This document shows positions 1 to 64,000 of a stretch of 64,000 nucleotides of DNA, piece after piece. Within the stretch, counting starts at the first letter, position 1. Each line of letters begins with the position of its first letter. Source of the stretch: Intestinimonas massiliensis (ex Afouda et al. 2020) (GTDB lineage: Bacteria > Bacillota > Clostridia > Oscillospirales > Oscillospiraceae); contig NZ_LN869529.1 of assembly GCF_001244995.1 (NCBI RefSeq), positions 1,095,264 to 1,159,263 of the forward strand. The letters run 5' to 3'. The translations under genes were made by a program, and so were the position numbers. Below the pieces are notes generated by a model. That model had not been told where the DNA came from, did not search any database, and worked only from the letters and a program-made list of their open reading frames with translations.

Positions 1-1284
1 AGCGTTGTTGCCGGTGCCGTTGGAACAGAGGTAGCCGTCATGGGCCGTCTTGAAACGGTAGTAGTCTCCGTTCTTCTCTACCGTGAAGACCCGTCCGCCA
101 TTGGCCGCCGCAGCTTTTCCGTCCGTGAGCTCAGCCGCGGCGCTGGTAATGGAGGGGCTTCCTGTGTTGTCATCCTGCCCGGCCAGCACGCCCTGGGAGG
201 AGTGGTTATACAGCACCACCTGATCGCCGGCAGCCGGGAGCGCGCCGCCGGGCGTCGGGATGTCTCCAGAAACCTTATAGAACGCCTGCGCAAAAAGGCC
301 CTCCTTGTCAGCCGCGATGGTTCCATAGGCACTCCAATTGCTCTTTTCCGCATACCACTCCAGGTACATGCCGCGTGCCGCATTTTTAATGTAGTAGCAG
401 TTCTCCGTCTCTGCCTCAGAGACCTCCCAGGCGGTATTTATATCATCGAGAGGCGTACTGGAGTAGCTTGCTCCCATAGACAGTTTCTTGCCATCAGCGG
501 TCGCAAAAGTATACGTGCCGTCCGCATTAACGCCCACCGTCCACACATCGGCCGCCGTAAAGCCGGAGAGCGTCCCCTCCGATATCGTCACGTCTGTGCC
601 CATGTTATAGTACCCGTTGTAGGTCGTGGAAAGCGACTTGCCATTGGCAGGGTTGTAAATCACTACCCTGGCACCATCGGTCAACGGGCCCTCAGGTTCA
701 GGATCGGGGTCGGGCGTGGGGTCCGGCTCACTGGAGCCTTCGTCCAGCTTATATAGGGTAAAGTCGGAGGGATATCCATCTGGATTGCCGGATACCGTTG
801 CACTCTTATATGCCCTGAATTTGTTCTCCGATCCCTTATTGCTGGCCAATATCACCGTGTCCTCGCCATGTCCAGCAAACTGGAAGGTCCCTGTTTCAGA
901 GCAGGTAACGCCCCAGCTATAGGCACCGGATTGGATGCCGTTATTATTTCCTCCCTTCGGAGCAATCGTGACTCCATTGCTGTCCGTCAGGGTCACCACA
1001 GAATCTCCTACCGTGATATCCCAGACCGTATTTGCAGCCGGATTCACCACTTGGTTGTCAGATGATGATGTAATGGCTTGGGCAGATACCCAAGTTCCAT
1101 CCAAAACACCTGGTCCATAATCCGTACCGACTGCCATTACATACTTGCCCGTTACCAATTCCTCCATGGAACTGATTCTTGTGTATGTGCTGTCGCCCGT
1201 TGCCCAAGCCACCGCCGGCAGCATGGTCACGACCATCACCGCAGTCAGCAGCAGTGCCAGCATGCGGCGTCTGAGTCTGTTCAT
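1..1284 (-). CDS. Secreted modular surface protein, 3' end beyond the window
   Basis: The frame is open from an ATG at 1284 to the window edge (428 codons), so the C-terminus is missing. The start has a strong upstream AGAGGAGG. The first 28 residues form a signal peptide: basic NRLRRRM, a hydrophobic core, then AVAWA. Next comes a module with SMEELVTGKYVMAV and APKGGNNNG, a Pro/Asp/Glu linker (PDPTPDPDPEPEG), and two repeats of a ricin/Ig-like kind. From memory, such modules occur in large exported clostridial proteins, often ahead of 5'-nucleotidase or other hydrolase domains; that is recall only, and no catalytic domain is visible here. The frame also stays open upstream to an in-frame ATG near 1425 with a weaker GGAACAGG site, so a cytoplasmic N-terminal extension is possible but less likely than the signal-peptide start. 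Confidence 0.8.
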   Translation of the reverse strand, partial: MNRLRRRMLALLLTAVMVVTMLPAVAWATGDSTYTRISSMEELVTGKYVMAVGTDYGPGVLDGTWVSAQAITSSSDNQVVNPAANTVWDITVGDSVVTLTDSNGVTIAPKGGNNNGIQSGAYSWGVTCSETGTFQFAGHGEDTVILASNKGSENKFRAYKSATVSGNPDGYPSDFTLYKLDEGSSEPDPTPDPDPEPEGPLTDGARVVIYNPANGKSLSTTYNGYYNMGTDVTISEGTLSGFTAADVWTVGVNADGTYTFATADGKKLSMGASYSSTPLDDINTAWEVSEAETENCYYIKNAARGMYLEWYAEKSNWSAYGTIAADKEGLFAQAFYKVSGDIPTPGGALPAAGDQVVLYNHSSQGVLAGQDDNTGSPSITSAAAELTDGKAAAANGGRVFTVEKNGDYYRFKTAHDGYLCSNGTGNNA

Positions 1285-1526
1285 AGTGATCCTCCTCTGA
1301 TTTTTCACAGTGATCCCTTCGGGGGTAATCCCAAAAAGAATATCCGGGGTTCTCACCTGCTCTAGCCCAGTACGCTTTGGCCCATCACTCCTCTGTTCAG
1401 TCAAATCGTCACTCATCTTCTGATCCATCCGTTCCTGTTCCTTTTAAACTGTTTCAAATTCAAGTTTTTATGTGCAGGTTCACCTCCAACTGTTACAATT
1501 TTACGAATTCAAATCCGTATAGATCT

Positions 1527-1555
1527 ATTGTAACGTTAATTCCGGTTACATTCAA
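1527..1555 (-). promoter_or_regulatory. Candidate promoter of the surface-protein gene
   Basis: On the minus strand there is TTGAAT, a 17-base spacer, then TACAAT. A second set (TTTACA, 17 bases, TACAAT) lies about 40 bases further upstream. Either would leave a leader of more than 200 nt before the ATG at 1284. Confidence 0.4.
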
Positions 1556-1920
1556 TGTACTATTGTAAAATTTACACATATTTCTGTAAATTGCCGGTCA
1601 AGTTTTCGGCAAATCGATCGCCTTCAGCCGTCTGCACATCGACCCTCGGCCTGTCTTTCCCCGTCCATGGTCACTTTCCCTTGAAAACAGCCGTTTTTAG
1701 AGGTAGATTGAAACAGGGTGGTGGCCATATGAAGCGGCGCTCATTGTTCTTGGCATCCTGCTGCTCCTTCCATTTCTCTTTATTTTTCTGGCCTATGGCT
1801 CCTTCCGTTACCGCTACTGTGATTTTCCCGTAGACGGCGTGCAGGCGGATATCGATCAAAAGCGCGCTGAGCTCTCCCACTTCTTTTTCCGGCCCCCTTC
1901 TGGAGAAACGTGTAGAGAGG
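1556..1920. other. Intergenic stretch with a possible decayed small membrane gene
   Basis: No intact gene is convincing between the surface-protein leader and the putP terminator. On the plus strand, ATG at 1729 opens only a 34-codon frame. The neighbouring frame (from about 1707) encodes a clear hydrophobic helix (ALIVLGILLLLPFLFIF) followed by a charged tail (QADIDQKRAELSH), but it has no start codon and runs into the putP terminator. One inserted base near 1733 would join the ATG to the helix, so this may be a frameshifted, truncated remnant. This is a guess from composition; no family is recognised. Confidence 0.2.
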
Positions 1921-1966
1921 AAAAAAGCCGTGCCGTGGATGAAATCCATCCACGGCACGGCTTTTT
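1921..1966 (-). terminator. Intrinsic terminator of putP
   Basis: A perfect 14-bp stem (1927-1940 with 1948-1961) is flanked by A6 and T5 tracts, so it can work in both directions. It follows the putP stop codon directly. Confidence 0.85.
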
Positions 1967-1979
1967 GCTCTCAGAATTA

Positions 1980-3521
1980 TCAGCGGACCGCCTTAACGGC
2001 ATCAAATTCATCACAAATGTCCTGCGCCGGAGAGGCGGTAGCCAGGGAGACCGCCACGATTGCCACACAAGCCACCAGGAAGGCGGGCAGCAGCTCGTAG
2101 ATATTCCAGGCCCCGCCGATGGGCCGCACCAGGTATTTCCACACAAAGACCATGACACCGCCCGTGATCATGCCAGCCAACGCGCCCCATTTATTGCTCC
2201 GCTTCCAAAACAGCGCAAAGAGCATTACCGGGCCAAAGGCGGCGCCGAACCCCGCCCAGGCAAAGGAGACGATGGTAAAGACCGAGCTGTTGGGGTCCCA
2301 GGCCAGCACGACACTGACCAGCGCAATCGCGATGACCGTTCCGCGGGCGACCAGCATGGAGGCTCTTTCGCTCATTTTGACATGGAAGAAGTCCTGAAGC
2401 AGGTCCTGCGACACGCTGGACGCCGCAGTCAGAAGCTGGGAGTCGGCCGTGGACATGGTACAAGCCAGGATACCTGCCAGCACCACCCCGGCTGTCAAGG
2501 CAAAGAACGCGCCGTGCCGGCTGAGCAGGTCAGCCAACTGAACGATCACAGTCTCCGACTCCGCGCTGGAGGAGAACACGGGAATCTTCCCGTTCAGGGA
2601 TACGCTGTAGCCGATAATGCCGATGAGAATGGCCACAAACATGGAGATAACCACCCAGACGGAGGCGATACGGCGGGATATCTTCAGCTTGTTTTCGTCC
2701 CGGATAGCCATAAAGCGCAGGAGGATATGGGGCATCCCAAAATAGCCCAAACCCCAGGCCAGAGTGGAGACAATGCTCAATGCACCGTAGGTCGCCGCCT
2801 CACCCGTTGCCATGTTGTGTCCCTGGGCCAGGTTCAGATAACCGGGCAGAGCGCTGGCATTCTGCATGACTACATCCCAGCCGCCCGCCTGCTGGATGCC
2901 GAAAAAGACGATGACCACCAGGGCGATTGACATGACGATGCTCTGGATCAGGTCTGTCGTCGATACCGCCAGAAACCCGCCCAGGACCGTGTAGCCGATG
3001 ATGACCACGGCGCCCACGATCATGGCCACATGGTAATCCACCCCAAAGAGGCTGTTGAAGAGGGTGCCCACCGCCTTAAAGCCGGAGGCCGTATAGGGGA
3101 TGAAGAAAATCAGAATGACCACCGCCGCAATGCACGAGAGCACATGGCGGTCGTCCCGGTAGCGGCGGGAGAAAAAGTCGGGAATGGTGATGGCCCCGGT
3201 GCGGACCGAATAGCAGCGCAGCCGTTTGGCCACGATCAGCCAGTTGAGATAGGTGCCGACCGCCAATCCGATGGCGGTCCACCCGGGTTCCGCGATGCCG
3301 CTGAGATACGCCAGCCCCGGCAGGCCCATGAGCAGCCAACTGCTCATATCCGACGCTTCTGCGCTCATGGCCGTAACGATGGGTCCCAGCTTCCGGCCGC
3401 CCAGATAGAACTCGTGCGATGATGAGCCGCTGCCCTGCCGGCTGAAGTAAAAGCCCACATAGATCATAAGGATCAGATAGATGATGATTGCCGCGATGAT
3501 ACAGAATTGTGCCGTAGTCAT
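1980..3521 (-). CDS. putP: Sodium/solute symporter, PutP-like (SSS family)
   Basis: This 513-aa integral membrane protein is the length expected of the Na+/proline symporter PutP. It has about 13 hydrophobic helices, an N-terminal helix followed by FYLGGRKLGP, and SAEASDMSSWLLMGLPG, which matches the conserved TM2 region of PutP-type sodium/solute symporters. It probably imports proline or a related compatible solute with Na+; the substrate cannot be fixed from sequence. I chose ATG 3521 because GGGGGGA lies seven bases upstream; a further in-frame start at 3539 has no ribosome site. A TetR gene lies upstream on the same strand, with a large palindrome between them, so the symporter is probably the regulator's target. 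A terminator follows the stop. Confidence 0.87.
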   Translation of the reverse strand: MTTAQFCIIAAIIIYLILMIYVGFYFSRQGSGSSSHEFYLGGRKLGPIVTAMSAEASDMSSWLLMGLPGLAYLSGIAEPGWTAIGLAVGTYLNWLIVAKRLRCYSVRTGAITIPDFFSRRYRDDRHVLSCIAAVVILIFFIPYTASGFKAVGTLFNSLFGVDYHVAMIVGAVVIIGYTVLGGFLAVSTTDLIQSIVMSIALVVIVFFGIQQAGGWDVVMQNASALPGYLNLAQGHNMATGEAATYGALSIVSTLAWGLGYFGMPHILLRFMAIRDENKLKISRRIASVWVVISMFVAILIGIIGYSVSLNGKIPVFSSSAESETVIVQLADLLSRHGAFFALTAGVVLAGILACTMSTADSQLLTAASSVSQDLLQDFFHVKMSERASMLVARGTVIAIALVSVVLAWDPNSSVFTIVSFAWAGFGAAFGPVMLFALFWKRSNKWGALAGMITGGVMVFVWKYLVRPIGGAWNIYELLPAFLVACVAIVAVSLATASPAQDICDEFDAVKAVR

Positions 3522-3625
3522 GGAAGTCCCCCCAAACAAACATTACCGCAGTCACACCACACCCAAAGCGCGAAATACGGCGAAACAAGAATGGACCTAT
3601 CATACCACGACCAAAAATAGACTGC

Positions 3626-3671
3626 AATGCAGAACAATGTATAGACTATAGTCTATACATTGTTCTGCATT
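3626..3671. promoter_or_regulatory. Perfect 46-bp palindrome, likely TetR operator
   Basis: The 23-base arms 3626-3648 and 3649-3671 are exact reverse complements with no loop. The core GTATAGACTATAGTCTATAC has the look of TetR-family operators. It sits between the tetR stop and putP, where the putP promoter must be. Neither side carries the T-tract right after the stem that a terminator would need. The role as operator is inferred. Confidence 0.6.
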
Positions 3672-3699
3672 CTTCTAAAAATCATTTGTTATTCTAAGA

Positions 3700-4314
3700 T
3701 TACAGTTCCATACTGTTTTTAGGTTTTCTATCAGGCAATAACCCGCTCAAAAAAGAGGGAAGCACCTGAGATGCATAATCCCGCAGGGAATATTCCCCGC
3801 CGCACAGGCACCAATCGTACATCAGCGCCCGCTCGCACAGGGCGTAGAGCTTGACCATATCATTGACGCTGCGCCGGGTGGACAGCTCCCCGGCGGCCTG
3901 CCCTCCGGAGATGATACGCCGCAGCAGGCGGTAATAGGTCCGCTGGTGATCCAGCAGGTGCTTCGCCCCGCTGGTCACCAGTTGAGTGGACAGCAGTCGG
4001 GCCAGCAGATCAATGGAGACGCTGTTTTCGATCATACCGAACAGCTCGCTGTTGAGAAAAAGGAGCTGTTCCATTGCGGTCATGCCGGGGTCCATGGTCT
4101 CCTGCAACGCCTCGTACTTCTCGTCAAACAGATCGCTCAGTGTACTCAGAAGCGCGTCCTTGCCGTCAAAATAGTGATAGAAGGAACCCTTGGAGGTCTG
4201 AGACTGGTCAATGATCTCTTCTACTGTGGTGTGCTCGTAGCCCTGCTCGTAAAAGAGCTGCCAGGCTGCGCTGACGATCCTGCCCCTGGTATTGCGGGCG
4301 TTTTTCTTGGCCAT
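3700..4314 (-). CDS. TetR/AcrR family transcriptional regulator
   Basis: This 204-aa protein has the TetR size and layout. An N-terminal helix-turn-helix (about residues 10-55) carries the family signature TTVEEIIDQSQTSKGSFYHY, followed by an all-helical ligand and dimer domain with no recognisable ligand motif. The ATG at 4314 has AAAGGAGG upstream; the in-frame start at 4368 lacks a site. It lies just upstream of the putP-like symporter on the same strand, separated by a perfect palindrome that could be its operator. It probably represses the symporter, and perhaps itself, until an effector binds. The effector is unknown. Confidence 0.87.
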   Translation of the reverse strand: MAKKNARNTRGRIVSAAWQLFYEQGYEHTTVEEIIDQSQTSKGSFYHYFDGKDALLSTLSDLFDEKYEALQETMDPGMTAMEQLLFLNSELFGMIENSVSIDLLARLLSTQLVTSGAKHLLDHQRTYYRLLRRIISGGQAAGELSTRRSVNDMVKLYALCERALMYDWCLCGGEYSLRDYASQVLPSFLSGLLPDRKPKNSMEL

Positions 4315-4443
4315 ACGTACATCCTCCTTTTTCTCCTTGATTATAGCGGTTTCGGTGACAAAGAGCAACCTTTCCGCCGTCCTGCGCGAAAAGGACCCGG
4401 CCCCCAGCCCAGTGCCATGAAGTTAAGATTTTTGCCGAACACG

Positions 4444-4478
4444 AAAAAGTACCCACCCTGTTTTGAATCGGGTGGGTA
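4444..4478 (-). terminator. Intrinsic terminator downstream of the DUF3795 gene
   Basis: Read on the minus strand, an ACCCACCC / GGGTGGGT stem is followed by CTTTTTC. It lies about 100 bases past the DUF3795 stop codon. Confidence 0.55.
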
Positions 4479-4577
4479 TTGGGGGCGCATGAATAAGCTG
4501 TGCGTTCTATATGATGCCACATTTCATATCATGTTTCGGAAAATTATGGGCAAACCTGTTCGAAAACTGGAATTTTG

Positions 4578-4991
4578 CTATTTCATTTTTTCTTGGCACT
4601 CGCTACATTCTCTGTCGTGCATAGAAACAATGCCACCGCATTTAGGACAAGTATATTTGGCTTTCTGCTGTTCCATAAAATGTTCTAAACCATGCGCTTG
4701 AACAAAGCGGCTATTTTCTATAAGACTTGCTTGATACAGTTTGTGATAGCTTTTTTCTAAGTTTTTAATCAGCTTACATGAATATTCGGCACATTCAAAA
4801 CAGTAGGACAGAGATTTTTCTTTGATACAGTCCTTTATTTTGCATTTGCGACAATGCTCTGGTTTTCCTTTATCGCTATTCAAGCAACCAGCGCAAGGTT
4901 TTTTATGGTAACAGTGCTTATAACAAACCTTGCAATTCATTCCGCATGGGGCGAACATACTTATATCTATTTTTTCTGTTGGCATTTTCAA
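4578..4991 (-). CDS. DUF3795-type cysteine-rich protein
   Basis: The protein is about 137 aa with the DUF3795 opening (FAPCGMNCKVC) and many CxxC pairs: CAGC, CRKC, CFEC, and a C-terminal zinc-ribbon pair CPKC...CSEC. It probably binds zinc or an Fe-S centre; no function is established for the family. I prefer TTG 4991 because AAAGGGG lies nine bases upstream; ATG 4985, two codons later, would leave too long a gap. The gene and its flanks are distinctly AT-rich with many AAA/TTT codons, unlike every neighbour, which suggests recent acquisition. It has its own terminator and no operon partner. The upstream 270 bases (to 5264) are AT-rich and hold no gene I can support. Confidence 0.75.
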   Translation of the reverse strand: MKMPTEKIDISMFAPCGMNCKVCYKHCYHKKPCAGCLNSDKGKPEHCRKCKIKDCIKEKSLSYCFECAEYSCKLIKNLEKSYHKLYQASLIENSRFVQAHGLEHFMEQQKAKYTCPKCGGIVSMHDRECSECQEKMK

Positions 4992-5264
4992 AGTTGCTCG
5001 CCCCTTTCTACAACTTCCGGGTTGTCTGTCTATCTTCTTGAACCACATTATATCATCGTTTCAACCGAAGCGAAAGGTAAAAGGAAAAATAGACTTTTCC
5101 TACAAATCGCTGTACTGTAAACTACATTTCGTCGACTTGTTGTGTTTTCTGGAATTTTCACCATTCCAGCGCATTTCAACGAATTTTTTATGTCTTCTGC
5201 GGACAAGTTGAGATTTTATAATGACATTGGCCCCCAGGCCGGGTCCTTCTGAAAATCGGTTCGA

Positions 5265-5732
5265 TCACTGCAGATCCTTGACCATGACCAGCTCGCCGAT
5301 CCCGGGCTTTACCGCATCGGGCAGCGAGCCCAGCAGCCAGTATCCCCGGCTCCGGTAAAACGCCTGAGCCCTCTGATTGAAGTCGCTGACCATCAGCGTG
5401 ACCCGCCGGGCGCCGGCCCGCAGGGCCATATCCTCCAAATGCTCCATGAGGAAGCTGCCCACACCCTGTCCCCGGAAGGTATCTCGGACACCGATCAAGC
5501 TCAGATAGGGGTACAGGCCGCAGAAGCCTGTCATCACCACCCGCATGGCGCCGGCCAGCTCGCCGTCCTCGCTTACGGCCAGGTACAGTTCGCCCTGCGC
5601 TACCGCCCGCCGCAGGCTCAACTCCAGGCGTCCCGGATCCTGAAAGTATCGCTCGTAAATGGCGCTGTTCCGAAAAACTGCCTCGCAATCCGCCGGGAGC
5701 TCCGACGACGCACGTTCCAGCCTCAAATGCAT
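5265..5732 (-). CDS. GNAT-family N-acetyltransferase
   Basis: This 155-aa protein has the GNAT fold signature: acetyl-CoA loop VRDTFRGQGVGSFLMEHLE and the later NQRAQAFYRSRGY helix typical of motif B. The substrate is not apparent. ATG 5732 has GGGAGGG seven bases upstream and overlaps the last ten bases of anmK, so the gene is translationally coupled as the third gene of murQ-anmK-GNAT. That position suggests a role in amino-sugar or muropeptide metabolism, but this is inference from context only. There is no clear terminator after it. Confidence 0.8.
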   Translation of the reverse strand: MHLRLERASSELPADCEAVFRNSAIYERYFQDPGRLELSLRRAVAQGELYLAVSEDGELAGAMRVVMTGFCGLYPYLSLIGVRDTFRGQGVGSFLMEHLEDMALRAGARRVTLMVSDFNQRAQAFYRSRGYWLLGSLPDAVKPGIGELVMVKDLQ

Positions 5733-6940
5733 GGCGCTTCCCTCCCCGCCGGCAGCGACAGCTTGCCCATGACCGCCGCTTCCCGGGCCCCTGTTACACT
5801 GGGAAGGGTGTTGGGTCTCTCGCGGACGCAGCAGTCTGCCAGAAGCGCAAAGGCCACGGCCTCCTTGGCGTCGCTGCTCCAGCCCAGATCCTCCTGGGTC
5901 CGCACCGCCACCCCGCGGGGGGCGAAGCGGCGCTTCAGAAAGCCCAGCAGCGTTTGATTGTAGCTGCCTCCCCCGCCGACAACAATCTCGCTGGCGTGAT
6001 ACCGCTGGTGCACATACCGCTCGTAGGCGTCCACAATAGACCAGGCCGTCAGGTCGGTGACCGTGGCCACCAGATCGGCGTCGGAAAGGGGATGGGTCCT
6101 CCGCCACTCCAGAATCCGGGCCGTGTACTGCTCTCCGAACAGCTCCCGTCCCGTGGTCTTGGGCAGCGGCCGGGTATAATAGGGCTCCTGCTGAAGCTGG
6201 GCGAGCAGCTCCGGGTCCACCCGTCCCCCTGCGCCCAGACGGCCACCCTCGTCAAAGGTCTGACGCCCTTCGGACAGGGCGGTCACCACCGCGTCGATGA
6301 TCATATTGCCCGGACCGGTATCGAAGGCATAGACCTCTTCCGGCTTTGCCGCCGCAGGCAGAACCGTCATATTTCCAATGCCGCCGATGTTCTGGAGCAG
6401 AATGGTCTCCTTCTCGCGGCGGTAGAGCAGGTATTCGGAAAAGGGCACCAGAGGGGCGCCCTGGCCCCCCACCGCCATGTCGGCCACCCGGAAATCCGAC
6501 ACGGTCGGGATTCCGGTCCGCGCCGCGATCACAGAGCCCTCCCCGATCTGCACCGTATAGCGGATGGGGTAGCCGTCCTTCCCGCAGGGGGACGGCTCAT
6601 GCCAGATCGTCTGGCCGTGGGAGCCAATCACGTCGATATCCTCCGGCCGCAGTCCGGCCTTCCGGATGGCCGACAGGGCGGACTGGGCGTAAAGCTCCCC
6701 CAGGAGGAAGTTCATATAGCCAACCTTGTCCACGGTGGCCGTCTCCGGGCGGAACAGGGCAAAAATCTGCTCCCGCACCGCCGGAGGATAGGGCTGGTTT
6801 TCAAAGGCCAGCAGCTTCACCTGCGGCTCTCCGGCGCTCCCGCCGATCTCCACTACAGCGGCGTCTACGCCGTCCACCGAAGTGCCGGACATCATGCCGA
6901 CCACCCGGCGGACCGGCTTTTTCTGGATCTCCCGCAGCAT
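5723..6940 (-). CDS. anmK: Anhydro-N-acetylmuramic acid kinase
   Basis: AnmK opens 1,6-anhydro-MurNAc and phosphorylates it to MurNAc-6-phosphate, the MurQ substrate. The 405-aa protein has the family marks: VGMMSGTSVDGVDAAVVE near the N-terminus (ATP site), SHGQTIWHEP, QNIGGIGNMTVLP and FDTGPGNMIIDAVV, and a C-terminal VVGGGGSYN nucleotide-binding loop. It is slightly longer than the usual 370-390 aa. ATG 6940 overlaps the murQ stop (TGATG), so the two are translationally coupled. Presence of anmK implies that lytic transglycosylases or imported anhydro-muropeptides supply anhydro-sugars, which is less usual in a Gram-positive organism. Confidence 0.93.
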   Translation of the reverse strand: MLREIQKKPVRRVVGMMSGTSVDGVDAAVVEIGGSAGEPQVKLLAFENQPYPPAVREQIFALFRPETATVDKVGYMNFLLGELYAQSALSAIRKAGLRPEDIDVIGSHGQTIWHEPSPCGKDGYPIRYTVQIGEGSVIAARTGIPTVSDFRVADMAVGGQGAPLVPFSEYLLYRREKETILLQNIGGIGNMTVLPAAAKPEEVYAFDTGPGNMIIDAVVTALSEGRQTFDEGGRLGAGGRVDPELLAQLQQEPYYTRPLPKTTGRELFGEQYTARILEWRRTHPLSDADLVATVTDLTAWSIVDAYERYVHQRYHASEIVVGGGGSYNQTLLGFLKRRFAPRGVAVRTQEDLGWSSDAKEAVAFALLADCCVRERPNTLPSVTGAREAAVMGKLSLPAGREAPCI

Positions 6941-7857
6941 CACCGTCTGCCCCCTTCCGCGGCCTGAATCGCCTGGGCCAGACGCCCGCCGCACTGCTCC
7001 AGCAGCGCACGGGCCGCCCCGGCGTCCAGGCCGCCTTTCAGCATCAGAATGGCCAGCTTTACATGCCCGCCGGCCTGCTCCAGATACCGGCCGGCCGTCT
7101 CGGGGGCCGCGCCGGTGGCGTGGATGATCAGACGGCGGGCCCGGTCCTCCAGCTTCTTGTTGCTGGCCTTCAGGTCCACCATCAGGTTGCCATAGACCTT
7201 GCCCAGCTTGATCATCGAGCAGGTGGTCAGCATATTGAGGACCATCTTCTGGGCGGTGCCCGATTTCATTCGGGTGGAGCCGGAAATGACCTCCGGCCCC
7301 ACCAGTGGAGCGATGGTCACATCGCAGAGTCCTTCCAGCCGGGAATGTGCGTTCGTGCACAGCCCGATGGTGACGCTTCCCCGCTCCTTTGCCCGGCCCA
7401 GCGCGGCCAGGACATAGGGCGCGCTTCCGCTGGCGGTGATCCCCACTACCGCGTCGGCGTTGCCCACCTCCAGGCGGTCCACCAGGGCGATCCCGTCGGC
7501 CTCGCTGTCCTCGCACCCCTCCACTGGGTGCCGCAGCGCCGTGTCGCCGCCTGCGATATAGCCCTGCACCAGATCCGGGTCCACTCCAAAGGTGGGCAGA
7601 CACTCCGACGCGTCCAGCACGCCCAGACGTCCGGAGGTCCCGGCCCCCAGATAGATGAGCCGCCCCCCCTTCTGAAAGCACTGATAAATCAAATCCACCG
7701 CCCGGGCGATCTGATGCCGCTCCGCGGCCACCGCCCCAGCCACCAGGGCGTCCTGACGGTTGATCAGGTCCACCATTTCCTCCGTCGAACACAGGTCGAT
7801 GTTCCGGGTATCCTCATTGATGCCCTCCGTCGTCAGCCCTGCCAGATAGTCATCCAT
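6940..7857 (-). CDS. murQ: N-acetylmuramic acid 6-phosphate etherase
   Basis: MurQ removes the lactyl ether from MurNAc-6-phosphate to give GlcNAc-6-phosphate and D-lactate in the cytosol. The 305-aa protein has an SIS domain with the family signature LGAGTSGRLGVLDASE, and a second motif, SGSTRMKSGTAQKMVLNM, together with the expected catalytic Glu region and C-terminal helical part. Length matches the family. It is the first gene of murQ-anmK-GNAT and is divergent from murR, with 163 bases between them. D-lactate and GlcNAc-6-P made here could feed the larBCE and nagB functions elsewhere in the window. Confidence 0.95.
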   Translation of the reverse strand: MDDYLAGLTTEGINEDTRNIDLCSTEEMVDLINRQDALVAGAVAAERHQIARAVDLIYQCFQKGGRLIYLGAGTSGRLGVLDASECLPTFGVDPDLVQGYIAGGDTALRHPVEGCEDSEADGIALVDRLEVGNADAVVGITASGSAPYVLAALGRAKERGSVTIGLCTNAHSRLEGLCDVTIAPLVGPEVISGSTRMKSGTAQKMVLNMLTTCSMIKLGKVYGNLMVDLKASNKKLEDRARRLIIHATGAAPETAGRYLEQAGGHVKLAILMLKGGLDAGAARALLEQCGGRLAQAIQAAEGGRR

Positions 7858-7940
7858 GCCACCACCTCCAACTCGTTCCCTCTCAGACTATCTTATCCAT
7901 TCGGCCCTGTCAATAATATTTCGCATTCTTTGGTGAATTT

Positions 7941-7956
7941 TTGAAATATAATTTTA
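7941..7956. promoter_or_regulatory. Candidate MurR operator upstream of murR
   Basis: TTGAAATATAATTTTA matches 14 of 16 bases of a second element at 8891-8906 in front of the next operon. It lies just upstream of the murR -35 box in the murQ/murR divergent region. Shared control by MurR is inferred. Confidence 0.5.
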
Positions 7957-7963
7957 AAATATA

Positions 7964-7992
7964 TGGACTTATGCCCTTAACTTTGCTATACT
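7964..7992 (+). promoter_or_regulatory. Promoter of murR
   Basis: TGGACT, 17-base spacer, then TATACT preceded by TGC (extended -10). It ends 28 bases before the murR start. Confidence 0.6.
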
Positions 7993-8020
7993 GAATAAAA
8001 AGCACGGGAGAGTTATTGCT

Positions 8021-8866
8021 ATGGGTTGTACACTTTTAATTAAGGAATGCCTGAACAGCCTGACTGAGACTGAGCAGCGGCTCGGCTGCTATCTGTTGGA
8101 CCACACCTCCGAGGTCATCCATATGAACGCCAAGGAATACGCCTCGGCCTGCGCCTCGTCCCCGGCGGCGGTGGTCCGCTTTTCCAAGCGACTGGGCTTC
8201 AAGGGCTTTACCGCCCTGAAGCTGGACCTGGCTCGGGAGTCCGGGCAGGGCGATGTGGACGATTTCCAGGCCGTCATCCGGGACAACGACGATATGGAGA
8301 CCATCGTCCGGAAGGCGGAGCGCATCCACCTGCAAAACACCTCCCTTACCTATCAGATGCTCAACGTTTCTATTCTCTCCCAAGCAGTGGAGGAAATCTG
8401 CGCCGGCCGACGTATCCACCTCTTCGGCGTGGGGGCCTCGGGGCTGCTGGCCATGGACTTTCTCTACAAATCCTCCCGCATTGGCATCCCCGCCACCTAC
8501 CACGCCGACGCCCACACCAACCTGGCCACCGCCTCTCTGCTGGGGCCCGAGGACATTGTCATCGCCATCAGCTACAGCGGCGAGACCCGAGAGACCGTGC
8601 TGGCCGCCAAGGCCGCCAAGGAGCGCGGCGCCAAGGTGATCGCCATCACCCAGGCCAACCGCAACACTCTGTCCCGGATGGCCGACTATCCCCTCTTCGT
8701 CCCGGGCGAGGAAAAAGAGCTGCGCGTCGGCGCCATGACCTCCCGCACCTCCGGTCTGCTGATCCTGGACCTGCTGTACCTGGGCATCGCCAAGCACGAT
8801 CTCCAGCGGACCGAGGAAAATCTTCGCCAGACCCGGGACCTGATCCGGGCCTTTCAGGAGGAATAA
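8021..8866 (+). CDS. murR: MurR/RpiR-family transcriptional regulator
   Basis: This 281-aa protein has an N-terminal RpiR-type helix-turn-helix (about residues 1-75, with ASSPAAVVRFSKRLGFKGF) and a C-terminal SIS sugar-phosphate-binding domain (FGVGASGLLAMDF, AISYSGETRETVLAA). In known systems such regulators sense MurNAc-6-phosphate and control murQ and MurNAc uptake. It is divergent from murQ and directly upstream of the hydrolase/ABC operon. A 16-bp near-repeat in both promoter regions fits control of both sides. ATG 8021 lies after GGGAGAG with a rather long gap. Confidence 0.87.
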   Translation: MGCTLLIKECLNSLTETEQRLGCYLLDHTSEVIHMNAKEYASACASSPAAVVRFSKRLGFKGFTALKLDLARESGQGDVDDFQAVIRDNDDMETIVRKAERIHLQNTSLTYQMLNVSILSQAVEEICAGRRIHLFGVGASGLLAMDFLYKSSRIGIPATYHADAHTNLATASLLGPEDIVIAISYSGETRETVLAAKAAKERGAKVIAITQANRNTLSRMADYPLFVPGEEKELRVGAMTSRTSGLLILDLLYLGIAKHDLQRTEENLRQTRDLIRAFQEE

Positions 8867-8890
8867 AATTTCAAATTATTTATCTTTTTG

Positions 8891-8919
8891 TTGAAATCTG
8901 ATTTTATATATGCTACGCT
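8891..8919 (+). promoter_or_regulatory. Promoter and candidate MurR operator of the hydrolase/ABC operon
   Basis: TTGAAATCTGATTTTA (8891-8906) repeats the element at 7941 with two differences. Here it overlaps the -35 (TTGAAA); 17 bases later is TACGCT preceded by TGC. An inverted TTTCAA copy lies about 20 bases upstream. Confidence 0.45.
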
Positions 8920-9056
8920 AGGCACCAAGAAACACAAACGCATAATCCGAAGGGCGCAGCCTTTCGCACAAGGTCGTGTATTCCTGGAGCAGAGTGGAAT
9001 ATAGGGCCCTTTTTTGTATCCAAGGCCGTAAAGGCGGCAGGACGGAGGCATTTTCC

Positions 9057-10094
9057 ATGGATTTTTCGGCGGTCAGCCGTATTTTGGAGGACTACCGCGG
9101 GCGGGGCTACTACCCGTCGGCGGTGTGCCAGATTTTTGATGAAGCGCGCACCCTGTACCACCGGGCCTTCGGCGACGTGACGCCGGACACCTGGTTCGAC
9201 CTGGCCTCGGTCAGCAAGATCATCTGCACTACCCTGCTCCTCTCCGCCATGGACGAAGGGCGGCTCTCCCCTGAGGATCGGGTCCTGGAGCTCCTCCCGC
9301 CGGAGCGTCCCGGCCCCGTCACCCGGAAGCGTCTGGAGCGGGTGACGGTGTTCCAGCTTATGACCCACACCTCCGGCATTGTCCCCTGGTACCCCTTTTA
9401 TGCCGATGGCCGGGCGTTCTACACCGTGCTGGAGCAGGTGCTGAGCAGCACCCCCGTGGAGCCCGGCATGGCCTACAGCGACCTCAACTTTATGCTGCTG
9501 GGTCTGATCTTCACCCAGGTCACCGGCCTCAGCCTCCGGGAAGGGCTGGAGCACTACATCAAAGGCCCGCTGGGCATCTCAGACCTCTCCTACGGTCCCG
9601 TGGACCCCGGACTGTGCGCCCCCTCCTGCTACGGCAATCAGATCGAACAGCGCATGTGCGCAGAGCGGGGTATCTCCTTCCAGGGCTGGCGGCCCAACGG
9701 CGTCCCGGTCCAGGGCTCCTGCAACGACGGCAACGCCTATTACTATTGGCGCGGGGCCAGCGGCCACGCCGGGGTGTTCGCCACCTCGGCCGCTCTTGTC
9801 AGGCTCTGTCAGTTCTATATGACCACACAGAAGCCCGTTTTCCTCCGCGCCATGGCGGAAAATGTGTGCGGGCGGGGCCTGGGCTTCGACAAGAGCGCCG
9901 TATTCCCCGACGGCTGCGGTCACAGTGGCTTCACCGGCACCAGCCTGTGGCTGAGCCGGGAGCATCACATCGGCGCGGTCATTCTCACCAACAAATACTT
10001 CAGGTCCCAGGGCGAACCGCCCGGAACCTCCAACGAGTTCCGGCGGGACGTCCACTACGCCCTGCTGGGCCGCACGCCTCCGGCTTCGGTATAA
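9057..10094 (+). CDS. Serine hydrolase, class C beta-lactamase fold (YbbE/AmlC-like)
   Basis: The 345-aa protein has the serine beta-lactamase/DD-peptidase fold. The nucleophile motif SxxK is ASVSKII (Ser51, Lys54); the second motif Tyr is in AYSDLNFM; the third motif is GHSGFTGT. There is no signal peptide, so it probably acts in the cytosol on imported wall fragments rather than as a resistance enzyme. Bacillus subtilis carries a similar gene (ybbE/amlC) in its murR-murQ MurNAc locus, which fits this setting. ATG 9057 has GGAGGC upstream; the frame is open further upstream without a better start. The peptide ABC importer genes follow 57 bases later. Confidence 0.85.
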   Translation: MDFSAVSRILEDYRGRGYYPSAVCQIFDEARTLYHRAFGDVTPDTWFDLASVSKIICTTLLLSAMDEGRLSPEDRVLELLPPERPGPVTRKRLERVTVFQLMTHTSGIVPWYPFYADGRAFYTVLEQVLSSTPVEPGMAYSDLNFMLLGLIFTQVTGLSLREGLEHYIKGPLGISDLSYGPVDPGLCAPSCYGNQIEQRMCAERGISFQGWRPNGVPVQGSCNDGNAYYYWRGASGHAGVFATSAALVRLCQFYMTTQKPVFLRAMAENVCGRGLGFDKSAVFPDGCGHSGFTGTSLWLSREHHIGAVILTNKYFRSQGEPPGTSNEFRRDVHYALLGRTPPASV

Positions 10095-10151
10095 GCAAGG
10101 AATCCACCTTGTGAAATACGATCACCTTATGAAAGAAAAGAGGTTATCTCC

Positions 10152-11768
10152 ATGAACAACGTGAAGAAGTGGCTGTCTCTGTCTCTTGCGTGCGCTATGC
10201 TCATGGGCGCCCTGGCCGGCTGCGGCGGCGGGGGCTCCGCCAGCTCTCCCTCCCCTTCCGGCTCCTCCGCTCCCAGCGAATCCGCCTCCGCACCCACCAG
10301 CGCCATCCTCCGCTGGGGCACCGACTCCGAGCCCACCGGCTTCGATCCCCACACCAACTCCGAAGAGGCCTCCCTCCGCGTCATGAACCAGCTCTATGAG
10401 ACCCTGGTCAGCCGTAACGAGGATATGACCTTTTACGGCCGTCTGGCCGAGAGCTGGGAGATCCCCGATGAGACCACCTACATCTTTCATCTCCGCCAGG
10501 GCGTGAAGTTCCACTCCGGCCGCGAGATGACCGCCGACGACGTGGTCTACACCTTCGACCGCATCCTGGGCAAGACCGAGGCCGGCGACATCGGCGCTCT
10601 GGGCAGCAAGGCCAGCTACTACGGCGGCGTCGCCTCCGTGGAGGCGGTGGACCCCTACACCGTGAAGTTCACCCTGGCGGAGCCCAACGCCGCGTTCCTG
10701 GGCAACCTCACTAGCAACTACGGCGCCATCGTGGACAAGGACGTCATTGCGGAAAAAGGCGACCTGATGCGCGCCGACGGTGGTACTGGCCCCTTCCAGC
10801 TGGGCGAGTGGCTGCCCGACAACTATGTGACCATCACCAAGTTTTCCGACTATTGGGAGGCCGACCGGGTGAAGCTGGACGGCATCACCTACTTCCTCAT
10901 CGGTGACGAGGCTGCCCGTCTGGCCGCCCTCCGCACCGGAGAGATCGACTTCGCCAGCCTCTCCGCCACCAATGTCACCGCCGCGGAGAAGGAGGCCAAC
11001 CTGAAGGTCATCAGCTATCAGACCAACGACTACATCGCCGTAGGCTGCAACCTCTCCACCCCCGCCCTCCAGGACAAGAACGTCCGTCAGGCCATGAGCT
11101 ATGCTATGGACCGCGCCGCCATCATCAACGTGGTCTACGGCGGCCAGGCGCTCCCCTGCTCCATGGTGCCCCCCGCCATGGGCCACTGGTCCTTGGACGT
11201 GTCCGACATGGACCTCTACCAGACCAACGTGGAGAAGGCCAGGGAGCTGATGGAGGCCGCCGGCTACAGCGACAACAACCGGCTGACCCTGAGGGTGGCC
11301 GCCGGCCTTATGGATTCCATCCGTCAGGCCGCGGTGGTGCTCCAGCAGCAGTTGGCTGAGATCTACATCGACCTGGAGATCACCAATCTGGAGTCCGGTG
11401 AATATGTGGATATCTGGGGCAAGATGAGCACGCCTGAGGCGGGCTTCGACCTGATGATTGTTAACGACGGAGCAGGCACTGACCCCAACCGCTCGCTCTC
11501 CTTCTTCTTCGGCACCGGCGCCGGTGCCAACGTCTTCGGCTTCTCCAACGAGCGCGTGGACGAGCTGTGCGCCCTGGGCATCGCCACCACTGACGAGACC
11601 CAGCGCGAGGAGTACTACAACGAGGCCCAGCTCATCTGCATCGACGACTGCACCAAGATCTGCATCGCCAGCCCCATGAAGTATTTCGTGACCGCCTCCT
11701 ATGTGGAGGGCTTCGCCCCCTCCGCCGCCGACGCCAGCAACTTCCGCGACACCAATCTGGCCCGGTAA
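10152..11768 (+). CDS. Peptide ABC transporter substrate-binding lipoprotein (DppA/OppA family)
   Basis: This 538-aa family 5 solute-binding protein starts with a lipoprotein signal (MNNVKKWLSLSL..., lipobox LAGC, Cys at about 24), a Gly/Ser/Pro linker, then the conserved GTDSEPTGFDPHT, LAESWEIPDETTYIFHLRQG and FHSGREMTADDVVYTFDRI regions. It would deliver peptides to the permeases that follow. Its place after murR and the wall hydrolase suggests cell-wall peptides or muropeptides as the cargo (inference). It is separated from the first permease by two stem-loops, which commonly keep the binding protein message in excess. Confidence 0.9.
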   Translation: MNNVKKWLSLSLACAMLMGALAGCGGGGSASSPSPSGSSAPSESASAPTSAILRWGTDSEPTGFDPHTNSEEASLRVMNQLYETLVSRNEDMTFYGRLAESWEIPDETTYIFHLRQGVKFHSGREMTADDVVYTFDRILGKTEAGDIGALGSKASYYGGVASVEAVDPYTVKFTLAEPNAAFLGNLTSNYGAIVDKDVIAEKGDLMRADGGTGPFQLGEWLPDNYVTITKFSDYWEADRVKLDGITYFLIGDEAARLAALRTGEIDFASLSATNVTAAEKEANLKVISYQTNDYIAVGCNLSTPALQDKNVRQAMSYAMDRAAIINVVYGGQALPCSMVPPAMGHWSLDVSDMDLYQTNVEKARELMEAAGYSDNNRLTLRVAAGLMDSIRQAAVVLQQQLAEIYIDLEITNLESGEYVDIWGKMSTPEAGFDLMIVNDGAGTDPNRSLSFFFGTGAGANVFGFSNERVDELCALGIATTDETQREEYYNEAQLICIDDCTKICIASPMKYFVTASYVEGFAPSAADASNFRDTNLAR

Positions 11769-11777
11769 GATACTCTG

Positions 11778-11819
11778 CGGGGATGAGGCAGGGGAAAACC
11801 ACCCGCTGCCTCATCCCGC
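11778..11819 (+). other. Stem-loop after the binding-protein gene
   Basis: GCGGGGATGAGGCAG pairs with CTGCCTCATCCCGC with one bulged base. No T-tract follows, so it is more likely an mRNA 3' stabiliser or processing site than a terminator. Confidence 0.6.
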
Positions 11820-11843
11820 TTCCATCCTCTAGCTTTGAGGACT

Positions 11844-11884
11844 GACCATCCCCCATCGGCCGGGCCACCCGGTTGGGGATGGTC
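11844..11884 (+). other. Second stem-loop before the permease genes
   Basis: GACCATCCCC pairs with GGGGATGGTC around a GC-rich loop, again without a T-tract. The first permease RBS begins about 20 bases later. Confidence 0.55.
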
Positions 11885-11916
11885 AATGCTCAATGGTCTG
11901 CCAGGAGTGTGACAGT

Positions 11917-12861
11917 ATGAAAAACTATGCCATCCGCCGTGTCCTGCAGCTGATTCCCGTCCTGCTGGGCATCAGCATCCTCATCTTTGCCGTCATGAAA
12001 ATGATTCCCGGCGACGTGATCTCCGGCATTCTCGGTGTGGAGGCCACACCGGAGCTTCGCGCCCAACTAGCCGCCAAATACGGCCTGGACCGGCCCTATG
12101 TGATCCAGTATCTGGACTGGATTGGAGGCGTGCTCCGGGGGGATTTCGGCGAATCCATCCGTACCTCCGCCCCCATCCTCCCCGAGATCCTCACCCGCTT
12201 CAAGGTCACTGCGGAGCTCACCATCCTGGCCGCCGTCATCTCCTGGTGCATCGCCATTCCCCTGGGCGTGCTGGCCGCCGTAAAGCGCAACACCCTGGCG
12301 GACCGCTTCGTGCGGGTCTTTGCCCTGCTGGGTGTCTCTGTCCCCGGCTTCGCTCTGTCCATCCTGCTGATCCTGGTGCTCTCGCTTGCCTTTAACTACT
12401 TCCCGCCGCTGGGCTATGTGAGCTTCTTCGAAGACCCGCTGCGCAACCTGCAGATCATGATCCTGCCCGCCGCCATTCTGGGTGTGAGCATTTCCGGCTC
12501 GGTGATGCGCATGACCCGTTCCTCCGTGCTGGAGGTCCTGCGGCAGGATTTCATCAAAACCGTCCGTGCCAAGGGCGCCAGCGAACGGGTCGCTATCTTC
12601 AAGCATGCCCTGCGTAACGCCCTCATCCCCATCATCACCCTCATTGGAATGCAGATCGGCTCTCTGCTGGGCGGGGCCGTCATCGTGGAGCAGATCTTCT
12701 CCCTACCCGGCCTGGGCCAGATGACCTTGACCGGCATCAACCAACGCGACTACCCCGTGGTCCAGGGCTGCGTGCTGTTCATCGCCTTCATTTACGTGCT
12801 GGTGAATCTGGTGACCGACCTGCTTTACGCCTATATCGACCCCCGTATCTCTTACGACTGA
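11917..12861 (+). CDS. Peptide ABC transporter permease (DppB-like)
   Basis: This 314-aa membrane protein has six helices and the DppB/OppB layout: N-terminal helix after MKNYAIRRVLQLIPVLLG, a long extracellular loop (YGLDRPYVIQYLDWIGG), and the EAA loop RAKGASERVAIFKHALRNA that docks on the ATPases. ATG 11917 follows AGGAG by nine bases; an in-frame ATG at 11893 is less well placed. It pairs with the next gene to form the channel. Confidence 0.9.
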   Translation: MKNYAIRRVLQLIPVLLGISILIFAVMKMIPGDVISGILGVEATPELRAQLAAKYGLDRPYVIQYLDWIGGVLRGDFGESIRTSAPILPEILTRFKVTAELTILAAVISWCIAIPLGVLAAVKRNTLADRFVRVFALLGVSVPGFALSILLILVLSLAFNYFPPLGYVSFFEDPLRNLQIMILPAAILGVSISGSVMRMTRSSVLEVLRQDFIKTVRAKGASERVAIFKHALRNALIPIITLIGMQIGSLLGGAVIVEQIFSLPGLGQMTLTGINQRDYPVVQGCVLFIAFIYVLVNLVTDLLYAYIDPRISYD

Positions 12862-12872
12862 GGTGATCCGCC

Positions 12873-13709
12873 TTGAAAAGACTTGGACAGACCATACGGG
12901 AGCTCTGGCGCGATCCCATGGGCCGCATCGGTATGCTGGGCATCCTCATCGTCATTCTGATGGCCGTCTTTGCCCCTCAGCTCTCCCACTTCGGACCTGA
13001 AAAAATGGTGGGACTTCCCAAATCTCCCCCTGACGGGGAATTCTGGTTTGGTACGGACAACTATGGGCGGGACATCTTCAGCCGCATTCTCTACGGTGCC
13101 CGCGTCTCCCTTCAGGTGGGCATCATCGCCGTCGGCATCGCCGCCACCGCAGGTTATGTGCTGGGCCTCGTGGCCGGCTACTTTGAGGGCTGGGTGGACC
13201 GCGTCATTATGTGTGTGATGGACATTTTCTTCGCCTTCCCCTCCATCCTGCTGGCCATCTTTATCTCCGCCGTGCTGGGCCGCGGGCTGGTCAACACCAT
13301 GATTGCCATCGGCATCGTCAATATTCCCGTGTTCGCCCGGACGGTCCGCGCCTCCGTTATCTCGGCCAAGGGGCTGGAGTACGTCCAGAACGCCAAATCG
13401 GTGGGCGTCAGGACCGGCACCATCCTCATCCGGCACATCTCCCCCAATGTGGTGGCGCCCTTCACCGTGCAGGCCACGCTGGCCCTCTCTAGCGCCATCC
13501 TCACCGAAGCCTCCATGAGTTTCCTGGGCCTGGGCATCCAGCCTCCGGACCCCTCCTGGGGCTCTATGCTCTCCGAGGCCCGCACCTATATGGAGCAGGC
13601 CCCCTGGATGGCGGTCTTCCCGGCGCTCTTTATTATCGTCACCATCCTGCTCTTCAACATTCTGGGCGACAGCCTCCGCGATGTGCTGGACCCCAAGCTC
13701 AAACTCTGA
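12873..13709 (+). CDS. Peptide ABC transporter permease (DppC-like)
   Basis: The 278-aa permease has the DppC-type N-terminus (LWRDPMGRIGMLGILIV), the FGTDNYGRDIFSRILYGAR motif of the family, five to six membrane helices and the EAA loop VGVRTGTILIRHISPNV. The start is TTG 12873 with GAGGTG upstream; it begins 11 bases after the stop of the partner permease. It forms the translocation pore with DppB. Confidence 0.9.
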   Translation: MKRLGQTIRELWRDPMGRIGMLGILIVILMAVFAPQLSHFGPEKMVGLPKSPPDGEFWFGTDNYGRDIFSRILYGARVSLQVGIIAVGIAATAGYVLGLVAGYFEGWVDRVIMCVMDIFFAFPSILLAIFISAVLGRGLVNTMIAIGIVNIPVFARTVRASVISAKGLEYVQNAKSVGVRTGTILIRHISPNVVAPFTVQATLALSSAILTEASMSFLGLGIQPPDPSWGSMLSEARTYMEQAPWMAVFPALFIIVTILLFNILGDSLRDVLDPKLKL

Positions 13710-13724
13710 GAGGGGGCGAACGCT

Positions 13725-14735
13725 ATGGATCATTTACTGGAAATACGCAATCTTTCCATTGAGCTCCCCAGGGGGAAGCGGAAGCCCCCCGTCAAGCTGG
13801 TGGAGGGCGTGGATCTCTCCATCGGCAAAAGGCAGAACTTCGGCGTGGTGGGCGAGTCCGGCTGCGGCAAGAGCATTACCTGCTCCTCTATCATGGGATT
13901 GCTCTCCTTTCCGCTGACTGTGGGCCGTGAGAGCTCCATCCGCTTTCAGCAGAGCGACGGCCGGGAGGTGGACATCGCCTCCCTCCCCCCCTCTGCGCTG
14001 CGCAAGCTGCGCGGCAAGGACATCTCCATGATCTTTCAGGAGCCCATGACGGCGCTGGACCCCATGTACACCATCGAGGAGCAGATCTGTGAATCCCTGC
14101 GGTTTCACACCGATCTGAGCAGGAGCGACATGCACGAGGCGGCCCTCGCCATGCTCAAAAAGGTCAAGATCCCCCGGGCCGAGCAGATCCTTCAGGATTA
14201 CCCCCACCATCTGTCCGGCGGTATGCTCCAGCGGGTGATGATCGCCATCGCCCTGATCAACAACCCCCGGCTTCTCATCGCCGACGAGCCCACCACCGCC
14301 TTGGACGTGACCATCCAGGCCCAGATCCTGGACCTGATGAACGAGCTGCGGGAGAGCTACGACACCTCGGTCATCATGATCACCCACGATCTGGGCGTCA
14401 TCGCCGAGACCTGCGAGGAGGTGGCGGTCTTCTATGCCGGCCAGGTGGTGGAGCAGGCCGGTGTGGACGCCATCTTCCACGAGACCGCCCACCCCTACAC
14501 CACCGGGCTGCTGCGGTCCGTGACCTCGCTGGGCGGCGCGCAGAAGGAGCTCTACACCATCCAGGGCACGGTCCCCACGGCAGGCCACTTCGGCCCCGGC
14601 TGCCGGTTTGCCGACCGCTGCGAGCACTGCATGCCCCTCTGCCGGGAACGCGTCCCGGGACTGACGGAAGTCTCTCCCGGACATCTGTGCCGCTGCTGGC
14701 TCCACGCCGGCGGGCGAGAGGAGGCGGCGGTATGA
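13725..14735 (+). CDS. Peptide ABC transporter ATPase (DppD-like)
   Basis: The 336-aa ATPase has Walker [10 protein letters not shown]-loop [11 protein letters not shown], signature HLSGGMLQR, Walker [13 protein letters not shown] and the H-loop ITHD, followed by the oligopeptide-transporter C-terminal region with its cysteine cluster ([14 protein letters not shown]), which in relatives binds a [4Fe-4S] cluster. It energises import together with the following ATPase. Its stop overlaps the next start (ATGA). Confidence 0.92.
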
Positions 14736-15718
14736 GCGAACACAACGTAATTCTGGACGTCCAAAATTTGCGGACCTACTTTCCCATCAAGGGCGGCGTC
14801 GTGCGGAAAACAGTGGGCTATGTCCACGCGGTGGAGAACGTCTCCTTCCAGATCCGGGAACAGGAGACCTTCGGCCTGGTGGGCGAATCCGGCTGCGGCA
14901 AATCGACCACGGGCAGGACCATTCTGCGGCTCATCGAACCCACCGCCGGGCAGGTCCTTTTCGACGGCGAGGACCTGTGTACGCTGGACAGGGAGGCTAT
15001 GCGGCAGAAGCGCCGGGATATGCAGCTCGTCTTTCAGGACCCCTACGCCTCCCTGAATCCTCGCATGACCGTGCGGAAGCTGCTGGAGGAGCCTCTCCGG
15101 ACCCATTTCCGCCTGGCACAGGCCGAGCTGGACCAGCAGGTGTCGTGGATCGCCGGCGCCGTCGGCCTGGCGGAGGAGCAGTTGGAGCGCTATCCCCATC
15201 AATTTTCCGGCGGTCAGCGCCAGCGCATCAGCATCGCCCGCGCCCTCATCACCAAGCCCCGGTTCGTGGTGGCCGACGAGCCGGTGTCCGCCCTGGACGT
15301 GTCCATCCAAGCCCAGATCCTCAATCTGCTGATGAATCTGCAAAAGGACCTGAAGCTGTCCTATCTCTTCATCTCCCACGACCTCAATGTGGTGCGCCAC
15401 ATCAGCAATCGGGTGGGTGTCATGTATCTGGGCCGCATCGTGGAGCTGGGCGATACGGAGGATGTGTACTGCCGGCCCATGCACCCCTACACGCAGGCCC
15501 TTCTCTCCGCCATTCCCAAAAAAGACCCCGCGGAGAAAAAAGTCCGCATCCGGCTGGAGGGCGACGTACCCAATCCGGCCTCCCCTCCCCCGGGCTGCGC
15601 CTTTCACAACCGCTGCCCCCACTGCATGGACCTCTGCAAAGAGCAGGCGCCGGAGTCCAGAGAGCTGGAGCCCGGCCACCGCGTCGCCTGCCACCTCTAT
15701 GACGTGCCCCGCTCCTGA
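14732..15718 (+). CDS. Peptide ABC transporter ATPase (DppF-like)
   Basis: The 328-aa ATPase has the DppF opening (LRTYFPIKGG), Walker [23 protein letters not shown], signature FSGGQRQR, Walker B FVVADEPVSALD, ISHDLNVV and the C-terminal CAFHNRCPHCMDLC cysteine cluster. ATG 14732 is preceded by GAGAGGAGG and overlaps the DppD stop. It is the last gene of the operon; an intrinsic terminator follows. Confidence 0.92.
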   Translation: MSEHNVILDVQNLRTYFPIKGGVVRKTVGYVHAVENVSFQIREQETFGLVGESGCGKSTTGRTILRLIEPTAGQVLFDGEDLCTLDREAMRQKRRDMQLVFQDPYASLNPRMTVRKLLEEPLRTHFRLAQAELDQQVSWIAGAVGLAEEQLERYPHQFSGGQRQRISIARALITKPRFVVADEPVSALDVSIQAQILNLLMNLQKDLKLSYLFISHDLNVVRHISNRVGVMYLGRIVELGDTEDVYCRPMHPYTQALLSAIPKKDPAEKKVRIRLEGDVPNPASPPPGCAFHNRCPHCMDLCKEQAPESRELEPGHRVACHLYDVPRS

Positions 15719-15727
15719 AATCATAAA

Positions 15728-15768
15728 TCCCCCCCTGAACCAGGTTCAGGGGGGAGCTTTTCGTTTTT
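15728..15768 (+). terminator. Terminator of the hydrolase/peptide ABC operon
   Basis: TCCCCCCTGAACC pairs with GGTTCAGGGGGGA, followed by CTTTTCGTTTTTT. Confidence 0.85.
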
Positions 15769-15875
15769 TCCGCATCAGTGAGAGGTCAGCCGCCCGGACG
15801 GGCGTCTTTTTCCTCTTAGAATTTTTCTTTAAGATTTCTTAAGAAGTTGGAAACCATTTGTCATGTTTTTACGTC

Positions 15876-15881
15876 TATAAT
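15876..15881 (+). promoter_or_regulatory. Likely -10 box of the S-layer gene
   Basis: TATAAT lies 65 bases before the ATG in an AT-rich stretch. No convincing -35 is present at 16-18 bases. Confidence 0.35.
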
Positions 15882-15945
15882 CGTTGTAGATGTAGGAGTG
15901 GTATATTCGCCGCCCTATCACAGGAGTTTGGAAGGAGCCGTTTCT

Positions 15946-18900
15946 ATGAAACCGAAAAAACTGTCCCGTTTTCTGTCCGCAGTTCTGGCGCTGGCCCTGG
16001 TTGCAGGCCTGATGCCCGCCGCATTCGCCGCCGAGGGCGAGGATATCATTGAGCAAACAAAACTCACCCTGAAAATCGGCGATACCGAGGCTCTGATCGC
16101 TACTTCCGAGGAGGTAGACATCGAATGGAGCAGCGACAACGCAGACATCGCCGCCGTGGATGACAGCGGCACCGTCACCGCCAAATCGGAAGGCATCGCC
16201 ATCATCACCGCCAAGGCAGGCGATAGCGTCGATACCTGTTCGGTCACTGTGGAGGAACCCGCAGACCCGAAGGTCACTGGCATCACGCTCTCCCCTGACA
16301 CGCTGGACCTGACCGTTGGGGACACCGAGATCCTCAGCCCAGAGGTCACCGCCGATGAGGGCGCCGACACCACCGTGACATGGGAAACCAGCAGCAGAAA
16401 CGTTGCCACGGTGGACAACGGCAAAGTCACCGCCGTTGGGCCCGGCACGGCCACCATCACTGCCAAGGCTGGAGATCAGGAGGCTACCTGTGAAGTCAAG
16501 GTCTCCGCCCAGGAAATGCCCGCCGCCAGCATCACCGTGGCCCCCACCAAGCTCAGTCTGATCGTCGGGGAATCCAACACCCTGGCCGTTGCAACTGTCC
16601 CCGAAGGCCAGGCAGTCTCCTGGACCTCCAGCGACGATAAGATCGCCGCAGTAAGCGGCGGCAAAGTCACCGCCGTGGCCAAGGGCACCGCTACCATCAC
16701 CGCCTCCATCGAGGTCGAGGGGCAGAAGAAATCCGCCGCCTGCGAGGTCACCGTCTCGGAAGCGACGGGTACCACCGCCCTCAGCAAGTCCTCCCTCACT
16801 CTGTCCCTGAAGGACTCGGAGACTCTGTCCGTGACCAACGCCCCCTCCGGCGCCTCCGTCACCTGGAAGAGCAGCAAGACCACCGTGGCTTCGGTAGACA
16901 GCAACGGTAAAATTACCGCCGTGGCCGCCGGCACCGCTACCATCACCGCCTCTGTCAACGGCACCGAGCTCAAATGCGAGGTAACAGTCAAGTCCCCCTC
17001 TCTCAATAAGGGCAGCCTGTCCATCGGAGTGAAAAAGACCAGCACCCTGTCTGTGAACGACCTTGCCTCTGGTGCCACGGTATCCTGGAGCAGCAGCAAG
17101 ACCACCGTGGCCACGGTCAGCTCCAGCGGCACCGTCACCGGTAAGGCCAGCGGCAAAGCTACCATCACCGCCACCATCACCTATGCGGACAAGAGCACGA
17201 GATCCCTGACCTGCTCCGTCACCGTCACCTCCGGCACAGACGACATCACCTATTCCGTCAAGGCCGGTGAGGCGGTCAATCTCTCCCGCTCCGATTTCAA
17301 TGACGCCAGCAAGGACGCCACCGGATACGATTTGAGCTATGTCAAATTCTCCGCTTCCTCCACTTCAAAGGGTCTGCTCTGCTATAACTACGACAGTGGG
17401 GATTACGACAAGAAGGTCTCCACCAGCACCTCCTATTACTATGCCGGCAGCTCCAGCAAGTCCTATCTCTCTAAGGTCTCCTTCCTGGCCGACTCCGACG
17501 CCTCCGGCGAGACCACCTTCTCCTACACCGGTTACGATACCAAGGGCAACTCCTTTACCGGTTCGATCGTCATCACCATCAGCAAGAGCTCCGGCGACAT
17601 CAAGTACACCACTGGCCTCAACGAGCCGGTCTCCTTCAGCCGCAGCGATTTTAACTCCTACTGCAAAGATAAGACCACCTCCAGCTCCACGCTGGACTAT
17701 GTGAAGTTCACCCTCCCCTCCTCCAGCAAGGGCACCCTCTACTACAAGTATGACAAGAGCGGTGAGGAGAAGATTTCCTCCTCCGACAAATTCTACTACA
17801 GCGACTCCCCCGCCCTGGAGGACCTCTCTTTTGTGCCCGCCAAGAACTGGTCCGGTACGGTCTCCATCGAGTTCTCCGGCCGGAACTCCAAAAATGCCAG
17901 CTTCTCCGGCACCGTGTCCATCACCATCTCCAAGTCCAGCCAGAGCATCTCCTACACCGTGGATAAAAACGAAAGCGTCACCTTTGATGACAGCGACTTC
18001 AACTCCTACTGCAAAGACGAGACCGGCTCCTCCATGGATTACGTGAAGTTTACCCTCCCCTCCTCCAGCAAAGGCACCCTCTATTATAAGTACGATAAGA
18101 GCGGGGAAAAGGAGGTCACTTCTTCCACCAAATACTATCGCTCCGACAGTCCTGCCCTGGAGGACGTCACCTTCGTCCCCGCCAAGAACTACACCGGGAC
18201 CGTCTCCATCGACTTTACCGGAAAGAGCACCGGCGACGAGACCTTCTCCGGCACCCTGAAGATCTATGTGGGAACAAGCGCCTCCGGCGACATCACCTAC
18301 ACCGCCGCCACCGGCGCCTCGGTTACCTTCAAGAGCAGTGATTTCAACACCTTCTGCAAAGACGAGACCAGCTCCAATCTGGACTACGTGAAGTTTACCC
18401 TCCCCTCCTCCAGTAAGGGCACCCTTTATTACAAATACGATCAGAGCGGCGAAAAGAAGGTTACCTCCTCCACCAGCTACTATCGCTCCAGCAGTCCCTA
18501 CCTGGAGGACGTCACCTTTGTGCCTGCCAAGTCCGTCACCGGCAGCGTGAGCATCGACTTCAGCGGCAAAAGCACCAGCGGTAAGTCCATCTCCGGCACG
18601 GTAGTCATTCAGTACAGCACCATCAAAGACGCGTCTGTGGTCAGCTATACCACCGGGTATGCTCCGGTCAAGTTCCGCGGCAGCGACTTTTCTGCGGCCT
18701 GTTCCGCCCGCGGCAGCGCGGCTCTCACCAGTGTCAAGTTCAACCTGCCCGACGCCAGCACCGGACGCCTCTATTACAGCTACGCCAGCCCCACCTCTTA
18801 TGGCGGCACGGTAAGCAGCGGCACCTCCTACGGTGTGAGCTCCGGCTCCAGCATCGACAATGTAACCTTTGTCCCTAAGGCCGGATATAAGGGCACTGTC

Positions 18901-19527
18901 CACTTCACCTATACCGGCACCGATAAGAACGGCAGCACCTTCACTGGGCATGTCCAGATCATTGTGACGCCTCCCAGCGCCTCCTCCCACTTCACCGATA
19001 TGGGCAAATACGGCTGGGCAGCTCCCTCCGTGGACTTCCTCTACGAGAGCAAGGTCACCACCGGCACTACCTCTACTACCTATGGCCCCTCCGGTAATAT
19101 CACCCGCGGTGATTTTGTCCTCATGCTGTCCCGCGCCTTCAGCTTTGCCGATTACGGCAGCGACAACTTCTCCGACGTGCCTGCCAACAGCTATTATGCC
19201 AAGGCCATTGCCTCCGCCAAGGCCATGGGCATCGCTCAGGGAAGCAACGGCAAGTTCAACCCCACCGCCGCCCTCACCCGAGAGGACGCTATGGTACTCC
19301 TCCAGCGGACCATGAGCCGCACCGGCCGCTCCATTGCAGACGCCTCCAACTCCTATCTGGATCGTTTCTCGGACGGCAGCTCGGTCTCCAGCTATGCCAA
19401 GGGTGCCGTGGCCGCGCTGATTCAGGCGGGCATTATCCAGGGTGATAATACCGGCAGGATCAACCCCAAGGGCTCTCTCACCCGTGCGGAGATGGCCGTG
19501 ATCCTCCATCGGGTCCTGACCCTGTGA
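15946..19527 (+). CDS. S-layer protein: five Ig-like (BIG2) repeats, five novel-looking repeats, three SLH domains
   Basis: This 1193-aa exported protein starts with a signal peptide (PKKLSRFLSAVLALALVAGL, then PAAFAAE). Residues about 37-425 are five bacterial Ig-like group 2 repeats (KVTAVGPGTATITA type). About 431-1010 holds five 115-aa repeats beginning near 431, 550, 666, 782 and 896, each with a SDFN segment, YVKFTLPSSSKGTLYY and a VTFVPAK strand; I do not recognise this family. The C-terminus has three SLH domains starting near 1016, 1075 and 1137 (GNITRGDFVLML, AALTREDAMVLL, GSLTRAEMAVIL), which tether it to wall polymers. Middle repeats are nearly identical at DNA level, pointing to recent duplication. 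ATG 15946 has GGAAGGAG upstream; it is monocistronic. Confidence 0.9.
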   Translation: MKPKKLSRFLSAVLALALVAGLMPAAFAAEGEDIIEQTKLTLKIGDTEALIATSEEVDIEWSSDNADIAAVDDSGTVTAKSEGIAIITAKAGDSVDTCSVTVEEPADPKVTGITLSPDTLDLTVGDTEILSPEVTADEGADTTVTWETSSRNVATVDNGKVTAVGPGTATITAKAGDQEATCEVKVSAQEMPAASITVAPTKLSLIVGESNTLAVATVPEGQAVSWTSSDDKIAAVSGGKVTAVAKGTATITASIEVEGQKKSAACEVTVSEATGTTALSKSSLTLSLKDSETLSVTNAPSGASVTWKSSKTTVASVDSNGKITAVAAGTATITASVNGTELKCEVTVKSPSLNKGSLSIGVKKTSTLSVNDLASGATVSWSSSKTTVATVSSSGTVTGKASGKATITATITYADKSTRSLTCSVTVTSGTDDITYSVKAGEAVNLSRSDFNDASKDATGYDLSYVKFSASSTSKGLLCYNYDSGDYDKKVSTSTSYYYAGSSSKSYLSKVSFLADSDASGETTFSYTGYDTKGNSFTGSIVITISKSSGDIKYTTGLNEPVSFSRSDFNSYCKDKTTSSSTLDYVKFTLPSSSKGTLYYKYDKSGEEKISSSDKFYYSDSPALEDLSFVPAKNWSGTVSIEFSGRNSKNASFSGTVSITISKSSQSISYTVDKNESVTFDDSDFNSYCKDETGSSMDYVKFTLPSSSKGTLYYKYDKSGEKEVTSSTKYYRSDSPALEDVTFVPAKNYTGTVSIDFTGKSTGDETFSGTLKIYVGTSASGDITYTAATGASVTFKSSDFNTFCKDETSSNLDYVKFTLPSSSKGTLYYKYDQSGEKKVTSSTSYYRSSSPYLEDVTFVPAKSVTGSVSIDFSGKSTSGKSISGTVVIQYSTIKDASVVSYTTGYAPVKFRGSDFSAACSARGSAALTSVKFNLPDASTGRLYYSYASPTSYGGTVSSGTSYGVSSGSSIDNVTFVPKAGYKGTVHFTYTGTDKNGSTFTGHVQIIVTPPSASSHFTDMGKYGWAAPSVDFLYESKVTTGTTSTTYGPSGNITRGDFVLMLSRAFSFADYGSDNFSDVPANSYYAKAIASAKAMGIAQGSNGKFNPTAALTREDAMVLLQRTMSRTGRSIADASNSYLDRFSDGSSVSSYAKGAVAALIQAGIIQGDNTGRINPKGSLTRAEMAVILHRVLTL

Positions 19528-19548
19528 CTGTTTGCTTTTCCCCCAAAA

Positions 19549-19595
19549 GCGTCAGGCGGGCGTTCCATTTGGAACGCCCGCCTGATGCTTTTTTC
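19549..19595. terminator. Bidirectional terminator between the S-layer gene and sigK
   Basis: GCGTCAGGCGGGCGTTCC pairs with GGAACGCCCGCCTGATGC, with A4 before and T6 after. It serves the S-layer gene strongly; use by convergent sigK is possible. Confidence 0.85.
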
Positions 19596-20286
19596 AGATA
19601 CCACCGTCCATAGCGTCCTTGAGCTTTTTCAGCGCTTTCTTCTCAATACGGGATACATAAGAGCGGGAGATGCCGCTCTCAGCGGCGATCTCCCGCTGGG
19701 TCCGCGGAGGCTTATTATCCAAGCCATACCGCATGGTAATGATCATCTTCTCCCGCTCCTCCAAGCATTCCTCCACCAGCTTTCGCACCTGGATACAGGA
19801 GTCCCGGGCGTCCAAGTTCTCCAGCATATCGTCGTCAACGCTGATGACATCCATCAGAGACAGGGCATTCCCCTCACCATCGGAATCCAATGTATCCGAC
19901 AGGGAGACCTCTCCCTGCAGCTTCTTCTGTGAGCGGAAATGCATCAGAATCTCATTTTCGATGCACCGTGAGGCATAGGTGGCTAGACGCACGTTTTTAT
20001 CCGGCTTGAAGGTGCTGATCCCTTTGATCAGTCCTATGGTGCCGATGGAAATCAGATCGTCCTGGCTGCCGGTCTGGGTGTAGTATTTTTTTATGATATG
20101 CGCCACCAGGCGCAAATTGTGTTCGATTAGCACGTTGCGGGCCTCCATATCCCCGGCGGCATAGCGCTCCAGATACCGCTTCTCCTCCTCAGCCTTCAGC
20201 GGCCTGGGAAAAGAACCTCCCCCATCGGACAGACGCAGAGAAAAAAACAGGCTGTTGAGCATCAGCAAAATCCAGGCTGAAAGCAT
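19594..20286 (-). CDS. sigK: Sporulation sigma factor SigK
   Basis: The 230-aa sigma-70 family protein has region 2 (EEKRYLERYAAGDMEARNVL, GLIKGISTFKPDKNVRLATY) and region 4 (QREIAAESGISRSYVSRIEKKAL). SigK directs late mother-cell transcription in sporulation. The first ~20 residues (LSAWILLMLNSLFFSL) are hydrophobic and precede the usual body, as in pro-SigK, which is removed by SpoIVFB-type proteolysis; this suggests activation by cleavage. The coding frame is intact, so there is no skin-type intervening element. ATG 20286 has TTGGAGGT seven bases upstream. The gene shows that the organism is, or descends from, a spore former. Confidence 0.9.
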   Translation of the reverse strand: MLSAWILLMLNSLFFSLRLSDGGGSFPRPLKAEEEKRYLERYAAGDMEARNVLIEHNLRLVAHIIKKYYTQTGSQDDLISIGTIGLIKGISTFKPDKNVRLATYASRCIENEILMHFRSQKKLQGEVSLSDTLDSDGEGNALSLMDVISVDDDMLENLDARDSCIQVRKLVEECLEEREKMIITMRYGLDNKPPRTQREIAAESGISRSYVSRIEKKALKKLKDAMDGGI

Positions 20287-20361
20287 GGCTGCCACCTCCA
20301 AGTTCTCATACTCCTTTACTCTATTCCAGCCGCTGCACGTCCTATACCCTGCGCCTTTACG

Positions 20362-20390
20362 TTGACTTTCGTCTCTTACCGTGCTAAATT
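20362..20390 (+). promoter_or_regulatory. Promoter of the AEC permease gene
   Basis: TTGACT, a 17-base spacer and TAAATT, ending 35 bases before the ATG. Confidence 0.55.
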
Positions 20391-20425
20391 GATAGCTATG
20401 ACTTGCTCAGACGGGAGCGATACAT

Positions 20426-21370
20426 ATGGAAAATCTGATGTTCAGCCTCAATGCCACCATGCCGGTCTTTCTGCTGATGGTCGCCGGCTACTTTCTCCAT
20501 AAAATCTGTCTCATTGACGACCGTTTTGCAGATCGGATGAACAATTTTGTCTTTAAGGCCGCGCTGCCAGTACAGCTCTTTCAAAGCCTTTCCACATCGG
20601 ATGTTCAAACGGTCTGGAATGGCAGCATGATCCTGTTCTGCTTCGCGGTCTCCCTGCTCTCCATTCTCATCATGGCCGCCATTTCCCTCCTGCTGCAAAA
20701 GCGCTCCCTTCGGGCGGAGTTTATCCAAGCTGGCTATCGGGGCAGCCAGGCCCTGCTGGGCGCCGCGCTGCTCCAGAACATCTATGGCGACACCGGCCCT
20801 CTGGCTCTCGTCCTCATCGGCGCCGTCCCCCTCTACAACGTGGCCGCCGTGGTGGTCCTCACCCTGCTCTCCCCAGAGGGCGGGCGACTGGATCGGAAAA
20901 CCGTGGGCAAGACCCTGTGGGGCATCGTTACCAATCCCATCATCCTGGGAATCTTCGCAGGGCTCCTCTGGTCTGTGCTGGGCATCCCGCAGCCGGTCAT
21001 CCTCCAGCGGACTGTCTCCAGCTTCGCCGCCACCGCCACCCCGCTTGGACTTGTCGCTCTGGGCGCCTGCATCGACCTCAAAAAGGCCGCCAGTTGCCTC
21101 CGGCCCACCCTGGTGTGCAGCGCTTTCAAGCTCATCCTCTTCGCCGCCGTCTTCCTTCCCATTGCCGTCTTGATGGGCTGCCGGGGCGAGCTGCTGGTCG
21201 GCATGCTCATCATGCTGGCCTCCCCCACCACCGTGAGCTGCTTCAGCATGGCCCGCAGCATGGGACATGAAGGCACCCTGACCTCCAGTACGGTGATGCT
21301 CACCACCATCCTCAGCGCCTTCACCTTCACCGGCTGGCTCTATCTTCTGCGACAGCTTGCGCTCATCTGA
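20426..21370 (+). CDS. AEC family permease (auxin efflux carrier fold)
   Basis: This 314-aa membrane protein has about ten helices in two halves with the AEC pattern: N-terminal PVFLLMVAGYFLHK, VFKAALPVQLFQSL, the crossover ALLIGAVPLYN-like segment (LVLIGAVPLYNVAAV) and the C-terminal LASPTTVSCFSMARSMG. Bacterial members export or import organic acids such as malate; the substrate here is unknown. It is monocistronic, with its own promoter and a strong terminator shared with convergent cstA. The next-door CstA pyruvate transporter makes a carboxylate substrate plausible, but that is only context. Confidence 0.82.
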   Translation: MENLMFSLNATMPVFLLMVAGYFLHKICLIDDRFADRMNNFVFKAALPVQLFQSLSTSDVQTVWNGSMILFCFAVSLLSILIMAAISLLLQKRSLRAEFIQAGYRGSQALLGAALLQNIYGDTGPLALVLIGAVPLYNVAAVVVLTLLSPEGGRLDRKTVGKTLWGIVTNPIILGIFAGLLWSVLGIPQPVILQRTVSSFAATATPLGLVALGACIDLKKAASCLRPTLVCSAFKLILFAAVFLPIAVLMGCRGELLVGMLIMLASPTTVSCFSMARSMGHEGTLTSSTVMLTTILSAFTFTGWLYLLRQLALI

Positions 21371-21378
21371 ATACAGAA

Positions 21379-21413
21379 GACGGGCGGGACCCAATTGGGT
21401 CCCGCCCGTCTTT
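21379..21413. terminator. Terminator between the AEC permease and cstA
   Basis: GACGGGCGGGACCC pairs perfectly with GGGTCCCGCCCGTC across AATT, followed by TTT. Convergent genes probably share it. Confidence 0.75.
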
Positions 21414-21444
21414 ACACAGGGAAAAGCGGCTCCAAACAGGGGCC

Positions 21445-22926
21445 TCAGGCATTGTCCGCTACGGGCTTAAGCACGTCGCCCTTGTGGACGATCAGGGTAC
21501 GCCAGACAAAGATGCCCAGACACAGCCCGGCGCACACGAGCCCCACCGGATAGGCGATGGAGGTGGAGAGCCGGAAGCCCTCCTCCGCCTGAAGGATGTA
21601 CGTAACCGAGACGGCTGACATAAAGGTGGCTGGCAGCGCGGCCATCAGGCTGCACATCGCCGGGAAGCCGTATTTGTGCAGGAATACCGCTCCGGCCCAC
21701 AGCACCAGCATGGCCAGCGTCTGGTTGGACCAGGAGAAATACCGCCAGAGGACATTGAAATCCAGGCTGGTGGCGATGAATGCGCCCACAGCCAGCAGGG
21801 GGACGGACAGGGCGGCGCGCTTGACCACGTTGGACTGGTCGATGTGAAACCAATCCGAGATGGTCAACCGGGCGGAACGGAAGGCAGTGTCGCCGGAGGT
21901 GATGGGACAGGCGATGACACCAATCATGGCCAGCACACCGCCCACGGAACCCATCAGGGTGGTGGAAATCTGGTAAACCACCCCACCCTGACCCATGGCG
22001 TTGATGGCCGCATCCAAAGCGCCCACGCCATTATAGAAGGTCACACCGGCCGCGGCCCAGATCAGAGCGATGACGCCCTCGCTTACCATGGCCCCGTAGA
22101 ATACTGTGCGGCCCTCCTTCTCGCTGGTCATACAGCGGGCCATCATGGGAGACTGGGTGGCATGGAAGCCGGAGATGGCGCCGCAGGCCACGGTGACAAA
22201 CATCATGGCCCATTTGGGCAGGCCTTCGGGGTGGACGATGCCCATGGACTCCCACAGCTCGGGCATGCTGTACTCCGGCTTGAGGATCAGCATGCCTGCA
22301 ATGCCCACTGCCATGATGATGAGGCAGATACCAAAAAACGGATACACCTTGCCAATGATCTTATCCACCGGCAGGAAGGTCGCCAGCAGGTAGTAAAGCA
22401 GCACCAAAACCAGCCAGAAGGTAGTGGACAGCACCATCGGGGGCAGAGACGCACCAAAGCTCTCGCTAATGAGCTGGCTAATCAGCCTGGCGGGACCCAC
22501 CGAAAAGTTGACGCCCACCATCACCAGCAGGACCACCGAAAAGATTCGCATGACGAACTTCATCACTTTGCCCAGGTACATGCCCACAATCTCAGAGATG
22601 GACGCGCCGTCGTGGCGTTCACTCATCATACCCGACAGAAAGTCATGGACGCCGCCACCCAGGATGGTTCCGAACACAATCCACAGGTAGACCACAGGCC
22701 CCCAGCAGGCACCGGCCAGCGCACCATAGATGGGCCCCAGTCCGGCGATGTTTAGAAGCTGAATCAGAAAAATGCGCCAGGTCTTCATGGGGACGAAGTC
22801 CACTCCGTCCGGGTGCGCTACGGCAGGGGTAGGCCGGTCATCAATCCGGAATACCTTCTCCACCAGCTTGCCATAGGTGAAAAAACCAACCAGCAACAGC
22901 ACCAGACAGGCAAAAAAGGTGATCAT
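21445..22926 (-). CDS. cstA: Carbon starvation protein A (peptide/pyruvate transporter)
   Basis: The 493-aa protein has some 13-15 helices and the CstA marks: GPIYGALAGACWGP, GGGVHDFLSGMMSERHDG, FSVGPARLIS and CGAISGFHATQSPMMARC. It is shorter than E. coli CstA (about 700 aa) but typical of the clostridial form. Relatives act as H+-coupled pyruvate or peptide importers, induced on carbon limitation. ATG 22926 has AGAGGAGG upstream; the frame stays open further upstream but through the leader hairpin, so earlier starts are unlikely. A near-consensus promoter and an unusual terminator-like hairpin in the leader point to transcriptional attenuation. Confidence 0.9.
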   Translation of the reverse strand: MITFFACLVLLLVGFFTYGKLVEKVFRIDDRPTPAVAHPDGVDFVPMKTWRIFLIQLLNIAGLGPIYGALAGACWGPVVYLWIVFGTILGGGVHDFLSGMMSERHDGASISEIVGMYLGKVMKFVMRIFSVVLLVMVGVNFSVGPARLISQLISESFGASLPPMVLSTTFWLVLVLLYYLLATFLPVDKIIGKVYPFFGICLIIMAVGIAGMLILKPEYSMPELWESMGIVHPEGLPKWAMMFVTVACGAISGFHATQSPMMARCMTSEKEGRTVFYGAMVSEGVIALIWAAAGVTFYNGVGALDAAINAMGQGGVVYQISTTLMGSVGGVLAMIGVIACPITSGDTAFRSARLTISDWFHIDQSNVVKRAALSVPLLAVGAFIATSLDFNVLWRYFSWSNQTLAMLVLWAGAVFLHKYGFPAMCSLMAALPATFMSAVSVTYILQAEEGFRLSTSIAYPVGLVCAGLCLGIFVWRTLIVHKGDVLKPVADNA

Positions 22927-22982
22927 ATGGGTTCCTCCTCTGTATTTTCCAAGTCCGCTCTCTCCGGGCCTTGGCGAAAGGT

Positions 22983-23023
22983 AAAAAGCGGCAAACGAAA
23001 GCCTAACGACTTTCGTCTGCCGC
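22983..23023 (-). terminator. Terminator-like hairpin in the cstA leader
   Basis: On the minus strand a 14-bp stem (23010-23023 with 22988-23001, one G-U) is followed by TTTTT. It begins about ten bases after the predicted start of transcription and lies upstream of cstA, so it should stop most transcripts before the gene unless prevented. Confidence 0.7.
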
Positions 23024-23038
23024 CCTTGGCGTCTTTTT

Positions 23039-23066
23039 ATTATAAGCAAAAGTGCCTCGGAGTCAA
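23039..23066 (-). promoter_or_regulatory. Promoter of cstA
   Basis: TTGACT, a 16-base spacer and TATAAT on the minus strand, close to consensus. Predicted start is near 23032, giving a leader of about 105 nt. Confidence 0.7.
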
Positions 23067-23079
23067 GCGGTAGCACCAA

Positions 23080-23259
23080 TTATTTTGGGGAGGAATTTCG
23101 CTCTCTTTTTGTGCAACTTTTTTTGCAGGCACAGCAGTTCCCCGCGCAGCCTCCCCCGCAGCCGCACTCACCACGGAGCTGGCGCCGGACATGGCGGATC
23201 ACATACCACACGGCCCACACCGCCAGGACGCCCACGGCCAGATAGATGATATATTTCAT
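23080..23259 (-). CDS. FeoB-associated Cys-rich membrane protein
   Basis: A 59-aa protein starts at ATG 23259 with GAGGAAAC upstream. It has one N-terminal membrane helix (MKYIIYLAVGVLAVWAVWYV), a basic stretch (RHVRRQLRG), then eight cysteines (CGCGGGC, CCAC, C) and a charged tail. This is the FeoB-associated Cys-rich membrane protein family, which always accompanies FeoB; its role is unproven, perhaps handing over iron or sensing redox state. It begins nine bases after the feoB stop, in the same operon. Confidence 0.85.
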   Translation of the reverse strand: MKYIIYLAVGVLAVWAVWYVIRHVRRQLRGECGCGGGCAGNCCACKKSCTKRERNSSPK

Positions 23260-23268
23260 ACCGTTTCC

Positions 23269-25719
23269 TCACAGCCACAGGAGCAGACTGCCCACCTGAT
23301 AGACCAGCAGCGAGCCCAGATAGGCGGCGCCGATCTGCCAAGCGATGGAGGCCAGGGTCCACCCGGTGGAGTTCATCTCCTTGCGGATCGTGGATACCGC
23401 CGCCACACAAGGGACGTACAGCAGCACGAACACCAGGAAGGAATAGGCGGCCAGCGGGGTCTGAAAGGTACCGGAGAGGGCTCCGGCGATGGCGGCACCG
23501 CTGGCGGTCACCGAGAAGCCGTAGAACATGCTCATGGAGGAGACCACCATCTCCTTGGCGATCAGACCGGACAGCAGAGCCACCGCCGCCTGCCAGGTGC
23601 CGAAGCCCAGGGGCTTGAGCGCCGGGGCAAGGAAGGAACCCAGCGTACCCAGCAGGGAGCCGGCCTCATCGCTGACCATGCCGAAGCGGCCGCCCTCAAA
23701 GCCGAAGGACTGAAGGAACCAGAGCAGCACGCTCATGGCCAGGATCAGGGTGCCCGCTTTCACCAGAAAGCCCCGCACCTTCTCCCACACATGGAGAGAG
23801 ATGTTTTTCAGTGTGGGCAGGCGGTAAGGGGGCAGCTCCAGCACAAAGGCGGCGGGCTCGCCTTTGAAGACAACTTTTTTGAGGATGATGCCCGACAGGA
23901 TGGCGAACACCAGGCCGGTGATGTAGAGAGAAAAGACCACCAGACCGCCATATCGGGGGAAAAAGGCGGCGGTGAGCAGGCCGTAGACCGGCAGCCGGGC
24001 CGAACAGGACATAAAGGGCACCAGCATGATTGTCATGCGCCGGTCCTTTTCATTTTCCATGGTGCGGGCCCCCATGACGGCGGGCACCGTGCAGCCGAAG
24101 CCCATCAGCATAGGGATAAAGGCCTTGCCGCTCAGGCCAAAGCGCCGCAGCAGGCGGTCCATGATAAAGGCGGCCCGGGCCATATAGCCGGAGTCCTCCA
24201 GGAAGGAGAGAAACAGGAACAAAATGGCGATTTGGGGCAGGAAGGTGAGCACGCCCCCCACCCCCGCAATCACGCCGTCCACCAGCAGGGCCTCCACCCA
24301 TGGGGCTACTCCGGAGACGGCCAGCACCGCGCGGACGAAATCGGCGAAATATCCGCCGATCAGCGTATCCACCCCGTCGGCCAGGAGCTGGCCGGGACCA
24401 AAGGTCAGGGCAAACATGGTCAGCATCATCAGGAAAAAGACCGGCACGGCCAGGAACCGGTGGGTAACGATGGAGTCGATCCGGTCCGACAGGGTCAGGG
24501 ACCCGTGAGGCTGGCCCCGCTTCACCGCAAGCTGGACCACATCCTGGATGAAGCGGTAGCGGCTGTCGGCCACCAGGGTCTCCCGGTCGCCCAGGGCGTA
24601 AGCCCCCTCATACTCCCGGCAGATGGATTCCAGCCTCTCCCGCTCCGGACGGGTCAGGTCCAGGGCCTTCTCCACCAGGGCATCCCCCTCCAGCAGCTTG
24701 ACCGCCGTCCAGTGGGCGGGCAGGCCGGCGGCGTAGGCCCGGTCGTGGACCAGCTCCCCCACCCGATGGTGGATGGCGTGGGTGTAGTCGTCGTAGAGGT
24801 CGTCGGGCTCCACCGTCACCCCCACATGCATCTGGTTGTGGGCCACCTCCAGCAGCGTCTGGATATTCTTCCCCGTCCGGGCGGTGATGGGGATGACGGG
24901 CACCCCCAGAGCCCGCGACAGCCGCTCCAGATCGATTTTGTCCCCCCGCTTCTCTACCTCGTCCATAAAGTTGAGGGCGATGACCATGGGCCGCTCCAGC
25001 TCCAAAAGCTGGGCCGTCAGATACAGGTTCCGCTCAATGTTGGTGGCGTCGATGATATTGATGATGGCGTCGGGGTGCTCCCCCACAATGAAGTCCCGAG
25101 CCACGATCTCCTCCATGGAGTAGGGGGACAGAGAATAGATGCCCGGCAGGTCCACCACCGTCACCGGCTTGCCGTCCACCTCCGCCCGGCCCTCCTTCTT
25201 CTCCACCGTCACGCCGGGCCAATTGCCCACATATTGGTTGGAGCCGGTGAGGGCGTTGAAGAGGGTGGTTTTACCGCAGTTGGGATTGCCCACCAGGGCC
25301 AGCTTCATCTCCCGGGTATCGTGGCTGGCATAGTCCGGCGTACCGCCGTGCTCCGCCTCCTCATGGGCGTGGTCGGCGCTCATGCGGCGCAGAGCGGCCT
25401 CATCCGGGATGTGCTGGACCATTCCCTTGTACCGGCTCCTGCCCAAGCCCGGGGCCTGGGCAGGAGGACACACCGTGATCTGGCCCGCGTCCTCCTTGCG
25501 CAGTGAGAGCTCATAGCCCCGGAGGTTCACTTCGATGGGGTCCCCGAAGGGAGCAATCTTCCGCACCGTCACCAGAGTGCCGGGCGTCAGCCCCATATCC
25601 ACCAGCCGGCGCTTCACAGGCCCCTTTTCATTTCCCACCGCAAGGATGACCGCGCGCTCGCCGGGAGCCACCTCCACCAGGGTCCCGGCGCTGTGTTTCA
25701 CTTCCGTCATCGGTCTCAT
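23269..25719 (-). CDS. feoB: Ferrous iron transporter, FeoA-FeoB fusion
   Basis: The 816-aa protein joins a FeoA SH3-like domain (about residues 15-85, VKRRLVDMGLTPGTLVTV) to a complete FeoB. The cytosolic G domain has G1 GNPNCGKTT, G3 VDLPGIYSL and G4 NFMDE; a helical spacer follows; then the membrane channel with two gate repeats carries GFGCTVPAVMGAR and SCSARLPVY. It imports Fe2+ across the cytoplasmic membrane with GTP use. FeoA and FeoB are usually separate, though fusions are known in anaerobes. A linker with a His/Asp/Glu cluster (SADHAHEEAEHGG) sits between the domains and could bind metal. A strong promoter lies upstream; no Fur box is clear. Confidence 0.93.
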   Translation of the reverse strand: MRPMTEVKHSAGTLVEVAPGERAVILAVGNEKGPVKRRLVDMGLTPGTLVTVRKIAPFGDPIEVNLRGYELSLRKEDAGQITVCPPAQAPGLGRSRYKGMVQHIPDEAALRRMSADHAHEEAEHGGTPDYASHDTREMKLALVGNPNCGKTTLFNALTGSNQYVGNWPGVTVEKKEGRAEVDGKPVTVVDLPGIYSLSPYSMEEIVARDFIVGEHPDAIINIIDATNIERNLYLTAQLLELERPMVIALNFMDEVEKRGDKIDLERLSRALGVPVIPITARTGKNIQTLLEVAHNQMHVGVTVEPDDLYDDYTHAIHHRVGELVHDRAYAAGLPAHWTAVKLLEGDALVEKALDLTRPERERLESICREYEGAYALGDRETLVADSRYRFIQDVVQLAVKRGQPHGSLTLSDRIDSIVTHRFLAVPVFFLMMLTMFALTFGPGQLLADGVDTLIGGYFADFVRAVLAVSGVAPWVEALLVDGVIAGVGGVLTFLPQIAILFLFLSFLEDSGYMARAAFIMDRLLRRFGLSGKAFIPMLMGFGCTVPAVMGARTMENEKDRRMTIMLVPFMSCSARLPVYGLLTAAFFPRYGGLVVFSLYITGLVFAILSGIILKKVVFKGEPAAFVLELPPYRLPTLKNISLHVWEKVRGFLVKAGTLILAMSVLLWFLQSFGFEGGRFGMVSDEAGSLLGTLGSFLAPALKPLGFGTWQAAVALLSGLIAKEMVVSSMSMFYGFSVTASGAAIAGALSGTFQTPLAAYSFLVFVLLYVPCVAAVSTIRKEMNSTGWTLASIAWQIGAAYLGSLLVYQVGSLLLWL

Positions 25720-25760
25720 TACCTTCCATTTGTTAGTCTCTTTTAACTTTCTGCTGTGGT

Positions 25761-25789
25761 ATTATACTGCATCCCCACACCCTTTACAA
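25761..25789 (-). promoter_or_regulatory. Promoter of the feo operon
   Basis: TTGTAA, a 17-base spacer and TATAAT on the minus strand, about 40 bases before the feoB start. Confidence 0.65.
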
Positions 25790-25809
25790 GGGGCAGAGCA
25801 AATTTTCTG

Positions 25810-25856
25810 AAAAAAAGGAAACGGCCGCACGGCGGATTCTGTTCCGCCGCGCGGCC
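25810..25856 (-). terminator. Terminator of the lar-nik operon
   Basis: On the minus strand GGCCGCGCGGCGGA pairs with TCCGCCGTGCGGCC (one G-U), followed by GTTTCCTTTTTTT. It lies directly after the last transporter ATPase. Confidence 0.85.
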
Positions 25857-25868
25857 TGCCGCTGGATT

Positions 25869-26483
25869 TCACACAGGGCTTGGGTCCAAAGGCTGGGTCC
25901 GGGTGCACAGCCGCTCCAGCAGGGCGGGCGTATGGCTGACGATGAGCAGGCCCAGCTCCCGCCGCGCCGCCTCCTCCAGCAGAAAGTTCCAGATCTGGGC
26001 CTGGGTAATGAGATCCAGCATGGTGGAGATCTCGTCGCACAGGAGAAACCGGGTCGCCGGCCCCAGAGCCCGGGCGATGCAGAACCGTTGGAGCTCTCCG
26101 CCGGAGAGCTCCGTGGGATAGCGCTCCAGCCAGCCCGGCTCGATGTGCAGTCCGTCCAGCACCCGCTGCTCCACCGGCCAGCCCTCGGCCAGGGTGTCTC
26201 CCAGCTTCATCAGCGGGTCCACTACCGTCTCCGGGTGCTGCCATATCATCTGCACAGGGCAGTAGCCCCGCCCATGCGCCAGGGGCCGGCCGTCCAGCAG
26301 CACCTCTCCCTCCTTCGGCTTTTCATAGCCGGCGAGCAGCTTGCACAGGGTGGTCTTGCCCCGGCCGCTGGGGGCGGTCAGCCCCAGCCGCTCCCCCGGC
26401 TTCAGGGTCAGATTCACCCGGTCCAGCACCGCCCGGTCCTTCCGGCGGTAGCCAAAGGACAGGGCCTTTCCCTCCAGGCTCAT
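25869..26483 (-). CDS. Nickel/peptide-type ABC transporter ATPase (NikE-like)
   Basis: This compact 204-aa ATPase has Walker A APSGRGKTT (first Gly replaced by Ala), Q-loop IWQHPETVVDP, signature LSGGELQRF and a Walker B LLCDEISTMLD in which Glu is present. It lacks the long C-terminal Cys region of full peptide-transporter ATPases, as is common for NikE. It is the last gene of the larEBC-nik operon and its start overlaps the nikD-like stop. It probably powers Ni2+ uptake for the Ni-pincer cofactor; the metal is inferred from context. Confidence 0.82.
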   Translation of the reverse strand: MSLEGKALSFGYRRKDRAVLDRVNLTLKPGERLGLTAPSGRGKTTLCKLLAGYEKPKEGEVLLDGRPLAHGRGYCPVQMIWQHPETVVDPLMKLGDTLAEGWPVEQRVLDGLHIEPGWLERYPTELSGGELQRFCIARALGPATRFLLCDEISTMLDLITQAQIWNFLLEEAARRELGLLIVSHTPALLERLCTRTQPLDPSPV

Positions 26484-27418
26484 GCCTCCGCCCCCCTCTC
26501 CGGGTGGAGGCAGCGGACAAAGCCGCCCTCCACCGGCCGGTAGGGCACCGCACTTCCGCACTCCGCCGTCCGGCGGGGGCATCGGGGCAAAAACGGGCAG
26601 CCCCGCGGCGCCGCGCCCGGGTAGGGCTGGGCCCCGGGGATGGGCTGAAAGCCGTGCTGGGGCATGGCCCGCCACAGGGCCCGAGTATAGGGGTGGCGGA
26701 GGGTCTCCTCCGCCGCGAAATCCGAGGCCGGGGCCTCCTCGATGGTCTCCCCCGCGTAAAAGACCGCCACCCGGTCGGCAATGGCCAGGGCGGCCTCCAG
26801 ATCGTGCGTGATAAGCAGCAGCCCCGCCCCGCTGTCGGCAATCTCCCGAAAGTGGTCCATGATATGGTGCAGAGACCGGGGGTCCAGACCCGGCGTGGGC
26901 TCGTCGGCGATAACCAGAGAAGGGGCCTCCACCACGGCGGTGGAGATGAGCACCCGCCGGGTCATACCGCCGGAGAGCTCGAAGGGATAGAGCGCCTCCA
27001 CCTCGCTCCCCAGGTGATAGCGGCCCAGGATCTCCCGGCTCCGCGCCCGGGAGGCCGGGTCCCGCCGCCCCTTGCGGATCTGGGGCCCCACCTGCATCAG
27101 GGGGTCCAGATAGCCCACCGACTGGGGGATGAGGACGATCTCCCGGCCCCGCAGCTCCTCCGCCCGCCGGGGCGTCAGGGGCTCGCCCCGGTAGCGGATG
27201 CTGCCCGACTGGCGGGCGTTGTAGGGCAGGATGCCCAGGATGCCATGGGCCAGCAGGCTTTTGCCCGAGCCGCTGGAGCCCACCACCGCCATCACCTGGC
27301 CCGGCCGGATGGTCAGGTCCAGGTCCCGGATGACGGGGAGGCTCCGCTGCCGAACACCCTTGTCGTACTGGGTAAAGGAGATGGACAGCCCTTCCACCTC
27401 CAAGACCGGCATTGTCAT
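26480..27418 (-). CDS. Nickel/peptide-type ABC transporter ATPase (NikD-like)
   Basis: The 312-aa ATPase has Walker A GSSGSGKS, Q-loop IPQSVGYLDPLMQ, signature ELSGGMTRR, Walker B LVIADEPTPGLD, LITHDLEAAL, and the C-terminal cysteine cluster of the Opp/Dpp/Nik family (CPFLPRCPRRTAEC). I chose ATG 27418 because GGAGG lies seven bases upstream; ATG 27424, two codons earlier, would sit on the Shine-Dalgarno. It is translationally coupled to the next ATPase and forms the motor with it. Confidence 0.85.
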   Translation of the reverse strand: MTMPVLEVEGLSISFTQYDKGVRQRSLPVIRDLDLTIRPGQVMAVVGSSGSGKSLLAHGILGILPYNARQSGSIRYRGEPLTPRRAEELRGREIVLIPQSVGYLDPLMQVGPQIRKGRRDPASRARSREILGRYHLGSEVEALYPFELSGGMTRRVLISTAVVEAPSLVIADEPTPGLDPRSLHHIMDHFREIADSGAGLLLITHDLEAALAIADRVAVFYAGETIEEAPASDFAAEETLRHPYTRALWRAMPQHGFQPIPGAQPYPGAAPRGCPFLPRCPRRTAECGSAVPYRPVEGGFVRCLHPERGAEA

Positions 27419-27430
27419 GTCCATCCCTCC

Positions 27431-28255
27431 CTATTCATGCAGGCTGGCCGGGTCCAGCAGGCGGCGGAGATGCTCCCCCATCACGGCGAAGAGCACCACC
27501 GTCCCCACCAGAGCCAGGCCGGGAAACAGGGCCAGCCACCACTTGCCGGTGGTGAGGTAGCGCATGCTCTCCGACAGGATGACCCCGATGGCGGGCTGCT
27601 CCGGCGACAGACCGAAGCCCAGAAAGGTGATGCTGGCCTCGTGGAGAATGGCGTGCGGAAACTGCAAAATGAGTCCGGTGAGGAACTGGGGCAGCAGGTG
27701 GGGCAGCAGATGCCGCCGGACAATCTGGAGTCTGCTGCGGCCCAGCTTTTCTGCCACCCGGACGTAGGGAGCCTCCCGGAGCTGGAGCACCTCCCCCCGG
27801 AGGACCCGGGCCAGGGAGGTCCAGTGGCTGAGGGCCACGCCGGCCACCACGCCGGCGAAGCCCTTGCCGCAGGCCAGGGAGATGAGCATCACCAGCAGGA
27901 TGTGGGGAATACCCATCACCAGGTCGATGAGCCAGGAGACGGCGGCGTCCACCCACCGGCCCAGAGTGGCGGCAGCCGTCCCCAGGATCAGGGCCACCAC
28001 GGCGCTGACCGCCGCCGTAAGCACCCCGATCCGGATACTGAGGGACAGCCCGGTGAGGGTGCGGGCGAGCATGTCCCGCCCCATCCAGTCGGTGCCGAAG
28101 AGGTGCCCGGCGCAGGGGGGCAGGTTCTTGCGGGAAAAGTCGGTGGTCATAGCCTCTCCGGCCAGCAGCAGCCCCGCCGCCGCCACGGCAGTCAGGAGTA
28201 CGGCGCAGAGGCACAGCAGGGCCACCGTGCGCTTTCGCCGGTTGAAATGGCTCAT
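27431..28255 (-). CDS. Nickel/peptide-type ABC transporter permease (NikC-like)
   Basis: The 274-aa permease has one N-terminal helix, the FGTDWMGRDMLARTLTG motif of DppC/NikC proteins, five further helices and the EAA docking loop VAEKLGRSRLQIVRRHLLP. ATG 28255 overlaps the stop of the partner permease (ATGA). Longer in-frame starts run through that gene and are not credible. It should form the channel with the NikB-like protein. Confidence 0.87.
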   Translation of the reverse strand: MSHFNRRKRTVALLCLCAVLLTAVAAAGLLLAGEAMTTDFSRKNLPPCAGHLFGTDWMGRDMLARTLTGLSLSIRIGVLTAAVSAVVALILGTAAATLGRWVDAAVSWLIDLVMGIPHILLVMLISLACGKGFAGVVAGVALSHWTSLARVLRGEVLQLREAPYVRVAEKLGRSRLQIVRRHLLPHLLPQFLTGLILQFPHAILHEASITFLGFGLSPEQPAIGVILSESMRYLTTGKWWLALFPGLALVGTVVLFAVMGEHLRRLLDPASLHE

Positions 28256-29244
28256 GTCCGGGCTGCCCCCCTTCGGATCTTGGGGTCCACCACCCCGTAG
28301 AGCAGGTCGGCCGCAAGATTGCCGCCGAACACGATGGCGGCGCTGACCACCGTAATGCCCAGCAGCAGGGGCAGGTCGCTGCCCAACCCCGCCGTCACGG
28401 CACACTGGCCCAGGCCGGGGTAGGAAAAGACCTGCTCCACCAGCACGGAGCCGCCAAAGATCTCACTGATGGAGGCGAATTGCAGGGTGAGGGCGGGCAG
28501 GGCCACATTCCGCAGGCCGTGCCGCAGGACGATGGCGGCCCTGCTCTCCCCCCGCGCCCGGGCAAAGAGGACATAGTCCGACTCCATAACATCGCACATC
28601 TTTTCCCGAGTGTGCAGGGCGATGCCGGCCACGCCGGTGATGCTGAGGGTGAGGGCGGGCAGAACGGCGTGGCGCAGCCGGTCGGCCAGGGTCACGGCGG
28701 CGGCGTCCGTTCCGATGGGGACGGACAGACCGATGGGCAGCACCCCCAGCCAGACCGAAAAGATCATCAGAAGCAGCAGGGCCAGCCAAAAGGCGGGGGT
28801 GCTGGAGATCAGCAGGCAGTAGCCCCGGATGAGCCTGTCCGGCAGCCTGCCCCGGCAGGCCCCCGCGATCACGCCCAGAGCCAGGCCCAGCACACCGGAC
28901 AACACCCAGGCCGCCGCCATCAGCCACAGGGAATTTTGCAGCCGCTGGCCCACCACCCGGGTCACCGGCTGGCGGTAGAGCAGCGAAGTGCCCAGGTCCC
29001 CGCGAACGAAATCGGACAGCCAGCCCAGGTAGCGCTCCACCGGCGGAGTGTTCACCCCCCAGTAGTCCTCCAGCTTGGCAATCTGCTCGGGGCTCATGGC
29101 CCCCAGCGCGGCCTGTCCCACGTTGGTCCGGAGCGGGTCCAGCGGAGAGGCAGACATGAGCAGGAAGGCCGTCAGGCTCACCCCCAGCAGGAGCAGCGCC
29201 ATACGCAGCAGCTTCTTCCCCGCGAATTGCAGCCGGTGCTTCAT
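28252..29244 (-). CDS. Nickel/peptide-type ABC transporter permease (NikB-like)
   Basis: The 330-aa permease has the DppB/NikB layout: an N-terminal helix (MALLLLGVSLTAFLLM), a long periplasm-side loop (LEDYWGVNTPPVERYLGWL), and EAA loop ARARGESRAAIVLRHGLRN followed by FGGSVLVEQVFSYPGLGQ. ATG 29244 follows the nikA-like gene by 34 bases. It is a channel subunit of the putative nickel importer. Confidence 0.87.
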   Translation of the reverse strand: MKHRLQFAGKKLLRMALLLLGVSLTAFLLMSASPLDPLRTNVGQAALGAMSPEQIAKLEDYWGVNTPPVERYLGWLSDFVRGDLGTSLLYRQPVTRVVGQRLQNSLWLMAAAWVLSGVLGLALGVIAGACRGRLPDRLIRGYCLLISSTPAFWLALLLLMIFSVWLGVLPIGLSVPIGTDAAAVTLADRLRHAVLPALTLSITGVAGIALHTREKMCDVMESDYVLFARARGESRAAIVLRHGLRNVALPALTLQFASISEIFGGSVLVEQVFSYPGLGQCAVTAGLGSDLPLLLGITVVSAAIVFGGNLAADLLYGVVDPKIRRGAART

Positions 29245-29278
29245 CTCGCGTCACTTCCTCTTCCGCTCAAAATGGCCC

Positions 29279-30886
29279 TCAGGCCCAGGACCAGGCGTCC
29301 ACGTTGTTGGCGATGGACCAGCCGTGGCCGTGGGGATGGATCTTCTGCGCCGCCACCTGCAGACCGTCCCGGACCCAGTACAGGTGGTTGACGTTGACCA
29401 GCCACACCCAGGGGCAGTCCCCTTCACCGGTGACGCCGGTGACGCCGTCCCACTGGGCCTTCTGCCACAGAGTGTAGGACTCCTCCAAATCGCCGCAGGC
29501 CAGGGCCTCGTCCATATAAGCGTCCACCGCCGCGCTGGCGTAGGGGGAATACTCCGCAGAACCCGTGTCCCCGATGGTGTGATAGATGTTATAGAGCTCC
29601 ATGGGGGTGTGGGCCCCCCAGCCCCACATCAGGGGCTCGGACCGGGCCCGGTCATAGGCGGTGTCCCAGCCCACCCCCTCGATGGAGGCCGCGATGCCCA
29701 GCTCCCCGAGCTGATTGGCCAGGTCGGCCGCCAGGGCCTGCCGGACAGAATCGCTGCTGGGATACAGGAGGTTCAGCTCCGCCCGGACGCCGTCCTTGAC
29801 CCGAACACCGCCGTCCGCCATGCGCCAGCCCGCTTCGTCCAGCAGGGCCGCCGCCGCGTCGGGGTCGTACTCCACCTGGGAGGCGGGGTTATACCAGGGC
29901 AGCTTGTCGCAGACGCTGTAGGCCGGGGTGCCATAGCCGTTCAGAACGTTGTCGATCATCTCCTGCCGGTCTACACCCAGGTTGATGGCCCGGCGGACCA
30001 GCACGTCGGCGGTCAGGTCGTTGCCCACGCCGTCTCCGGCGGGGGCGGCGGGCAGGTTGATCCCCCGGTTGTCCACACTCTCGCAGGAGAGCAGGCTGTA
30101 GCCCGCCGGGGCCTGATCGGCGTAGGTGGCGGAGGTGTAAACCAGATCGGCCTGCCCCGCCTTCACCGCCAGGAAGGCGGCGTCTTCCTCCATGAAGAGG
30201 ACGGTGACCTTTTTCATTTTCGGGGCCTCGCCGTAGTAGTCGGGGTTGGCCTCGAAGATGACCTGCTGGCCCTTGTCCCACTGCTTCAGGATGTACCGGC
30301 CGGAGCCGATGGGGGCCTGGCCGTAAGAGGCGGCGTCATAGGCGTGTTCGGGCACGATGCCCACGATGGCCATGGTGTAGGGCCAGATGGAGTAGGGCCT
30401 GGTCATATGGAACCGCACCGTGGTGTCGTCCACCGGCTCGGCAGAGGCGAGCATGGTAAAATCGTTGACTGAGCTGGACGCCTTCACTGTGTTGTAGGTA
30501 AAGGCCACGTCGGCGGCGGTGAGGGGCTCCCCGTCGGTAAAGGTCACGTCGTTCCGGATCCGCACCGTCCAGGTCAGGCCGTCGTCGCTGACGGCGCAGT
30601 CGGTGGCCAGGTCGTAGCCGATGGTCAGGTCGGGATTGGTAACGGTGAGGGTGGATTGGATCAGGGGCTCATGGACGTGCTCCCCCGCTCCCCACCCGTA
30701 GGCCGGGTCAAAGCCCGCCTCGGGCTCTGACTCCATGTTCATCACGATGACCACCGCGTCCTTCTCCTCCCCCGTTTGGGAGGGGGCGGGCTGGATGCCG
30801 GAAGGGGACGCCCCCCCGCTCTGACAGCCGGTCAGGGCGGAGACCGCCAACAAACCGGATAATACAAGACTGCAAATTCTCTTCAA
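29279..30886 (-). CDS. Nickel/peptide-type ABC transporter substrate-binding lipoprotein (NikA-like)
   Basis: The 535-aa family 5 binding protein starts at TTG 30886 (AAGGAG upstream) with a lipoprotein signal LKRICSLVLSGLLAVSALTG and lipobox Cys about residue 21. Typical family blocks follow: ATDCAVSDDGLTWTVRIRND, FTDGEPLTAADVAFTYN and PIGSGRYILKQW. His residues at HVHEP near the N-terminus and IHPHGHGW near the C-terminus are possible metal ligands. Its place between larC and the permeases argues for nickel rather than peptide, as in Lactobacillus where lar genes sit with a nickel transporter. The metal is inferred. Confidence 0.82.
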   Translation of the reverse strand: MKRICSLVLSGLLAVSALTGCQSGGASPSGIQPAPSQTGEEKDAVVIVMNMESEPEAGFDPAYGWGAGEHVHEPLIQSTLTVTNPDLTIGYDLATDCAVSDDGLTWTVRIRNDVTFTDGEPLTAADVAFTYNTVKASSSVNDFTMLASAEPVDDTTVRFHMTRPYSIWPYTMAIVGIVPEHAYDAASYGQAPIGSGRYILKQWDKGQQVIFEANPDYYGEAPKMKKVTVLFMEEDAAFLAVKAGQADLVYTSATYADQAPAGYSLLSCESVDNRGINLPAAPAGDGVGNDLTADVLVRRAINLGVDRQEMIDNVLNGYGTPAYSVCDKLPWYNPASQVEYDPDAAAALLDEAGWRMADGGVRVKDGVRAELNLLYPSSDSVRQALAADLANQLGELGIAASIEGVGWDTAYDRARSEPLMWGWGAHTPMELYNIYHTIGDTGSAEYSPYASAAVDAYMDEALACGDLEESYTLWQKAQWDGVTGVTGEGDCPWVWLVNVNHLYWVRDGLQVAAQKIHPHGHGWSIANNVDAWSWA

Positions 30887-30899
30887 GTTCCTCTTCTCC

Positions 30900-32195
30900 T
30901 TATAATTGAGATAAGACTTCTTTCCATACCGCTTCAAAGGACAGGCCATGTTCCCGGGCGACGGCGGCCACGTCGTCGTACTCCGGCTTGGCGTGGACAA
31001 TGCCGAGGCCCTCCGCCCGCTTGACCCGGACGCTCCCCCATCGGGTCTCCGCGCGTTCCGTCCGGGGCGCCAGGAAATACTTGACGCAGCGTCGGGCCCG
31101 CAGACCGTTGGTGGCGGTGTGCTTCAGGATGGCCGCCGCCACCTGGCACTCCCGGTCGGGCTCGCACAGGGCGGTGAGCACCCAGCCGGGCCGCCCCTTT
31201 TTCATCTGGCCGGGGAGGGTATACACGTCCAGAGCCCCCAGCTCCAGAATACGGGCGCAGGCAAAGGCCAGGGCCTCCGGCGTCATGTCGTCCAGGTTGC
31301 ACACCAGCTCCACGATCTCCCCGTTGGGGCCGGCGGACTCCACCATCTCCCCCAGAAAGGCCCGGACACAGTTGGCGCGGCCAAACTCCTTTTTCCCCAC
31401 GCCGTAGCCGGTCTTTTGGATGGACAGAACGGGCATGGGCCCAAAGGAATCGGCAAATTCCGTGAGCAGGGCCGCCCCTGTGGGGGTGCACAGCTCGCCC
31501 TGAATCCCCCCGCCCCAGCAGGGTACGCCCTCCAGCAGGGCGGCTGTGGCGGGGGCGGGCACCGGCACCATGCCATGGGCGCAGCGGACCATGCCGCTGC
31601 CCACATGGACGGGGGAGACCACGATGCGCTCGGGCCTCAGAAGGGAGAGCGCGTAGCACACGCCTGCAACGTCGGCCACCGCGTCCAGGGCCCCCACCTC
31701 GTGGAAGTGGACCTGGTCCACCGGGCAGCCGTGGGCCCGGGCCTCGGCTGCGGCAAGCCGGTCGTAGACGCTCACTGCCCGGTCCCGCACCGCCTGGGGC
31801 AGGGGCAGGGCGGCGATGTGGCCCCGGATATCGGTCAAAGCCGCGTGGTGGTGGCCCCCATGGCCGTGGTCATGAGAATGCCCCGGCCCCTCGTGGGTAT
31901 GGTCATGGCAGTGGGCATGGTCGTGAGCGTGCGCGTGAACATGCTCGTGTGCATGGGCGTGGTGGGAATGCCCCTCGTCATGGCTCTCCTCCTCTTCCCC
32001 GCAGACCGTCACAACCATATGCGTGCCTGCGATGCCACAGGTGGACGCCGCCTGGGCCTCCACTGCCACACCGGGCAGCCCCAGGCCGTTCATGGTGCGG
32101 AGGAAGCCCGCCTGATCGTCCAGCAGTTCATAGAGCGCCGCCATCAGCATGTCCCCGGCCGCCCCCATGTTGCACTCCAAATACAAAGTCTTCAT
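30900..32195 (-). CDS. larC: Nickel insertion protein of the Ni-pincer (NPN) cofactor
   Basis: LarC uses CTP to insert Ni into the pyridinium bisthiocarboxylate mononucleotide made by LarB and LarE. The 431-aa protein opens with YLECNMGAAGDMLMAALYEL, contains HFHEVGALDAVADV and a C-terminal domain with CNLDDMTPEALAFA and YTLPGQMKKGRPGW. Residues about 71-118 form a very His-rich stretch (some 20 His), a likely nickel store. In Lactiplantibacillus plantarum the gene is split and read by frameshifting; here it is one continuous frame. It lies between larB and the nickel transporter genes. Confidence 0.93.
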   Translation of the reverse strand: MKTLYLECNMGAAGDMLMAALYELLDDQAGFLRTMNGLGLPGVAVEAQAASTCGIAGTHMVVTVCGEEEESHDEGHSHHAHAHEHVHAHAHDHAHCHDHTHEGPGHSHDHGHGGHHHAALTDIRGHIAALPLPQAVRDRAVSVYDRLAAAEARAHGCPVDQVHFHEVGALDAVADVAGVCYALSLLRPERIVVSPVHVGSGMVRCAHGMVPVPAPATAALLEGVPCWGGGIQGELCTPTGAALLTEFADSFGPMPVLSIQKTGYGVGKKEFGRANCVRAFLGEMVESAGPNGEIVELVCNLDDMTPEALAFACARILELGALDVYTLPGQMKKGRPGWVLTALCEPDRECQVAAAILKHTATNGLRARRCVKYFLAPRTERAETRWGSVRVKRAEGLGIVHAKPEYDDVAAVAREHGLSFEAVWKEVLSQL

Positions 32196-32217
32196 GACTT
32201 TCCGTCCCTTCCTGTCG

Positions 32218-32982
32218 TTAGTCGGCCTTCAGGCCCTCCATCTGATTGATCATGCTGGCCAGATACCCCGCGCCGAAGCCGTTGTCGATGTTGACCACGC
32301 TGCACCCAGAGGCGCAGGAGTTGAGCATGGCCAGCAGGGCAGACAGGCCGCCGAAGCTGGCCCCGTAGCCCACGCTGGTGGGAACGGCCACCACGGGGCA
32401 GTCCACCAGGCCGCCCACCACGGAGGCCAGCGCTCCCTCCATGCCCGCCACCGCCACCACGCACCGGGCGCGCATCAGCACGTCCAGGCTGGACAGCAGC
32501 CGGTGGAGCCCGGCCACGCCCACGTCGTACAACCGGGTGACGTGATTGCCCATGGCCTCGGCGGTGAGGGCCGCCTCTTCGGCCACCGGCATATCGCTGG
32601 TCCCGCCGGTACACACCACGATGGAGCCCAGCGCCGGCCGGTCGCCCGGAAAGGCGATGCCCAGTCTGGCCTCCGGGTGGTATTCCAGCTCCACCCCTGC
32701 GGAGACGATGGCCGCCTTCTCTGCGTCCATGCGGGTAATGAGGATGTTGCGGCAGCCCCGCTCCCCCATGGCCCGGGCGATGCCCAGGATCTGCTCCGCC
32801 GTTTTGGAGGCCCCGTAGAGGACCTCCGCCGCTCCCTGCCGGACGCTGCGGTGGAAGTCCACCTTGGCGTAGCCCAGGTCCTCGAAGGGAGAGCGCTTCA
32901 GCTCCAGCAGCGCGTCCTCCGGAGTGGCCGTTCCATCCGCTACCGCCCGCAGCAGCTCCAGGATCTCATGCTTGTTGTCCAT
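32218..32982 (-). CDS. larB: NPN cofactor synthase, first step (carboxylase/hydrolase)
   Basis: LarB carboxylates nicotinic acid adenine dinucleotide and cleaves it to pyridinium-3,5-biscarboxylic acid mononucleotide. The 254-aa protein has the AIR-carboxylase-like (PurE-related) C-terminal half: VVCTGGTSDMPVAEEAALTA, VAVAGMEGALASVVGGL and VPTSVGYGASFGG. ATG 32982 has GGAGG eight bases upstream; GTG 32991 is closer to the site and less likely. It is second in the operon, 12 bases after larE. Confidence 0.93.
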   Translation of the reverse strand: MDNKHEILELLRAVADGTATPEDALLELKRSPFEDLGYAKVDFHRSVRQGAAEVLYGASKTAEQILGIARAMGERGCRNILITRMDAEKAAIVSAGVELEYHPEARLGIAFPGDRPALGSIVVCTGGTSDMPVAEEAALTAEAMGNHVTRLYDVGVAGLHRLLSSLDVLMRARCVVAVAGMEGALASVVGGLVDCPVVAVPTSVGYGASFGGLSALLAMLNSCASGCSVVNIDNGFGAGYLASMINQMEGLKAD

Positions 32983-32994
32983 GCGCCCCACCTC

Positions 32995-33738
32995 CTATCG
33001 GGTCTCCAGGTCCAGCAGCACCGCGTCAAACCGGGGACTCAGCGCCTTACGAATGGCCTCCCGCTGCTCCGATGCCCGGTCCCATTGGTCGGCTGGAAGC
33101 TGGATGCGGGCCGCGCCGCTCAACAGCCGCACCCGGAAGTCGGTGAAGCCCAGGGCAAACAGAGCCCCCTCCGCCGCCTCCACCCGCTCCAGATCCACGG
33201 CCGTGATGGCCGTGCCCGTTGGGATGCGGGTGGCCAAGCAGGCATAGGCGGGCTTATTCCAGGTAAAGAGCCCCGCCTCCTTGGACTGTGCCCGGATCTC
33301 CGCCTTGGTGAGCCCGCACTCCCGCAGGGGAGAGCGGACCTCCAGCTCCCGCAGGGCCCGCAGGCCCGGCCGGTCCCCCGCGTCGTCCGAAGCGTTGGTG
33401 CCGTCCAGCAGCAGGGTGTGACCGTCCCGGCGGGCCGCCTCCCACAGCAGGGCGAACAAGGCCCGCTTGCAGTGGTAGCAGCGGTCCGGCCCGTTGGCGG
33501 CAGCCAGGGGAACGGATAGAACATCCGCCTCCACCACCCGCAGGGGGACCCCCACCTCCTCCGCCAGGCGCCTGGCGTCCTCGTACTCGAATTCCGGCTG
33601 GAACGCCGTGCGGACATAGTAGGCCGTCAGGTCACAGCCCCAGTGCCTGCCCGCCCACAGCAGGTAGGCGGAGTCCACCCCGCCGGAAAAGGCCAGGGCC
33701 GCCCGCGGGTTGGCCTGGAAAAAGGCTTGCAGCGTCAT
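32995..33738 (-). CDS. larE: NPN cofactor sulfur transferase
   Basis: LarE adenylates the LarB product and adds two sulfurs. The 247-aa protein has the ATP-pyrophosphatase P-loop FSGGVDSAYLL (18-23), CYHCKRALF (Cys87, Cys90) and KPAYACLATRIPTG (Cys167). In L. plantarum the corresponding late Cys is the sacrificial sulfur donor; other LarE proteins use a three-cysteine [4Fe-4S] cluster. The three Cys seen here would allow the cluster type, but I cannot decide. ATG 33738 has AAGGAGG upstream. It is the first gene of the lar-nik operon and follows a structured leader. Confidence 0.92.
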   Translation of the reverse strand: MTLQAFFQANPRAALAFSGGVDSAYLLWAGRHWGCDLTAYYVRTAFQPEFEYEDARRLAEEVGVPLRVVEADVLSVPLAAANGPDRCYHCKRALFALLWEAARRDGHTLLLDGTNASDDAGDRPGLRALRELEVRSPLRECGLTKAEIRAQSKEAGLFTWNKPAYACLATRIPTGTAITAVDLERVEAAEGALFALGFTDFRVRLLSGAARIQLPADQWDRASEQREAIRKALSPRFDAVLLDLETR

Positions 33739-33906
33739 GTTTTTTCCTCCTTGCGCGTCAAAAGGACAAAAAAAGAGCACACCATCCCTGGTATGCCTTC
33801 TGGCCGCGGCGCAGGCTTCTTTCCTGCGCCCGTCGTTGATCGGTATGGAAAAAGTGCGGGGACACCGGGCCCTTCTGGGCCCCAGGACGCCTTCTGACGC
33901 TCTGCT
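33739..33906 (-). ncRNA. Structured leader RNA of the lar-nik operon (candidate metal or cofactor riboswitch)
   Basis: Between the promoter and larE lie about 168 nt with at least three hairpins: GGGGCCC/GGGCCC (near 33870-33885), GGCGCAGG/CCTGCGCC (near 33812-33832), and the terminator below. Short words such as CAGAAGG recur three times in loops. I compared it by eye with the NiCo, cobalamin, T-box and Moco consensus and saw no match. A regulatory RNA is inferred from promoter, structure and terminator. Confidence 0.5.
33768..33798 (-). terminator. Intrinsic terminator within the larE leader
   Basis: AGGCATACCA pairs with TGGTGTGCT (one bulge, one G-U) and is followed by CTTTTTTT, 30 bases before the larE start. 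It is an attenuator candidate. Confidence 0.65.
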
Positions 33907-33912
33907 GCTGCC

Positions 33913-33941
33913 ATTTTACCAACAGTTGGGGCGGCTGTCAA
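33913..33941 (-). promoter_or_regulatory. Promoter of the lar-nik operon
   Basis: TTGACA, a 17-base spacer and TAAAAT on the minus strand; near consensus. Confidence 0.75.
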
Positions 33942-33973
33942 GAGGGCCGGTCCTCCGTCAGGGAGCCTTTTCC

Positions 33974-34002
33974 ATTGACGAAGACGGTCGGACCCCGTAG
34001 AA
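33974..34002 (+). promoter_or_regulatory. Promoter of the amidase gene
   Basis: TTGACG, a 17-base spacer and TAGAAT, 41 bases before the ATG; divergent from the lar promoter. Confidence 0.6.
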
Positions 34003-34043
34003 TAAAGAGGACAGACTTTCCATACACGGCAAGGAGCACACTC

Positions 34044-35498
34044 ATGAAAAAGCCACTCACCGCCCTGCTGCTGGCCCTGGTCCTGCTGGCCTCTCTGCGG
34101 ACTGCGGGGGCCGCCGGGCCCAACGGGACCATCTCCGTGGACCTCTACGACAATGCCGCGGGGCGCTATCAGTCCGTCCAGGCCGACGTGGTGACGCTCA
34201 CCCTGGACGGCGCCCCCCTCTCCGGCGATTTGCCCGCTCTGGTGCAGGCCGGACGCACGCTGGTGCCCGTCCGTCTGGTGGCCGAAGCCCTGGCCGCCGA
34301 GGTCCTCTGGGTGCAGGAAACCGGTCAGGTGATCCTGAAGCGAGGGACGGACACGGTGGTCCTCACCCTGGGCAGCAGCCAGGCCCTGGTCAATGGACAG
34401 AGCCTCCCCCTCCCCGACGGGGTGCCCGCCACGGTGGTCCGCTACCAGGGAATGGACCGGACCACGGTCCCCCTCCGCTTCGTCTCCGAACAGTTGGGCG
34501 CCCGGGTGGACTGGAATCAGGCCGCCTATAGCGCCCTTCTCACCTCCCCCGCCGGTCAGGCCCCCGCGCGCCCCGCCCTTCAGGTCACCGACATCCAGGC
34601 CGACGCCAATGCCCAGACGGTCCTCATCACCACCAACCACAAGCCGGACTACCAGGTGCTGGACCTGGGGGACCGGGTGGTAGTGGATATAAAGGGGGCC
34701 GCCCTCTCCTCCGGCTTCCCCGGCCGAATCACGGTGGACAATGAGCTCATCTCCGCCGTCCGCTACGCCGACCACGGCGACGACCTCTATCCGGACTATG
34801 CCCATACCGTGCGGGTAGTGCTGGATCTGAGGGACGGCATCACCTATCGGGAAAATGTGACGGTGGAGGTCCGGGACAACGGCGTACTGCTCACCACTTC
34901 CCTCCCCGACCGGGCGGAGCCCGACTACATCCCCACCGCCCCCATCGACCCCCAGCGCTCCACCATCGTCATCGACCCGGGCCACGGCGGCGGACGCACC
35001 GGCGCCCAATACGAGGGCATTGCGGAAAAGACCATCAACCTGTCGGTATCCAAAAGGCTCCAGGCCATCCTCCGGGGATATGGCTACAATGTGGTGATGA
35101 CCCGGACCGGAGATGCGGACGTGGGGCTCTATGAGCGGGCCGACATCGCCAACGCTGTGGAGGCCGATCTCTTCGTCTCCCTCCACTCCAACGCCGCCCC
35201 CAACTACCCGGACTTCTCCGGCATCTACACCTACTACCACCCTTCCAGCGGACGGGGCGCCCGGCTGGCACAGGCCATCCAGACTCCGCTGACCCGTCTT
35301 ACGGGCGGAATCGACCGGGGCATCAAAAGCGCCGACTTCGTGGTGCTGCGGGAAACCGAGATGTGCGCGGTGCTGGTGGAGATGGGCTTCATGACCAACC
35401 ATGACGAACTGATGGACCTCATCGACGACGGCTATCAGGATAAGCTGGCCCAGGGCATCGCCGAGGGCATCGTCACCTACTTAAACGGGCTTCGCTAA
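34044..35498 (+). CDS. Exported N-acetylmuramoyl-L-alanine amidase with AMIN domain
   Basis: This 484-aa protein begins with a signal peptide (KKPLTALLLALVLLASL). Residues about 30-175 are a copper-amine-oxidase-N-like stalk (RTLVPVRLVAEALAAEVLW, VPLRFVSEQLGARVDW). About 185-300 is an AMIN-type wall-targeting domain. The C-terminal Amidase_3 domain (about 310-484) has the Zn ligands in IDPGHGGGRTG, EKTINL and SLHSNAAPN, and catalytic Glu in VLVEMGFMTNHDE. It cuts the MurNAc-L-Ala bond of peptidoglycan outside the cell. It is monocistronic, with its own promoter and terminator. Confidence 0.93.
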   Translation: MKKPLTALLLALVLLASLRTAGAAGPNGTISVDLYDNAAGRYQSVQADVVTLTLDGAPLSGDLPALVQAGRTLVPVRLVAEALAAEVLWVQETGQVILKRGTDTVVLTLGSSQALVNGQSLPLPDGVPATVVRYQGMDRTTVPLRFVSEQLGARVDWNQAAYSALLTSPAGQAPARPALQVTDIQADANAQTVLITTNHKPDYQVLDLGDRVVVDIKGAALSSGFPGRITVDNELISAVRYADHGDDLYPDYAHTVRVVLDLRDGITYRENVTVEVRDNGVLLTTSLPDRAEPDYIPTAPIDPQRSTIVIDPGHGGGRTGAQYEGIAEKTINLSVSKRLQAILRGYGYNVVMTRTGDADVGLYERADIANAVEADLFVSLHSNAAPNYPDFSGIYTYYHPSSGRGARLAQAIQTPLTRLTGGIDRGIKSADFVVLRETEMCAVLVEMGFMTNHDELMDLIDDGYQDKLAQGIAEGIVTYLNGLR

Positions 35499-35508
35499 CG
35501 GCAGGAAG

Positions 35509-35543
35509 GGCCGGGATGGGATATCCCATCCCGGCCCCTTTTT
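35509..35543 (+). terminator. Terminator of the amidase gene
   Basis: GGCCGGGATGGG pairs with CCCATCCCGGCC across ATAT, followed by CCTTTTTT. Confidence 0.85.
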
Positions 35544-36664
35544 TACATCGCCCAGGCGCACAGGCCCAGCAGGGCCAGCCCCGCCAGATTGGCCAGGGTA
35601 AACACCCCGAGATACCGTCCGGGACGGCTGCCCTCCGAGCGGAGATAGGCCCGAAAGGAGATCAGAGAGGCCAGGGAAGCGATCGGGGTCCCCAGTCCCC
35701 CCACGTTGGTCCCCACCAGCAGGCCCCGCCAGTCCCCGGTAAAGCCAGCAAGCAGCACGGCGGCCGGCACGTTGCTGACCACCTGGCTGGCCAGGGCGGC
35801 CGTCAGGGCGGTGTGTCCCTCCAGAAGGCCGGTCAGCCAATCCCGGACCGCTCCGATGCGGCCCAGATTCCCAGAAAAGACAAAAAAGCAGAAAAAGGTG
35901 GCCAGCAGCCCGTAGTCCACCCGCCGGAAAAGCTGCCGGTTGACCGCCAGTCCCGCCGCGATCACCACCGCCGTCAGCACGCCATAGTGGAGCACACGGA
36001 ACACCGACAGCAGGCACAGGGCAAACAGTCCCGCCATGACCCGGAGCTGCCCCCCCTTCTCCAGCCGCTGTACGTCGCGGAACTCCACCTGAATGGGATC
36101 GCCGCTGGTGCACAGCGCGGCGGCGGTCAGCCCCGCCAGACTCACCAGGGTCAGGGGCAGCAGGGTCGAAAAGAAATCTCTCATTGGGATCTGAAATCGG
36201 GAGCAGAGAAACAGATTCTGCGGATTGCCCACCGGCATGGCCATGCTGCCCAGGTTGGCCGCCACGGTCTGGAGGACAATGAGATAGATGCGCTCCCGGG
36301 TCCGACCGATCAGCCCCAGCACCAGGATAGTAAACGGCACAAACGTGATGAGCGAGACATCGTTGGTGATGAGCATGGAGCTGAAAAAGGGCAGTAGCAC
36401 CAGAATCAGAGCCAGCAGGCGGAAGCGCTTGCGTCCCGCCAGCAGCCGCCGGGCCAAAACGGCGAACACGCCGCAGTCCTCCGTCCCGGCCACCACCAGC
36501 ATCAGGCAGAACAGCAGGCACAGCACCCGAAGGTCCACATAGGCGGCATAACCCCTGTCCGGCGGCACCGGCAGCATGGACAGCAGGGCGCAGACTACCG
36601 CAAGGGTCAGTACCGGCTCGCGCTTGAGAAATGGGACAACTCGTTTGCCTTGGATGGCTTGCAT
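35543..36664 (-). CDS. Anion permease of the ArsB/CitMHS (IT) superfamily
   Basis: The 373-aa membrane protein has about ten helices and the ArsB/NhaD-like pattern of two halves with re-entrant loops: SSMLITNDVSLITFVPF and VGNPQNLFLCSRF in the first, SNVPAAVLLAGF and VGTNVGGLGTPIASLASL in the second. Relatives move citrate, arsenite or Na+. The substrate cannot be told; no ars genes are nearby. ATG 36664 has GAAGG upstream; longer frames run back into the hexokinase gene. It starts 35 bases after the hexokinase stop, so the two are probably cotranscribed. Confidence 0.8.
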   Translation of the reverse strand: MQAIQGKRVVPFLKREPVLTLAVVCALLSMLPVPPDRGYAAYVDLRVLCLLFCLMLVVAGTEDCGVFAVLARRLLAGRKRFRLLALILVLLPFFSSMLITNDVSLITFVPFTILVLGLIGRTRERIYLIVLQTVAANLGSMAMPVGNPQNLFLCSRFQIPMRDFFSTLLPLTLVSLAGLTAAALCTSGDPIQVEFRDVQRLEKGGQLRVMAGLFALCLLSVFRVLHYGVLTAVVIAAGLAVNRQLFRRVDYGLLATFFCFFVFSGNLGRIGAVRDWLTGLLEGHTALTAALASQVVSNVPAAVLLAGFTGDWRGLLVGTNVGGLGTPIASLASLISFRAYLRSEGSRPGRYLGVFTLANLAGLALLGLCAWAM

Positions 36665-36699
36665 ATCTGCCTTCGCTCTTTTCTTCCTGATCTTGGCTC

Positions 36700-37998
36700 T
36701 CAGGCCAGCAGGGCCGCCGCCGCCGTGCCCAGTAAATTGGCGTTCTCCACCCGGCGGAACACCAGATGACGGCCCAGCTCTTCCGTGATATACGTGTGGC
36801 ACAGCCGCTCCAGCTTCCGCCGGAAGAGGTAGCCCTTATAGAAGGTGGACCCCTCCGCCACCACGCAGGCGGGACGATGGATGCTCCGGCCCAGATCGGC
36901 CTGCTCCAGCACGGCGGCCAGGTTGCAGCACACCAGCCGGGCCGCCCGCTCCACGCTGCGGTCGATGATGGTATAGACCAGCTCCCGGTCCCTCTCGCTG
37001 CCGCAGGCCGCGGAGAGCAGCCCGCCGCCGTAGGGACGGGCGGCAAAGGCGTCAGCCTCCACCAGCTCCAGACCATCCAGCGCCCGGAGGGTATCGGCCA
37101 GCCCGGAGGAAAACAGGCCGTCCTCCGCCCCCTGCCGCAGCGCGTGATAGATCACCTCGCCCTGGTAGCGGCCGGAGACCATCTTTTCGTAAAGGCACTT
37201 CCCCGTGTCCATGCTGCCGGCATCCAGACGCCGGTCAAACGTCCCCTGGGGCACGCCGCAAAAGCCGCCGGACTCCATATTGATGATCATGCTGGCCGCC
37301 GACCAGGGTGTGGACAGCTTGGCGATGTTCTCCCGGCGCTCGGAGTAGCAGGTGTTGACCCCCGTACCATAGATGAGCCCCGCGTAGCCGTCAAAAACCT
37401 CATCCTCCAACCCGGCCACACCGCCCAAAACGGCGGCCACCGTGTCGTTGAGGACCACAAACTCCACTCCCGGCGCCCCCTTGGCCGCCAGAGCGGCGGA
37501 GATTTCCTCTCCCAGCAGCATCCCCTCCGAGCCGGTGATCTGCACCTGCTTGGAGATGGCCACCACCCGTCCGTCCCGGTTGGGCAGGATCTCGGCGGCG
37601 TAGGAGAAGCACAAGCCCACCCGGCGGCTCTTCCCCGTCAGCGGCAGGAGGATGTCTGACACCTGGTCCAGAAAGGCCTCCTTTGTGACGGCTCCCCGGG
37701 AGCCGGGCATGGGCTGGACCGTCAGGTCCTCGATCACCGGCCCGCCGGCGGTCATCGTAACCACTGCGGAGCGGAAGTTGGTTCCCCCGGCATCCACCAC
37801 AATGACGCTCCGGTCCCGGGGCAGTTCCCCCTCCAAGGTCAGATAGGTGGGCAGCATCAGGACAGGGGTCTCCTCCCCCCGCAGACCCCTGCCCATCTCC
37901 TCCAAAAAGCTCCGGGTACACCGGTGCAGAGCGATCTCCTCCGGCCCCATGTGGTATTTTTTCAGAAATTCATCCGCGCGGTCGGAAACAGCACGCAT
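36700..37998 (-). CDS. Hexokinase (eukaryotic-type fold)
   Basis: The 432-aa protein has the hexokinase family blocks in order: VIVVDAGGTNFRSAVV (phosphate 1), AISKQVQITG, VVLNDTVAAVLGG, IYGTGVNTCY (phosphate 2), INMESGGFCGVP and LDAGSMDTGKCLYEKMVSG. The catalytic Asp lies in LNDT. It should phosphorylate glucose or a related hexose with ATP. Most bacteria use ROK-type glucokinases; the long hexokinase form is uncommon in bacteria. ATG 37998 has GGAGGTG upstream. It probably forms an operon with the anion permease downstream. Confidence 0.85.
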   Translation of the reverse strand: MRAVSDRADEFLKKYHMGPEEIALHRCTRSFLEEMGRGLRGEETPVLMLPTYLTLEGELPRDRSVIVVDAGGTNFRSAVVTMTAGGPVIEDLTVQPMPGSRGAVTKEAFLDQVSDILLPLTGKSRRVGLCFSYAAEILPNRDGRVVAISKQVQITGSEGMLLGEEISAALAAKGAPGVEFVVLNDTVAAVLGGVAGLEDEVFDGYAGLIYGTGVNTCYSERRENIAKLSTPWSAASMIINMESGGFCGVPQGTFDRRLDAGSMDTGKCLYEKMVSGRYQGEVIYHALRQGAEDGLFSSGLADTLRALDGLELVEADAFAARPYGGGLLSAACGSERDRELVYTIIDRSVERAARLVCCNLAAVLEQADLGRSIHRPACVVAEGSTFYKGYLFRRKLERLCHTYITEELGRHLVFRRVENANLLGTAAAALLA

Positions 37999-38121
37999 GG
38001 AAACGCACCTCCATCCAATGAGACGGCGGCCAAGCCGCGCCCTTGTATGCTTGATATGTACCCACCCATTTTACCCTATTTTTCTCCCGCAGGCAAGGCA
38101 ATCGTGTCCTTTCTTTTTTTG

Positions 38122-38150
38122 TTGGCACTCACCGCAGTTTATGGTATACT
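38122..38150 (+). promoter_or_regulatory. Promoter of the beta-hydroxyacid dehydrogenase gene
   Basis: TTGGCA, a 17-base spacer and TATACT, 50 bases before the ATG. Confidence 0.7.
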
Positions 38151-38200
38151 TTTACCAGTAACAGCCGGGGCCGCAGTCCCGGCGAAAGGAGCGATACCAT

Positions 38201-39061
38201 ATGAAAAAAGTCGCCTTCATCGGTGTGGGCGTCATGGGCCGGGGCATGGTGAAAAACCTGCTCCAAGCAGGCTTCCATGTGCAGGTCTATTCCCGCAGCA
38301 AGAACAAGCTCGCTGATTTCCTGGCAGAGACCGGCGCGGTCTGGCACGATACCATCCCAGACTGCGTGGCCGGCTGCGATGCGGTCATCACCATGGTGGG
38401 CTATCCGAAGGACGTGGAGGAGGTCTACTTTGGCCCGGGCGGCATTCTCTCCAGCGCCGGAGCCGGGACCTACCTCATCGACATGACCACCACCGATCCC
38501 AAGCTGTCCCAGCGCATCTATGGCGAAGCTTCCGCCCGTGGACTCCATGCCTTGGACGCGCCGGTCTCCGGCGGGGACACTGGGGCCAAAAACGGCACCT
38601 TGTCCATCATGGTGGGCGGCGAGCAGGCCGATTTTGACGCCTGCCTGCCCCTGTTCCAGGCCATGGGCAAGAGCATCCTTTACGAAGGCCCCGCCGGCTT
38701 CGGCCAGCACACCAAGATGGCCAACCAGATCGCCATTGCCGGGGCGGTCTCCGGCGTGTGTGAGGCGCTCTCCTACGCTGAGCATATGGGGCTGGACACC
38801 CGGAAGATGCTGGACAGCATCAGCCAGGGCGCCGCCGGAAGCTGGCAGATGAGCAACGTGTGCCCCAAAATGATGGCGGAGGACTACGCCCCCGGCTTCT
38901 TCCTCAAGCATTTCATCAAGGACATGACGATCGCCGCCAGCCAGGGCGCGGGGGAGCTGCCCGTGCTGCGGCAGGTCCTTTCGGAGTATCAGGAACTGGA
39001 GGCCGCCGGGGAAGGCGACCTGGGTACCCAGGCCCTGATTCGCTGGTACCGGAAGGACTGA
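38201..39061 (+). CDS. NAD(P)-dependent beta-hydroxyacid dehydrogenase (HIBADH family)
   Basis: The 286-aa protein has the N-terminal Rossmann motif FIGVGVMGRGMVKNL, the substrate-binding motif DAPVSGGDTGAKNGTL and the catalytic Lys region GQHTKMANQI (Lys about 172), then the all-helical C-terminal domain. Relatives act on 3-hydroxyisobutyrate, tartronate semialdehyde, or gamma-hydroxybutyrate/succinic semialdehyde; the actual substrate cannot be read off. Ser/Tyr replacement of the usual Arg after the first beta strand pair (YSRSKNK) leaves NADP as likely cofactor, but this is weak. It stands alone between its own promoter and terminator. Confidence 0.87.
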   Translation: MKKVAFIGVGVMGRGMVKNLLQAGFHVQVYSRSKNKLADFLAETGAVWHDTIPDCVAGCDAVITMVGYPKDVEEVYFGPGGILSSAGAGTYLIDMTTTDPKLSQRIYGEASARGLHALDAPVSGGDTGAKNGTLSIMVGGEQADFDACLPLFQAMGKSILYEGPAGFGQHTKMANQIAIAGAVSGVCEALSYAEHMGLDTRKMLDSISQGAAGSWQMSNVCPKMMAEDYAPGFFLKHFIKDMTIAASQGAGELPVLRQVLSEYQELEAAGEGDLGTQALIRWYRKD

Positions 39062-39083
39062 AACGCTTTTATGACCGTCTCCC

Positions 39084-39116
39084 GCCGGACCTCTTTTGAG
39101 GTCCGGCTTTTTATTT
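39084..39116 (+). terminator. Terminator of the dehydrogenase gene
   Basis: GCCGGACCTC pairs with GAGGTCCGGC across TTTT, followed by TTTTTATTTT. Confidence 0.85.
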
Positions 39117-39119
39117 TGA

Positions 39120-39148
39120 TTGCGCCTGCGCAAAATTTGTAGTATACT
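39120..39148 (+). promoter_or_regulatory. Promoter of the metF operon
   Basis: TTGCGC, a 17-base spacer and TATACT. The leader is only about 35 nt, so there is no room for a cobalamin or SAM riboswitch. Confidence 0.6.
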
Positions 39149-39190
39149 GTTTTATCTTTTGTGGAGCCTCATTCGAAAGGAGACGCGCCC

Positions 39191-40060
39191 ATGAGCATTG
39201 CACGGCTCTTTCAGGAGAAATCTGTGGTTTTCTCCTGTGAAGTATTCCCACCGAAAAAGACCAGCCCCATTGAAACCGTCTACCGAACCCTGGATCAGCT
39301 TCAGGACCTCCGCCCCGACTACATCAGCGTCACCTTTGGAGCGGGCGGCTCCGCCGGAGACAATCTGACCGGCCGCATTGCCGCCGCCATCCAGGACCAG
39401 TACCACATCCCCTCGGTGGCCCACCTGTCCTGCGTCAACTATACCCGGGACGAGGTGGCCGGGCTGCTGGACGGTCTGAAAGCCATGGGCATTGAAAACA
39501 TCCTGGCCCTGCGGGGAGACATGGACCCAAACCACCCCCCCAAGACAGATTTTCAGTACGCCAGCCAGCTCATTGCGTTCATCAAGAGCCGTGACAACAG
39601 CTTCCACCTCTCCGGGGCCTGCTATCCGGAGGGCCACATCGAGAGCCCCGACATGGTCAGCGACATCCTTAACCTGAAAAAGAAGGTGGACGCCGGGGCG
39701 GAGCATCTGGTCTCCCAGCTCTTCTTCGACAACGACGACTTTTACGATTTCCGCGAAAAGGCCCGCATCGCCGGGATCAACGTGCCCATCCAGGCGGGCA
39801 TCATGCCGGTGCTCAACAAAAGCCAGATCGAGCGTATGGTCTACCTCTGCGGCGCCAGCATCCCCAAGAAGCTGGCCCGGATGCTCAGCCGCTACGGCGA
39901 CCACCCGGCGGCCCTGCGGGACGCGGGCATCGCCTATGCCATTGACCAGATCTCCGATCTGGTGGCCAGCGGCGTGGAGGGTATCCACCTTTACACCATG
40001 AACAACGCAGGGGTAGCCCGCGCCATCTTCGATCGGGTCTCCACGCTGTTCACCGTGTGA
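39191..40060 (+). CDS. metF: 5,10-methylenetetrahydrofolate reductase
   Basis: MetF reduces methylene-THF to 5-methyl-THF with FAD, giving the methyl donor for MetH. The 289-aa TIM barrel has FSCEVFPPKK at the start, the YISVTFGAGGS strand, ILALRGDMDPNHPP, GACYPEGHIESPD and the FFDNDDFYDF segment, all conserved in MetF. ATG 39191 has AAAGGAGA upstream. The stop lies ten bases before the activation-protein start, and metH follows, so the three form a methionine-synthesis operon. The same reaction also belongs to the Wood-Ljungdahl pathway, but no other pathway gene is seen here. Confidence 0.94.
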   Translation: MSIARLFQEKSVVFSCEVFPPKKTSPIETVYRTLDQLQDLRPDYISVTFGAGGSAGDNLTGRIAAAIQDQYHIPSVAHLSCVNYTRDEVAGLLDGLKAMGIENILALRGDMDPNHPPKTDFQYASQLIAFIKSRDNSFHLSGACYPEGHIESPDMVSDILNLKKKVDAGAEHLVSQLFFDNDDFYDFREKARIAGINVPIQAGIMPVLNKSQIERMVYLCGASIPKKLARMLSRYGDHPAALRDAGIAYAIDQISDLVASGVEGIHLYTMNNAGVARAIFDRVSTLFTV

Positions 40061-40069
40061 GGCTTCTCT

Positions 40070-40732
40070 ATGGACATCACTCTGACACACATCCCCCGGG
40101 AAGAGGTCCTGCGCTATCTGGGCTGCCCCGGCACGGAGGACCCGGCCACTCTGGCCCTGGTGGAAGGCTGTTCCGCCCGGCTGCTCGCCGCCGCCCGGCC
40201 CAAGTGGACGTACCGGGTCTTCGGCCTCGCCGTTCAGACCGACGGGGTACGGCTGGACTGCGGGCTCCTGCTGCCCGGCCGGGACCTGGCCGCCCATCTG
40301 CGCGGCTGTTCCCGGGCAGCCCTTCTGGCCGCCACCCTCTCCGCCCCGGTGGACGCCCTGCTGCGCCGGGCCCAGGCCGAGGACCTGGCCGCCGCCGTTG
40401 CGCTGGACTGCTGTGCCACCGCCGCCGTCGAAGCCGTCTGCGACCTGGCGGAGGCGGAGATCCGGGCCCGGTTCCCCGGCTGCTCCTTTCCCTTCCGGTT
40501 CAGTCCGGGCTACGGGGATCTGCCCATCGAGCTCCAGGACCCCATTCTCCGGCTGCTGGACGCCCCCCGGCGCGTGGGGCTGTGCGCCACTGACCGCCAC
40601 ATCCTCACCCCCCGCAAATCGGTGACCGCCGTTCTGGGCATCTCCGACGGCGAGATTTCCCCCCAGAAGCGAGGCTGCGCCTCCTGCACCTTCCGGGACC
40701 GCTGTAAATTTCAATGCAAGGAGAGTATTTGA
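40070..40732 (+). CDS. Stand-alone MetH activation-domain protein
   Basis: The 220-aa protein resembles the C-terminal SAM-binding reactivation domain of cobalamin-dependent methionine synthase: RFSPGYGDLPIELQDPILRL and the ILTPRKSVTAVLGIS segment correspond to the SPGY and P-x-xS motifs. It would reactivate oxidised cob(II)alamin MetH by reductive methylation from SAM. It ends in a Cys-rich tail, CASCTFRDRCKFQC, which could bind an Fe-S cluster or zinc and might bring in the electron. The following MetH lacks this domain, so the two complement each other. It overlaps the metH RBS and is coupled to it. Confidence 0.85.
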   Translation: MDITLTHIPREEVLRYLGCPGTEDPATLALVEGCSARLLAAARPKWTYRVFGLAVQTDGVRLDCGLLLPGRDLAAHLRGCSRAALLAATLSAPVDALLRRAQAEDLAAAVALDCCATAAVEAVCDLAEAEIRARFPGCSFPFRFSPGYGDLPIELQDPILRLLDAPRRVGLCATDRHILTPRKSVTAVLGISDGEISPQKRGCASCTFRDRCKFQCKESI

Positions 40733-40733
40733 T

Positions 40734-43097
40734 GTGGACTTTCGAACGCTCTTGAACGCGCCCGGCTTTGTCCGTCTGGACGGAGCCATGGGCACCATGC
40801 TCCAGCGCAAGGGACTGCCGGTGGGCATGGCCCCCGAGCTGGCCGGCCTGGAGCATCCGGACTGGCTGCTGGAAATCCACCGGGCGTATCTGGCCGCCGG
40901 AGCTCAGGTCGCCACTGCCAATACCTTTGGGGCCAGCGCCCTTAAGCTGGCGGGCACCGGCTGCACGCCTGAGGCAGTCATCGCCGCCAATGTGAGTCTG
41001 GCCCGGCAGGCCGTAGGAGACCGCGCCCTGGTGGCTCTGGACATCGGCCCGTTGGGCCAGCTTCTGGAGCCTACCGGCACCCTGCGCTTTGACGATGCCT
41101 ACGACTGCTTCGCTCAGATGGTCCGGGCCGGCGCCAAAGCCGGCGCCGACCTGGTGCTGCTGGAGACCATGACCGACCTCTATGAGGTCAAGGCCGCCCT
41201 TCTGGCTGTAAAGGAAAATTCCAGTCTCCCAGTGATCTGTACCATGACCTTTGAGGACAACCGGCGCACCTTCCTGGGCTGCGATCTTCCCTCCATGGCC
41301 CTGACCCTGGAGGGCCTGGGAGCCGACGCCATCGGTGTCAACTGCTCTCTGGGGCCCCGGGAGTTTCCGGCGCTGCTGGAGGAGCTGGCCCGCTGGACCT
41401 CGCTGCCCCTGGTGGCCCAGCCCAACGCCGGGCTCCCCGACCCCGGCGGCAAGGGATATGACATTACACCGGAAGAGTTTGCAGACAGCATGGCTGACCT
41501 GGCCCGGCTGGGGGTCAAGTGCCTGGGCGGATGCTGCGGCACCGATCCCGCCTATATCGCCCTGACGGGGAAACGGCTGGATAAGCTCACCTACCGGCGT
41601 TCCCTCCCCCAGGTCCCCGCGGCGGTGTGCAGCGGCACCCGGACGGTGTCCGTGGACCGGGTCCGCATTATCGGCGAGCGCATCAACCCCACCGGGAAAA
41701 AGCGCTTCAAGGAGGCCTTGCTCCGGGAGGACATGGATTACATCCTGGACCAGGCCCTGCAGCAAACCGGGGCGGGGGCCGACCTTCTGGACGTCAATGT
41801 GGGCCTGCCTGAGATCGACGAGCCCGCCATGATGGTGCGGACGGTCAAGGCCCTCCAGGGAGTCACGGACGCCCCCCTCCAGTTGGATTCCTCCGACCGG
41901 CAGGCTCTGGAAGCCGGTCTGCGCGCTTACAACGGCAAACCCATCGTCAACTCGGTGAACGGAGACGACCAGGTGCTGGATGCCCTACTCCCCCTGGTGA
42001 AAAAATATGGCGCGGCGGTGGTGGGCCTCACGCTGGACCGGGACGGCATCCCCAAAACCGCGGAAGAGCGCCTCGCGGTGGCCCGGCATATCCTGGACAA
42101 GGCCCTCACCTACGGCATCCGGCGGGAGGACGTCTACATCGACTGCCTGACCCTTACCGTCTCCGCCGAGCCCCAGGCCGCCGCCGAGACGCTGAAGGCG
42201 GTGGCGCTGGTCAAGGAGAAGCTGGGACTTAAGACCGTACTGGGGGTGTCCAACATCTCCTTCGGACTGCCCGGCCGACCCCTGATTAACCAGAATTTTC
42301 TCACCATGGCCATGACCCACGGACTGGACCTGCCCATCCTCAATCCCAATGTGGAGGCTATGACCGCCGCCGTGCGCTGCTATCACCTGCTGACTAATCA
42401 GGACGCCGACGCCAAAGCATTTATCACCGCCTATGGCGGGACCCCAGCCGCGCCCTCTCCCGCCCCGGCTGCCGGACGCAGCCTGGCGGACACCGTCATT
42501 CACGGTCTGAAGGGCGAGGCTCACGCCGCCGCCCGGGCCCTGCTGGAGACGACGGCCCCCATGGAGGTGGTCAACGGCGTGCTGATCCCTGCCCTGGACA
42601 AGGTGGGGGCTGATTTCGAGGCGGGCCGTATCTTCCTTCCTCAGCTCATTCAAGCCGCGGGAGCCGCGCAGGCCGCCTTTGAGGTGGTGCGGGAGCGCCT
42701 ATCCTCCGACAGCGGCGGCGAGACCGCCAGCCGCGGCACCATCGTGCTGGCCACCGTCCAGGGGGACATCCACGATATCGGCAAAAACATCGTCAAGGTA
42801 CTGCTGGAAAACTACGGCTACACCGTGGTGGACCTGGGCCGGGACGTGGACCCTGCCGCCGTGGCAGAAGCCGTCCGGCGGCATGAGGCGCCGCTGGTGG
42901 GGCTGTCCGCCCTCATGACCACCACCCTGGGCAGCATGGAAAAGACCATTACCCTTCTCCATGAGGAGGGGCTCTCCTGCCGGGTGATGGTGGGAGGCGC
43001 CGTTCTGACCCCGGACTACGCCCGGAAAATGGGCGCCGACTTCTATTCCGGCGACGCCAAGGAAAGCGTGGACATCGCCAAGCGCATTTTCGGATAA
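40734..43097 (+). CDS. metH: Cobalamin-dependent methionine synthase, three-domain form
   Basis: The 787-aa protein moves a methyl group from methyl-THF through cobalamin to homocysteine. Domains in order: homocysteine domain (1-290) with the Zn ligands in GVNCSLGP and GGCCGTD; pterin-binding domain (about 310-560, GERINPTGKKRFKEALL, LDVNVGLPEIDE); helical cap and B12 domain (about 585-787) with the base-off motif DIHDIGKNIVKVLL. The SAM activation domain is missing and is encoded by the preceding gene. The start is GTG 40734, with AAGGAGAG upstream, just after the previous stop. Confidence 0.94.
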   Translation: MDFRTLLNAPGFVRLDGAMGTMLQRKGLPVGMAPELAGLEHPDWLLEIHRAYLAAGAQVATANTFGASALKLAGTGCTPEAVIAANVSLARQAVGDRALVALDIGPLGQLLEPTGTLRFDDAYDCFAQMVRAGAKAGADLVLLETMTDLYEVKAALLAVKENSSLPVICTMTFEDNRRTFLGCDLPSMALTLEGLGADAIGVNCSLGPREFPALLEELARWTSLPLVAQPNAGLPDPGGKGYDITPEEFADSMADLARLGVKCLGGCCGTDPAYIALTGKRLDKLTYRRSLPQVPAAVCSGTRTVSVDRVRIIGERINPTGKKRFKEALLREDMDYILDQALQQTGAGADLLDVNVGLPEIDEPAMMVRTVKALQGVTDAPLQLDSSDRQALEAGLRAYNGKPIVNSVNGDDQVLDALLPLVKKYGAAVVGLTLDRDGIPKTAEERLAVARHILDKALTYGIRREDVYIDCLTLTVSAEPQAAAETLKAVALVKEKLGLKTVLGVSNISFGLPGRPLINQNFLTMAMTHGLDLPILNPNVEAMTAAVRCYHLLTNQDADAKAFITAYGGTPAAPSPAPAAGRSLADTVIHGLKGEAHAAARALLETTAPMEVVNGVLIPALDKVGADFEAGRIFLPQLIQAAGAAQAAFEVVRERLSSDSGGETASRGTIVLATVQGDIHDIGKNIVKVLLENYGYTVVDLGRDVDPAAVAEAVRRHEAPLVGLSALMTTTLGSMEKTITLLHEEGLSCRVMVGGAVLTPDYARKMGADFYSGDAKESVDIAKRIFG

Positions 43098-43131
43098 AAA
43101 AGGACCGTGTGCATGCACACGGTCCTTTTTC
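43097..43131. terminator. Bidirectional terminator between metH and the ABC ATPase
   Basis: AAAAAGGACCGTGTGC pairs with GCACACGGTCCTTTTT; A and T tracts on both sides suit the two convergent genes. Confidence 0.88.
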
Positions 43132-43136
43132 TGTCG

Positions 43137-44258
43137 TTACAGCAGATTCTCCTCGCTCTTCGGGTCGAAGAGATGGACCAGGTCCTCCCGGAATGTGAAA
43201 TAGATGGGCGTCCCATAGCCCAGTCCGCCCCGGAGCTCCTCAGACAGCTCGGTGGTGGGGACCCGCAGGACCACGTCTTTGCTGTCCTGGGTGGTGACGT
43301 GGAGGTGAATCTCGCTGCCCATCATCTCGGACACGTCCACCTTGGCGGCTACAAAGTGCTCCCCCGGCGTCAGGGCAAAGGCAATGTGCTCCGGACGGAT
43401 GCCCAGAATCACGTCCTGGTCGCCGTACCCCTTTTCTGCCAGCCTCTGCTGGATTCGGTCCGACAGCGGCATCACCGCCCCGGCCACAGCCGCCTGGTAG
43501 CCCGCGCCGGTCTTTTGGAGCCGGGCGTCAAAAAAGTTCATCTGGGGAGAGCCGATGAAGCCCGCCACAAAGATGTTGGCCGGGTGCTCAAACACCTCCT
43601 GGGGCGTGCCGATCTGCATGATGTAGCCGTCCTTCATGATGACGATGCGGTCACCCAGCGTCATGGCCTCGGTCTGGTCATGGGTGACATAGATGAAGGT
43701 GGTGTCGATGCGCTGGCGGAGCTTGATGATCTCGGCCCGCATCTGGTTGCGCAGCTTGGCGTCCAGGTTGGACAGGGGCTCGTCCATGAGGAACACCTGG
43801 GGGTTGCGGACGATGGCCCGACCGATGGCCACCCGCTGCCGCTGGCCGCCGGACAGGGCCTTTGGCTTGCGGTCCAGATAGCTGGTGATGTCCAGGATCT
43901 CGGCGGCCTCCCGAACCTTTTTGTCGATCTCCTCCTTGGGCAGCTTGCGCAGCTTCAGGGCGAAAGCCATGTTTTCGTACACGGTCATGTGGGGATACAG
44001 GGCATAGCTCTGGAAGACCATGGCGATATCCCGGTCCTTGGGCTCCACGTCGTTCATCCGCTTTTCACCGATGAACAGGTCGCCCTCGCTGATCTCCTCC
44101 AGACCGGCCACCATCCGCAGCGTGGTGGATTTGCCGCATCCCGAGGGGCCTACCAGCACGATGAATTCCTTGTCCGCGATCTCCAGATTGAAGTCGTGAA
44201 CCGCCGTCACCTTGTTGTCGTAAATCTTTTTTACGTTCTTCAGGGTCACAGTTGCCAT
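43137..44258 (-). CDS. Carbohydrate ABC transporter ATPase (MsmK/UgpC family)
   Basis: The 373-aa ATPase has Walker A GPSGCGKST, Q-loop FQSYALYPHM, signature LSGGQRQR, Walker B VFLMDEPLSNLD and H-loop YVTHDQ, then a C-terminal TOBE/OB region (GIRPEHIAF). Such proteins power several sugar importers at once; as no permease or binding gene is next to it, it is probably a shared multitask ATPase like MsmK. ATG 44258 begins the conserved MATVTLKNV; the frame extends upstream through a GC-rich leader without a good start. RBS is weak (CAGG). Confidence 0.88.
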   Translation of the reverse strand: MATVTLKNVKKIYDNKVTAVHDFNLEIADKEFIVLVGPSGCGKSTTLRMVAGLEEISEGDLFIGEKRMNDVEPKDRDIAMVFQSYALYPHMTVYENMAFALKLRKLPKEEIDKKVREAAEILDITSYLDRKPKALSGGQRQRVAIGRAIVRNPQVFLMDEPLSNLDAKLRNQMRAEIIKLRQRIDTTFIYVTHDQTEAMTLGDRIVIMKDGYIMQIGTPQEVFEHPANIFVAGFIGSPQMNFFDARLQKTGAGYQAAVAGAVMPLSDRIQQRLAEKGYGDQDVILGIRPEHIAFALTPGEHFVAAKVDVSEMMGSEIHLHVTTQDSKDVVLRVPTTELSEELRGGLGYGTPIYFTFREDLVHLFDPKSEENLL

Positions 44259-44479
44259 GTACCTGGGCCGTAAGGGCCATGCCTCCGCAAAGTCCCCCTC
44301 GCCCATGAAGAGCGAACCTCCATGGACGTTACGGCAGGTCTCCACACTGCCGCACCGCCGGCCCGGCGGAGCTGGTCTCCTCCTTTTTTACGGCTCCCGC
44401 GGCGCTATGAGGTAGGAGTAGCGGAGCGGGGCCTGTTTCGTGGGCCGTGCATCCGGCCCTGAACGGATGATACCATATC
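44259..44479 (-). promoter_or_regulatory. Leader and candidate promoter of the ABC ATPase gene
   Basis: About 220 bases without a gene. On the minus strand TGGAAA, a 17-base spacer and TATCAT (about 44467-44495) could be the promoter, overlapping the end of the nagA remnant. The long GC-rich leader has several short inverted repeats but no recognised riboswitch. Confidence 0.35.
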
Positions 44480-44718
44480 TCAGCGGATATTTCCACCGCA
44501 AACAATATTTCTCAGTCCCATATTTTTGTCCAGAATGGCCCAATTGGCCCGTTTCCCGGTTTCCAGGCTGCCCACCCGGCTGTAGATGCCGATGCCCAGG
44601 CCGGATTGACGGCGGCAGCCTTCACCGCCGCGGTCAGAGGGGCGCCCATGGACACAACCGTACGGATAAAGTCCAGGGCGCCGGCGCGCTCCGGGGCTAC
44701 CGGCACCAGCTTTACCAA
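44480..44718 (-). pseudogene. nagA: Remnant of nagA (C-terminal part, frameshifted)
   Basis: Directly after nagB, one frame encodes GALDFIRTVVSMGAPLTAAV and then KAAAVNPA, and a neighbouring frame continues with LGIGIYSRVGSLETGKRANW, AILDKNMGLRNIVCGG and a stop at 44480. Together they read as the last 75 or so residues of N-acetylglucosamine-6-phosphate deacetylase (normal: VNPAK..GI.DR.GSLE.GK.AD). The frame breaks near 44609, just after VNPA, and the N-terminal four fifths, with all metal ligands, is missing. The usual order nagB-nagA supports the identity. It cannot make an active enzyme. Confidence 0.75.
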
Positions 44719-44733
44719 GCCGCCGGCCGCCGG

Positions 44734-45486
44734 TTATCCGCATACCGTTTCCCCGGCTTCTACCAGCGCGTGGAGCGCCGCCCGATCCCCCACCAGCGTC
44801 ACGTCGGGATGGAGCTGGAGGATTGAGGCGGGCACCTGAGGGGTCACTGGCCCCCGGAAGGCCCGGCACACGATCTCCGCCTTGTCCTCCCCGCTGACCA
44901 CCACCAAAATGCGCCGGGCCTGCATGATGTTCTTGATGCCCATGGTCAGCGCCCGCCGCGGCACGTCCTCCCGGGAGGCAAAGAACCGGGCGTTGGCATC
45001 GATGGTGGTCTGGGACAGGTCCACCGCATGGGTCTCCAGCTCAAAGGTGTGGCCCGGCTCGTTGAAACCGATATGCCCGTTGTGCCCCATGCCCAGAAGC
45101 TGCAGGTCGATGCCCCCCAGCTTCTGGATGACCCGGTTGTACCGGGCGCATTCGGCCTCCGGGTCCTCCGCCAGGCCGTTGGGCACATGGGTGTTCTCCG
45201 GCCGGACGTCAATGTGGTCGAAGAAATTCGTCTGCATGAAACGGCGGTAGCTCTGCTCATGAGTGGGGGCCAGGCCGCAATATTCGTCCAGATTGACCGT
45301 CCGGGTCTCGGCAAAGCTGAGGTCGCCCTTGCGGTACCATTCGATGAGCTGCTGGTAGGCTCCAATGGGGGTGGACCCGGTGGCAAGCCCCAGGACACAG
45401 TCCGGCTTCAAAATCACATGGGCGGAGAGAATATTGGCCGCTCGGCGGCTCATCGCCTGATAATCCTCCGACTGGTAGATCCGCAT
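44734..45486 (-). CDS. nagB: Glucosamine-6-phosphate deaminase
   Basis: NagB converts glucosamine-6-phosphate to fructose-6-phosphate and ammonia. The 250-aa protein has VLGLATGSTPIGAYQQL (phosphate loop), TVNLDEYCGL (catalytic Asp), HVPNGLAEDPEAEC and the MGHNGHIGFNEPG motif with the active-site His. Length is close to the 240-260 of Gram-positive NagB. It is preceded by its own promoter and followed by a wrecked nagA, so GlcNAc-6-P from MurQ would need a deacetylase encoded elsewhere. Confidence 0.94.
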   Translation of the reverse strand: MRIYQSEDYQAMSRRAANILSAHVILKPDCVLGLATGSTPIGAYQQLIEWYRKGDLSFAETRTVNLDEYCGLAPTHEQSYRRFMQTNFFDHIDVRPENTHVPNGLAEDPEAECARYNRVIQKLGGIDLQLLGMGHNGHIGFNEPGHTFELETHAVDLSQTTIDANARFFASREDVPRRALTMGIKNIMQARRILVVVSGEDKAEIVCRAFRGPVTPQVPASILQLHPDVTLVGDRAALHALVEAGETVCG

Positions 45487-45557
45487 GGCAGTATGACTCC
45501 TTTATTTACAGTATTTGACGCTCCTATGGTGCGCTCCTTTTGCGCACTTTTCATTAG

Positions 45558-45585
45558 CATATACCATTTCCTCCATCCCCGTCAA
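45558..45585 (-). promoter_or_regulatory. Promoter of nagB
   Basis: TTGACG, a 16-base spacer and TATATG on the minus strand. Just downstream is a GTGCGC/GCGCAC inverted repeat (45527-45546) that could be an operator. Confidence 0.5.
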
Positions 45586-45605
45586 CTTATCCTGCGGCAT
45601 ATGTG

Positions 45606-45642
45606 CAAAAGGGCCCCGGATGCGCGGCGCATCCGGGGCCCA
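45606..45642 (-). terminator. Terminator of the flavin electron-transfer operon
   Basis: GGGCCCCGGATGCGC pairs with GCGCATCCGGGGCCC; on the minus strand it is followed by TTTTGC. Confidence 0.75.
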
Positions 45643-45650
45643 CTTTTGTC

Positions 45651-46091
45651 TTACAGCAGCAGGCCGGTGAGGCACTGGCCGGCCAGAAACAGGAGGAATG
45701 CGCTGAGGACCGGCGCGGCCCGGCACACCGGGCCGGAGGACAGGCGGTCTGCCATGGAGGTATAGAGCATGGCGGTTACAGCAAAGACTGCCCCGCCCAG
45801 CAGGCACAGCTCCAGCGCCTGGGCGGCGCTCACCAGCCCGGCGCACCAGGGCAGCAGACCGAGGGTAACCCCGCCCAGCAGGATCAGGGGGACCCACGCC
45901 CGCCTGGCGCCCGGAGCCAGATAGCGCTCCACAACCAGCGCGGCCAGGGAGAGGGCCGTCACCACCGGAACGTTCAGCTCCGGCAGAACTGTGGCAGGCG
46001 CAAAGGTCCTCCACAGCAGCACACACAGGCAGGCCAGACCGACCACGGCGGCCAAAATCACATTGAGCAGCAGGCTGCGATTCCGTTCCAT
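45651..46091 (-). CDS. Five-helix membrane protein of unknown function in the Rnf-like operon
   Basis: This 146-aa protein has five predicted membrane helices (LLLNVILAAVVGLACLCVLL; VVTALSLAALVVERYLA; WVPLILLGGVTLGLLPWC; LCLLGGAVFAVTAMLY; VLSAFLLFLAGQCLTGLL) and five scattered Cys, but no motif I know. ATG 46091 (GGGGGGA upstream) overlaps the rnfG stop. In standard Rnf operons rnfG is followed by rnfE and rnfA, six-helix proteins of about 190-200 aa; this protein takes that position but does not look like either. It is the last gene of the operon. Function unknown. Confidence 0.75.
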   Translation of the reverse strand: MERNRSLLLNVILAAVVGLACLCVLLWRTFAPATVLPELNVPVVTALSLAALVVERYLAPGARRAWVPLILLGGVTLGLLPWCAGLVSAAQALELCLLGGAVFAVTAMLYTSMADRLSSGPVCRAAPVLSAFLLFLAGQCLTGLLL

Positions 46092-46627
46092 TACCAATCC
46101 CCCCATTCCGTCGCGCTGGAGGACACATCCGCCCCGGTGACGAAGGCCGCCGCCGAGTTGACCCCCTTGGCGATGGCCTTGGAGGTCACCGTGGCCCCGG
46201 TGAGGGCTTCGATGTCCTTCCCCACCGACGCCTCCCCCGCCGTGCCCAGGAACTGGCCCAGGAAGGCGGTGTCGGTCAGGGCCTCCCGGCCCAGGCCATA
46301 GGTCTCATGCAGGTCCCGGACCACTACGCCGGTCACGCCGCCGTCCTTGCCCACGCCCACCAGGAGCGTCACGTCCCCCGCATAGCCGGCGGTGACGGTC
46401 TCAATCACATAGCCCGCATCCGCCCCATAGACGGCCCGGATGTTCTCGTCCTTTCCGGTGTATTCCTCCGGGACAAAGCCGGAGCCGCCGGGCAGAAGGC
46501 GGGCCATCATGGCCTCCCGCTCGGCCGCCCGGTTCCGCTCCGCCGCCGGGCGCAGGGCGGCGGCGGCCCCAAGCAGCACCAGTGCCGAGAGGGCAATGGC
46601 GGCTATCGGTCGTAAAAGCTCTTTCAT
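46091..46627 (-). CDS. rnfG: RnfG-like FMN-binding electron transport subunit
   Basis: The 178-aa protein has one N-terminal membrane helix (IAAIALSALVLLGAAAAL) and an extracytosolic FMN-binding domain with GYAGDVTLLVGV and HETYGLG. The covalent flavin attachment motif is EALTGATVTS (TGAT at residues 143-146); ApbE, encoded in the same operon, would link FMN phosphate to the last Thr. It would take electrons from RnfD on the outer face. ATG 46627 overlaps the rnfD stop. Confidence 0.92.
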   Translation of the reverse strand: MKELLRPIAAIALSALVLLGAAAALRPAAERNRAAEREAMMARLLPGGSGFVPEEYTGKDENIRAVYGADAGYVIETVTAGYAGDVTLLVGVGKDGGVTGVVVRDLHETYGLGREALTDTAFLGQFLGTAGEASVGKDIEALTGATVTSKAIAKGVNSAAAFVTGADVSSSATEWGDW

Positions 46628-47595
46628 GCCGCCCCTCCTTTCACCGCGCCGAAGCGACGGGGCGCGGTATAACGGTCGATGAGCCACACGGCGGCGTTCA
46701 TCAGCAGAATGGCATAGGTCACTCCGCCAGGGAACAGTCCGTTGTAGCGGAAGAGCACCGTCAGCACGCCGCAGCCCACTCCATAGAGAAGCTGGCCGCG
46801 GGGCGTGGCCGGCGAGGTGGCGTAGTCGGTGGCCATGAAGATGGCCCCCAGCATCACGCCGCCGCCGAATAGGCTGTAGAGCATCCACTGCAGCGGGTCC
46901 TCCCCCTTGGAAAATGCCAGGGTCAGCAGGGCCACAGAGCCCAGGTAGGCCACGGGAATGCGGGGAGAAATGACCTTTCGCGCCACCAGATAAACTCCGC
47001 CCAGGAGCAGCGCCAGGGCAGAGGCCTCTCCGATGCAGCCGGCCACATTGCCCAGGAACAGGTCCAGAAGCGGCGTTTCGGGCAGAGCGGGCATCTGCAT
47101 GTGGTGGAGCGGGGTGGCCGAGGTGGCCGCCTCCGCGGCGGAGCCCAACAGGGGCAGCTCCGCGCCGGGGGCGGCAAAGCGCACCAGCCAGGACGGCCAC
47201 AGCATCAGCAGGAAGGCCCGGGCCGCCAGGGCCGGGTTGAAGATATTCTGTCCCAGCCCACCGCACAGGCCCTTGACCGCCACCACAGCGAACACGCCGC
47301 CCAGAGCCGCCAGCCAGTAGGGCGCGGTGGCGGGGAGGGTCATGGCCAGCAGGACGCCGGTGACGGCGGCGGAGCCGTCGGGCAGGGTGTTGTGCTGCCG
47401 GGTCAGCACCCGGAACAGCCCCTCGGACGCCAAGCAGGCCAGAACGGTCACCGCCGTCAGCAGGAAGGCCCGTGGGCCGTAGGCCCAGGTCCCCGCCGCC
47501 AGGGCGGGCACGAGAGCGATGAGCACGTCGCGCATGATGCGCCCGGTGCTCTCCCTCCCCCGGATGTGGGGGGAGGCCGTCACGGTCAGGTTCAT
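46624..47595 (-). CDS. rnfD: RnfD-like membrane flavoprotein subunit
   Basis: The 323-aa protein has about nine helices and the RnfD/NqrB pattern: N-terminal SPHIRGRESTGRIMRDVLIA, PDGSAAVTGVLLAMTLP, GGLGQNIFNPALAARAFLL and the loop AATSATPLHHMQ, whose Thr in SATP corresponds to the covalent FMN site of RnfD (usually SGATP). It passes electrons through the membrane. ATG 47595 has GAGGAG upstream and overlaps the rnfC stop. Confidence 0.92.
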   Translation of the reverse strand: MNLTVTASPHIRGRESTGRIMRDVLIALVPALAAGTWAYGPRAFLLTAVTVLACLASEGLFRVLTRQHNTLPDGSAAVTGVLLAMTLPATAPYWLAALGGVFAVVAVKGLCGGLGQNIFNPALAARAFLLMLWPSWLVRFAAPGAELPLLGSAAEAATSATPLHHMQMPALPETPLLDLFLGNVAGCIGEASALALLLGGVYLVARKVISPRIPVAYLGSVALLTLAFSKGEDPLQWMLYSLFGGGVMLGAIFMATDYATSPATPRGQLLYGVGCGVLTVLFRYNGLFPGGVTYAILLMNAAVWLIDRYTAPRRFGAVKGGAA

Positions 47596-48902
47596 GAGGC
47601 ATTCTCCTCCTTCACGGCTCGTTTTCCCGCCCGGAAGGACTCCACCAGCGGGAGCCGTCCGGGGCAGACATAGGCGCAGCAGCCGCACTCGATACAGTCG
47701 GTGAGATTCAGCCGTCTCAGAGCGGTCAGGTCTCCCGCCTGCTCGAAGCGGTAGAGGTACAGGGGCTGGAGGCTCATGGGGCAGGCCGTCACGCATTTCG
47801 CGCAGCGGATGCACTGGGGGTGCGCCCCCTCTCGGTCCTGTGCCCGGGACAGGCAGAGTACCGCATTGGTGCCCTTGACCACCGGGACGGCCAGGTCAGC
47901 CTGCGCCACGCCCATCATGGGACCGCCGGAGAGGACCTTCCACACGTCGCCGGTCAGCCCGCCCGCGGCAGCAATGACCTCCGAAAACGGGGTGCCGATG
48001 CGAACGATGAGGTTTTTCGGCTCCCGCACCCCCTCTCCAGTGACGGTGACGATGCGCCGGGTCACCGGCTCCCCCTCGTACACCGCTTTGTAGATCGAAG
48101 CGAAGGTGGCCGCATTGAACACCGCGCAGCCCACGTCCTTCGGCAGAGCGCCGGGGGGCACCTGCCGCCCGGTGACGGCCTGAATGAGCTGCTTCTCCGC
48201 CCCCTGGGGGTAACGGGTGGGCAGGATCAGCAGTTCTATGCCGGGGAAGGTCTCCATCTGTTTTTTCAGGATACCGACGGCCTCGGACTTGTTGTCCTCC
48301 ACCGCCAGTACCGCCCGCTTGGGCTCCAGCACCGCCATCAGCGCCCCCATTCCCCGCAGCACCTGCTCGGGATAGGTGCACAGCAGCGCGTCGTCGGCGG
48401 TGATGTAGGGCTCGCACTCACAGGCGTTGGCAATGAGGGTGTCCACCCGGCCCATGCCGGCCACCGTCTTTACGTCGGTGGGGAAGGTGGCGCCGCCCAT
48501 GCCGACGATGCCCGCCTCCCCAATGATGGAGACGATCTCCTCCTTGGTCAGGCCGGAGAGGTCCAGATGGGGCTCCAGCGCTGAGGCGGGCGTATCCTGG
48601 TAGTCGTTTTCAATGACCACCGACAGCACCTGGCCGCCGCCGGGATGGGGGCGGGGCTCCACCGCCGTCACCAGGCCGGAAACCGAGGCGTGGACGGGCA
48701 CGCACAGGCCCTCCCCGTCTCCCAGCTTCTGGCCCAGTCCCACGGTGTCGCCGGGCTTCACCAGGGGGGTGCAGGGTGCGCCGATGTGCTGGCGCAGGGG
48801 GATGACCACCTGAGCGGGAATGGGAGCCGGGGCCGGGATGCCCCGGCCGGTCAGTTCCTTGCGGTCCGCCGGATGGACGCCGCCGAAAAACAGGTGTTTC
48901 AT
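47592..48902 (-). CDS. rnfC: RnfC-like NADH:electron acceptor subunit
   Basis: The 436-aa cytosolic subunit has the NADH/FMN-binding region (GEAGIVGMGGATFPTDVK, about 125-145; CECEPYITADD), the SLBB-type region, and two ferredoxin motifs CIRCAKCVTACP (from 364) and CIECGCCAYVCP (from 403). It should accept electrons from NADH and pass them on. In a full Rnf complex it works with RnfB, which is missing here. ATG 48902 lies 15 bases after the apbE stop. Confidence 0.93.
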   Translation of the reverse strand: MKHLFFGGVHPADRKELTGRGIPAPAPIPAQVVIPLRQHIGAPCTPLVKPGDTVGLGQKLGDGEGLCVPVHASVSGLVTAVEPRPHPGGGQVLSVVIENDYQDTPASALEPHLDLSGLTKEEIVSIIGEAGIVGMGGATFPTDVKTVAGMGRVDTLIANACECEPYITADDALLCTYPEQVLRGMGALMAVLEPKRAVLAVEDNKSEAVGILKKQMETFPGIELLILPTRYPQGAEKQLIQAVTGRQVPPGALPKDVGCAVFNAATFASIYKAVYEGEPVTRRIVTVTGEGVREPKNLIVRIGTPFSEVIAAAGGLTGDVWKVLSGGPMMGVAQADLAVPVVKGTNAVLCLSRAQDREGAHPQCIRCAKCVTACPMSLQPLYLYRFEQAGDLTALRRLNLTDCIECGCCAYVCPGRLPLVESFRAGKRAVKEENAS

Positions 48903-48917
48903 GCTTTCACCTCAAAA

Positions 48918-49952
48918 TCAAGTTCGGATGTAATCGGAAAATCCAGGGCTGTAACGCAATTCCCCATCCAGGTCCACCCACATGGCCTCCGCTCCACAGC
49001 GGTCCAGCAGGGCCTGGCCCTCCGCCTGGGGGAGGGTAAACAGAGCGGTGGAGAGGGCGTCGGCCAGGCCGGAGTCGGGGCACAGGACGGTGACCGCCCG
49101 CCAGCGGGCGGCAGGATACAGGGTGTCCGGGTCGATGATGTGGTGGTAACGCACGCCGTCCACCGTATAATAGCGCTGATAATCCCCGCTGGTGACCACC
49201 GACACATCCTGAACATAGACGGTGTGAAGGTAGTCCCCTTTCTCCCCGTCCGGATTCTGCACCCCCACCACCCAGGGCGCGTTCTCCACCGGCTTGGGGC
49301 CGGTGGCCCGGACGTTTCCCCCCACGCTGATGAGCAGTCCGGCCGGAGCGTTCCGGCAAACCTGCTCCACGGCGTACCCCTTGGCCACCGCCCCCACGTC
49401 CAGCCGGGCGGCGGGATCGGTGAGGCGGACGGTGGAGGCCGCCTCATCGATGACCAGCGCGTCAAAGCCGGTGTGCTCCCCCGCCTCCGCCAGGGCGGCG
49501 GCGCCGGGCAGAGCGGCGTGCTCCGGGTCCTCCACGCCGGCGTTCCGGGCCTCGTGCCACAGGGACAGCACGCTGCCCAGGACCACGTTCACCCGGCCGC
49601 CGGTGTCCTCATACAGCTCCCGGCAGAAAAGCAGCAGATCGACGATCCTCCGGTCCACCTGCACCGCCGCGCCCCCGGCGCCGTCGTTGACGGTCTTGAG
49701 GTTGCTCACGCCCTCATAGCTGTTGTAGATGTCAAACAGCCGGTGGTACTCCAAAAGCTGGTCGTGGAGCTCCTGGGCGGCGGCCCGGAAATCCTCCTCC
49801 CGCCGGGCGTAGCCCACCACGGTGGTGACGGTGTCAAAGAGGGTGAGGAAACTGGCCTCGTAGCGTTTGGGTCCCTCCTCCTCCGCCCGCGCGGAGCAGC
49901 CGGACAGCGCCAGCAGCGCCGCCAGCATCAGGGACAGCAGGCGTTTGTTCAT
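48918..49952 (-). CDS. apbE: FAD:protein FMN transferase
   Basis: ApbE covalently attaches FMN from FAD to Thr or Ser of extracytosolic flavoproteins. The 344-aa lipoprotein has a signal (MNKRLLSLMLAALLALSGC), LDVGAVAKGYAVEQVC, ISVGGNVRATGPKP, HHIIDPDTLYPA and SGLADALSTALF, all conserved; the Asp of DVGAVAKG and the Asp/Thr near the end bind Mg2+. Targets in the same operon are RnfG, RnfD and probably the twin-repeat lipoprotein just upstream. Confidence 0.94.
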   Translation of the reverse strand: MNKRLLSLMLAALLALSGCSARAEEEGPKRYEASFLTLFDTVTTVVGYARREEDFRAAAQELHDQLLEYHRLFDIYNSYEGVSNLKTVNDGAGGAAVQVDRRIVDLLLFCRELYEDTGGRVNVVLGSVLSLWHEARNAGVEDPEHAALPGAAALAEAGEHTGFDALVIDEAASTVRLTDPAARLDVGAVAKGYAVEQVCRNAPAGLLISVGGNVRATGPKPVENAPWVVGVQNPDGEKGDYLHTVYVQDVSVVTSGDYQRYYTVDGVRYHHIIDPDTLYPAARWRAVTVLCPDSGLADALSTALFTLPQAEGQALLDRCGAEAMWVDLDGELRYSPGFSDYIRT

Positions 49953-49973
49953 AGCGCTCCCCTTTCAGACAGC

Positions 49974-50004
49974 GATGGGGAGGGCCCATGGGGCCCTCCC
50001 CATC
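49974..50004 (-). other. Perfect stem-loop between the lipoprotein and apbE genes
   Basis: A 14-bp stem (49974-49987 with 49991-50004) with a three-base loop and no T-tract. It may stabilise the upstream lipoprotein message, so that the lipoprotein is made in excess of the enzymes. Confidence 0.6.
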
Positions 50005-50020
50005 GGGAAAAGCAATTGGC

Positions 50021-51091
50021 TCAGGCTGCGGCCTTCTCGATGAGGGTCTGGAACTCGCCGATGCCGATGGTGACGGAGGCGGCCAGATCGGCGTCGGTGG
50101 GGCTCTCGTGGTCGTCCACGGCAATGCCGCTCACCTCGGACACGGTCTTGCCCGTGACATAGGCGCTGAAGGCGGCAGCCTGCTCATACCACTCCTTGCC
50201 GATGGAGGACGCCTTTTTCATGCCGTAGGCATCGCCCAGCTCATTCTTAGAGGGCTGCGCGGCGGTCAGGTCGGTGGTGATCTTGCCGGCGGCGTCGAAC
50301 TTCACATTTGCCTGGACGGCGTCGATGAAGCAGCTCGTGACGGTGTCTCCGTTCAGGGTGACGGCGGCCACGGTGGCGTAGGCCTGAGCCAGGCCGTCGC
50401 CCTCGGCGGAGGCGTCCTTGCTCTTGGCCATGTTGGTGACGGAGGTCAGGGCCAGCTTGTCGCCCTTCCGGGCGCCCAGATGCTCGGCGTTGTTTACCGC
50501 GCGCTCAATGCCGGCGATGAAATCGGTGATGGACAGGGTGACGGAGGCGGCCAGGTCGGCGTCAGTGGCCTGGCCGTCGGCGTTGACGGCGACGCCCTTG
50601 AGCTCCTCCACCGTCTTGCCTACGGCGTACTCCGCCATGGCGGCGGCCTGCTCGTTCCACTCCTTGCCGATGGAGGAGGCCTTGCCCATACCGTAATCGG
50701 CGCCCAGTTCATTCTTGCTGGCAAAGGAAGTGGCGGGGTCGGTCGTCAGCTTGCCGGCGGCGTCAAAGCCGATCTTGGCCTGGATGGCGTCAATCACGCA
50801 GGCGTCGATCACGCCGTCGTCACCCACCGTGACGGCCACCAGAGACACATTGGCCTGGGCCTGGCCGTCGCCCTCGGCGGAGGCGTCCTTGCTCTTGGCC
50901 ACGCTGGTGACCAGGGACAGTCCAGTCTTGACGGCCGCGCCGCTCTCCGCGGGGGCGGACTGGGAGGGGGTGGGGGAGGGGCTGGGGGCGGGCGAGCCGG
51001 TGCTGACGGCAGGCTTGCCGCTGCATCCGGCCAGCAAGCCCAGGGACAGGGTCAGGGACAGGGCGGTGACAGACAGTTTTTTCAGGTTCAT
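50021..51091 (-). CDS. Lipoprotein with two tandem flavin-domain-like repeats
   Basis: The 356-aa protein has a lipobox (LLAGC, Cys23), a Pro/Ser linker, and two repeats (about 57-205 and 213-354) alike in sequence, each with AKSKDASAEGDG, KNELG.DYGM-type and ASSIGKEW.EQAA motifs. Each ends in TDADLAASVT (176-185 and 332-341). This lines up with the ApbE target pattern DxxSGATxT, with Ser183 and Ser339 at the flavin position. Listeria PplA, an extracellular-electron-transfer lipoprotein, also carries two flavins. Flavin attachment here is inferred from the motif and from the neighbouring apbE. Confidence 0.75.
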   Translation of the reverse strand: MNLKKLSVTALSLTLSLGLLAGCSGKPAVSTGSPAPSPSPTPSQSAPAESGAAVKTGLSLVTSVAKSKDASAEGDGQAQANVSLVAVTVGDDGVIDACVIDAIQAKIGFDAAGKLTTDPATSFASKNELGADYGMGKASSIGKEWNEQAAAMAEYAVGKTVEELKGVAVNADGQATDADLAASVTLSITDFIAGIERAVNNAEHLGARKGDKLALTSVTNMAKSKDASAEGDGLAQAYATVAAVTLNGDTVTSCFIDAVQANVKFDAAGKITTDLTAAQPSKNELGDAYGMKKASSIGKEWYEQAAAFSAYVTGKTVSEVSGIAVDDHESPTDADLAASVTIGIGEFQTLIEKAAA

Positions 51092-51114
51092 TTCAATTCT
51101 ACCTCCGTATTGGT

Positions 51115-51450
51115 TTATTTTGCGGGGGTGTGGGGCTCTATCTGCTTCATTTCAAAGTGGATCAGAAATGACAACAGCGCACGCAGGATGATGACGGCGC
51201 CCAGGACGGTGAGTTCGGTCAGGTCCCGAACCAGTACCGTCTTGAGAATCTCGGCCGCCATCTTGAATTCCAGGCTCAGGGCCAGGCCGTTGGCCAGTTG
51301 GAATTTAATATCGCGGGGCTCCCGGGTCACCAGTCCCTTCAAATACCGTCCGAAGGCTGCCACGGCGGAGACGGCCACCACGAAGATCCCCATCATCTCA
51401 CACAGGGGGATGAGGACGGACAGGGTGGTCTCAACGAGGGTTTCCAGCAT
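51115..51450 (-). CDS. DUF1622 small membrane protein
   Basis: The 111-aa protein has two or three helices (LSVLIPLCEMMGIFVVAVSA; FKMAAEILKTVLV; ELTVLGAVIILRALLSFL) and matches the DUF1622 pattern with its conserved LGLALEF-like segment (NGLALSLEFKMA). No function is established. Its start overlaps the previous gene by 20 bases, so it is an integral part of the operon. Confidence 0.8.
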   Translation of the reverse strand: MLETLVETTLSVLIPLCEMMGIFVVAVSAVAAFGRYLKGLVTREPRDIKFQLANGLALSLEFKMAAEILKTVLVRDLTELTVLGAVIILRALLSFLIHFEMKQIEPHTPAK

Positions 51451-51976
51451 AGGACACCTCCTGGGTGGGGATGGGCCGCTGTCCGGCGGCCAGCAGAGCG
51501 CGGAAGGAGGCGGAGGAGGCCGCTCCGGTGGCCAGGCCGGTGAGGACCGACACCGCCAGCAGGAAGGGCAGATAGGAGATCACGTACACCGAGCCCAGCA
51601 GCACCATGGCGGCGCAGATCTGGCCCAGGTTGTGGGCGGCCGCCCCCAGCACACTGACCCCGTAGACCGAGAGAGCGGGGATGCGTCGGGCCAGGGTCAT
51701 GGTCCCCAGGGCCAGCAGCCCGCCGGTGAGGGAAAAGGCCAGCGCGGACAGCCCCCCGCCGAACAATGACCCCAGGAAGCAGCGCAGCCCCAGAATGGTG
51801 ACAGCCGGGCGGGTCCCCAGGAAATAGAGGGCCATGAGGGTGACGACATTGGCCAATCCCAGCTTGACGCCGGGCAGAGGCACCGCTATCTGGAGCGGGA
51901 GGAATCGCTCCAGATAAGACAGCCCCAGCGCCAGAGCTACCAGCACCGCGCACAGGGCCAGCGCTTTCGCTTTCAT
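51431..51976 (-). CDS. Gx transporter family / EetB-like membrane protein
   Basis: The 181-aa protein has five to six helices and the Hpre_diP_synt_I (Gx transporter) pattern: GLSYLERFLP, VPGVKLGLANVVTLMALY-like (PGVKLGLANVVTLMALYFLG), GLRCFLGSLFGGG and SVLGAAAHNLGQ. Such proteins pair with NusG-domain-II proteins in flavin-based extracellular electron transfer loci; from memory the Listeria pair is EetA/EetB. ATG 51976 has GGGGGAG upstream. Confidence 0.8.
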   Translation of the reverse strand: MKAKALALCAVLVALALGLSYLERFLPLQIAVPLPGVKLGLANVVTLMALYFLGTRPAVTILGLRCFLGSLFGGGLSALAFSLTGGLLALGTMTLARRIPALSVYGVSVLGAAAHNLGQICAAMVLLGSVYVISYLPFLLAVSVLTGLATGAASSASFRALLAAGQRPIPTQEVSYAGNPR

Positions 51977-51988
51977 CCACACTCCCCC

Positions 51989-52372
51989 TTATCCTACCAC
52001 GGCGTCCACATCGGGCGCGCCGGTGAGGCGGATCTCCACCCGGTTGGGCAGGCAGACCACCGCCCGCCCCGCCGCCGAAACCCAGCCGCTGTGAACGCAA
52101 TCCGCACCGGGGCAATCGGCGTAGGTGACGGCCACCTGGCCGTCCCGGACGGTGATGGTGTTGGTATAGGCCCCTGTCAGGGTGAGGGATGCCTCCCGGT
52201 CCAGGGGCAGCTCCCCCACCAGCTTCCCCTCCTGATACACCCGCGCCACCACACGGTCGGTCCCGGCAGCCCGGGCCCAGAGCGCCAGCCCAAGGGCCAG
52301 GGCACACAGGAGGACGGCTCCGATGGCCGCCAGATCCCCCCGCCGGAAGGAAAGGCCCCCGCCGCGAGTCAT
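51989..52372 (-). CDS. NusG domain II / EetA-like membrane-anchored protein
   Basis: The 127-aa protein has one N-terminal helix (GAVLLCALALGLALWARA) and an outside NusG-domain-II fold with the signature CPGADCVHSGW and VCLPNRVEIRL. It is next to the Gx-transporter gene, as in other electron-transfer loci. It probably sits on the outer face; the two Cys may form a disulfide or bind a cofactor. ATG 52372 overlaps the preceding stop. Confidence 0.85.
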   Translation of the reverse strand: MTRGGGLSFRRGDLAAIGAVLLCALALGLALWARAAGTDRVVARVYQEGKLVGELPLDREASLTLTGAYTNTITVRDGQVAVTYADCPGADCVHSGWVSAAGRAVVCLPNRVEIRLTGAPDVDAVVG

Positions 52373-52866
52373 GACTCCCCTCCTCCGCCGCTCCGGCGGC
52401 GCATGACCTTCAGAGCCACAAACTGGCTGAGAAGCTCCACCGTCCCGGCGATGCCCAGGGGACCGCTGTCCACCGTCAGGTCATAGCGGGACAGGTCGGC
52501 CCACTTGCCTCTGGTGTGAACGCCGTAGAGGCGGGCGCGCTCCCGGTCCTGCCGGAGGGCCTCCCGCCCGGCCTCCCCGGCAGGCAGACCGTACTGCTGG
52601 ACGATGCGCTCCACCCGGTGGTCCATGTCGCAGTGGATGAACACCCGGATCAGCCCTTCGGTGCCGGAGAGCACGTGGTCGGCGCAGAACCCCACGATGA
52701 CGCAGGGACCCTGGGCCGCCATGGCCCGGATGGCGGCGAATTGCTCGTTTTCGCCGCCGCGCAGCTCCAGATCGGCGTCATGGCAGGGAATGCCCAGCCG
52801 CTGGGCCAGCCGCTGGCCGATTTCTTTGCCGCCGCTGCCGTACTTTCGTCCGATGGTGATGACCAC
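52369..52866 (-). CDS. Cytidylate kinase-like protein
   Basis: The 165-aa protein has the P-loop-like ITIGRKYGSGGKEIGQRLAQ of the cytidylate-kinase-like family (PF13189 type), a short lid (RERARLYGV) and RYDLTVDSG. The region after the P-loop is shortened and the usual substrate-binding residues are not obvious, so activity is uncertain. I chose GTG 52866 (GGGAGG seven bases upstream) over ATG 52884. It is the first gene of the flavin operon, overlapping the next by four bases. Confidence 0.7.
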   Translation of the reverse strand: MVITIGRKYGSGGKEIGQRLAQRLGIPCHDADLELRGGENEQFAAIRAMAAQGPCVIVGFCADHVLSGTEGLIRVFIHCDMDHRVERIVQQYGLPAGEAGREALRQDRERARLYGVHTRGKWADLSRYDLTVDSGPLGIAGTVELLSQFVALKVMRRRSGGGGES

Positions 52867-52939
52867 GCCGCTCCCTCCCTGCATGTTTTCTTGCAGGTCA
52901 CAGTCTAACACTGCAACCTTAACGTCTGATACATGGCGC

Positions 52940-52955
52940 CTTAATAATTATTAAG
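52940..52955. promoter_or_regulatory. 16-bp perfect palindrome upstream of the flavin operon
   Basis: CTTAATAATTATTAAG lies about 75 bases before the first gene. TTAATA with TATCAG 17 bases on could be a weak promoter that overlaps it. Operator role is inferred. Confidence 0.4.
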
Positions 52956-52961
52956 ATGCCC

Positions 52962-53002
52962 AAAAAAAGACGCCGCGAAACCCATTGGGTTTCGCGGCGT
53001 CT
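52962..53002 (-). terminator. Terminator of the histidine kinase gene
   Basis: AGACGCCGCGAAACCC pairs perfectly with GGGTTTCGCGGCGTCT; T7 follows on the minus strand. Confidence 0.88.
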
Positions 53003-53004
53003 GG

Positions 53005-54750
53005 TCAATCGGGCTCCGCCTCCCGTGACGTGATGGGAAAGGTCACGGTGAACGCCGCGCCCCCCTCCGGGGCGGCCTCCACCTCAACGCGCCCGCGGTG
53101 CTCCTCCACCACCTGCTGGACAATGGCCAACCCCAGGCCGGTGCCCTTCCCGCTCTCCTTGGTGGTAAAGAAGGGCTCGAAAATGTGGGGCAGCACCTCC
53201 GGCGGGATGCCCGGTCCGGTGTCGGCCACCCGGAGGCGGATGGAGCTCTGGTCAGCGCTGGTGGTGACCGTCAGCGTCCCACCGTCCTCCTCCATGGCCT
53301 GGAAGGCGTTGAGCACCAAGTTCAACAGGAGCTGGGAGAGCTGGGTCTCGTTGCCGTGGAGCCACAGGTGGCGGCAGTCCAGCCCCAAGACCACCTCTAC
53401 CCCCGGCGGCTGGGCCGGAGCGGCCACCTCCAGCACCCGGCGGACCAGCTCGTCGGGAGAGACATACTGGAAGCTGAGGGCCGAGTTCTTCCGGGACAGG
53501 TCAGACAGGCGAGAGATGATGGTCTTGGCCTTGCGGGAGGCGTTGTAAATCTCCAACACGCTGTCGTAGAGCTCCGTGTCCTCCGGCGGCAGCTTTTCCA
53601 GCGCCAGAATGCTGTAGCCCATGATGGGGGTGAGCAGGTTGTTGAACTCGTGCGCGATGCTGGAGGTCAGGGTGCCGATGGTCTCCAGCCGCTGATGGTG
53701 GGCCAGCTCCCGGGTCTGCCGGTTAAGCTCCTCCATGGCCTGGTTCTTCTTCCGCAGCACCGCCAGCTCCCGGAGGCTGCGCTCATTCCGCCGACCGGCC
53801 CGGATGGAGAGCACCGCCAGCAGCACGATTCCGGTCACCACCATGCCGCCGTAGGCCAGAAGCCGGACAGCCGCCAGATGCAGCGGGCCGATGACCCCGT
53901 CGTAGTTTACCGAAACCCCCACCGCAAAGAAGCCGTTGGTCTCCTCCGTGGCCGGGAGCACCGCCATGCGGGCGATGTAGGTCTCCCCGCTGCGGCAGTA
54001 ATTGGTCTCGTAGAAGGCCGTGCCCTCCCGGGCCTGCTCCTGGTGCTCCATCAGATAGGTCAGACCGCTGAAATCGCAGTCTCCCGCCTTCAGGTCGTCC
54101 ACCAGGTCCACCTGCACGCCGTCCATCGTCCGGTGGAGCAGGGTTTGTCCCCCCGCGTCCAGCAGCATGATGCGATCCTGGGTCCCGACGGTCAGGTCGC
54201 CCGCCACCCGCTGGTAAAAGCCCTCCAGATCCATCAGCGCCGCATAGCCCAGCCCCTCCTCCCGCTCCCGCACGAAGGCCAGGTAGATCCCCCCGTCCCC
54301 ATCCATGCACGGGCGGATGCTGACCATCCCCTCTCGGCCCGCCTGGGGCGGAAAGCGGTAGTCGGTGCGCCCCCCGGTGGAGAGGAACACCACTCCGTCC
54401 TGGAGGGCCAGCACCGCCTGGATCAGATCGTCCTGGGCCAGCACGTTCTCCTCCATTCGGTAGAGCAGCTCCGCGGTATCCCCTGTGGTCCGCCAGGTCT
54501 CCTCCGCCGTGTGGAAGCCGCGCCGTTCGGTGACGTAGATCAGATTGGTGCCGTAGCGGTTCAGATAGCTCTCCACACTCCGGTCCACCGACCGGGCCAG
54601 GCGGAAGAGCTGGTCGTCCTCGCTGGCCAGGAGGATATCCCCGTATCGGTCGAACACCCGGTAGACCATCCCCAGCCCGGTGACGATCAGCAGCAGGATC
54701 AGGCCCAGGACCAGAAAGAACCGCCGCTTCCTCCTTTTAACACGCTCCAC
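53005..54750 (-). CDS. Sensor histidine kinase
   Basis: The 581-aa protein has a membrane helix ([20 protein letters not shown]), an extracytosolic sensor of about 260 residues (Cache-like), a second helix ([20 protein letters not shown]), a coiled linker, HisKA with the phospho-His in [17 protein letters not shown], and HATPase with N box [22 protein letters not shown] and [20 protein letters not shown] 54750 has GGGGGG upstream; TTG 54756 is too close to it. It is divergent from a response regulator 82 bases away and lies just upstream of the flavin operon on the same strand, with a terminator between. Confidence 0.9.
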
Positions 54751-54762
54751 AGGCAACCCCCC

Positions 54763-54791
54763 TTGTCAAACGTCCTGTTTTTGTCTATACT
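54763..54791 (+). promoter_or_regulatory. Promoter of the response regulator gene
   Basis: TTGTCA, a 17-base spacer and TATACT, 41 bases before the ATG. Confidence 0.6.
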
Positions 54792-54832
54792 AACCATACA
54801 CGATAGGGTCCATGCTGTAAAGGGGGAGTATT

Positions 54833-55516
54833 ATGCCGGACATCGTGCTCATCGCAGACGACGACCAGGCCGTCCTCACCATGCTCTATAAGGTCGTGCG
54901 CAGCAACGGCATCGAGGCGGACACCGCCGCCAGCGGCGAAGAGGCTCTGGCGCTGCTGGAGCAAAAACCCTATGACCTGCTCCTGCTGGACGTAAACATG
55001 CATGGCATGGACGGCTTCCAGGTGGTCCAGGCCATTCGCCGCCGGGGGCTGAGGCTCCCCATCATCATCGTCAGCGGCCGCAAGGAGGACTATGACACCC
55101 TGTACGGCCTGGACATCGGGGCGGACGACTATGTGACCAAGCCCTTCAACCCCGTCACCCTGGGCGCCAAGGTCAAGGCCCTGATCCGCCGCAGCCGCAA
55201 CCATTTGCCCGGCGTGGACAGCGTCATCGCCGCCGGTCCCTTCCAGTACAACACCAGCACCCTGCGGTTCTATAAAAATGGTCGGGAGATTCTCCTGTCC
55301 TCCAAAGAAAACGCCATGATGAAGCTCTTCATCGACAACGTCAACCGCATCTTCTCCAAGGATATGCTCTATGACCTGATCTGGGGCGAGGCCATCATCG
55401 ACGAAAACGCCATCATGGTCTACGTCAATCGCCTGCGCCAAAAGATTGAAGAGGACCCGTCCAACCCCCAATACATCCAGACCGTCCGCGGCCTGGGCTA
55501 CCGCTTTGTGGTCTGA
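54833..55516 (+). CDS. OmpR-family response regulator
   Basis: The 227-aa protein has a receiver domain (1-120) with ADDDQ, phospho-acceptor Asp53 in LLLLDVNMHG, SGRKED and the Lys in VTKPFNP, then a winged-helix DNA-binding domain (130-227) with SSKENAMMKLF and YVNRLRQKIEEDPSNPQYIQ, TVRGLGYRFV. It is presumably the partner of the divergent kinase. Targets are unknown; the flavin operon beyond the kinase is a candidate. Confidence 0.9.
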   Translation: MPDIVLIADDDQAVLTMLYKVVRSNGIEADTAASGEEALALLEQKPYDLLLLDVNMHGMDGFQVVQAIRRRGLRLPIIIVSGRKEDYDTLYGLDIGADDYVTKPFNPVTLGAKVKALIRRSRNHLPGVDSVIAAGPFQYNTSTLRFYKNGREILLSSKENAMMKLFIDNVNRIFSKDMLYDLIWGEAIIDENAIMVYVNRLRQKIEEDPSNPQYIQTVRGLGYRFVV

Positions 55517-55526
55517 CCCCCACCGG

Positions 55527-55560
55527 ACCGCCCTTCCCCAGACCGGAAGGGCGGTTTTTC
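55527..55560 (+). terminator. Terminator of the response regulator gene
   Basis: ACCGCCCTTCC pairs with GGAAGGGCGGT, followed by TTTTC. Confidence 0.85.
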
Positions 55561-55805
55561 TGCCCCCCAAAGCATCTAAAGTATCTTATACAGATGGTAT
55601 AATACGCTTTTTCTTTGGGCTGCTCCTTCCGTCCTTCCCGCAAGTTTTCTCTGCCGCTTCCCACGGGCTGGCATTTTTTACGGACAAAATTGACCGAAAC
55701 CCACCCACTTTTTTTATTTTCCCCCTCTAAGCCCCTTAATTTGTCGTTCCAAATTATTCCTCAAAAGTAGACATAACTCCTTATATAAAGAATATCTACG
55801 CAGAG
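55561..55805. other. AT-rich intergenic stretch beside the DnaA-box cluster
   Basis: I see no gene here. It holds GTATCTTATACAGATGGTATAA (imperfect inverted repeat, 55579-55602, containing TATAAT), a long pyrimidine tract and an AT-rich block (55736-55800, TTATATAAAGAATAT). The repeat could be an operator or a stray promoter. Confidence 0.3.
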
Positions 55806-55891
55806 TTATTCACATTTTCCACAGGGTTTTCCACAGGTTCTCCGCCTTACGCCTCCAAGTTGTGTTCCACTTTTCCACACTTTTATCCACA
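55806..55891 (+). other. Cluster of five DnaA-box-like 9-mers
   Basis: TTATTCACA (55806), TTTTCCACA (55815, 55827, 55871) and TTATCCACA (55883) all lie in the same orientation. Two match the consensus TTATNCACA exactly and the others differ by one base. An AT-rich block lies just upstream. This has the makeup of a DnaA-binding locus or a replication origin, though dnaA is not adjacent and gene directions do not change here. Confidence 0.6.
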
Positions 55892-55959
55892 GCCCCCTAT
55901 CCCGAAAACCCCCCTGGCGTACCGCTCCGCCATCGGTCAACATAATCATTCTTCCGTGT

Positions 55960-55989
55960 AAAAAAGGAGACCGGCACAGGCCGGTCTCC
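55960..55989 (-). terminator. Terminator of tsaD
   Basis: GGAGACCGGC pairs with GCCGGTCTCC; on the minus strand a T6 tract follows. Confidence 0.82.
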
Positions 55990-55991
55990 TC

Positions 55992-57002
55992 TTATCCGAG
56001 CTGGATGTCGCGGTTGGCGTAGGCGTTCAGATCCATCCCCGCCCGCCGGCCCGCCAGGTACTCATAATAGCCCTGGCACCCGATCATTGCCCCGTTGTCT
56101 CCGCACAGGGACAGCCTAGGCAAATAGAGCCGGTCCCCCGACCGGGCGCAGGCGGCTTCCAGGTCGGCCCGGATGCGGGAGTTGGCCGCCACGCCGCCGG
56201 CCACCGCCACCTTGCCGTAGTCCCTGGACCGGGCGGCGGCCATGACCCGGGGCACCAGCATCTCGCTGACCGCCGCTGAGAAAGAGGCCGCCAGCCCGGG
56301 TAGGTCCAGCTTCTCTCCCTTCTGCTGGGCGTTGTGGATTAGATTGATGGCGGCCGTCTTGAGCCCTGAGAAGGACATGTCCAGCGGGGCGTCGTGGACA
56401 TGGACCTGAGGGAAGGCGTACCGTCTGTCGTCGCCCCCCTGGCTCAGCCGGTCCATGGGGGCCCCGCCGGGGTAGCCGATCCCCAGCACCCGGGCCACCT
56501 TGTCGAAGCACTCCCCCGCTGCGTCGTCCCGGGTGGCCCCTAAAATCTCCATTTCGGTGTAACCCCGCACGTCCACGATGAGGGTGGTGCCGCCGGAGAC
56601 ACATAGGCAGACGAAGGGGGGCTCCAGGTCGGGGTGGGTGATATAGTTGGCGGCAATATGGCCCCGCACATGGTGGACGGGCACCAGGGGAACCCCCAGG
56701 CCATAGGCCAGGGCCTTGGCGAAGTTGACCCCCACCAGCAAAGCCCCGATCAGGCCGGGGCCATAGGTAACGGCCACGGCGTCCACGTCCCTCTTGGTGA
56801 GTCCCGCCTGAGCCAGCGCCTGATCGGTCAGGCCCGCGATGGCCTCCACGTGCTTGCGAGAGGCGATCTCTGGCACCACGCCGCCGTAGATGGTGTGCAT
56901 CTCCACCTGGGAGGCGATGGCGTCGGCCAGGACGGTCCTGCCGTCCCGGACCACCGCGGCGGCGGTCTCGTCGCAGGAGGATTCAAAGGCCAGGATGTTC
57001 AA
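55992..57002 (-). CDS. tsaD: tRNA N6-threonylcarbamoyladenosine transferase subunit TsaD
   Basis: TsaD moves the threonylcarbamoyl group onto A37 of ANN-decoding tRNAs, with TsaB and TsaE. The 336-aa protein has the Kae1 fold with FESSCDETAAAVV, the metal ligands in PVHHVRGHIAANY, VSGGTTLIVDV and the C-terminal VAGGVAANSRIR and LCGDNGAMIG. The start is TTG 57002 with GAGGG upstream. It ends a run of GNAT-rimI-GNAT-tsaD genes after polA, and rimI-tsaD proximity is common in bacteria. Confidence 0.94.
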   Translation of the reverse strand: MNILAFESSCDETAAAVVRDGRTVLADAIASQVEMHTIYGGVVPEIASRKHVEAIAGLTDQALAQAGLTKRDVDAVAVTYGPGLIGALLVGVNFAKALAYGLGVPLVPVHHVRGHIAANYITHPDLEPPFVCLCVSGGTTLIVDVRGYTEMEILGATRDDAAGECFDKVARVLGIGYPGGAPMDRLSQGGDDRRYAFPQVHVHDAPLDMSFSGLKTAAINLIHNAQQKGEKLDLPGLAASFSAAVSEMLVPRVMAAARSRDYGKVAVAGGVAANSRIRADLEAACARSGDRLYLPRLSLCGDNGAMIGCQGYYEYLAGRRAGMDLNAYANRDIQLG

Positions 57003-57041
57003 TGGAATGCCCTCTTTCTCTATACAGTCTCGGTCTCCGGC

Positions 57042-57632
57042 TCAGTCCTCCTCGGGGATGTGGATGAACCGCCGGTAGAGCCAAGGCGAAAATTCGTAGT
57101 GGTACAGCCGCCGGTGGGCCTCCGCGGCCTCCGCCTGGTCGGACTGGCCGCTGACCAGCATGGCGTAGGGGACGCCAAAGATGCGGGCGGTATAGCCCAG
57201 GTCCCGAAACCCGCCCCGGCGGTAAAACGCCAGACGCCGGCGGCGCAAAGCGTTCTCCTCCGCCTCCGCCCCAGGCTCCTCGGCCTCCGCCTCCACCAGC
57301 AGGCCCCGCCGGTCCCGGCAGCGGTCCAGCAGCAGTCTCAGCGCCGCGGTGCCGTATCCATGGCCCCTGGGCTTGTCCCGGCAGACTGCCAGGTAGTCCA
57401 GCAGCACATAGCCACCCTCCGGGTCGTCCCACAGCAGGGCGTAGGCCGCCAGCTCCTCCCCGTCGTACAGGCCCAGCGCCTCGTAGCGCCCGGCGGCCAT
57501 CAGCTTCTCCATGGCGGACAGGGGCTTGCGCTCCATCCGGGGAAACGCGTGGCTGAGGTGCTCGTGATAGATGTGATGGAGCCCGTCCAGCCCCAGTTCT
57601 CTCAGGGTAAATCGGTTATGCTCTGTGTTCAT
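57042..57632 (-). CDS. GNAT-family protein, paralogue of the gene at 58082
   Basis: The 196-aa protein has the acetyl-CoA loop KPRGHGYGTAALRLLLDRC and RLAFYRRGGFRDLGY. It shares ERKPL, AGRYEALGLYDG, GYVLLDYL and RRRR.FYR.GF blocks with the protein at 58082-58660, so they are paralogues. The substrate is unknown. ATG 57632 lies inside the 3' end of rimI (17-base overlap), so translation is coupled. Confidence 0.82.
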   Translation of the reverse strand: MNTEHNRFTLRELGLDGLHHIYHEHLSHAFPRMERKPLSAMEKLMAAGRYEALGLYDGEELAAYALLWDDPEGGYVLLDYLAVCRDKPRGHGYGTAALRLLLDRCRDRRGLLVEAEAEEPGAEAEENALRRRRLAFYRRGGFRDLGYTARIFGVPYAMLVSGQSDQAEAAEAHRRLYHYEFSPWLYRRFIHIPEED

Positions 57633-58071
57633 TCCATTCCAATGTCATGAGGATGGCGTCCTCATGGACCTCCGTATAGTAATTTTTGCGCCGTCCCACC
57701 GGGCGGAAGCCCAGCTTCTCGTACAGGCCGATGGCCGCCCGGTTGCTCTCCCGGACCTCCAGGGTGAGAAAGGCCAGGTTGGCCTGGCCAAACCGGATAA
57801 AGGCGGACAGGATGGCCTCCGCCACCCCCTGGCGCCGCCAGGCATCGGCCACCGCAATCTTCTCCAGGCACCCCTCGTCCAGCACCACGCCCAGCTCGCC
57901 GTAGCCCAGGACCGTACCGTCCTCCCCTTCGGCCACCACCAGGGAGACCGTATCGTGAAACAGCTCCTCAGCAAAGATCTGCTCCGACCAGGGCTTGGCG
58001 AAGCAGGCGCGCTCGATGGCGCAGACCTGGGGTAGGTGGGAGCGGTCCATGGGGACCAGCTTGTAATTCAA
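57616..58071 (-). CDS. rimI: Ribosomal protein S18-alanine N-acetyltransferase
   Basis: RimI acetylates the N-terminal Ala of ribosomal protein S18. The protein of about 151 aa has IERACFAKPWSEQIFAEEL, KIAVADAWRRQGVAEAIL, FLTLEVRESNRAAIGLYEKL and GFRPVGRRKNYYTE, a close fit to RimI. I chose TTG 58071 (GAGG eight bases upstream, giving NYKLVPMD); GTG 58080 is possible. Proximity to tsaD supports the assignment. Confidence 0.88.
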   Translation of the reverse strand: MNYKLVPMDRSHLPQVCAIERACFAKPWSEQIFAEELFHDTVSLVVAEGEDGTVLGYGELGVVLDEGCLEKIAVADAWRRQGVAEAILSAFIRFGQANLAFLTLEVRESNRAAIGLYEKLGFRPVGRRKNYYTEVHEDAILMTLEWNEHRA

Positions 58072-58081
58072 ATCCTTCACC

Positions 58082-58660
58082 TCACAAAAAGAGAGACGGC
58101 GGCGGAACCTCTCCCGGGGCCAGAGGCACCGCCACGTCGGTGCGGGCGGGGCCGTAGATGGCCCGGTGGACAGCCATCAGCTCCTCCAGCCGCGCCGGGG
58201 GCTCTCCCAGCAGCAGCGCCTGGAGCCGCACCCCGCAGGCCGCCATCTCATAGACGGGGACAAACCCGTTTCGGACATAAAAGCCCACCCGGCGGCGGCG
58301 CAGGACCTCCTCCGGCGCGCCGCTGTCCGGGTCCGGCCACTCGGCCTCGGTGAGCACGCCGCACCGCCCCGCGCATTGCCCAGCCAGCTTCCGGAGGATG
58401 AGGCTCCCCAGCCCCCCGTTCCGGCGGGAGGCCGTCACGCCCAGATAATCCAGCAGCACATAGCCGGGGACGGCGGGCTCCCGCCACAGGTTGGCATAGC
58501 CCAGCAGCGCCGCCCCGTCATACAGCCCCAGGGCCTCATACCGCCCCGCCTCCAGCAGGGCGCGGATGTCGGCCAGGGGCTTTCGCTCGTTGGGCGGGAA
58601 CGCCTCGGTCAGCTCCCGGGCGTACCACTGCTCCAAATCGGTGATCGGCCGCAGTTCCAT
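58082..58660 (-). CDS. GNAT-family protein
   Basis: The 192-aa protein has RRNGGLGSLILRKLAGQC (acetyl-CoA loop, with GGLG where GxG/A is usual) and RRRRVGFYVRNGFVPVY. It is a paralogue of 57042-57632. ATG 58660 is three bases after the polA stop codon, so both are in the polA operon. The substrate is unknown. Confidence 0.82.
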   Translation of the reverse strand: MELRPITDLEQWYARELTEAFPPNERKPLADIRALLEAGRYEALGLYDGAALLGYANLWREPAVPGYVLLDYLGVTASRRNGGLGSLILRKLAGQCAGRCGVLTEAEWPDPDSGAPEEVLRRRRVGFYVRNGFVPVYEMAACGVRLQALLLGEPPARLEELMAVHRAIYGPARTDVAVPLAPGEVPPPSLFL

Positions 58661-58663
58661 CTC

Positions 58664-61321
58664 CTACTCCTTTGCCTCCGCCCAGCTCTGCCCGGCGGCG
58701 GAGTCGGCGTTCAGCGGCACCGACAGGTCGGCCACGCCCTCCATCTCCTGGGTCAGCAGCATTTTGACCCGCTCCACCTCGCCGTCCGGGCACTCCACGA
58801 TCAGCTCATCGTGGACCTGGAGCACCAGCCGGGCCTCCAGTCCTTCCGCCCGGAGCCGCCGGTCCACCCGGATCATGGCCAGCTTCATCAGGTCGGCGGC
58901 CGTGCCCTGGATGGGCATGTTGAGGGCCACCCGCTCGCCAAAGGAGCGCAGGTTGAAGTTGGAGGACTTGAGCTCCGGCAGCCAGCGGCGGCGTCCCATC
59001 AGGGTGGAGACGAAGCCGTCGGCCTTGGCCTTTTCCACGATGTCCGTCATATACTGATGGACGCCGCTGTACTTTTCAAAATAGCGCTGCATATACTCCT
59101 TGGCCTCGTACCGGGGCACCCCGATGTCCTGGCTGAGGGAGAAGTCGGAGATGCCGTAGACGATGCCAAAGTTCACTGCCTTGGCCCGGCGGCGCATCTC
59201 GTGGGTGACGGCCTCGGGGGGCACTCCGAACACCTGGGAGGCGGTGACGGTGTGGATGTCCTCCCCGGTCCGGAAAGCGTCCTGCATCACCTTGTCGTCG
59301 GAGATGTGGGCCAGCAGCCGCAGCTCGATCTGGGAGTAGTCTGCGTCCACCAGCTTCCAGCCCTTGGGCGCCACAAACATCTTGCGCAGCTCGGCCCCCA
59401 GCTCGGTGCGCACGGGGATGTTCTGGAGGTTGGGCTCGGTGGAGGAGAGCCGCCCGGTGGCGGTCACCGTGTTCTGGAAGGAGGTGTGGATGCGTCCGTC
59501 CTGTGCAATGACCTTGGTCAGCCCGTCCACGTAGGTGGACTTGAGCTTGGCAAGCTGCCGGTAATCCAGAATGACGTCCAGGATGGGGTGCTGCCCCTTC
59601 AGCCTCTCCAGCACCTCGGCGTTGGTGGAGTAGCCCGTTTTGGTCTTTTTCACGGGGGACAGGCCCAGCTTGTCGAAGAGGATATGGCCCAGTTGCTGGG
59701 TGGAGTTGATGTTGAACTCCTCCCCCGCCTGCTGGTAGATTTCCTTCACGTCGGCGTCGATGCGTCCGTCCAGCATCTCCCCGAAGGCGGCGAGGGCCTT
59801 CCGGTCCACCAGCATCCCGGCCCGCTCCATCTCGGCCAGCACCGGGCACAGCGGGAGCTCCACCGCGTCGTACAGCCGGCGCATCCCCAGCTCCTCCAGC
59901 CGGGGCGCGAGGGTCTGATAGAGCAGCTCGATGAGGGCGGTATGGCTCATAAGGGCGGCCAGGGGGATCGCCGGGTCGGCCAGAGGCCCAAAGGCGTCGG
60001 GGGCCAGGTAGTCCCTGGCCTTGGGCACCTCGAAATTGAAATAAGTCACCGACAGCTTCTCCAGCTCATAGCTGCCGTCGGTGGGGGCCAGGAGATAAGC
60101 GGCCAGGGCGGTGTCGAATACAACTCCCTCCGGGGACAGCCCCTCGGCCAGCAGCCGCTCCATCAGCGTCTTGGCGTCGTGGACCACCTTTTTGATCTCC
60201 GGAGAGAAGACGCCCCGCAGAAAGTCGTTGTAGCCCTCCAGCTTGTCCGCGAAAAAGAGGGCGGCTTTCCCCGCTCCTTCGCCTCCCCACTCCACGCAGA
60301 CGGCGTCCAGAGTGGGCGTAGCCAGCACCGCCACGTGGTCCCGCTGCCGCCACAGCGCCAGCAGCTCCTCCATGCGCGCCCGGTCCGTGACCTGCTCGCT
60401 TTCACAGGAGCCCACACCCTGGAGCTGTTCCTCTACGCCCCCCGCCGGTCCGGCGGACAGGCCCATTTTGTCGATGAGCTTGGAGAACTCCAGCTTCAAA
60501 AAGAGCTCGTACAGGGCAAGGCGGTTCACCGGCTTCCGGGCCGCGTCCTCCGGCGCAAAGTCCAGAGGGGCGTCGCAGCGGATGGCCGCCAGGTCATAGG
60601 ACATCCTGGCCTGCTCCCGGCCCTCGGCCAGTTTTTTCAGCACCGCCGGCTTGGCCTCTACCTGCTCCAGACCGGCGTAGAGGGCCTCCACGCTGTGGTA
60701 GCGCTGGATCAGGTCCATGGCGGTCTTTTCCCCGATGCCCTTCACCCCGGGGATATTGTCGCTGGCGTCCCCCATCAGCGCCTTCAGGTCGATCATATGG
60801 ATGGGCTCGAAGCCATAGGCCTCCTGAAAGGCGGCGGGCGTCATCTCTTTGGTGGTGGTCTGTCCCATGCGGGTGGTCACCAGCTTCACCCGGGTGCGGC
60901 CGGTGATGAGCTGCAGGGAGTCCTTGTCCCCGGTGACGATCACCGTGTCCCACCCCGCCGCGGCGTCCCTCACCGAGATGGTGCCGATCAGATCGTCGGC
61001 CTCCCACCCCTCCAGCTCGTAGCGTGGGATGTTCATGGCGTCCAGGACCTCCTTCAGGATGGGCACCTGGGCGGCCAGCTCATCGGGCATCCCCTTGCGC
61101 TGGGCCTTATAGCCCTCATAGGCCAGATGCCGGAAGGTGGGGCCCCTCCGATCGAAGGTGACGCACAGGGCGTCGGGCCTCTCCTCATCCACCAGCTTTT
61201 GCAGGATGGTGAGAAAGCCGTAGACGGCGTTGGTGGGTGTGCCGTCCCGGGTGCTGAGCATCCGAATGCCGTAAAAGGCCCGGTTGATGATGGAATTGCC
61301 GTCGATGACCATGAGCTTCAT
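58664..61321 (-). CDS. polA: DNA polymerase I
   Basis: The 885-aa protein has an N-terminal 5'-3' flap nuclease (1-290; MVIDGNSIINRAFYG, GDKDSLQLI, GDASDNIPGVKGIGEKTA), a middle 3'-5' exonuclease-like domain in which the catalytic Asp/Glu motifs are not visible, so proofreading is probably lost as in Bacillus and Thermus, and a polymerase domain with motif A DADYSQIELRLLAHIS, motif B RRRAKAVNFGIVYGIS and motif C LQVHDELIVE. ATG 61321 has AGGAGG upstream. It fills gaps in repair and replaces RNA primers. Confidence 0.95.
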   Translation of the reverse strand: MKLMVIDGNSIINRAFYGIRMLSTRDGTPTNAVYGFLTILQKLVDEERPDALCVTFDRRGPTFRHLAYEGYKAQRKGMPDELAAQVPILKEVLDAMNIPRYELEGWEADDLIGTISVRDAAAGWDTVIVTGDKDSLQLITGRTRVKLVTTRMGQTTTKEMTPAAFQEAYGFEPIHMIDLKALMGDASDNIPGVKGIGEKTAMDLIQRYHSVEALYAGLEQVEAKPAVLKKLAEGREQARMSYDLAAIRCDAPLDFAPEDAARKPVNRLALYELFLKLEFSKLIDKMGLSAGPAGGVEEQLQGVGSCESEQVTDRARMEELLALWRQRDHVAVLATPTLDAVCVEWGGEGAGKAALFFADKLEGYNDFLRGVFSPEIKKVVHDAKTLMERLLAEGLSPEGVVFDTALAAYLLAPTDGSYELEKLSVTYFNFEVPKARDYLAPDAFGPLADPAIPLAALMSHTALIELLYQTLAPRLEELGMRRLYDAVELPLCPVLAEMERAGMLVDRKALAAFGEMLDGRIDADVKEIYQQAGEEFNINSTQQLGHILFDKLGLSPVKKTKTGYSTNAEVLERLKGQHPILDVILDYRQLAKLKSTYVDGLTKVIAQDGRIHTSFQNTVTATGRLSSTEPNLQNIPVRTELGAELRKMFVAPKGWKLVDADYSQIELRLLAHISDDKVMQDAFRTGEDIHTVTASQVFGVPPEAVTHEMRRRAKAVNFGIVYGISDFSLSQDIGVPRYEAKEYMQRYFEKYSGVHQYMTDIVEKAKADGFVSTLMGRRRWLPELKSSNFNLRSFGERVALNMPIQGTAADLMKLAMIRVDRRLRAEGLEARLVLQVHDELIVECPDGEVERVKMLLTQEMEGVADLSVPLNADSAAGQSWAEAKE

Positions 61322-61413
61322 GGGGAGGCCTCCTGCCCCCGGGCCTTTGCCGCCCGGACATAAAATCACAAAATATAGTATAACAGTTTTCCCCAATCAG
61401 AGCAAGGGAAAAC

Positions 61414-61437
61414 CGGGCGGCTCAAAAAAGCCGCCCC
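61414..61437 (-). terminator. Possible terminator of the MATE gene
   Basis: GGGCGGCT pairs with AGCCGCCC around a T-rich loop; the following GGTTTTCCC is a poor T-tract, so function is doubtful. Confidence 0.35.
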
Positions 61438-61486
61438 GTCCCCTGCCCCAGGCATCCCGGTGCAGAGACGGCTGCGTCGGGGGCTG

Positions 61487-62890
61487 TTATGGTTTCGACG
61501 CCTCCAGCCTGCCCAGGGGCCGGTAGACGGTGCAGTACATAGTGAGCAGACAGGCCAGCCCGCCCACCACATTGGAAATAGGCTCGGCCCAGAACACTCC
61601 GTCCACCCCCATACCCAGCACGGGCAGCAGAAGAGTCAGGGGCGCCACGATGAATGCCTTGCGCAGCAGGGAGAAGAACACCGCAAACCTGGACTTCCCC
61701 AGCCCCACGAAGGTAGACTGGCCGATGAACTGGAAGGACATGCAGAAGAAGGCGGCAAAATAGATGCGGAAGGCCGGAATGCCGGCGGCGATCAGGTCGG
61801 TCTCATCGTTGAAAATACGGATCAGGCTGCCGGGGATGGCCAGCGTCATGGCCCAGACTGACAGAGAGTAGAGCATGGTCACCACCGCCGTGAAACGGAT
61901 GCCCTGCCGCACCCGGTCATACTCCTCCGCCCCGTAATTATAGCCCAGCACCGGCTGACAGCCGTTGGTGATACCCTGTACGGGCATGGAGATGACCTCC
62001 CGCACCGAGTTGATGATGGTCATGATCCCCACATAAAGGTCCCCGCCGTAAAGCTGCAGGGAGGCGTTGCACAGGATCTGCACCAGACTGTTGGTCATGG
62101 CCATGGCGAAGCCGGACATGCCCAGGCCCAGAATCCGTCTGACCCGGGAGGCTTTTAGCCGCAGGCAGGACGCCTTCAGGCGGAGCAGGGCCCTCCGCCC
62201 GGTGAGGAACCGCAGCACCCACACGGCGGAGCAGCACTGGGAGAGGACGGTGGCCAGAGCGGCGCCCCCGACGCCCAGATTCAGCGCAAAAATGAAGATG
62301 GGGTCCAGCACAATGTTTACCACCGCCCCCAGCGCCACCGTGCACATCCCCATCTCGCCGAAGCCCTGGGCGTTGATAAACGGATTCATGCCCAGACCCA
62401 CCATGACAAAAAGAGTGCCCAGGGCGTAGATGGTCAGGTAGGCGTCGGCATAGGGAAAGGTATCGGGGCTGGCCCCAAACAGGTAGAGGATGGGCTTTTT
62501 GAACAGCAGGATGACCACAGTCAGCACCGTCCCTACCAGAAGCAGGAGGGTAAAGGAATTTCCCATGACCCGCTCGGCCTCTTCCTCCTCCCCCCTGCCC
62601 CGGCAGATGGAGCACAGGGGAGCGCCCCCCATACCGCACAGGTTGGCAAAGCCCATGAGGATGGAGATGATGGGCAGGCACAGCCCCAGGCCCGTGAGCG
62701 CCAGGTGGCCCGGCAGCCGCCCCAGATACATCCGGTCCACGATGTTGTAGAGGATATTGATGAGCTGGGCCGCCGTCATGGGCCCCGCCAGCATGAGGAT
62801 GTTGCGGGGGATGCTCCCCCTGGAAAAATCATTCTGCCGTTCCGCCGTTGGAACCCCCTCCTCGCCTTGCATTCTGACTGGAAAAAGCAT
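61487..62890 (-). CDS. MATE-family efflux transporter
   Basis: The 467-aa protein has 12 helices in two halves with the MATE pattern: NILMLAGPMTAAQLINILYN, VDRMYLGRLPG, GMGGAPLCSI-type repeat and, in the second half, MAMTNSLVQILCN and ITNGCQPVLGYNYGAEEYDR. It exports cationic drugs or metabolites with Na+ or H+. The start is uncertain: neither ATG 62890 nor ATG 62872 has a good ribosome site. It is divergent from the M20 gene. Confidence 0.87.
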   Translation of the reverse strand: MLFPVRMQGEEGVPTAERQNDFSRGSIPRNILMLAGPMTAAQLINILYNIVDRMYLGRLPGHLALTGLGLCLPIISILMGFANLCGMGGAPLCSICRGRGEEEEAERVMGNSFTLLLLVGTVLTVVILLFKKPILYLFGASPDTFPYADAYLTIYALGTLFVMVGLGMNPFINAQGFGEMGMCTVALGAVVNIVLDPIFIFALNLGVGGAALATVLSQCCSAVWVLRFLTGRRALLRLKASCLRLKASRVRRILGLGMSGFAMAMTNSLVQILCNASLQLYGGDLYVGIMTIINSVREVISMPVQGITNGCQPVLGYNYGAEEYDRVRQGIRFTAVVTMLYSLSVWAMTLAIPGSLIRIFNDETDLIAAGIPAFRIYFAAFFCMSFQFIGQSTFVGLGKSRFAVFFSLLRKAFIVAPLTLLLPVLGMGVDGVFWAEPISNVVGGLACLLTMYCTVYRPLGRLEASKP

Positions 62891-62971
62891 ACTATGGGAT
62901 TATACTATTATTTCGGGTCCGGGGCAAGAGCCTCTCCCCGATCCTGCGCGCAAAGAAAGGACGTTTTCTGA

Positions 62972-64000
62972 ATGGATCTGCTGCTGCGGGCCCAGGCCCT
63001 TTTTCCAGTCCTCAAGGCCCTCAAGGACGACCTGCACCGCCATCCGGAGCTCAGCGGCCGGGAGGTGCGCACCACCGCGCTTTTGAAGCAAAAGCTCTCC
63101 GCCCTGCCTGTGGAATTGGTGGACCTGGGCGTGCCCACCGGCACGGCGGCCCTGCTGCGGGGCGGCAGGCCCGGCCCGCTGGTGGCCCTCCGGGCCGACA
63201 TCGACGCCATCGTCCAGGACACGCCGGAACGGGGTGCAGTGGTGTCGGAGCACCCCGGCGTCATGCACGCCTGCGGCCACGACTTCCACACCGCCGGGCT
63301 CTACGGGGCGGCGGTACTGCTGTCCGAGCTGCAGGACACGCTGCCCGGCGGCGTCATCTTCCTCTTCCAGCCCTCGGAGGAGACCACCGGCGGAGCCCGG
63401 CTCCTGCTGGACCACGGCCTCTGGGCCCGCTTTCCGGAAAAGCCCCGGTGGATCTTTGGGGTCCATAACCGTCCCCAGCTCCCTGCCGGGACCATCGCCG
63501 TCACCCCCGGTCCCCTCATGGCGGAAAAGTCCAATTTCACCATTACCCTCCATGGCCGTACCGGCCACGGGGGCTCTCCCCATCGGTGCGTGGACGTCAT
63601 CGTCCCCGCCGCCGCCATTGTCCAGGGCATCCAGTCGGTGGTCAGCCGCAACACCGACCCCACCGACTGCCTGGTGTGCGCCGTGTGCTCCATCCACGCC
63701 GGCACGCCGGAGAACTTTGCCCCCGACCTTTTGACCATGACGGGGAGCATCCGGGTGTTTCGCCACGATACACGCCTCCGGGCGGAGCAGCGGGTGGAGG
63801 CCCTGGCCCGGGACATCGGGGCGGCCTACGGCTGCACCGTGGACTTTGAGACCGAGGAGGTGGCCCCGCTGGTCTGCAACGGACCGGAAATGACCGCGCT
63901 GGCCCGCCGGGCGGCGGAGGCCCTGGTGGGGCCGGAGCATGTGGTGATAGCTGCGCCGGAAATGAGCTCGGAGGACTTTGCCGAGTACGGCAAGGAGGTC
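62972..64000 (+). CDS. M20-family amidohydrolase (hippurate hydrolase/N-acyl amino acid type), 3' end beyond the window
   Basis: The frame is open from ATG 62972 to the window edge (343 codons). It has the M20D metal ligands in MHACGHDFHTAGL and FQPSEETTGGA, ALRADIDAI near residue 70, GVHNRPQLPAG and the later RTGHGGSPHRCVDVI lid segment with PEMSSEDFAEYG near the visible end. It should cut N-acyl or aminoacyl amide bonds of small substrates. AAAGG lies 11 bases upstream. About 40-50 residues are probably missing. Confidence 0.9.
   Translation, partial: MDLLLRAQALFPVLKALKDDLHRHPELSGREVRTTALLKQKLSALPVELVDLGVPTGTAALLRGGRPGPLVALRADIDAIVQDTPERGAVVSEHPGVMHACGHDFHTAGLYGAAVLLSELQDTLPGGVIFLFQPSEETTGGARLLLDHGLWARFPEKPRWIFGVHNRPQLPAGTIAVTPGPLMAEKSNFTITLHGRTGHGGSPHRCVDVIVPAAAIVQGIQSVVSRNTDPTDCLVCAVCSIHAGTPENFAPDLLTMTGSIRVFRHDTRLRAEQRVEALARDIGAAYGCTVDFETEEVAPLVCNGPEMTALARRAAEALVGPEHVVIAAPEMSSEDFAEYGKEV

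Follow-up and report, generated by a model that had tools for sequence, protein, structure and literature searches.

A candidate one-way electron-export operon built on RnfC, RnfD and RnfG in Intestinimonas massiliensis

In a 64,000-nucleotide stretch of the Intestinimonas massiliensis genome (contig NZ_LN869529.1; hereafter the window), an operon was found that would act as a one-way electron exporter made of half an Rnf complex, passing electrons from NADH through RnfC, RnfD and RnfG to a lipoprotein, probably without quinone. Judged from sequence features in the window and in relatives, we give this reading a probability of about two in three. Because the arrangement recurs in related genomes, it probably represents a genuine route of electron export that has been little described. 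This gene combination appeared in no title or abstract among the matches listed for open-licence PMC text.

Ten tightly packed minus-strand genes occupy positions 45651-52866, and four pairs of neighbouring genes share 4 to 20 bases. The preliminary description had reported such a packed set joining RnfC, RnfD and RnfG to ApbE, a twin-repeat lipoprotein and Gx-transporter and NusG-domain-II proteins, and both the ORF positions and the Pfam/NCBIfam matches confirm it. The flanking features and the ten genes, in descending order of position, are as follows:

54833..55516, plus strand: OmpR-type response regulator, divergent to the histidine-kinase gene (Response_reg 1e-29, Trans_reg_C 1e-23)
53005..54756, minus strand: sensor histidine kinase, probable regulator (HATPase_c 1e-29, HisKA)
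52968..53002, minus strand: terminator-like hairpin at the border between histidine-kinase gene and operon (16-pair stem, T tail)
52369..52866, minus strand: cytidylate-kinase-like protein, accessory (Pfam Cytidylate_kin2 3.3e-35)
51989..52372, minus strand: EetA-like NusG domain II protein (Pfam NusG_II 3.1e-23)
51431..51982, minus strand: EetB-like protein (PF07456), probable FAD-export substrate-binding subunit (Pfam 9e-39)
51115..51450, minus strand: DUF1622 membrane protein, accessory (Pfam 4.8e-18)
50021..51091, minus strand: twin-repeat lipoprotein (alignment A3; homologues in NDH2/UbiA loci)
48918..49952, minus strand: apbE, flavin transferase (Pfam ApbE 3.3e-62)
47592..48902, minus strand: rnfC, with NADH/FMN domain, SLBB domain and two 4Fe-4S motifs (TIGR01945 500 bits, Complex1_51K 9e-45)
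46624..47595, minus strand: rnfD, membrane flavoprotein (PF03116 6e-108, TIGR01946 314 bits)
46091..46627, minus strand: rnfG-like, single FMN_bind domain with motif EALTGATVTS (Pfam FMN_bind 2.7e-14)
45651..46091, minus strand: TM5, small membrane protein directly after rnfG (profile A2; no convincing family match)
45611..45641, no strand assigned (plus strand in the scan): terminator-like hairpin after TM5 (14-pair stem)

The upstream hairpin (53002-52968) sits at the end of the histidine-kinase gene; the scan found 11 terminator-like sites in the region against 3.6 expected. No rnfA, rnfB or rnfE lies among the ten genes between the two hairpins, and their presence on the same transcript was therefore rejected. 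Homologues of at least 250 bits were found near the hybrid loci of relatives described below for the histidine kinase (10 of 38 loci) and the response regulator (8 of 38). The adjoining two-component system and the lack of a terminal reductase among the ten genes would suit a wire with a dedicated purpose, such as ferric-iron acquisition, redox sensing or the reduction of one particular substrate outside the cell, in place of respiration-like NADH disposal; iron assimilation has been proposed for some one-way Nqr/Rnf-like clusters (excerpts of PMC8238504). However, neither an iron transporter nor a substrate reductase is present among the ten genes, and multi-flavin versions in relatives suggest a general wire, so we regard a dedicated purpose as unlikely.

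The cofactor-binding features of the NADH half of Rnf are retained. RnfC has its NADH/FMN domain and two CxxCxxCxxxC motifs, the latter in all 34 hybrid RnfC proteins. The RnfD flavinylation threonine is T161 in ATSATPL; it is invariant among seven aligned RnfD sequences, and a threonine stands at this place in 34/34 hybrid RnfD proteins (29 by pattern, 5 by alignment). The flavin motif was recovered by strict pattern in 33 of 36 hybrid RnfG proteins, and the remaining three (L229, L237 and L249) carry (T/A)GAT variants. The RnfG of the window has E where the motif has D, and it scored 54.9 bits on TIGR01947, under the cut-off of 102. Together, the RnfD threonine and the RnfG FMN_bind motif predict covalent FMN on both proteins. 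Extra FMN-type repeats were seen in the RnfG or lipoproteins of some relatives, as an outward wire might have.

Of 400 genomes sampled from the family, 34 had strong TM5 matches, representing 12 of 106 genera, and RnfC, RnfD, RnfG and TM5 were consecutive in 31 of these 34. The expectation that relatives keep the gene order was thus borne out, and this recurrence rules out a one-off arrangement. In the RnfC tree the hybrid proteins form one group, from which only L113 falls out, and they are accompanied by TM5 and the lipoprotein. L227 and L229 both have RnfC-RnfD-RnfG-TM5, but a lipoprotein could not be recognised in the former, nor ApbE in the latter; L047 was rejected as a lipoprotein carrier in the tree, its 19-bit match lying in a longer ORF unlike the lipoprotein.

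The other half of Rnf is missing. Neither RnfB, the ferredoxin-side subunit, nor RnfE was found among the ten genes or in the 38 hybrid stretches, many of which are cut by contig ends (those of L044 and L045 end right after RnfG); a single 24-bit match to the RnfB query was seen in L043, upstream of NusG_II. A complete rnfCDGEAB set is present elsewhere in the same genome, its RnfB lying about 1.1 Mb away. The hybrid proteins might be alternative subunits that work with the distant RnfA, RnfB and RnfE as a second, differently regulated ferredoxin:NAD pump. A pair of strong matches to PF02508 (RnfA/E) in the window's genome and in 26 of the 34 other hybrid genomes is consistent with this, whereas 7 of the 34, four of them 94-99% complete, have no PF02508 match at all. 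The separate RnfC tree group and its association with TM5 and the lipoprotein also argue against shared use, which we consider improbable. In Acetobacterium woodii, C25 and C113 of RnfA together with C25 and C108 of RnfE are the ligands of a [2Fe-2S] cluster by which the movement of Na+ is gated, according to the available portion of PMC11889175. The operon encodes no pair with these four cysteines: RnfE is absent, and TM5 resembles only the C-terminus of RnfA. The preliminary view that the operon could not act as the classic ferredoxin:NAD pump is upheld by the lack of RnfB, RnfE and a cluster-bearing RnfA.

TM5 is probably a truncated RnfA relic without the cluster cysteines. Its profile aligned with RnfA over 55 C-terminal columns (hhalign Prob 76.7, E 2e-5), whereas five other families gave E 0.01 or worse, and no invariant cysteine was found in the aligned TM5 sequences. 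Since the protein probably is such a relic, the earlier claim that the operon lacks RnfA holds for the cluster-bearing subunit only, and the "5-TM protein" of that account is probably a shortened RnfA. An origin as an RnfD fragment was set aside (hhalign E 0.02-0.03 versus 2e-5 for RnfA); weak RnfD matches of the TM5 profile made up 3 of 7 weak matches in one search, several in another and 2 of 21 in the family sample, the last in frames of 533-538 aa. Foldseek with the AlphaFold model of TM5 (pLDDT 55.6) returned nothing under E 0.001.

The lipoprotein is a probable pair of FMN-bind2-type domains, with a degenerate ApbE motif, DLAASVT, at the end of each repeat. It matched no Pfam or NCBIfam family and, a point against the export reading, no FMN_bind domain. 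Its AlphaFold model was poor (pLDDT 46.7), and Foldseek with this model gave nothing under E 0.001. A PDB sequence search yielded two matches (E 0.22 and 1.0), the second of which, 2kzx, aligns TDAISG-ATI near TDADLAASVTI and is suggestive only. The motif deviates from the SGAT that Listeria-type lipoproteins are said to have in excerpts of PMC7074142, and the homology seen is to lipoproteins of NDH2/UbiA loci rather than to PplA itself.

The accessory genes are less constant. Across the 38 hybrid loci, EetB-like genes were found in 12, NusG_II and DUF1622 genes in 10 each and cytidylate-kinase-like genes in 7. The core is lipoprotein-ApbE-RnfC-RnfD-RnfG-TM5; of the ten-gene set first described, relatives keep this core and often lack DUF1622, the kinase-like gene and the NusG_II/Gx genes. 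In the consulted sections of PMC9973259, the FAD exporter that supplies ApbE in Listeria has EetB as its FAD-binding subunit, and deletion of eetA left activity unchanged. For these reasons, a role in supplying cofactor suits the EetA/EetB-like pair, correctly noted as present, better than one in the wire itself.

The same lipoprotein and ApbE also occur in NDH2-prenyl synthase-UbiA loci, which accounted for 7 of 20 loci fetched across the phylum. An eighth is cut inside UbiA, and A. noterae also has an NDH2-prenyl synthase-UbiA locus; on the other side, in 12 of the 20 the lipoprotein stands without NDH2. The operon shares ApbE, NusG_II, PF07456 and a homologous twin-domain lipoprotein with the Listeria-type extracellular electron transfer (EET) locus (NDH2-DMK-EetA/B-ApbE-lipoprotein), but has RnfCDG instead of NDH2, prenyl synthase and UbiA. 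No NDH2 or quinone-making gene was found among the ten genes, and UbiA had no match in the window's genome, while each of the 14 control genomes gave one. One of 35 hybrid genomes (the 34 others and the window's) had a UbiA match over the cut-off, versus 21 of the 150 genomes in a family sample that partly overlaps the hybrid set; absence of UbiA is not clearly more frequent among the hybrids (Fisher p = 0.08). Because UbiA is mostly missing (129 of the 150 family genomes had no match over the cut-off), most of the family is probably without quinone.

Fermenting anaerobes must dispose of NADH, and the lipoprotein-ApbE pair stands with export-type NDH2 and quinone genes in other Bacillota. Both points oppose an inward wire, in which an outside reductant would feed the lipoprotein and RnfC would make NADH; in its favour, the Rnf segment normally carries electrons toward NAD+, by the route RnfG-RnfD-RnfC in A. 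woodii (PMC11889175, in the portion available). We consider inward flow very improbable.

In the export mechanism that we favour, RnfC would oxidise NADH in the cytosol, and electrons would travel over its iron-sulfur clusters to the membrane-embedded RnfD flavins and on to the covalent FMN of RnfG outside. From there, they would reach the lipoprotein, anchored in the membrane and carrying two covalently bound flavins, and finally an outside acceptor, such as ferric iron, free flavin or the like. ApbE would attach the FMN, with FAD supplied outside by the EetA/EetB-like pair. The RnfB ferredoxin side would be gone, as would the membrane [2Fe-2S] cluster and, along with it, the RnfA/RnfE core known to pump sodium. 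TM5 would be left as a shortened RnfA-like protein that perhaps serves the C-D-G core as a scaffold. The operon would fill the place of NDH2 and demethylmenaquinone in the Listeria-type system and would thus work without quinone.

Compared with Rnf itself (RnfABCDGE, a Na+/H+-translocating ferredoxin:NAD+ oxidoreductase), the operon shares the cofactor motifs, the order C-D-G and ApbE; it differs in the losses described above and the added flavin-type lipoprotein, and the RnfA/E pair is encoded separately in most, not all, hybrid genomes. Partial NQR/RNF-like systems, primarily in Actinobacteria and CPR, are likewise thought to send NAD(P)H electrons one way to an outside flavoprotein, and excerpts of PMC8238504 and PMC11334425 define them by the fusion of an NqrF-type NAD domain (PF00175) to an NqrB/RnfD-like membrane domain, without a flavinylation site. 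In contrast, the operon, from Oscillospiraceae-type Clostridia, combines a true RnfC with a lipoprotein and an RnfD that keeps the flavinylation site. Such a fusion is absent: Pfam listed PF03116 alone for RnfD (residues 7-318 of 325) and PF00175 for none of the ten proteins.

A second group of loci has a related lipoprotein with RnfC and RnfD and no RnfB. Its RnfA/E proteins have lost 15 of 16 ligand cysteines, and its RnfC falls in a different part of the RnfC tree. We lean slightly towards a broader proposal for this mostly UbiA-lacking family, in which the NADH half of Rnf, cut from the ferredoxin/sodium-pump half, became a quinone-free NADH dehydrogenase for EET at least twice, once with a shortened RnfA relic and once with full-length RnfA/RnfE missing almost every cluster cysteine.

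If the export reading is true, Rnf is modular, and RnfC-RnfD-RnfG could oxidise NADH on its own and send the electrons outward, with no need of the Na+-gating [2Fe-2S] cluster. Annotation of rnfC, rnfD and rnfG would then not always denote a ferredoxin:NAD pump, and these loci would offer natural "deletions" for asking which part of Rnf pumps ions. For anaerobes without quinone genes, the operon would provide a route of electron disposal to the outside.

The ten tightly packed minus-strand genes reported in the preliminary description are real. Running from 52866 to 45651 of the window, they encode a kinase-like protein, NusG_II, Gx (EetB-like, PF07456), DUF1622, a lipoprotein, ApbE, RnfC, RnfD, RnfG and a small membrane protein directly after rnfG (TM5). 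The features are as follows:

52866-45651, minus strand: hybrid operon of ten genes
45651-46091, minus strand: TM5 gene
53002-52968: terminator-like hairpin on the upstream side of the operon, after the histidine-kinase gene
45611-45641: terminator-like hairpin on the downstream side of the operon
53005-55516: divergent kinase/regulator pair

The genome (3.1 Mb, 7 contigs, completeness 99.4%) contains two RnfD and two RnfA/RnfE (PF02508) matches. A separate complete rnf set, of the kind proposed for search in related genomes, is present here: the second RnfD sits in an rnfCDGEAB set on the same contig, approximately 1.1 Mb from the operon. Therefore, the window operon is a second, partial Rnf of this genome.

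The window RnfD was searched against 150 genomes of the family and matched in 128. The 19 top-scoring places in genomes other than the window's were fetched, along with the complete set of the window's genome. Of the 19, six (L040-L045), from four other genera, carried the hybrid operon; two of these (L044 and L045) end right after RnfG, with TM5 and the absence of RnfA, RnfB and RnfE lying outside what both stretches show. The other 13 comprised 11 loci with all six Rnf subunits, one without RnfB in its stretch (L053) and one cut (L058). No hybrid was found among 60 further RnfD places, taken mostly from lower scores and leaving out the middle ones. Among the best 80 loci of the species collection, 73 had RnfA, RnfB and RnfE, two were hybrids (L120 and L121) and five ended at or shortly past RnfD or RnfE. 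Two loci with the hybrid operon are labelled uncultured Oscillospiraceae.

A TM5 profile gave strong matches (E <= 4.5e-12) in at least 34 of 400 genomes of the family (counting that of the window) and in 12 of 106 genera, a lower bound because ten candidates were scored per genome. The gene order proposed for checking in relatives was recovered, with RnfC, RnfD, RnfG and TM5 consecutive in 31 of these 34 genomes (the window, L040-L043 and 26 of 30 loci fetched for further TM5 genomes); the other three were cut by contig ends. RnfA, RnfB and RnfE were absent from all 30 TM5-fetched stretches, some of which are cut by contig ends. Single-sequence searches of 38 further hybrid loci, the window not counted (8 earlier and 30 TM5-fetched; some cut, a few sharing one genome, and L120 and L252 with identical RnfC) recognised the lipoprotein in 31, ApbE in 32, RnfC, RnfD and RnfG in 34 each and TM5 in 35, compared with Gx in 12, NusG_II and DUF1622 in 10 each and the kinase-like gene in 7. 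Therefore, the core of the unit is lipoprotein-ApbE-RnfC-RnfD-RnfG-TM5. A histidine kinase was found near 10 loci and a response regulator near 8; since the divergent kinase/regulator pair thus recurs beside about one quarter of hybrid loci, it is perhaps the regulator of the operon.

In the published classification, RNF is defined by the presence of RnfB and 'NQR/RNF-like' by a fusion of NqrB with NqrF (PMC8238504), and the hybrid gene set therefore falls between both. A literature search of partial coverage, excluding supplementary tables that may list such clusters, found no description of it.

In addition to true TM5, the TM5 profile matched Rnf genes weakly. The order sample (394 genomes) had seven such matches, four in RnfA and three in RnfD. 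In the family sample, 19 of 21 lay in open frames of RnfA size (194-214 aa) and without exception stopped at model position 142, the other two being in frames of 533-538 aa; four of the 19 were placed as RnfA by loci or matches (L207, L048, L115 and G698) and the rest by size and position. With hhalign, TM5 aligned to RnfA over 55 columns (probability 76.7, E 2e-5), in the C-terminal part only, the kinship of the remainder being unproved; E values were 0.04-0.09 for RnfE, 0.02-0.03 for RnfD, 0.08-0.2 for RnfG, 0.01-0.13 for Gx and 0.05-0.18 for NusG_II. The TM5 alignment contains no invariant cysteine. Because of the RnfA-like C-terminal part and the position after RnfG, which is the place of RnfE and RnfA in complete sets, TM5 is best read, with moderate confidence, as a truncated RnfA.

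Both 4Fe-4S motifs of RnfC were kept in 34 of 34 hybrid loci, as was the flavinylation threonine of RnfD (29 by pattern, 5 by alignment). The RnfG motif fitted the strict pattern in 33 of 36, the others being (T/A)GAT variants; the window RnfG has E at the position normally D. In the A. woodii structure, RnfA and RnfE each contribute two cysteines to a [2Fe-2S] cluster that gates Na+ movement and takes electrons from RnfB, the onward path being RnfG, RnfD and RnfC (PMC11889175). The hybrid unit has retained the NADH side of RnfG and lost the ferredoxin side. In one genus, four hybrid loci (L044 at 10291-11946, L237, L239 and L241) encode RnfG with two extra FMN-type repeats, and the L044 frame additionally ends in a lipoprotein-like repeat.

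The lipoprotein begins with a signal ending LLAGCS, followed by two repeats, each ending in most relatives in a D-L-x-[AS]-[SGT]-x-[TS]-type motif; ApbE puts FMN on the residue that closes the motif D-x-x-[ST]-G-A-[ST] (PMC12052999). Compared by description, the pair resembles FMN-bind2 domains, in which even numbers are frequent (PMC11334425). A poor predicted model shows three strands then helices, twice over. Two loci, L045 (4953-7058) and L241 (9073-11226), have four repeat-end motifs instead of the usual two. In other Bacillota, the same lipoprotein and ApbE occur in loci with NADH dehydrogenase-2 (NDH2), prenyl synthase and UbiA. Among the 20 top-ranking phylum places, the window's genome excluded, seven had NDH2 and UbiA, an eighth was cut inside UbiA, and 12 (L295-L306) had neither NDH2 nor an rnf cluster in the stretch, one (L302) containing a lone RnfC-like gene. 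A. noterae also has an NDH2-type lipoprotein locus. The window's genome lacks a UbiA match, which all 14 control genomes have; only 21 of 150 family genomes exceeded the cut-off, and lack of UbiA is thus common in the family. In L070 (4868-13542), a single run brings together a complete Rnf, NusG_II, Gx, ApbE and a related lipoprotein, and this locus may connect complete Rnf with the lipoprotein.

A quick tree was built from 113 RnfC, including 35 hybrid ones and a random sample of 55 from the 122 complete ones, the others being omitted. Its smallest well-supported set (SH-aLRT 99) with all hybrid RnfC had 36 rows. The extra row, L113 (6606-10582), is a long-branched locus in which the only Rnf genes are RnfC, an RnfD-RnfG fusion and RnfA; RnfE and RnfB were unrecognised across 17 kb, and its RnfA has one of two cysteine motifs left. 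The complete RnfC of the window's genome adjoins that of [Clostridium] viride.

Four family loci (L087, L094, L096 and L097) form a second group with a related lipoprotein, ApbE, RnfC, RnfD, divergent RnfE and RnfA, and NusG_II; a longer RnfG and Gx were recognised in all except L094. No RnfB adjoins these clusters, and weak matches (29-31 bits) to the RnfB query lie several kilobases off in L094 and L096. Both ligand cysteines are lost from RnfA, and from RnfE save the first in L087 (15 of 16 lost). Their RnfC form one clade (support 100) in a part of the tree separate from the hybrid group, and three of the four genomes additionally have a normal RnfA/E pair. The group represents another, separate candidate for a one-way Rnf. 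A further unusual variant, L104 (6272-10424), combines RnfC, RnfD fused to RnfG, a highly divergent RnfE and a frame with an RnfA-like end.

Apart from the window's genome, 34 hybrid genomes were compared (33 carrying TM5, plus G136); two strong RnfA/RnfE matches were found in 26, one fragment in 1 and none in 7, four of which are 94-99% complete. Hence, the hybrid unit does not require RnfA/E borrowed from a complete Rnf.
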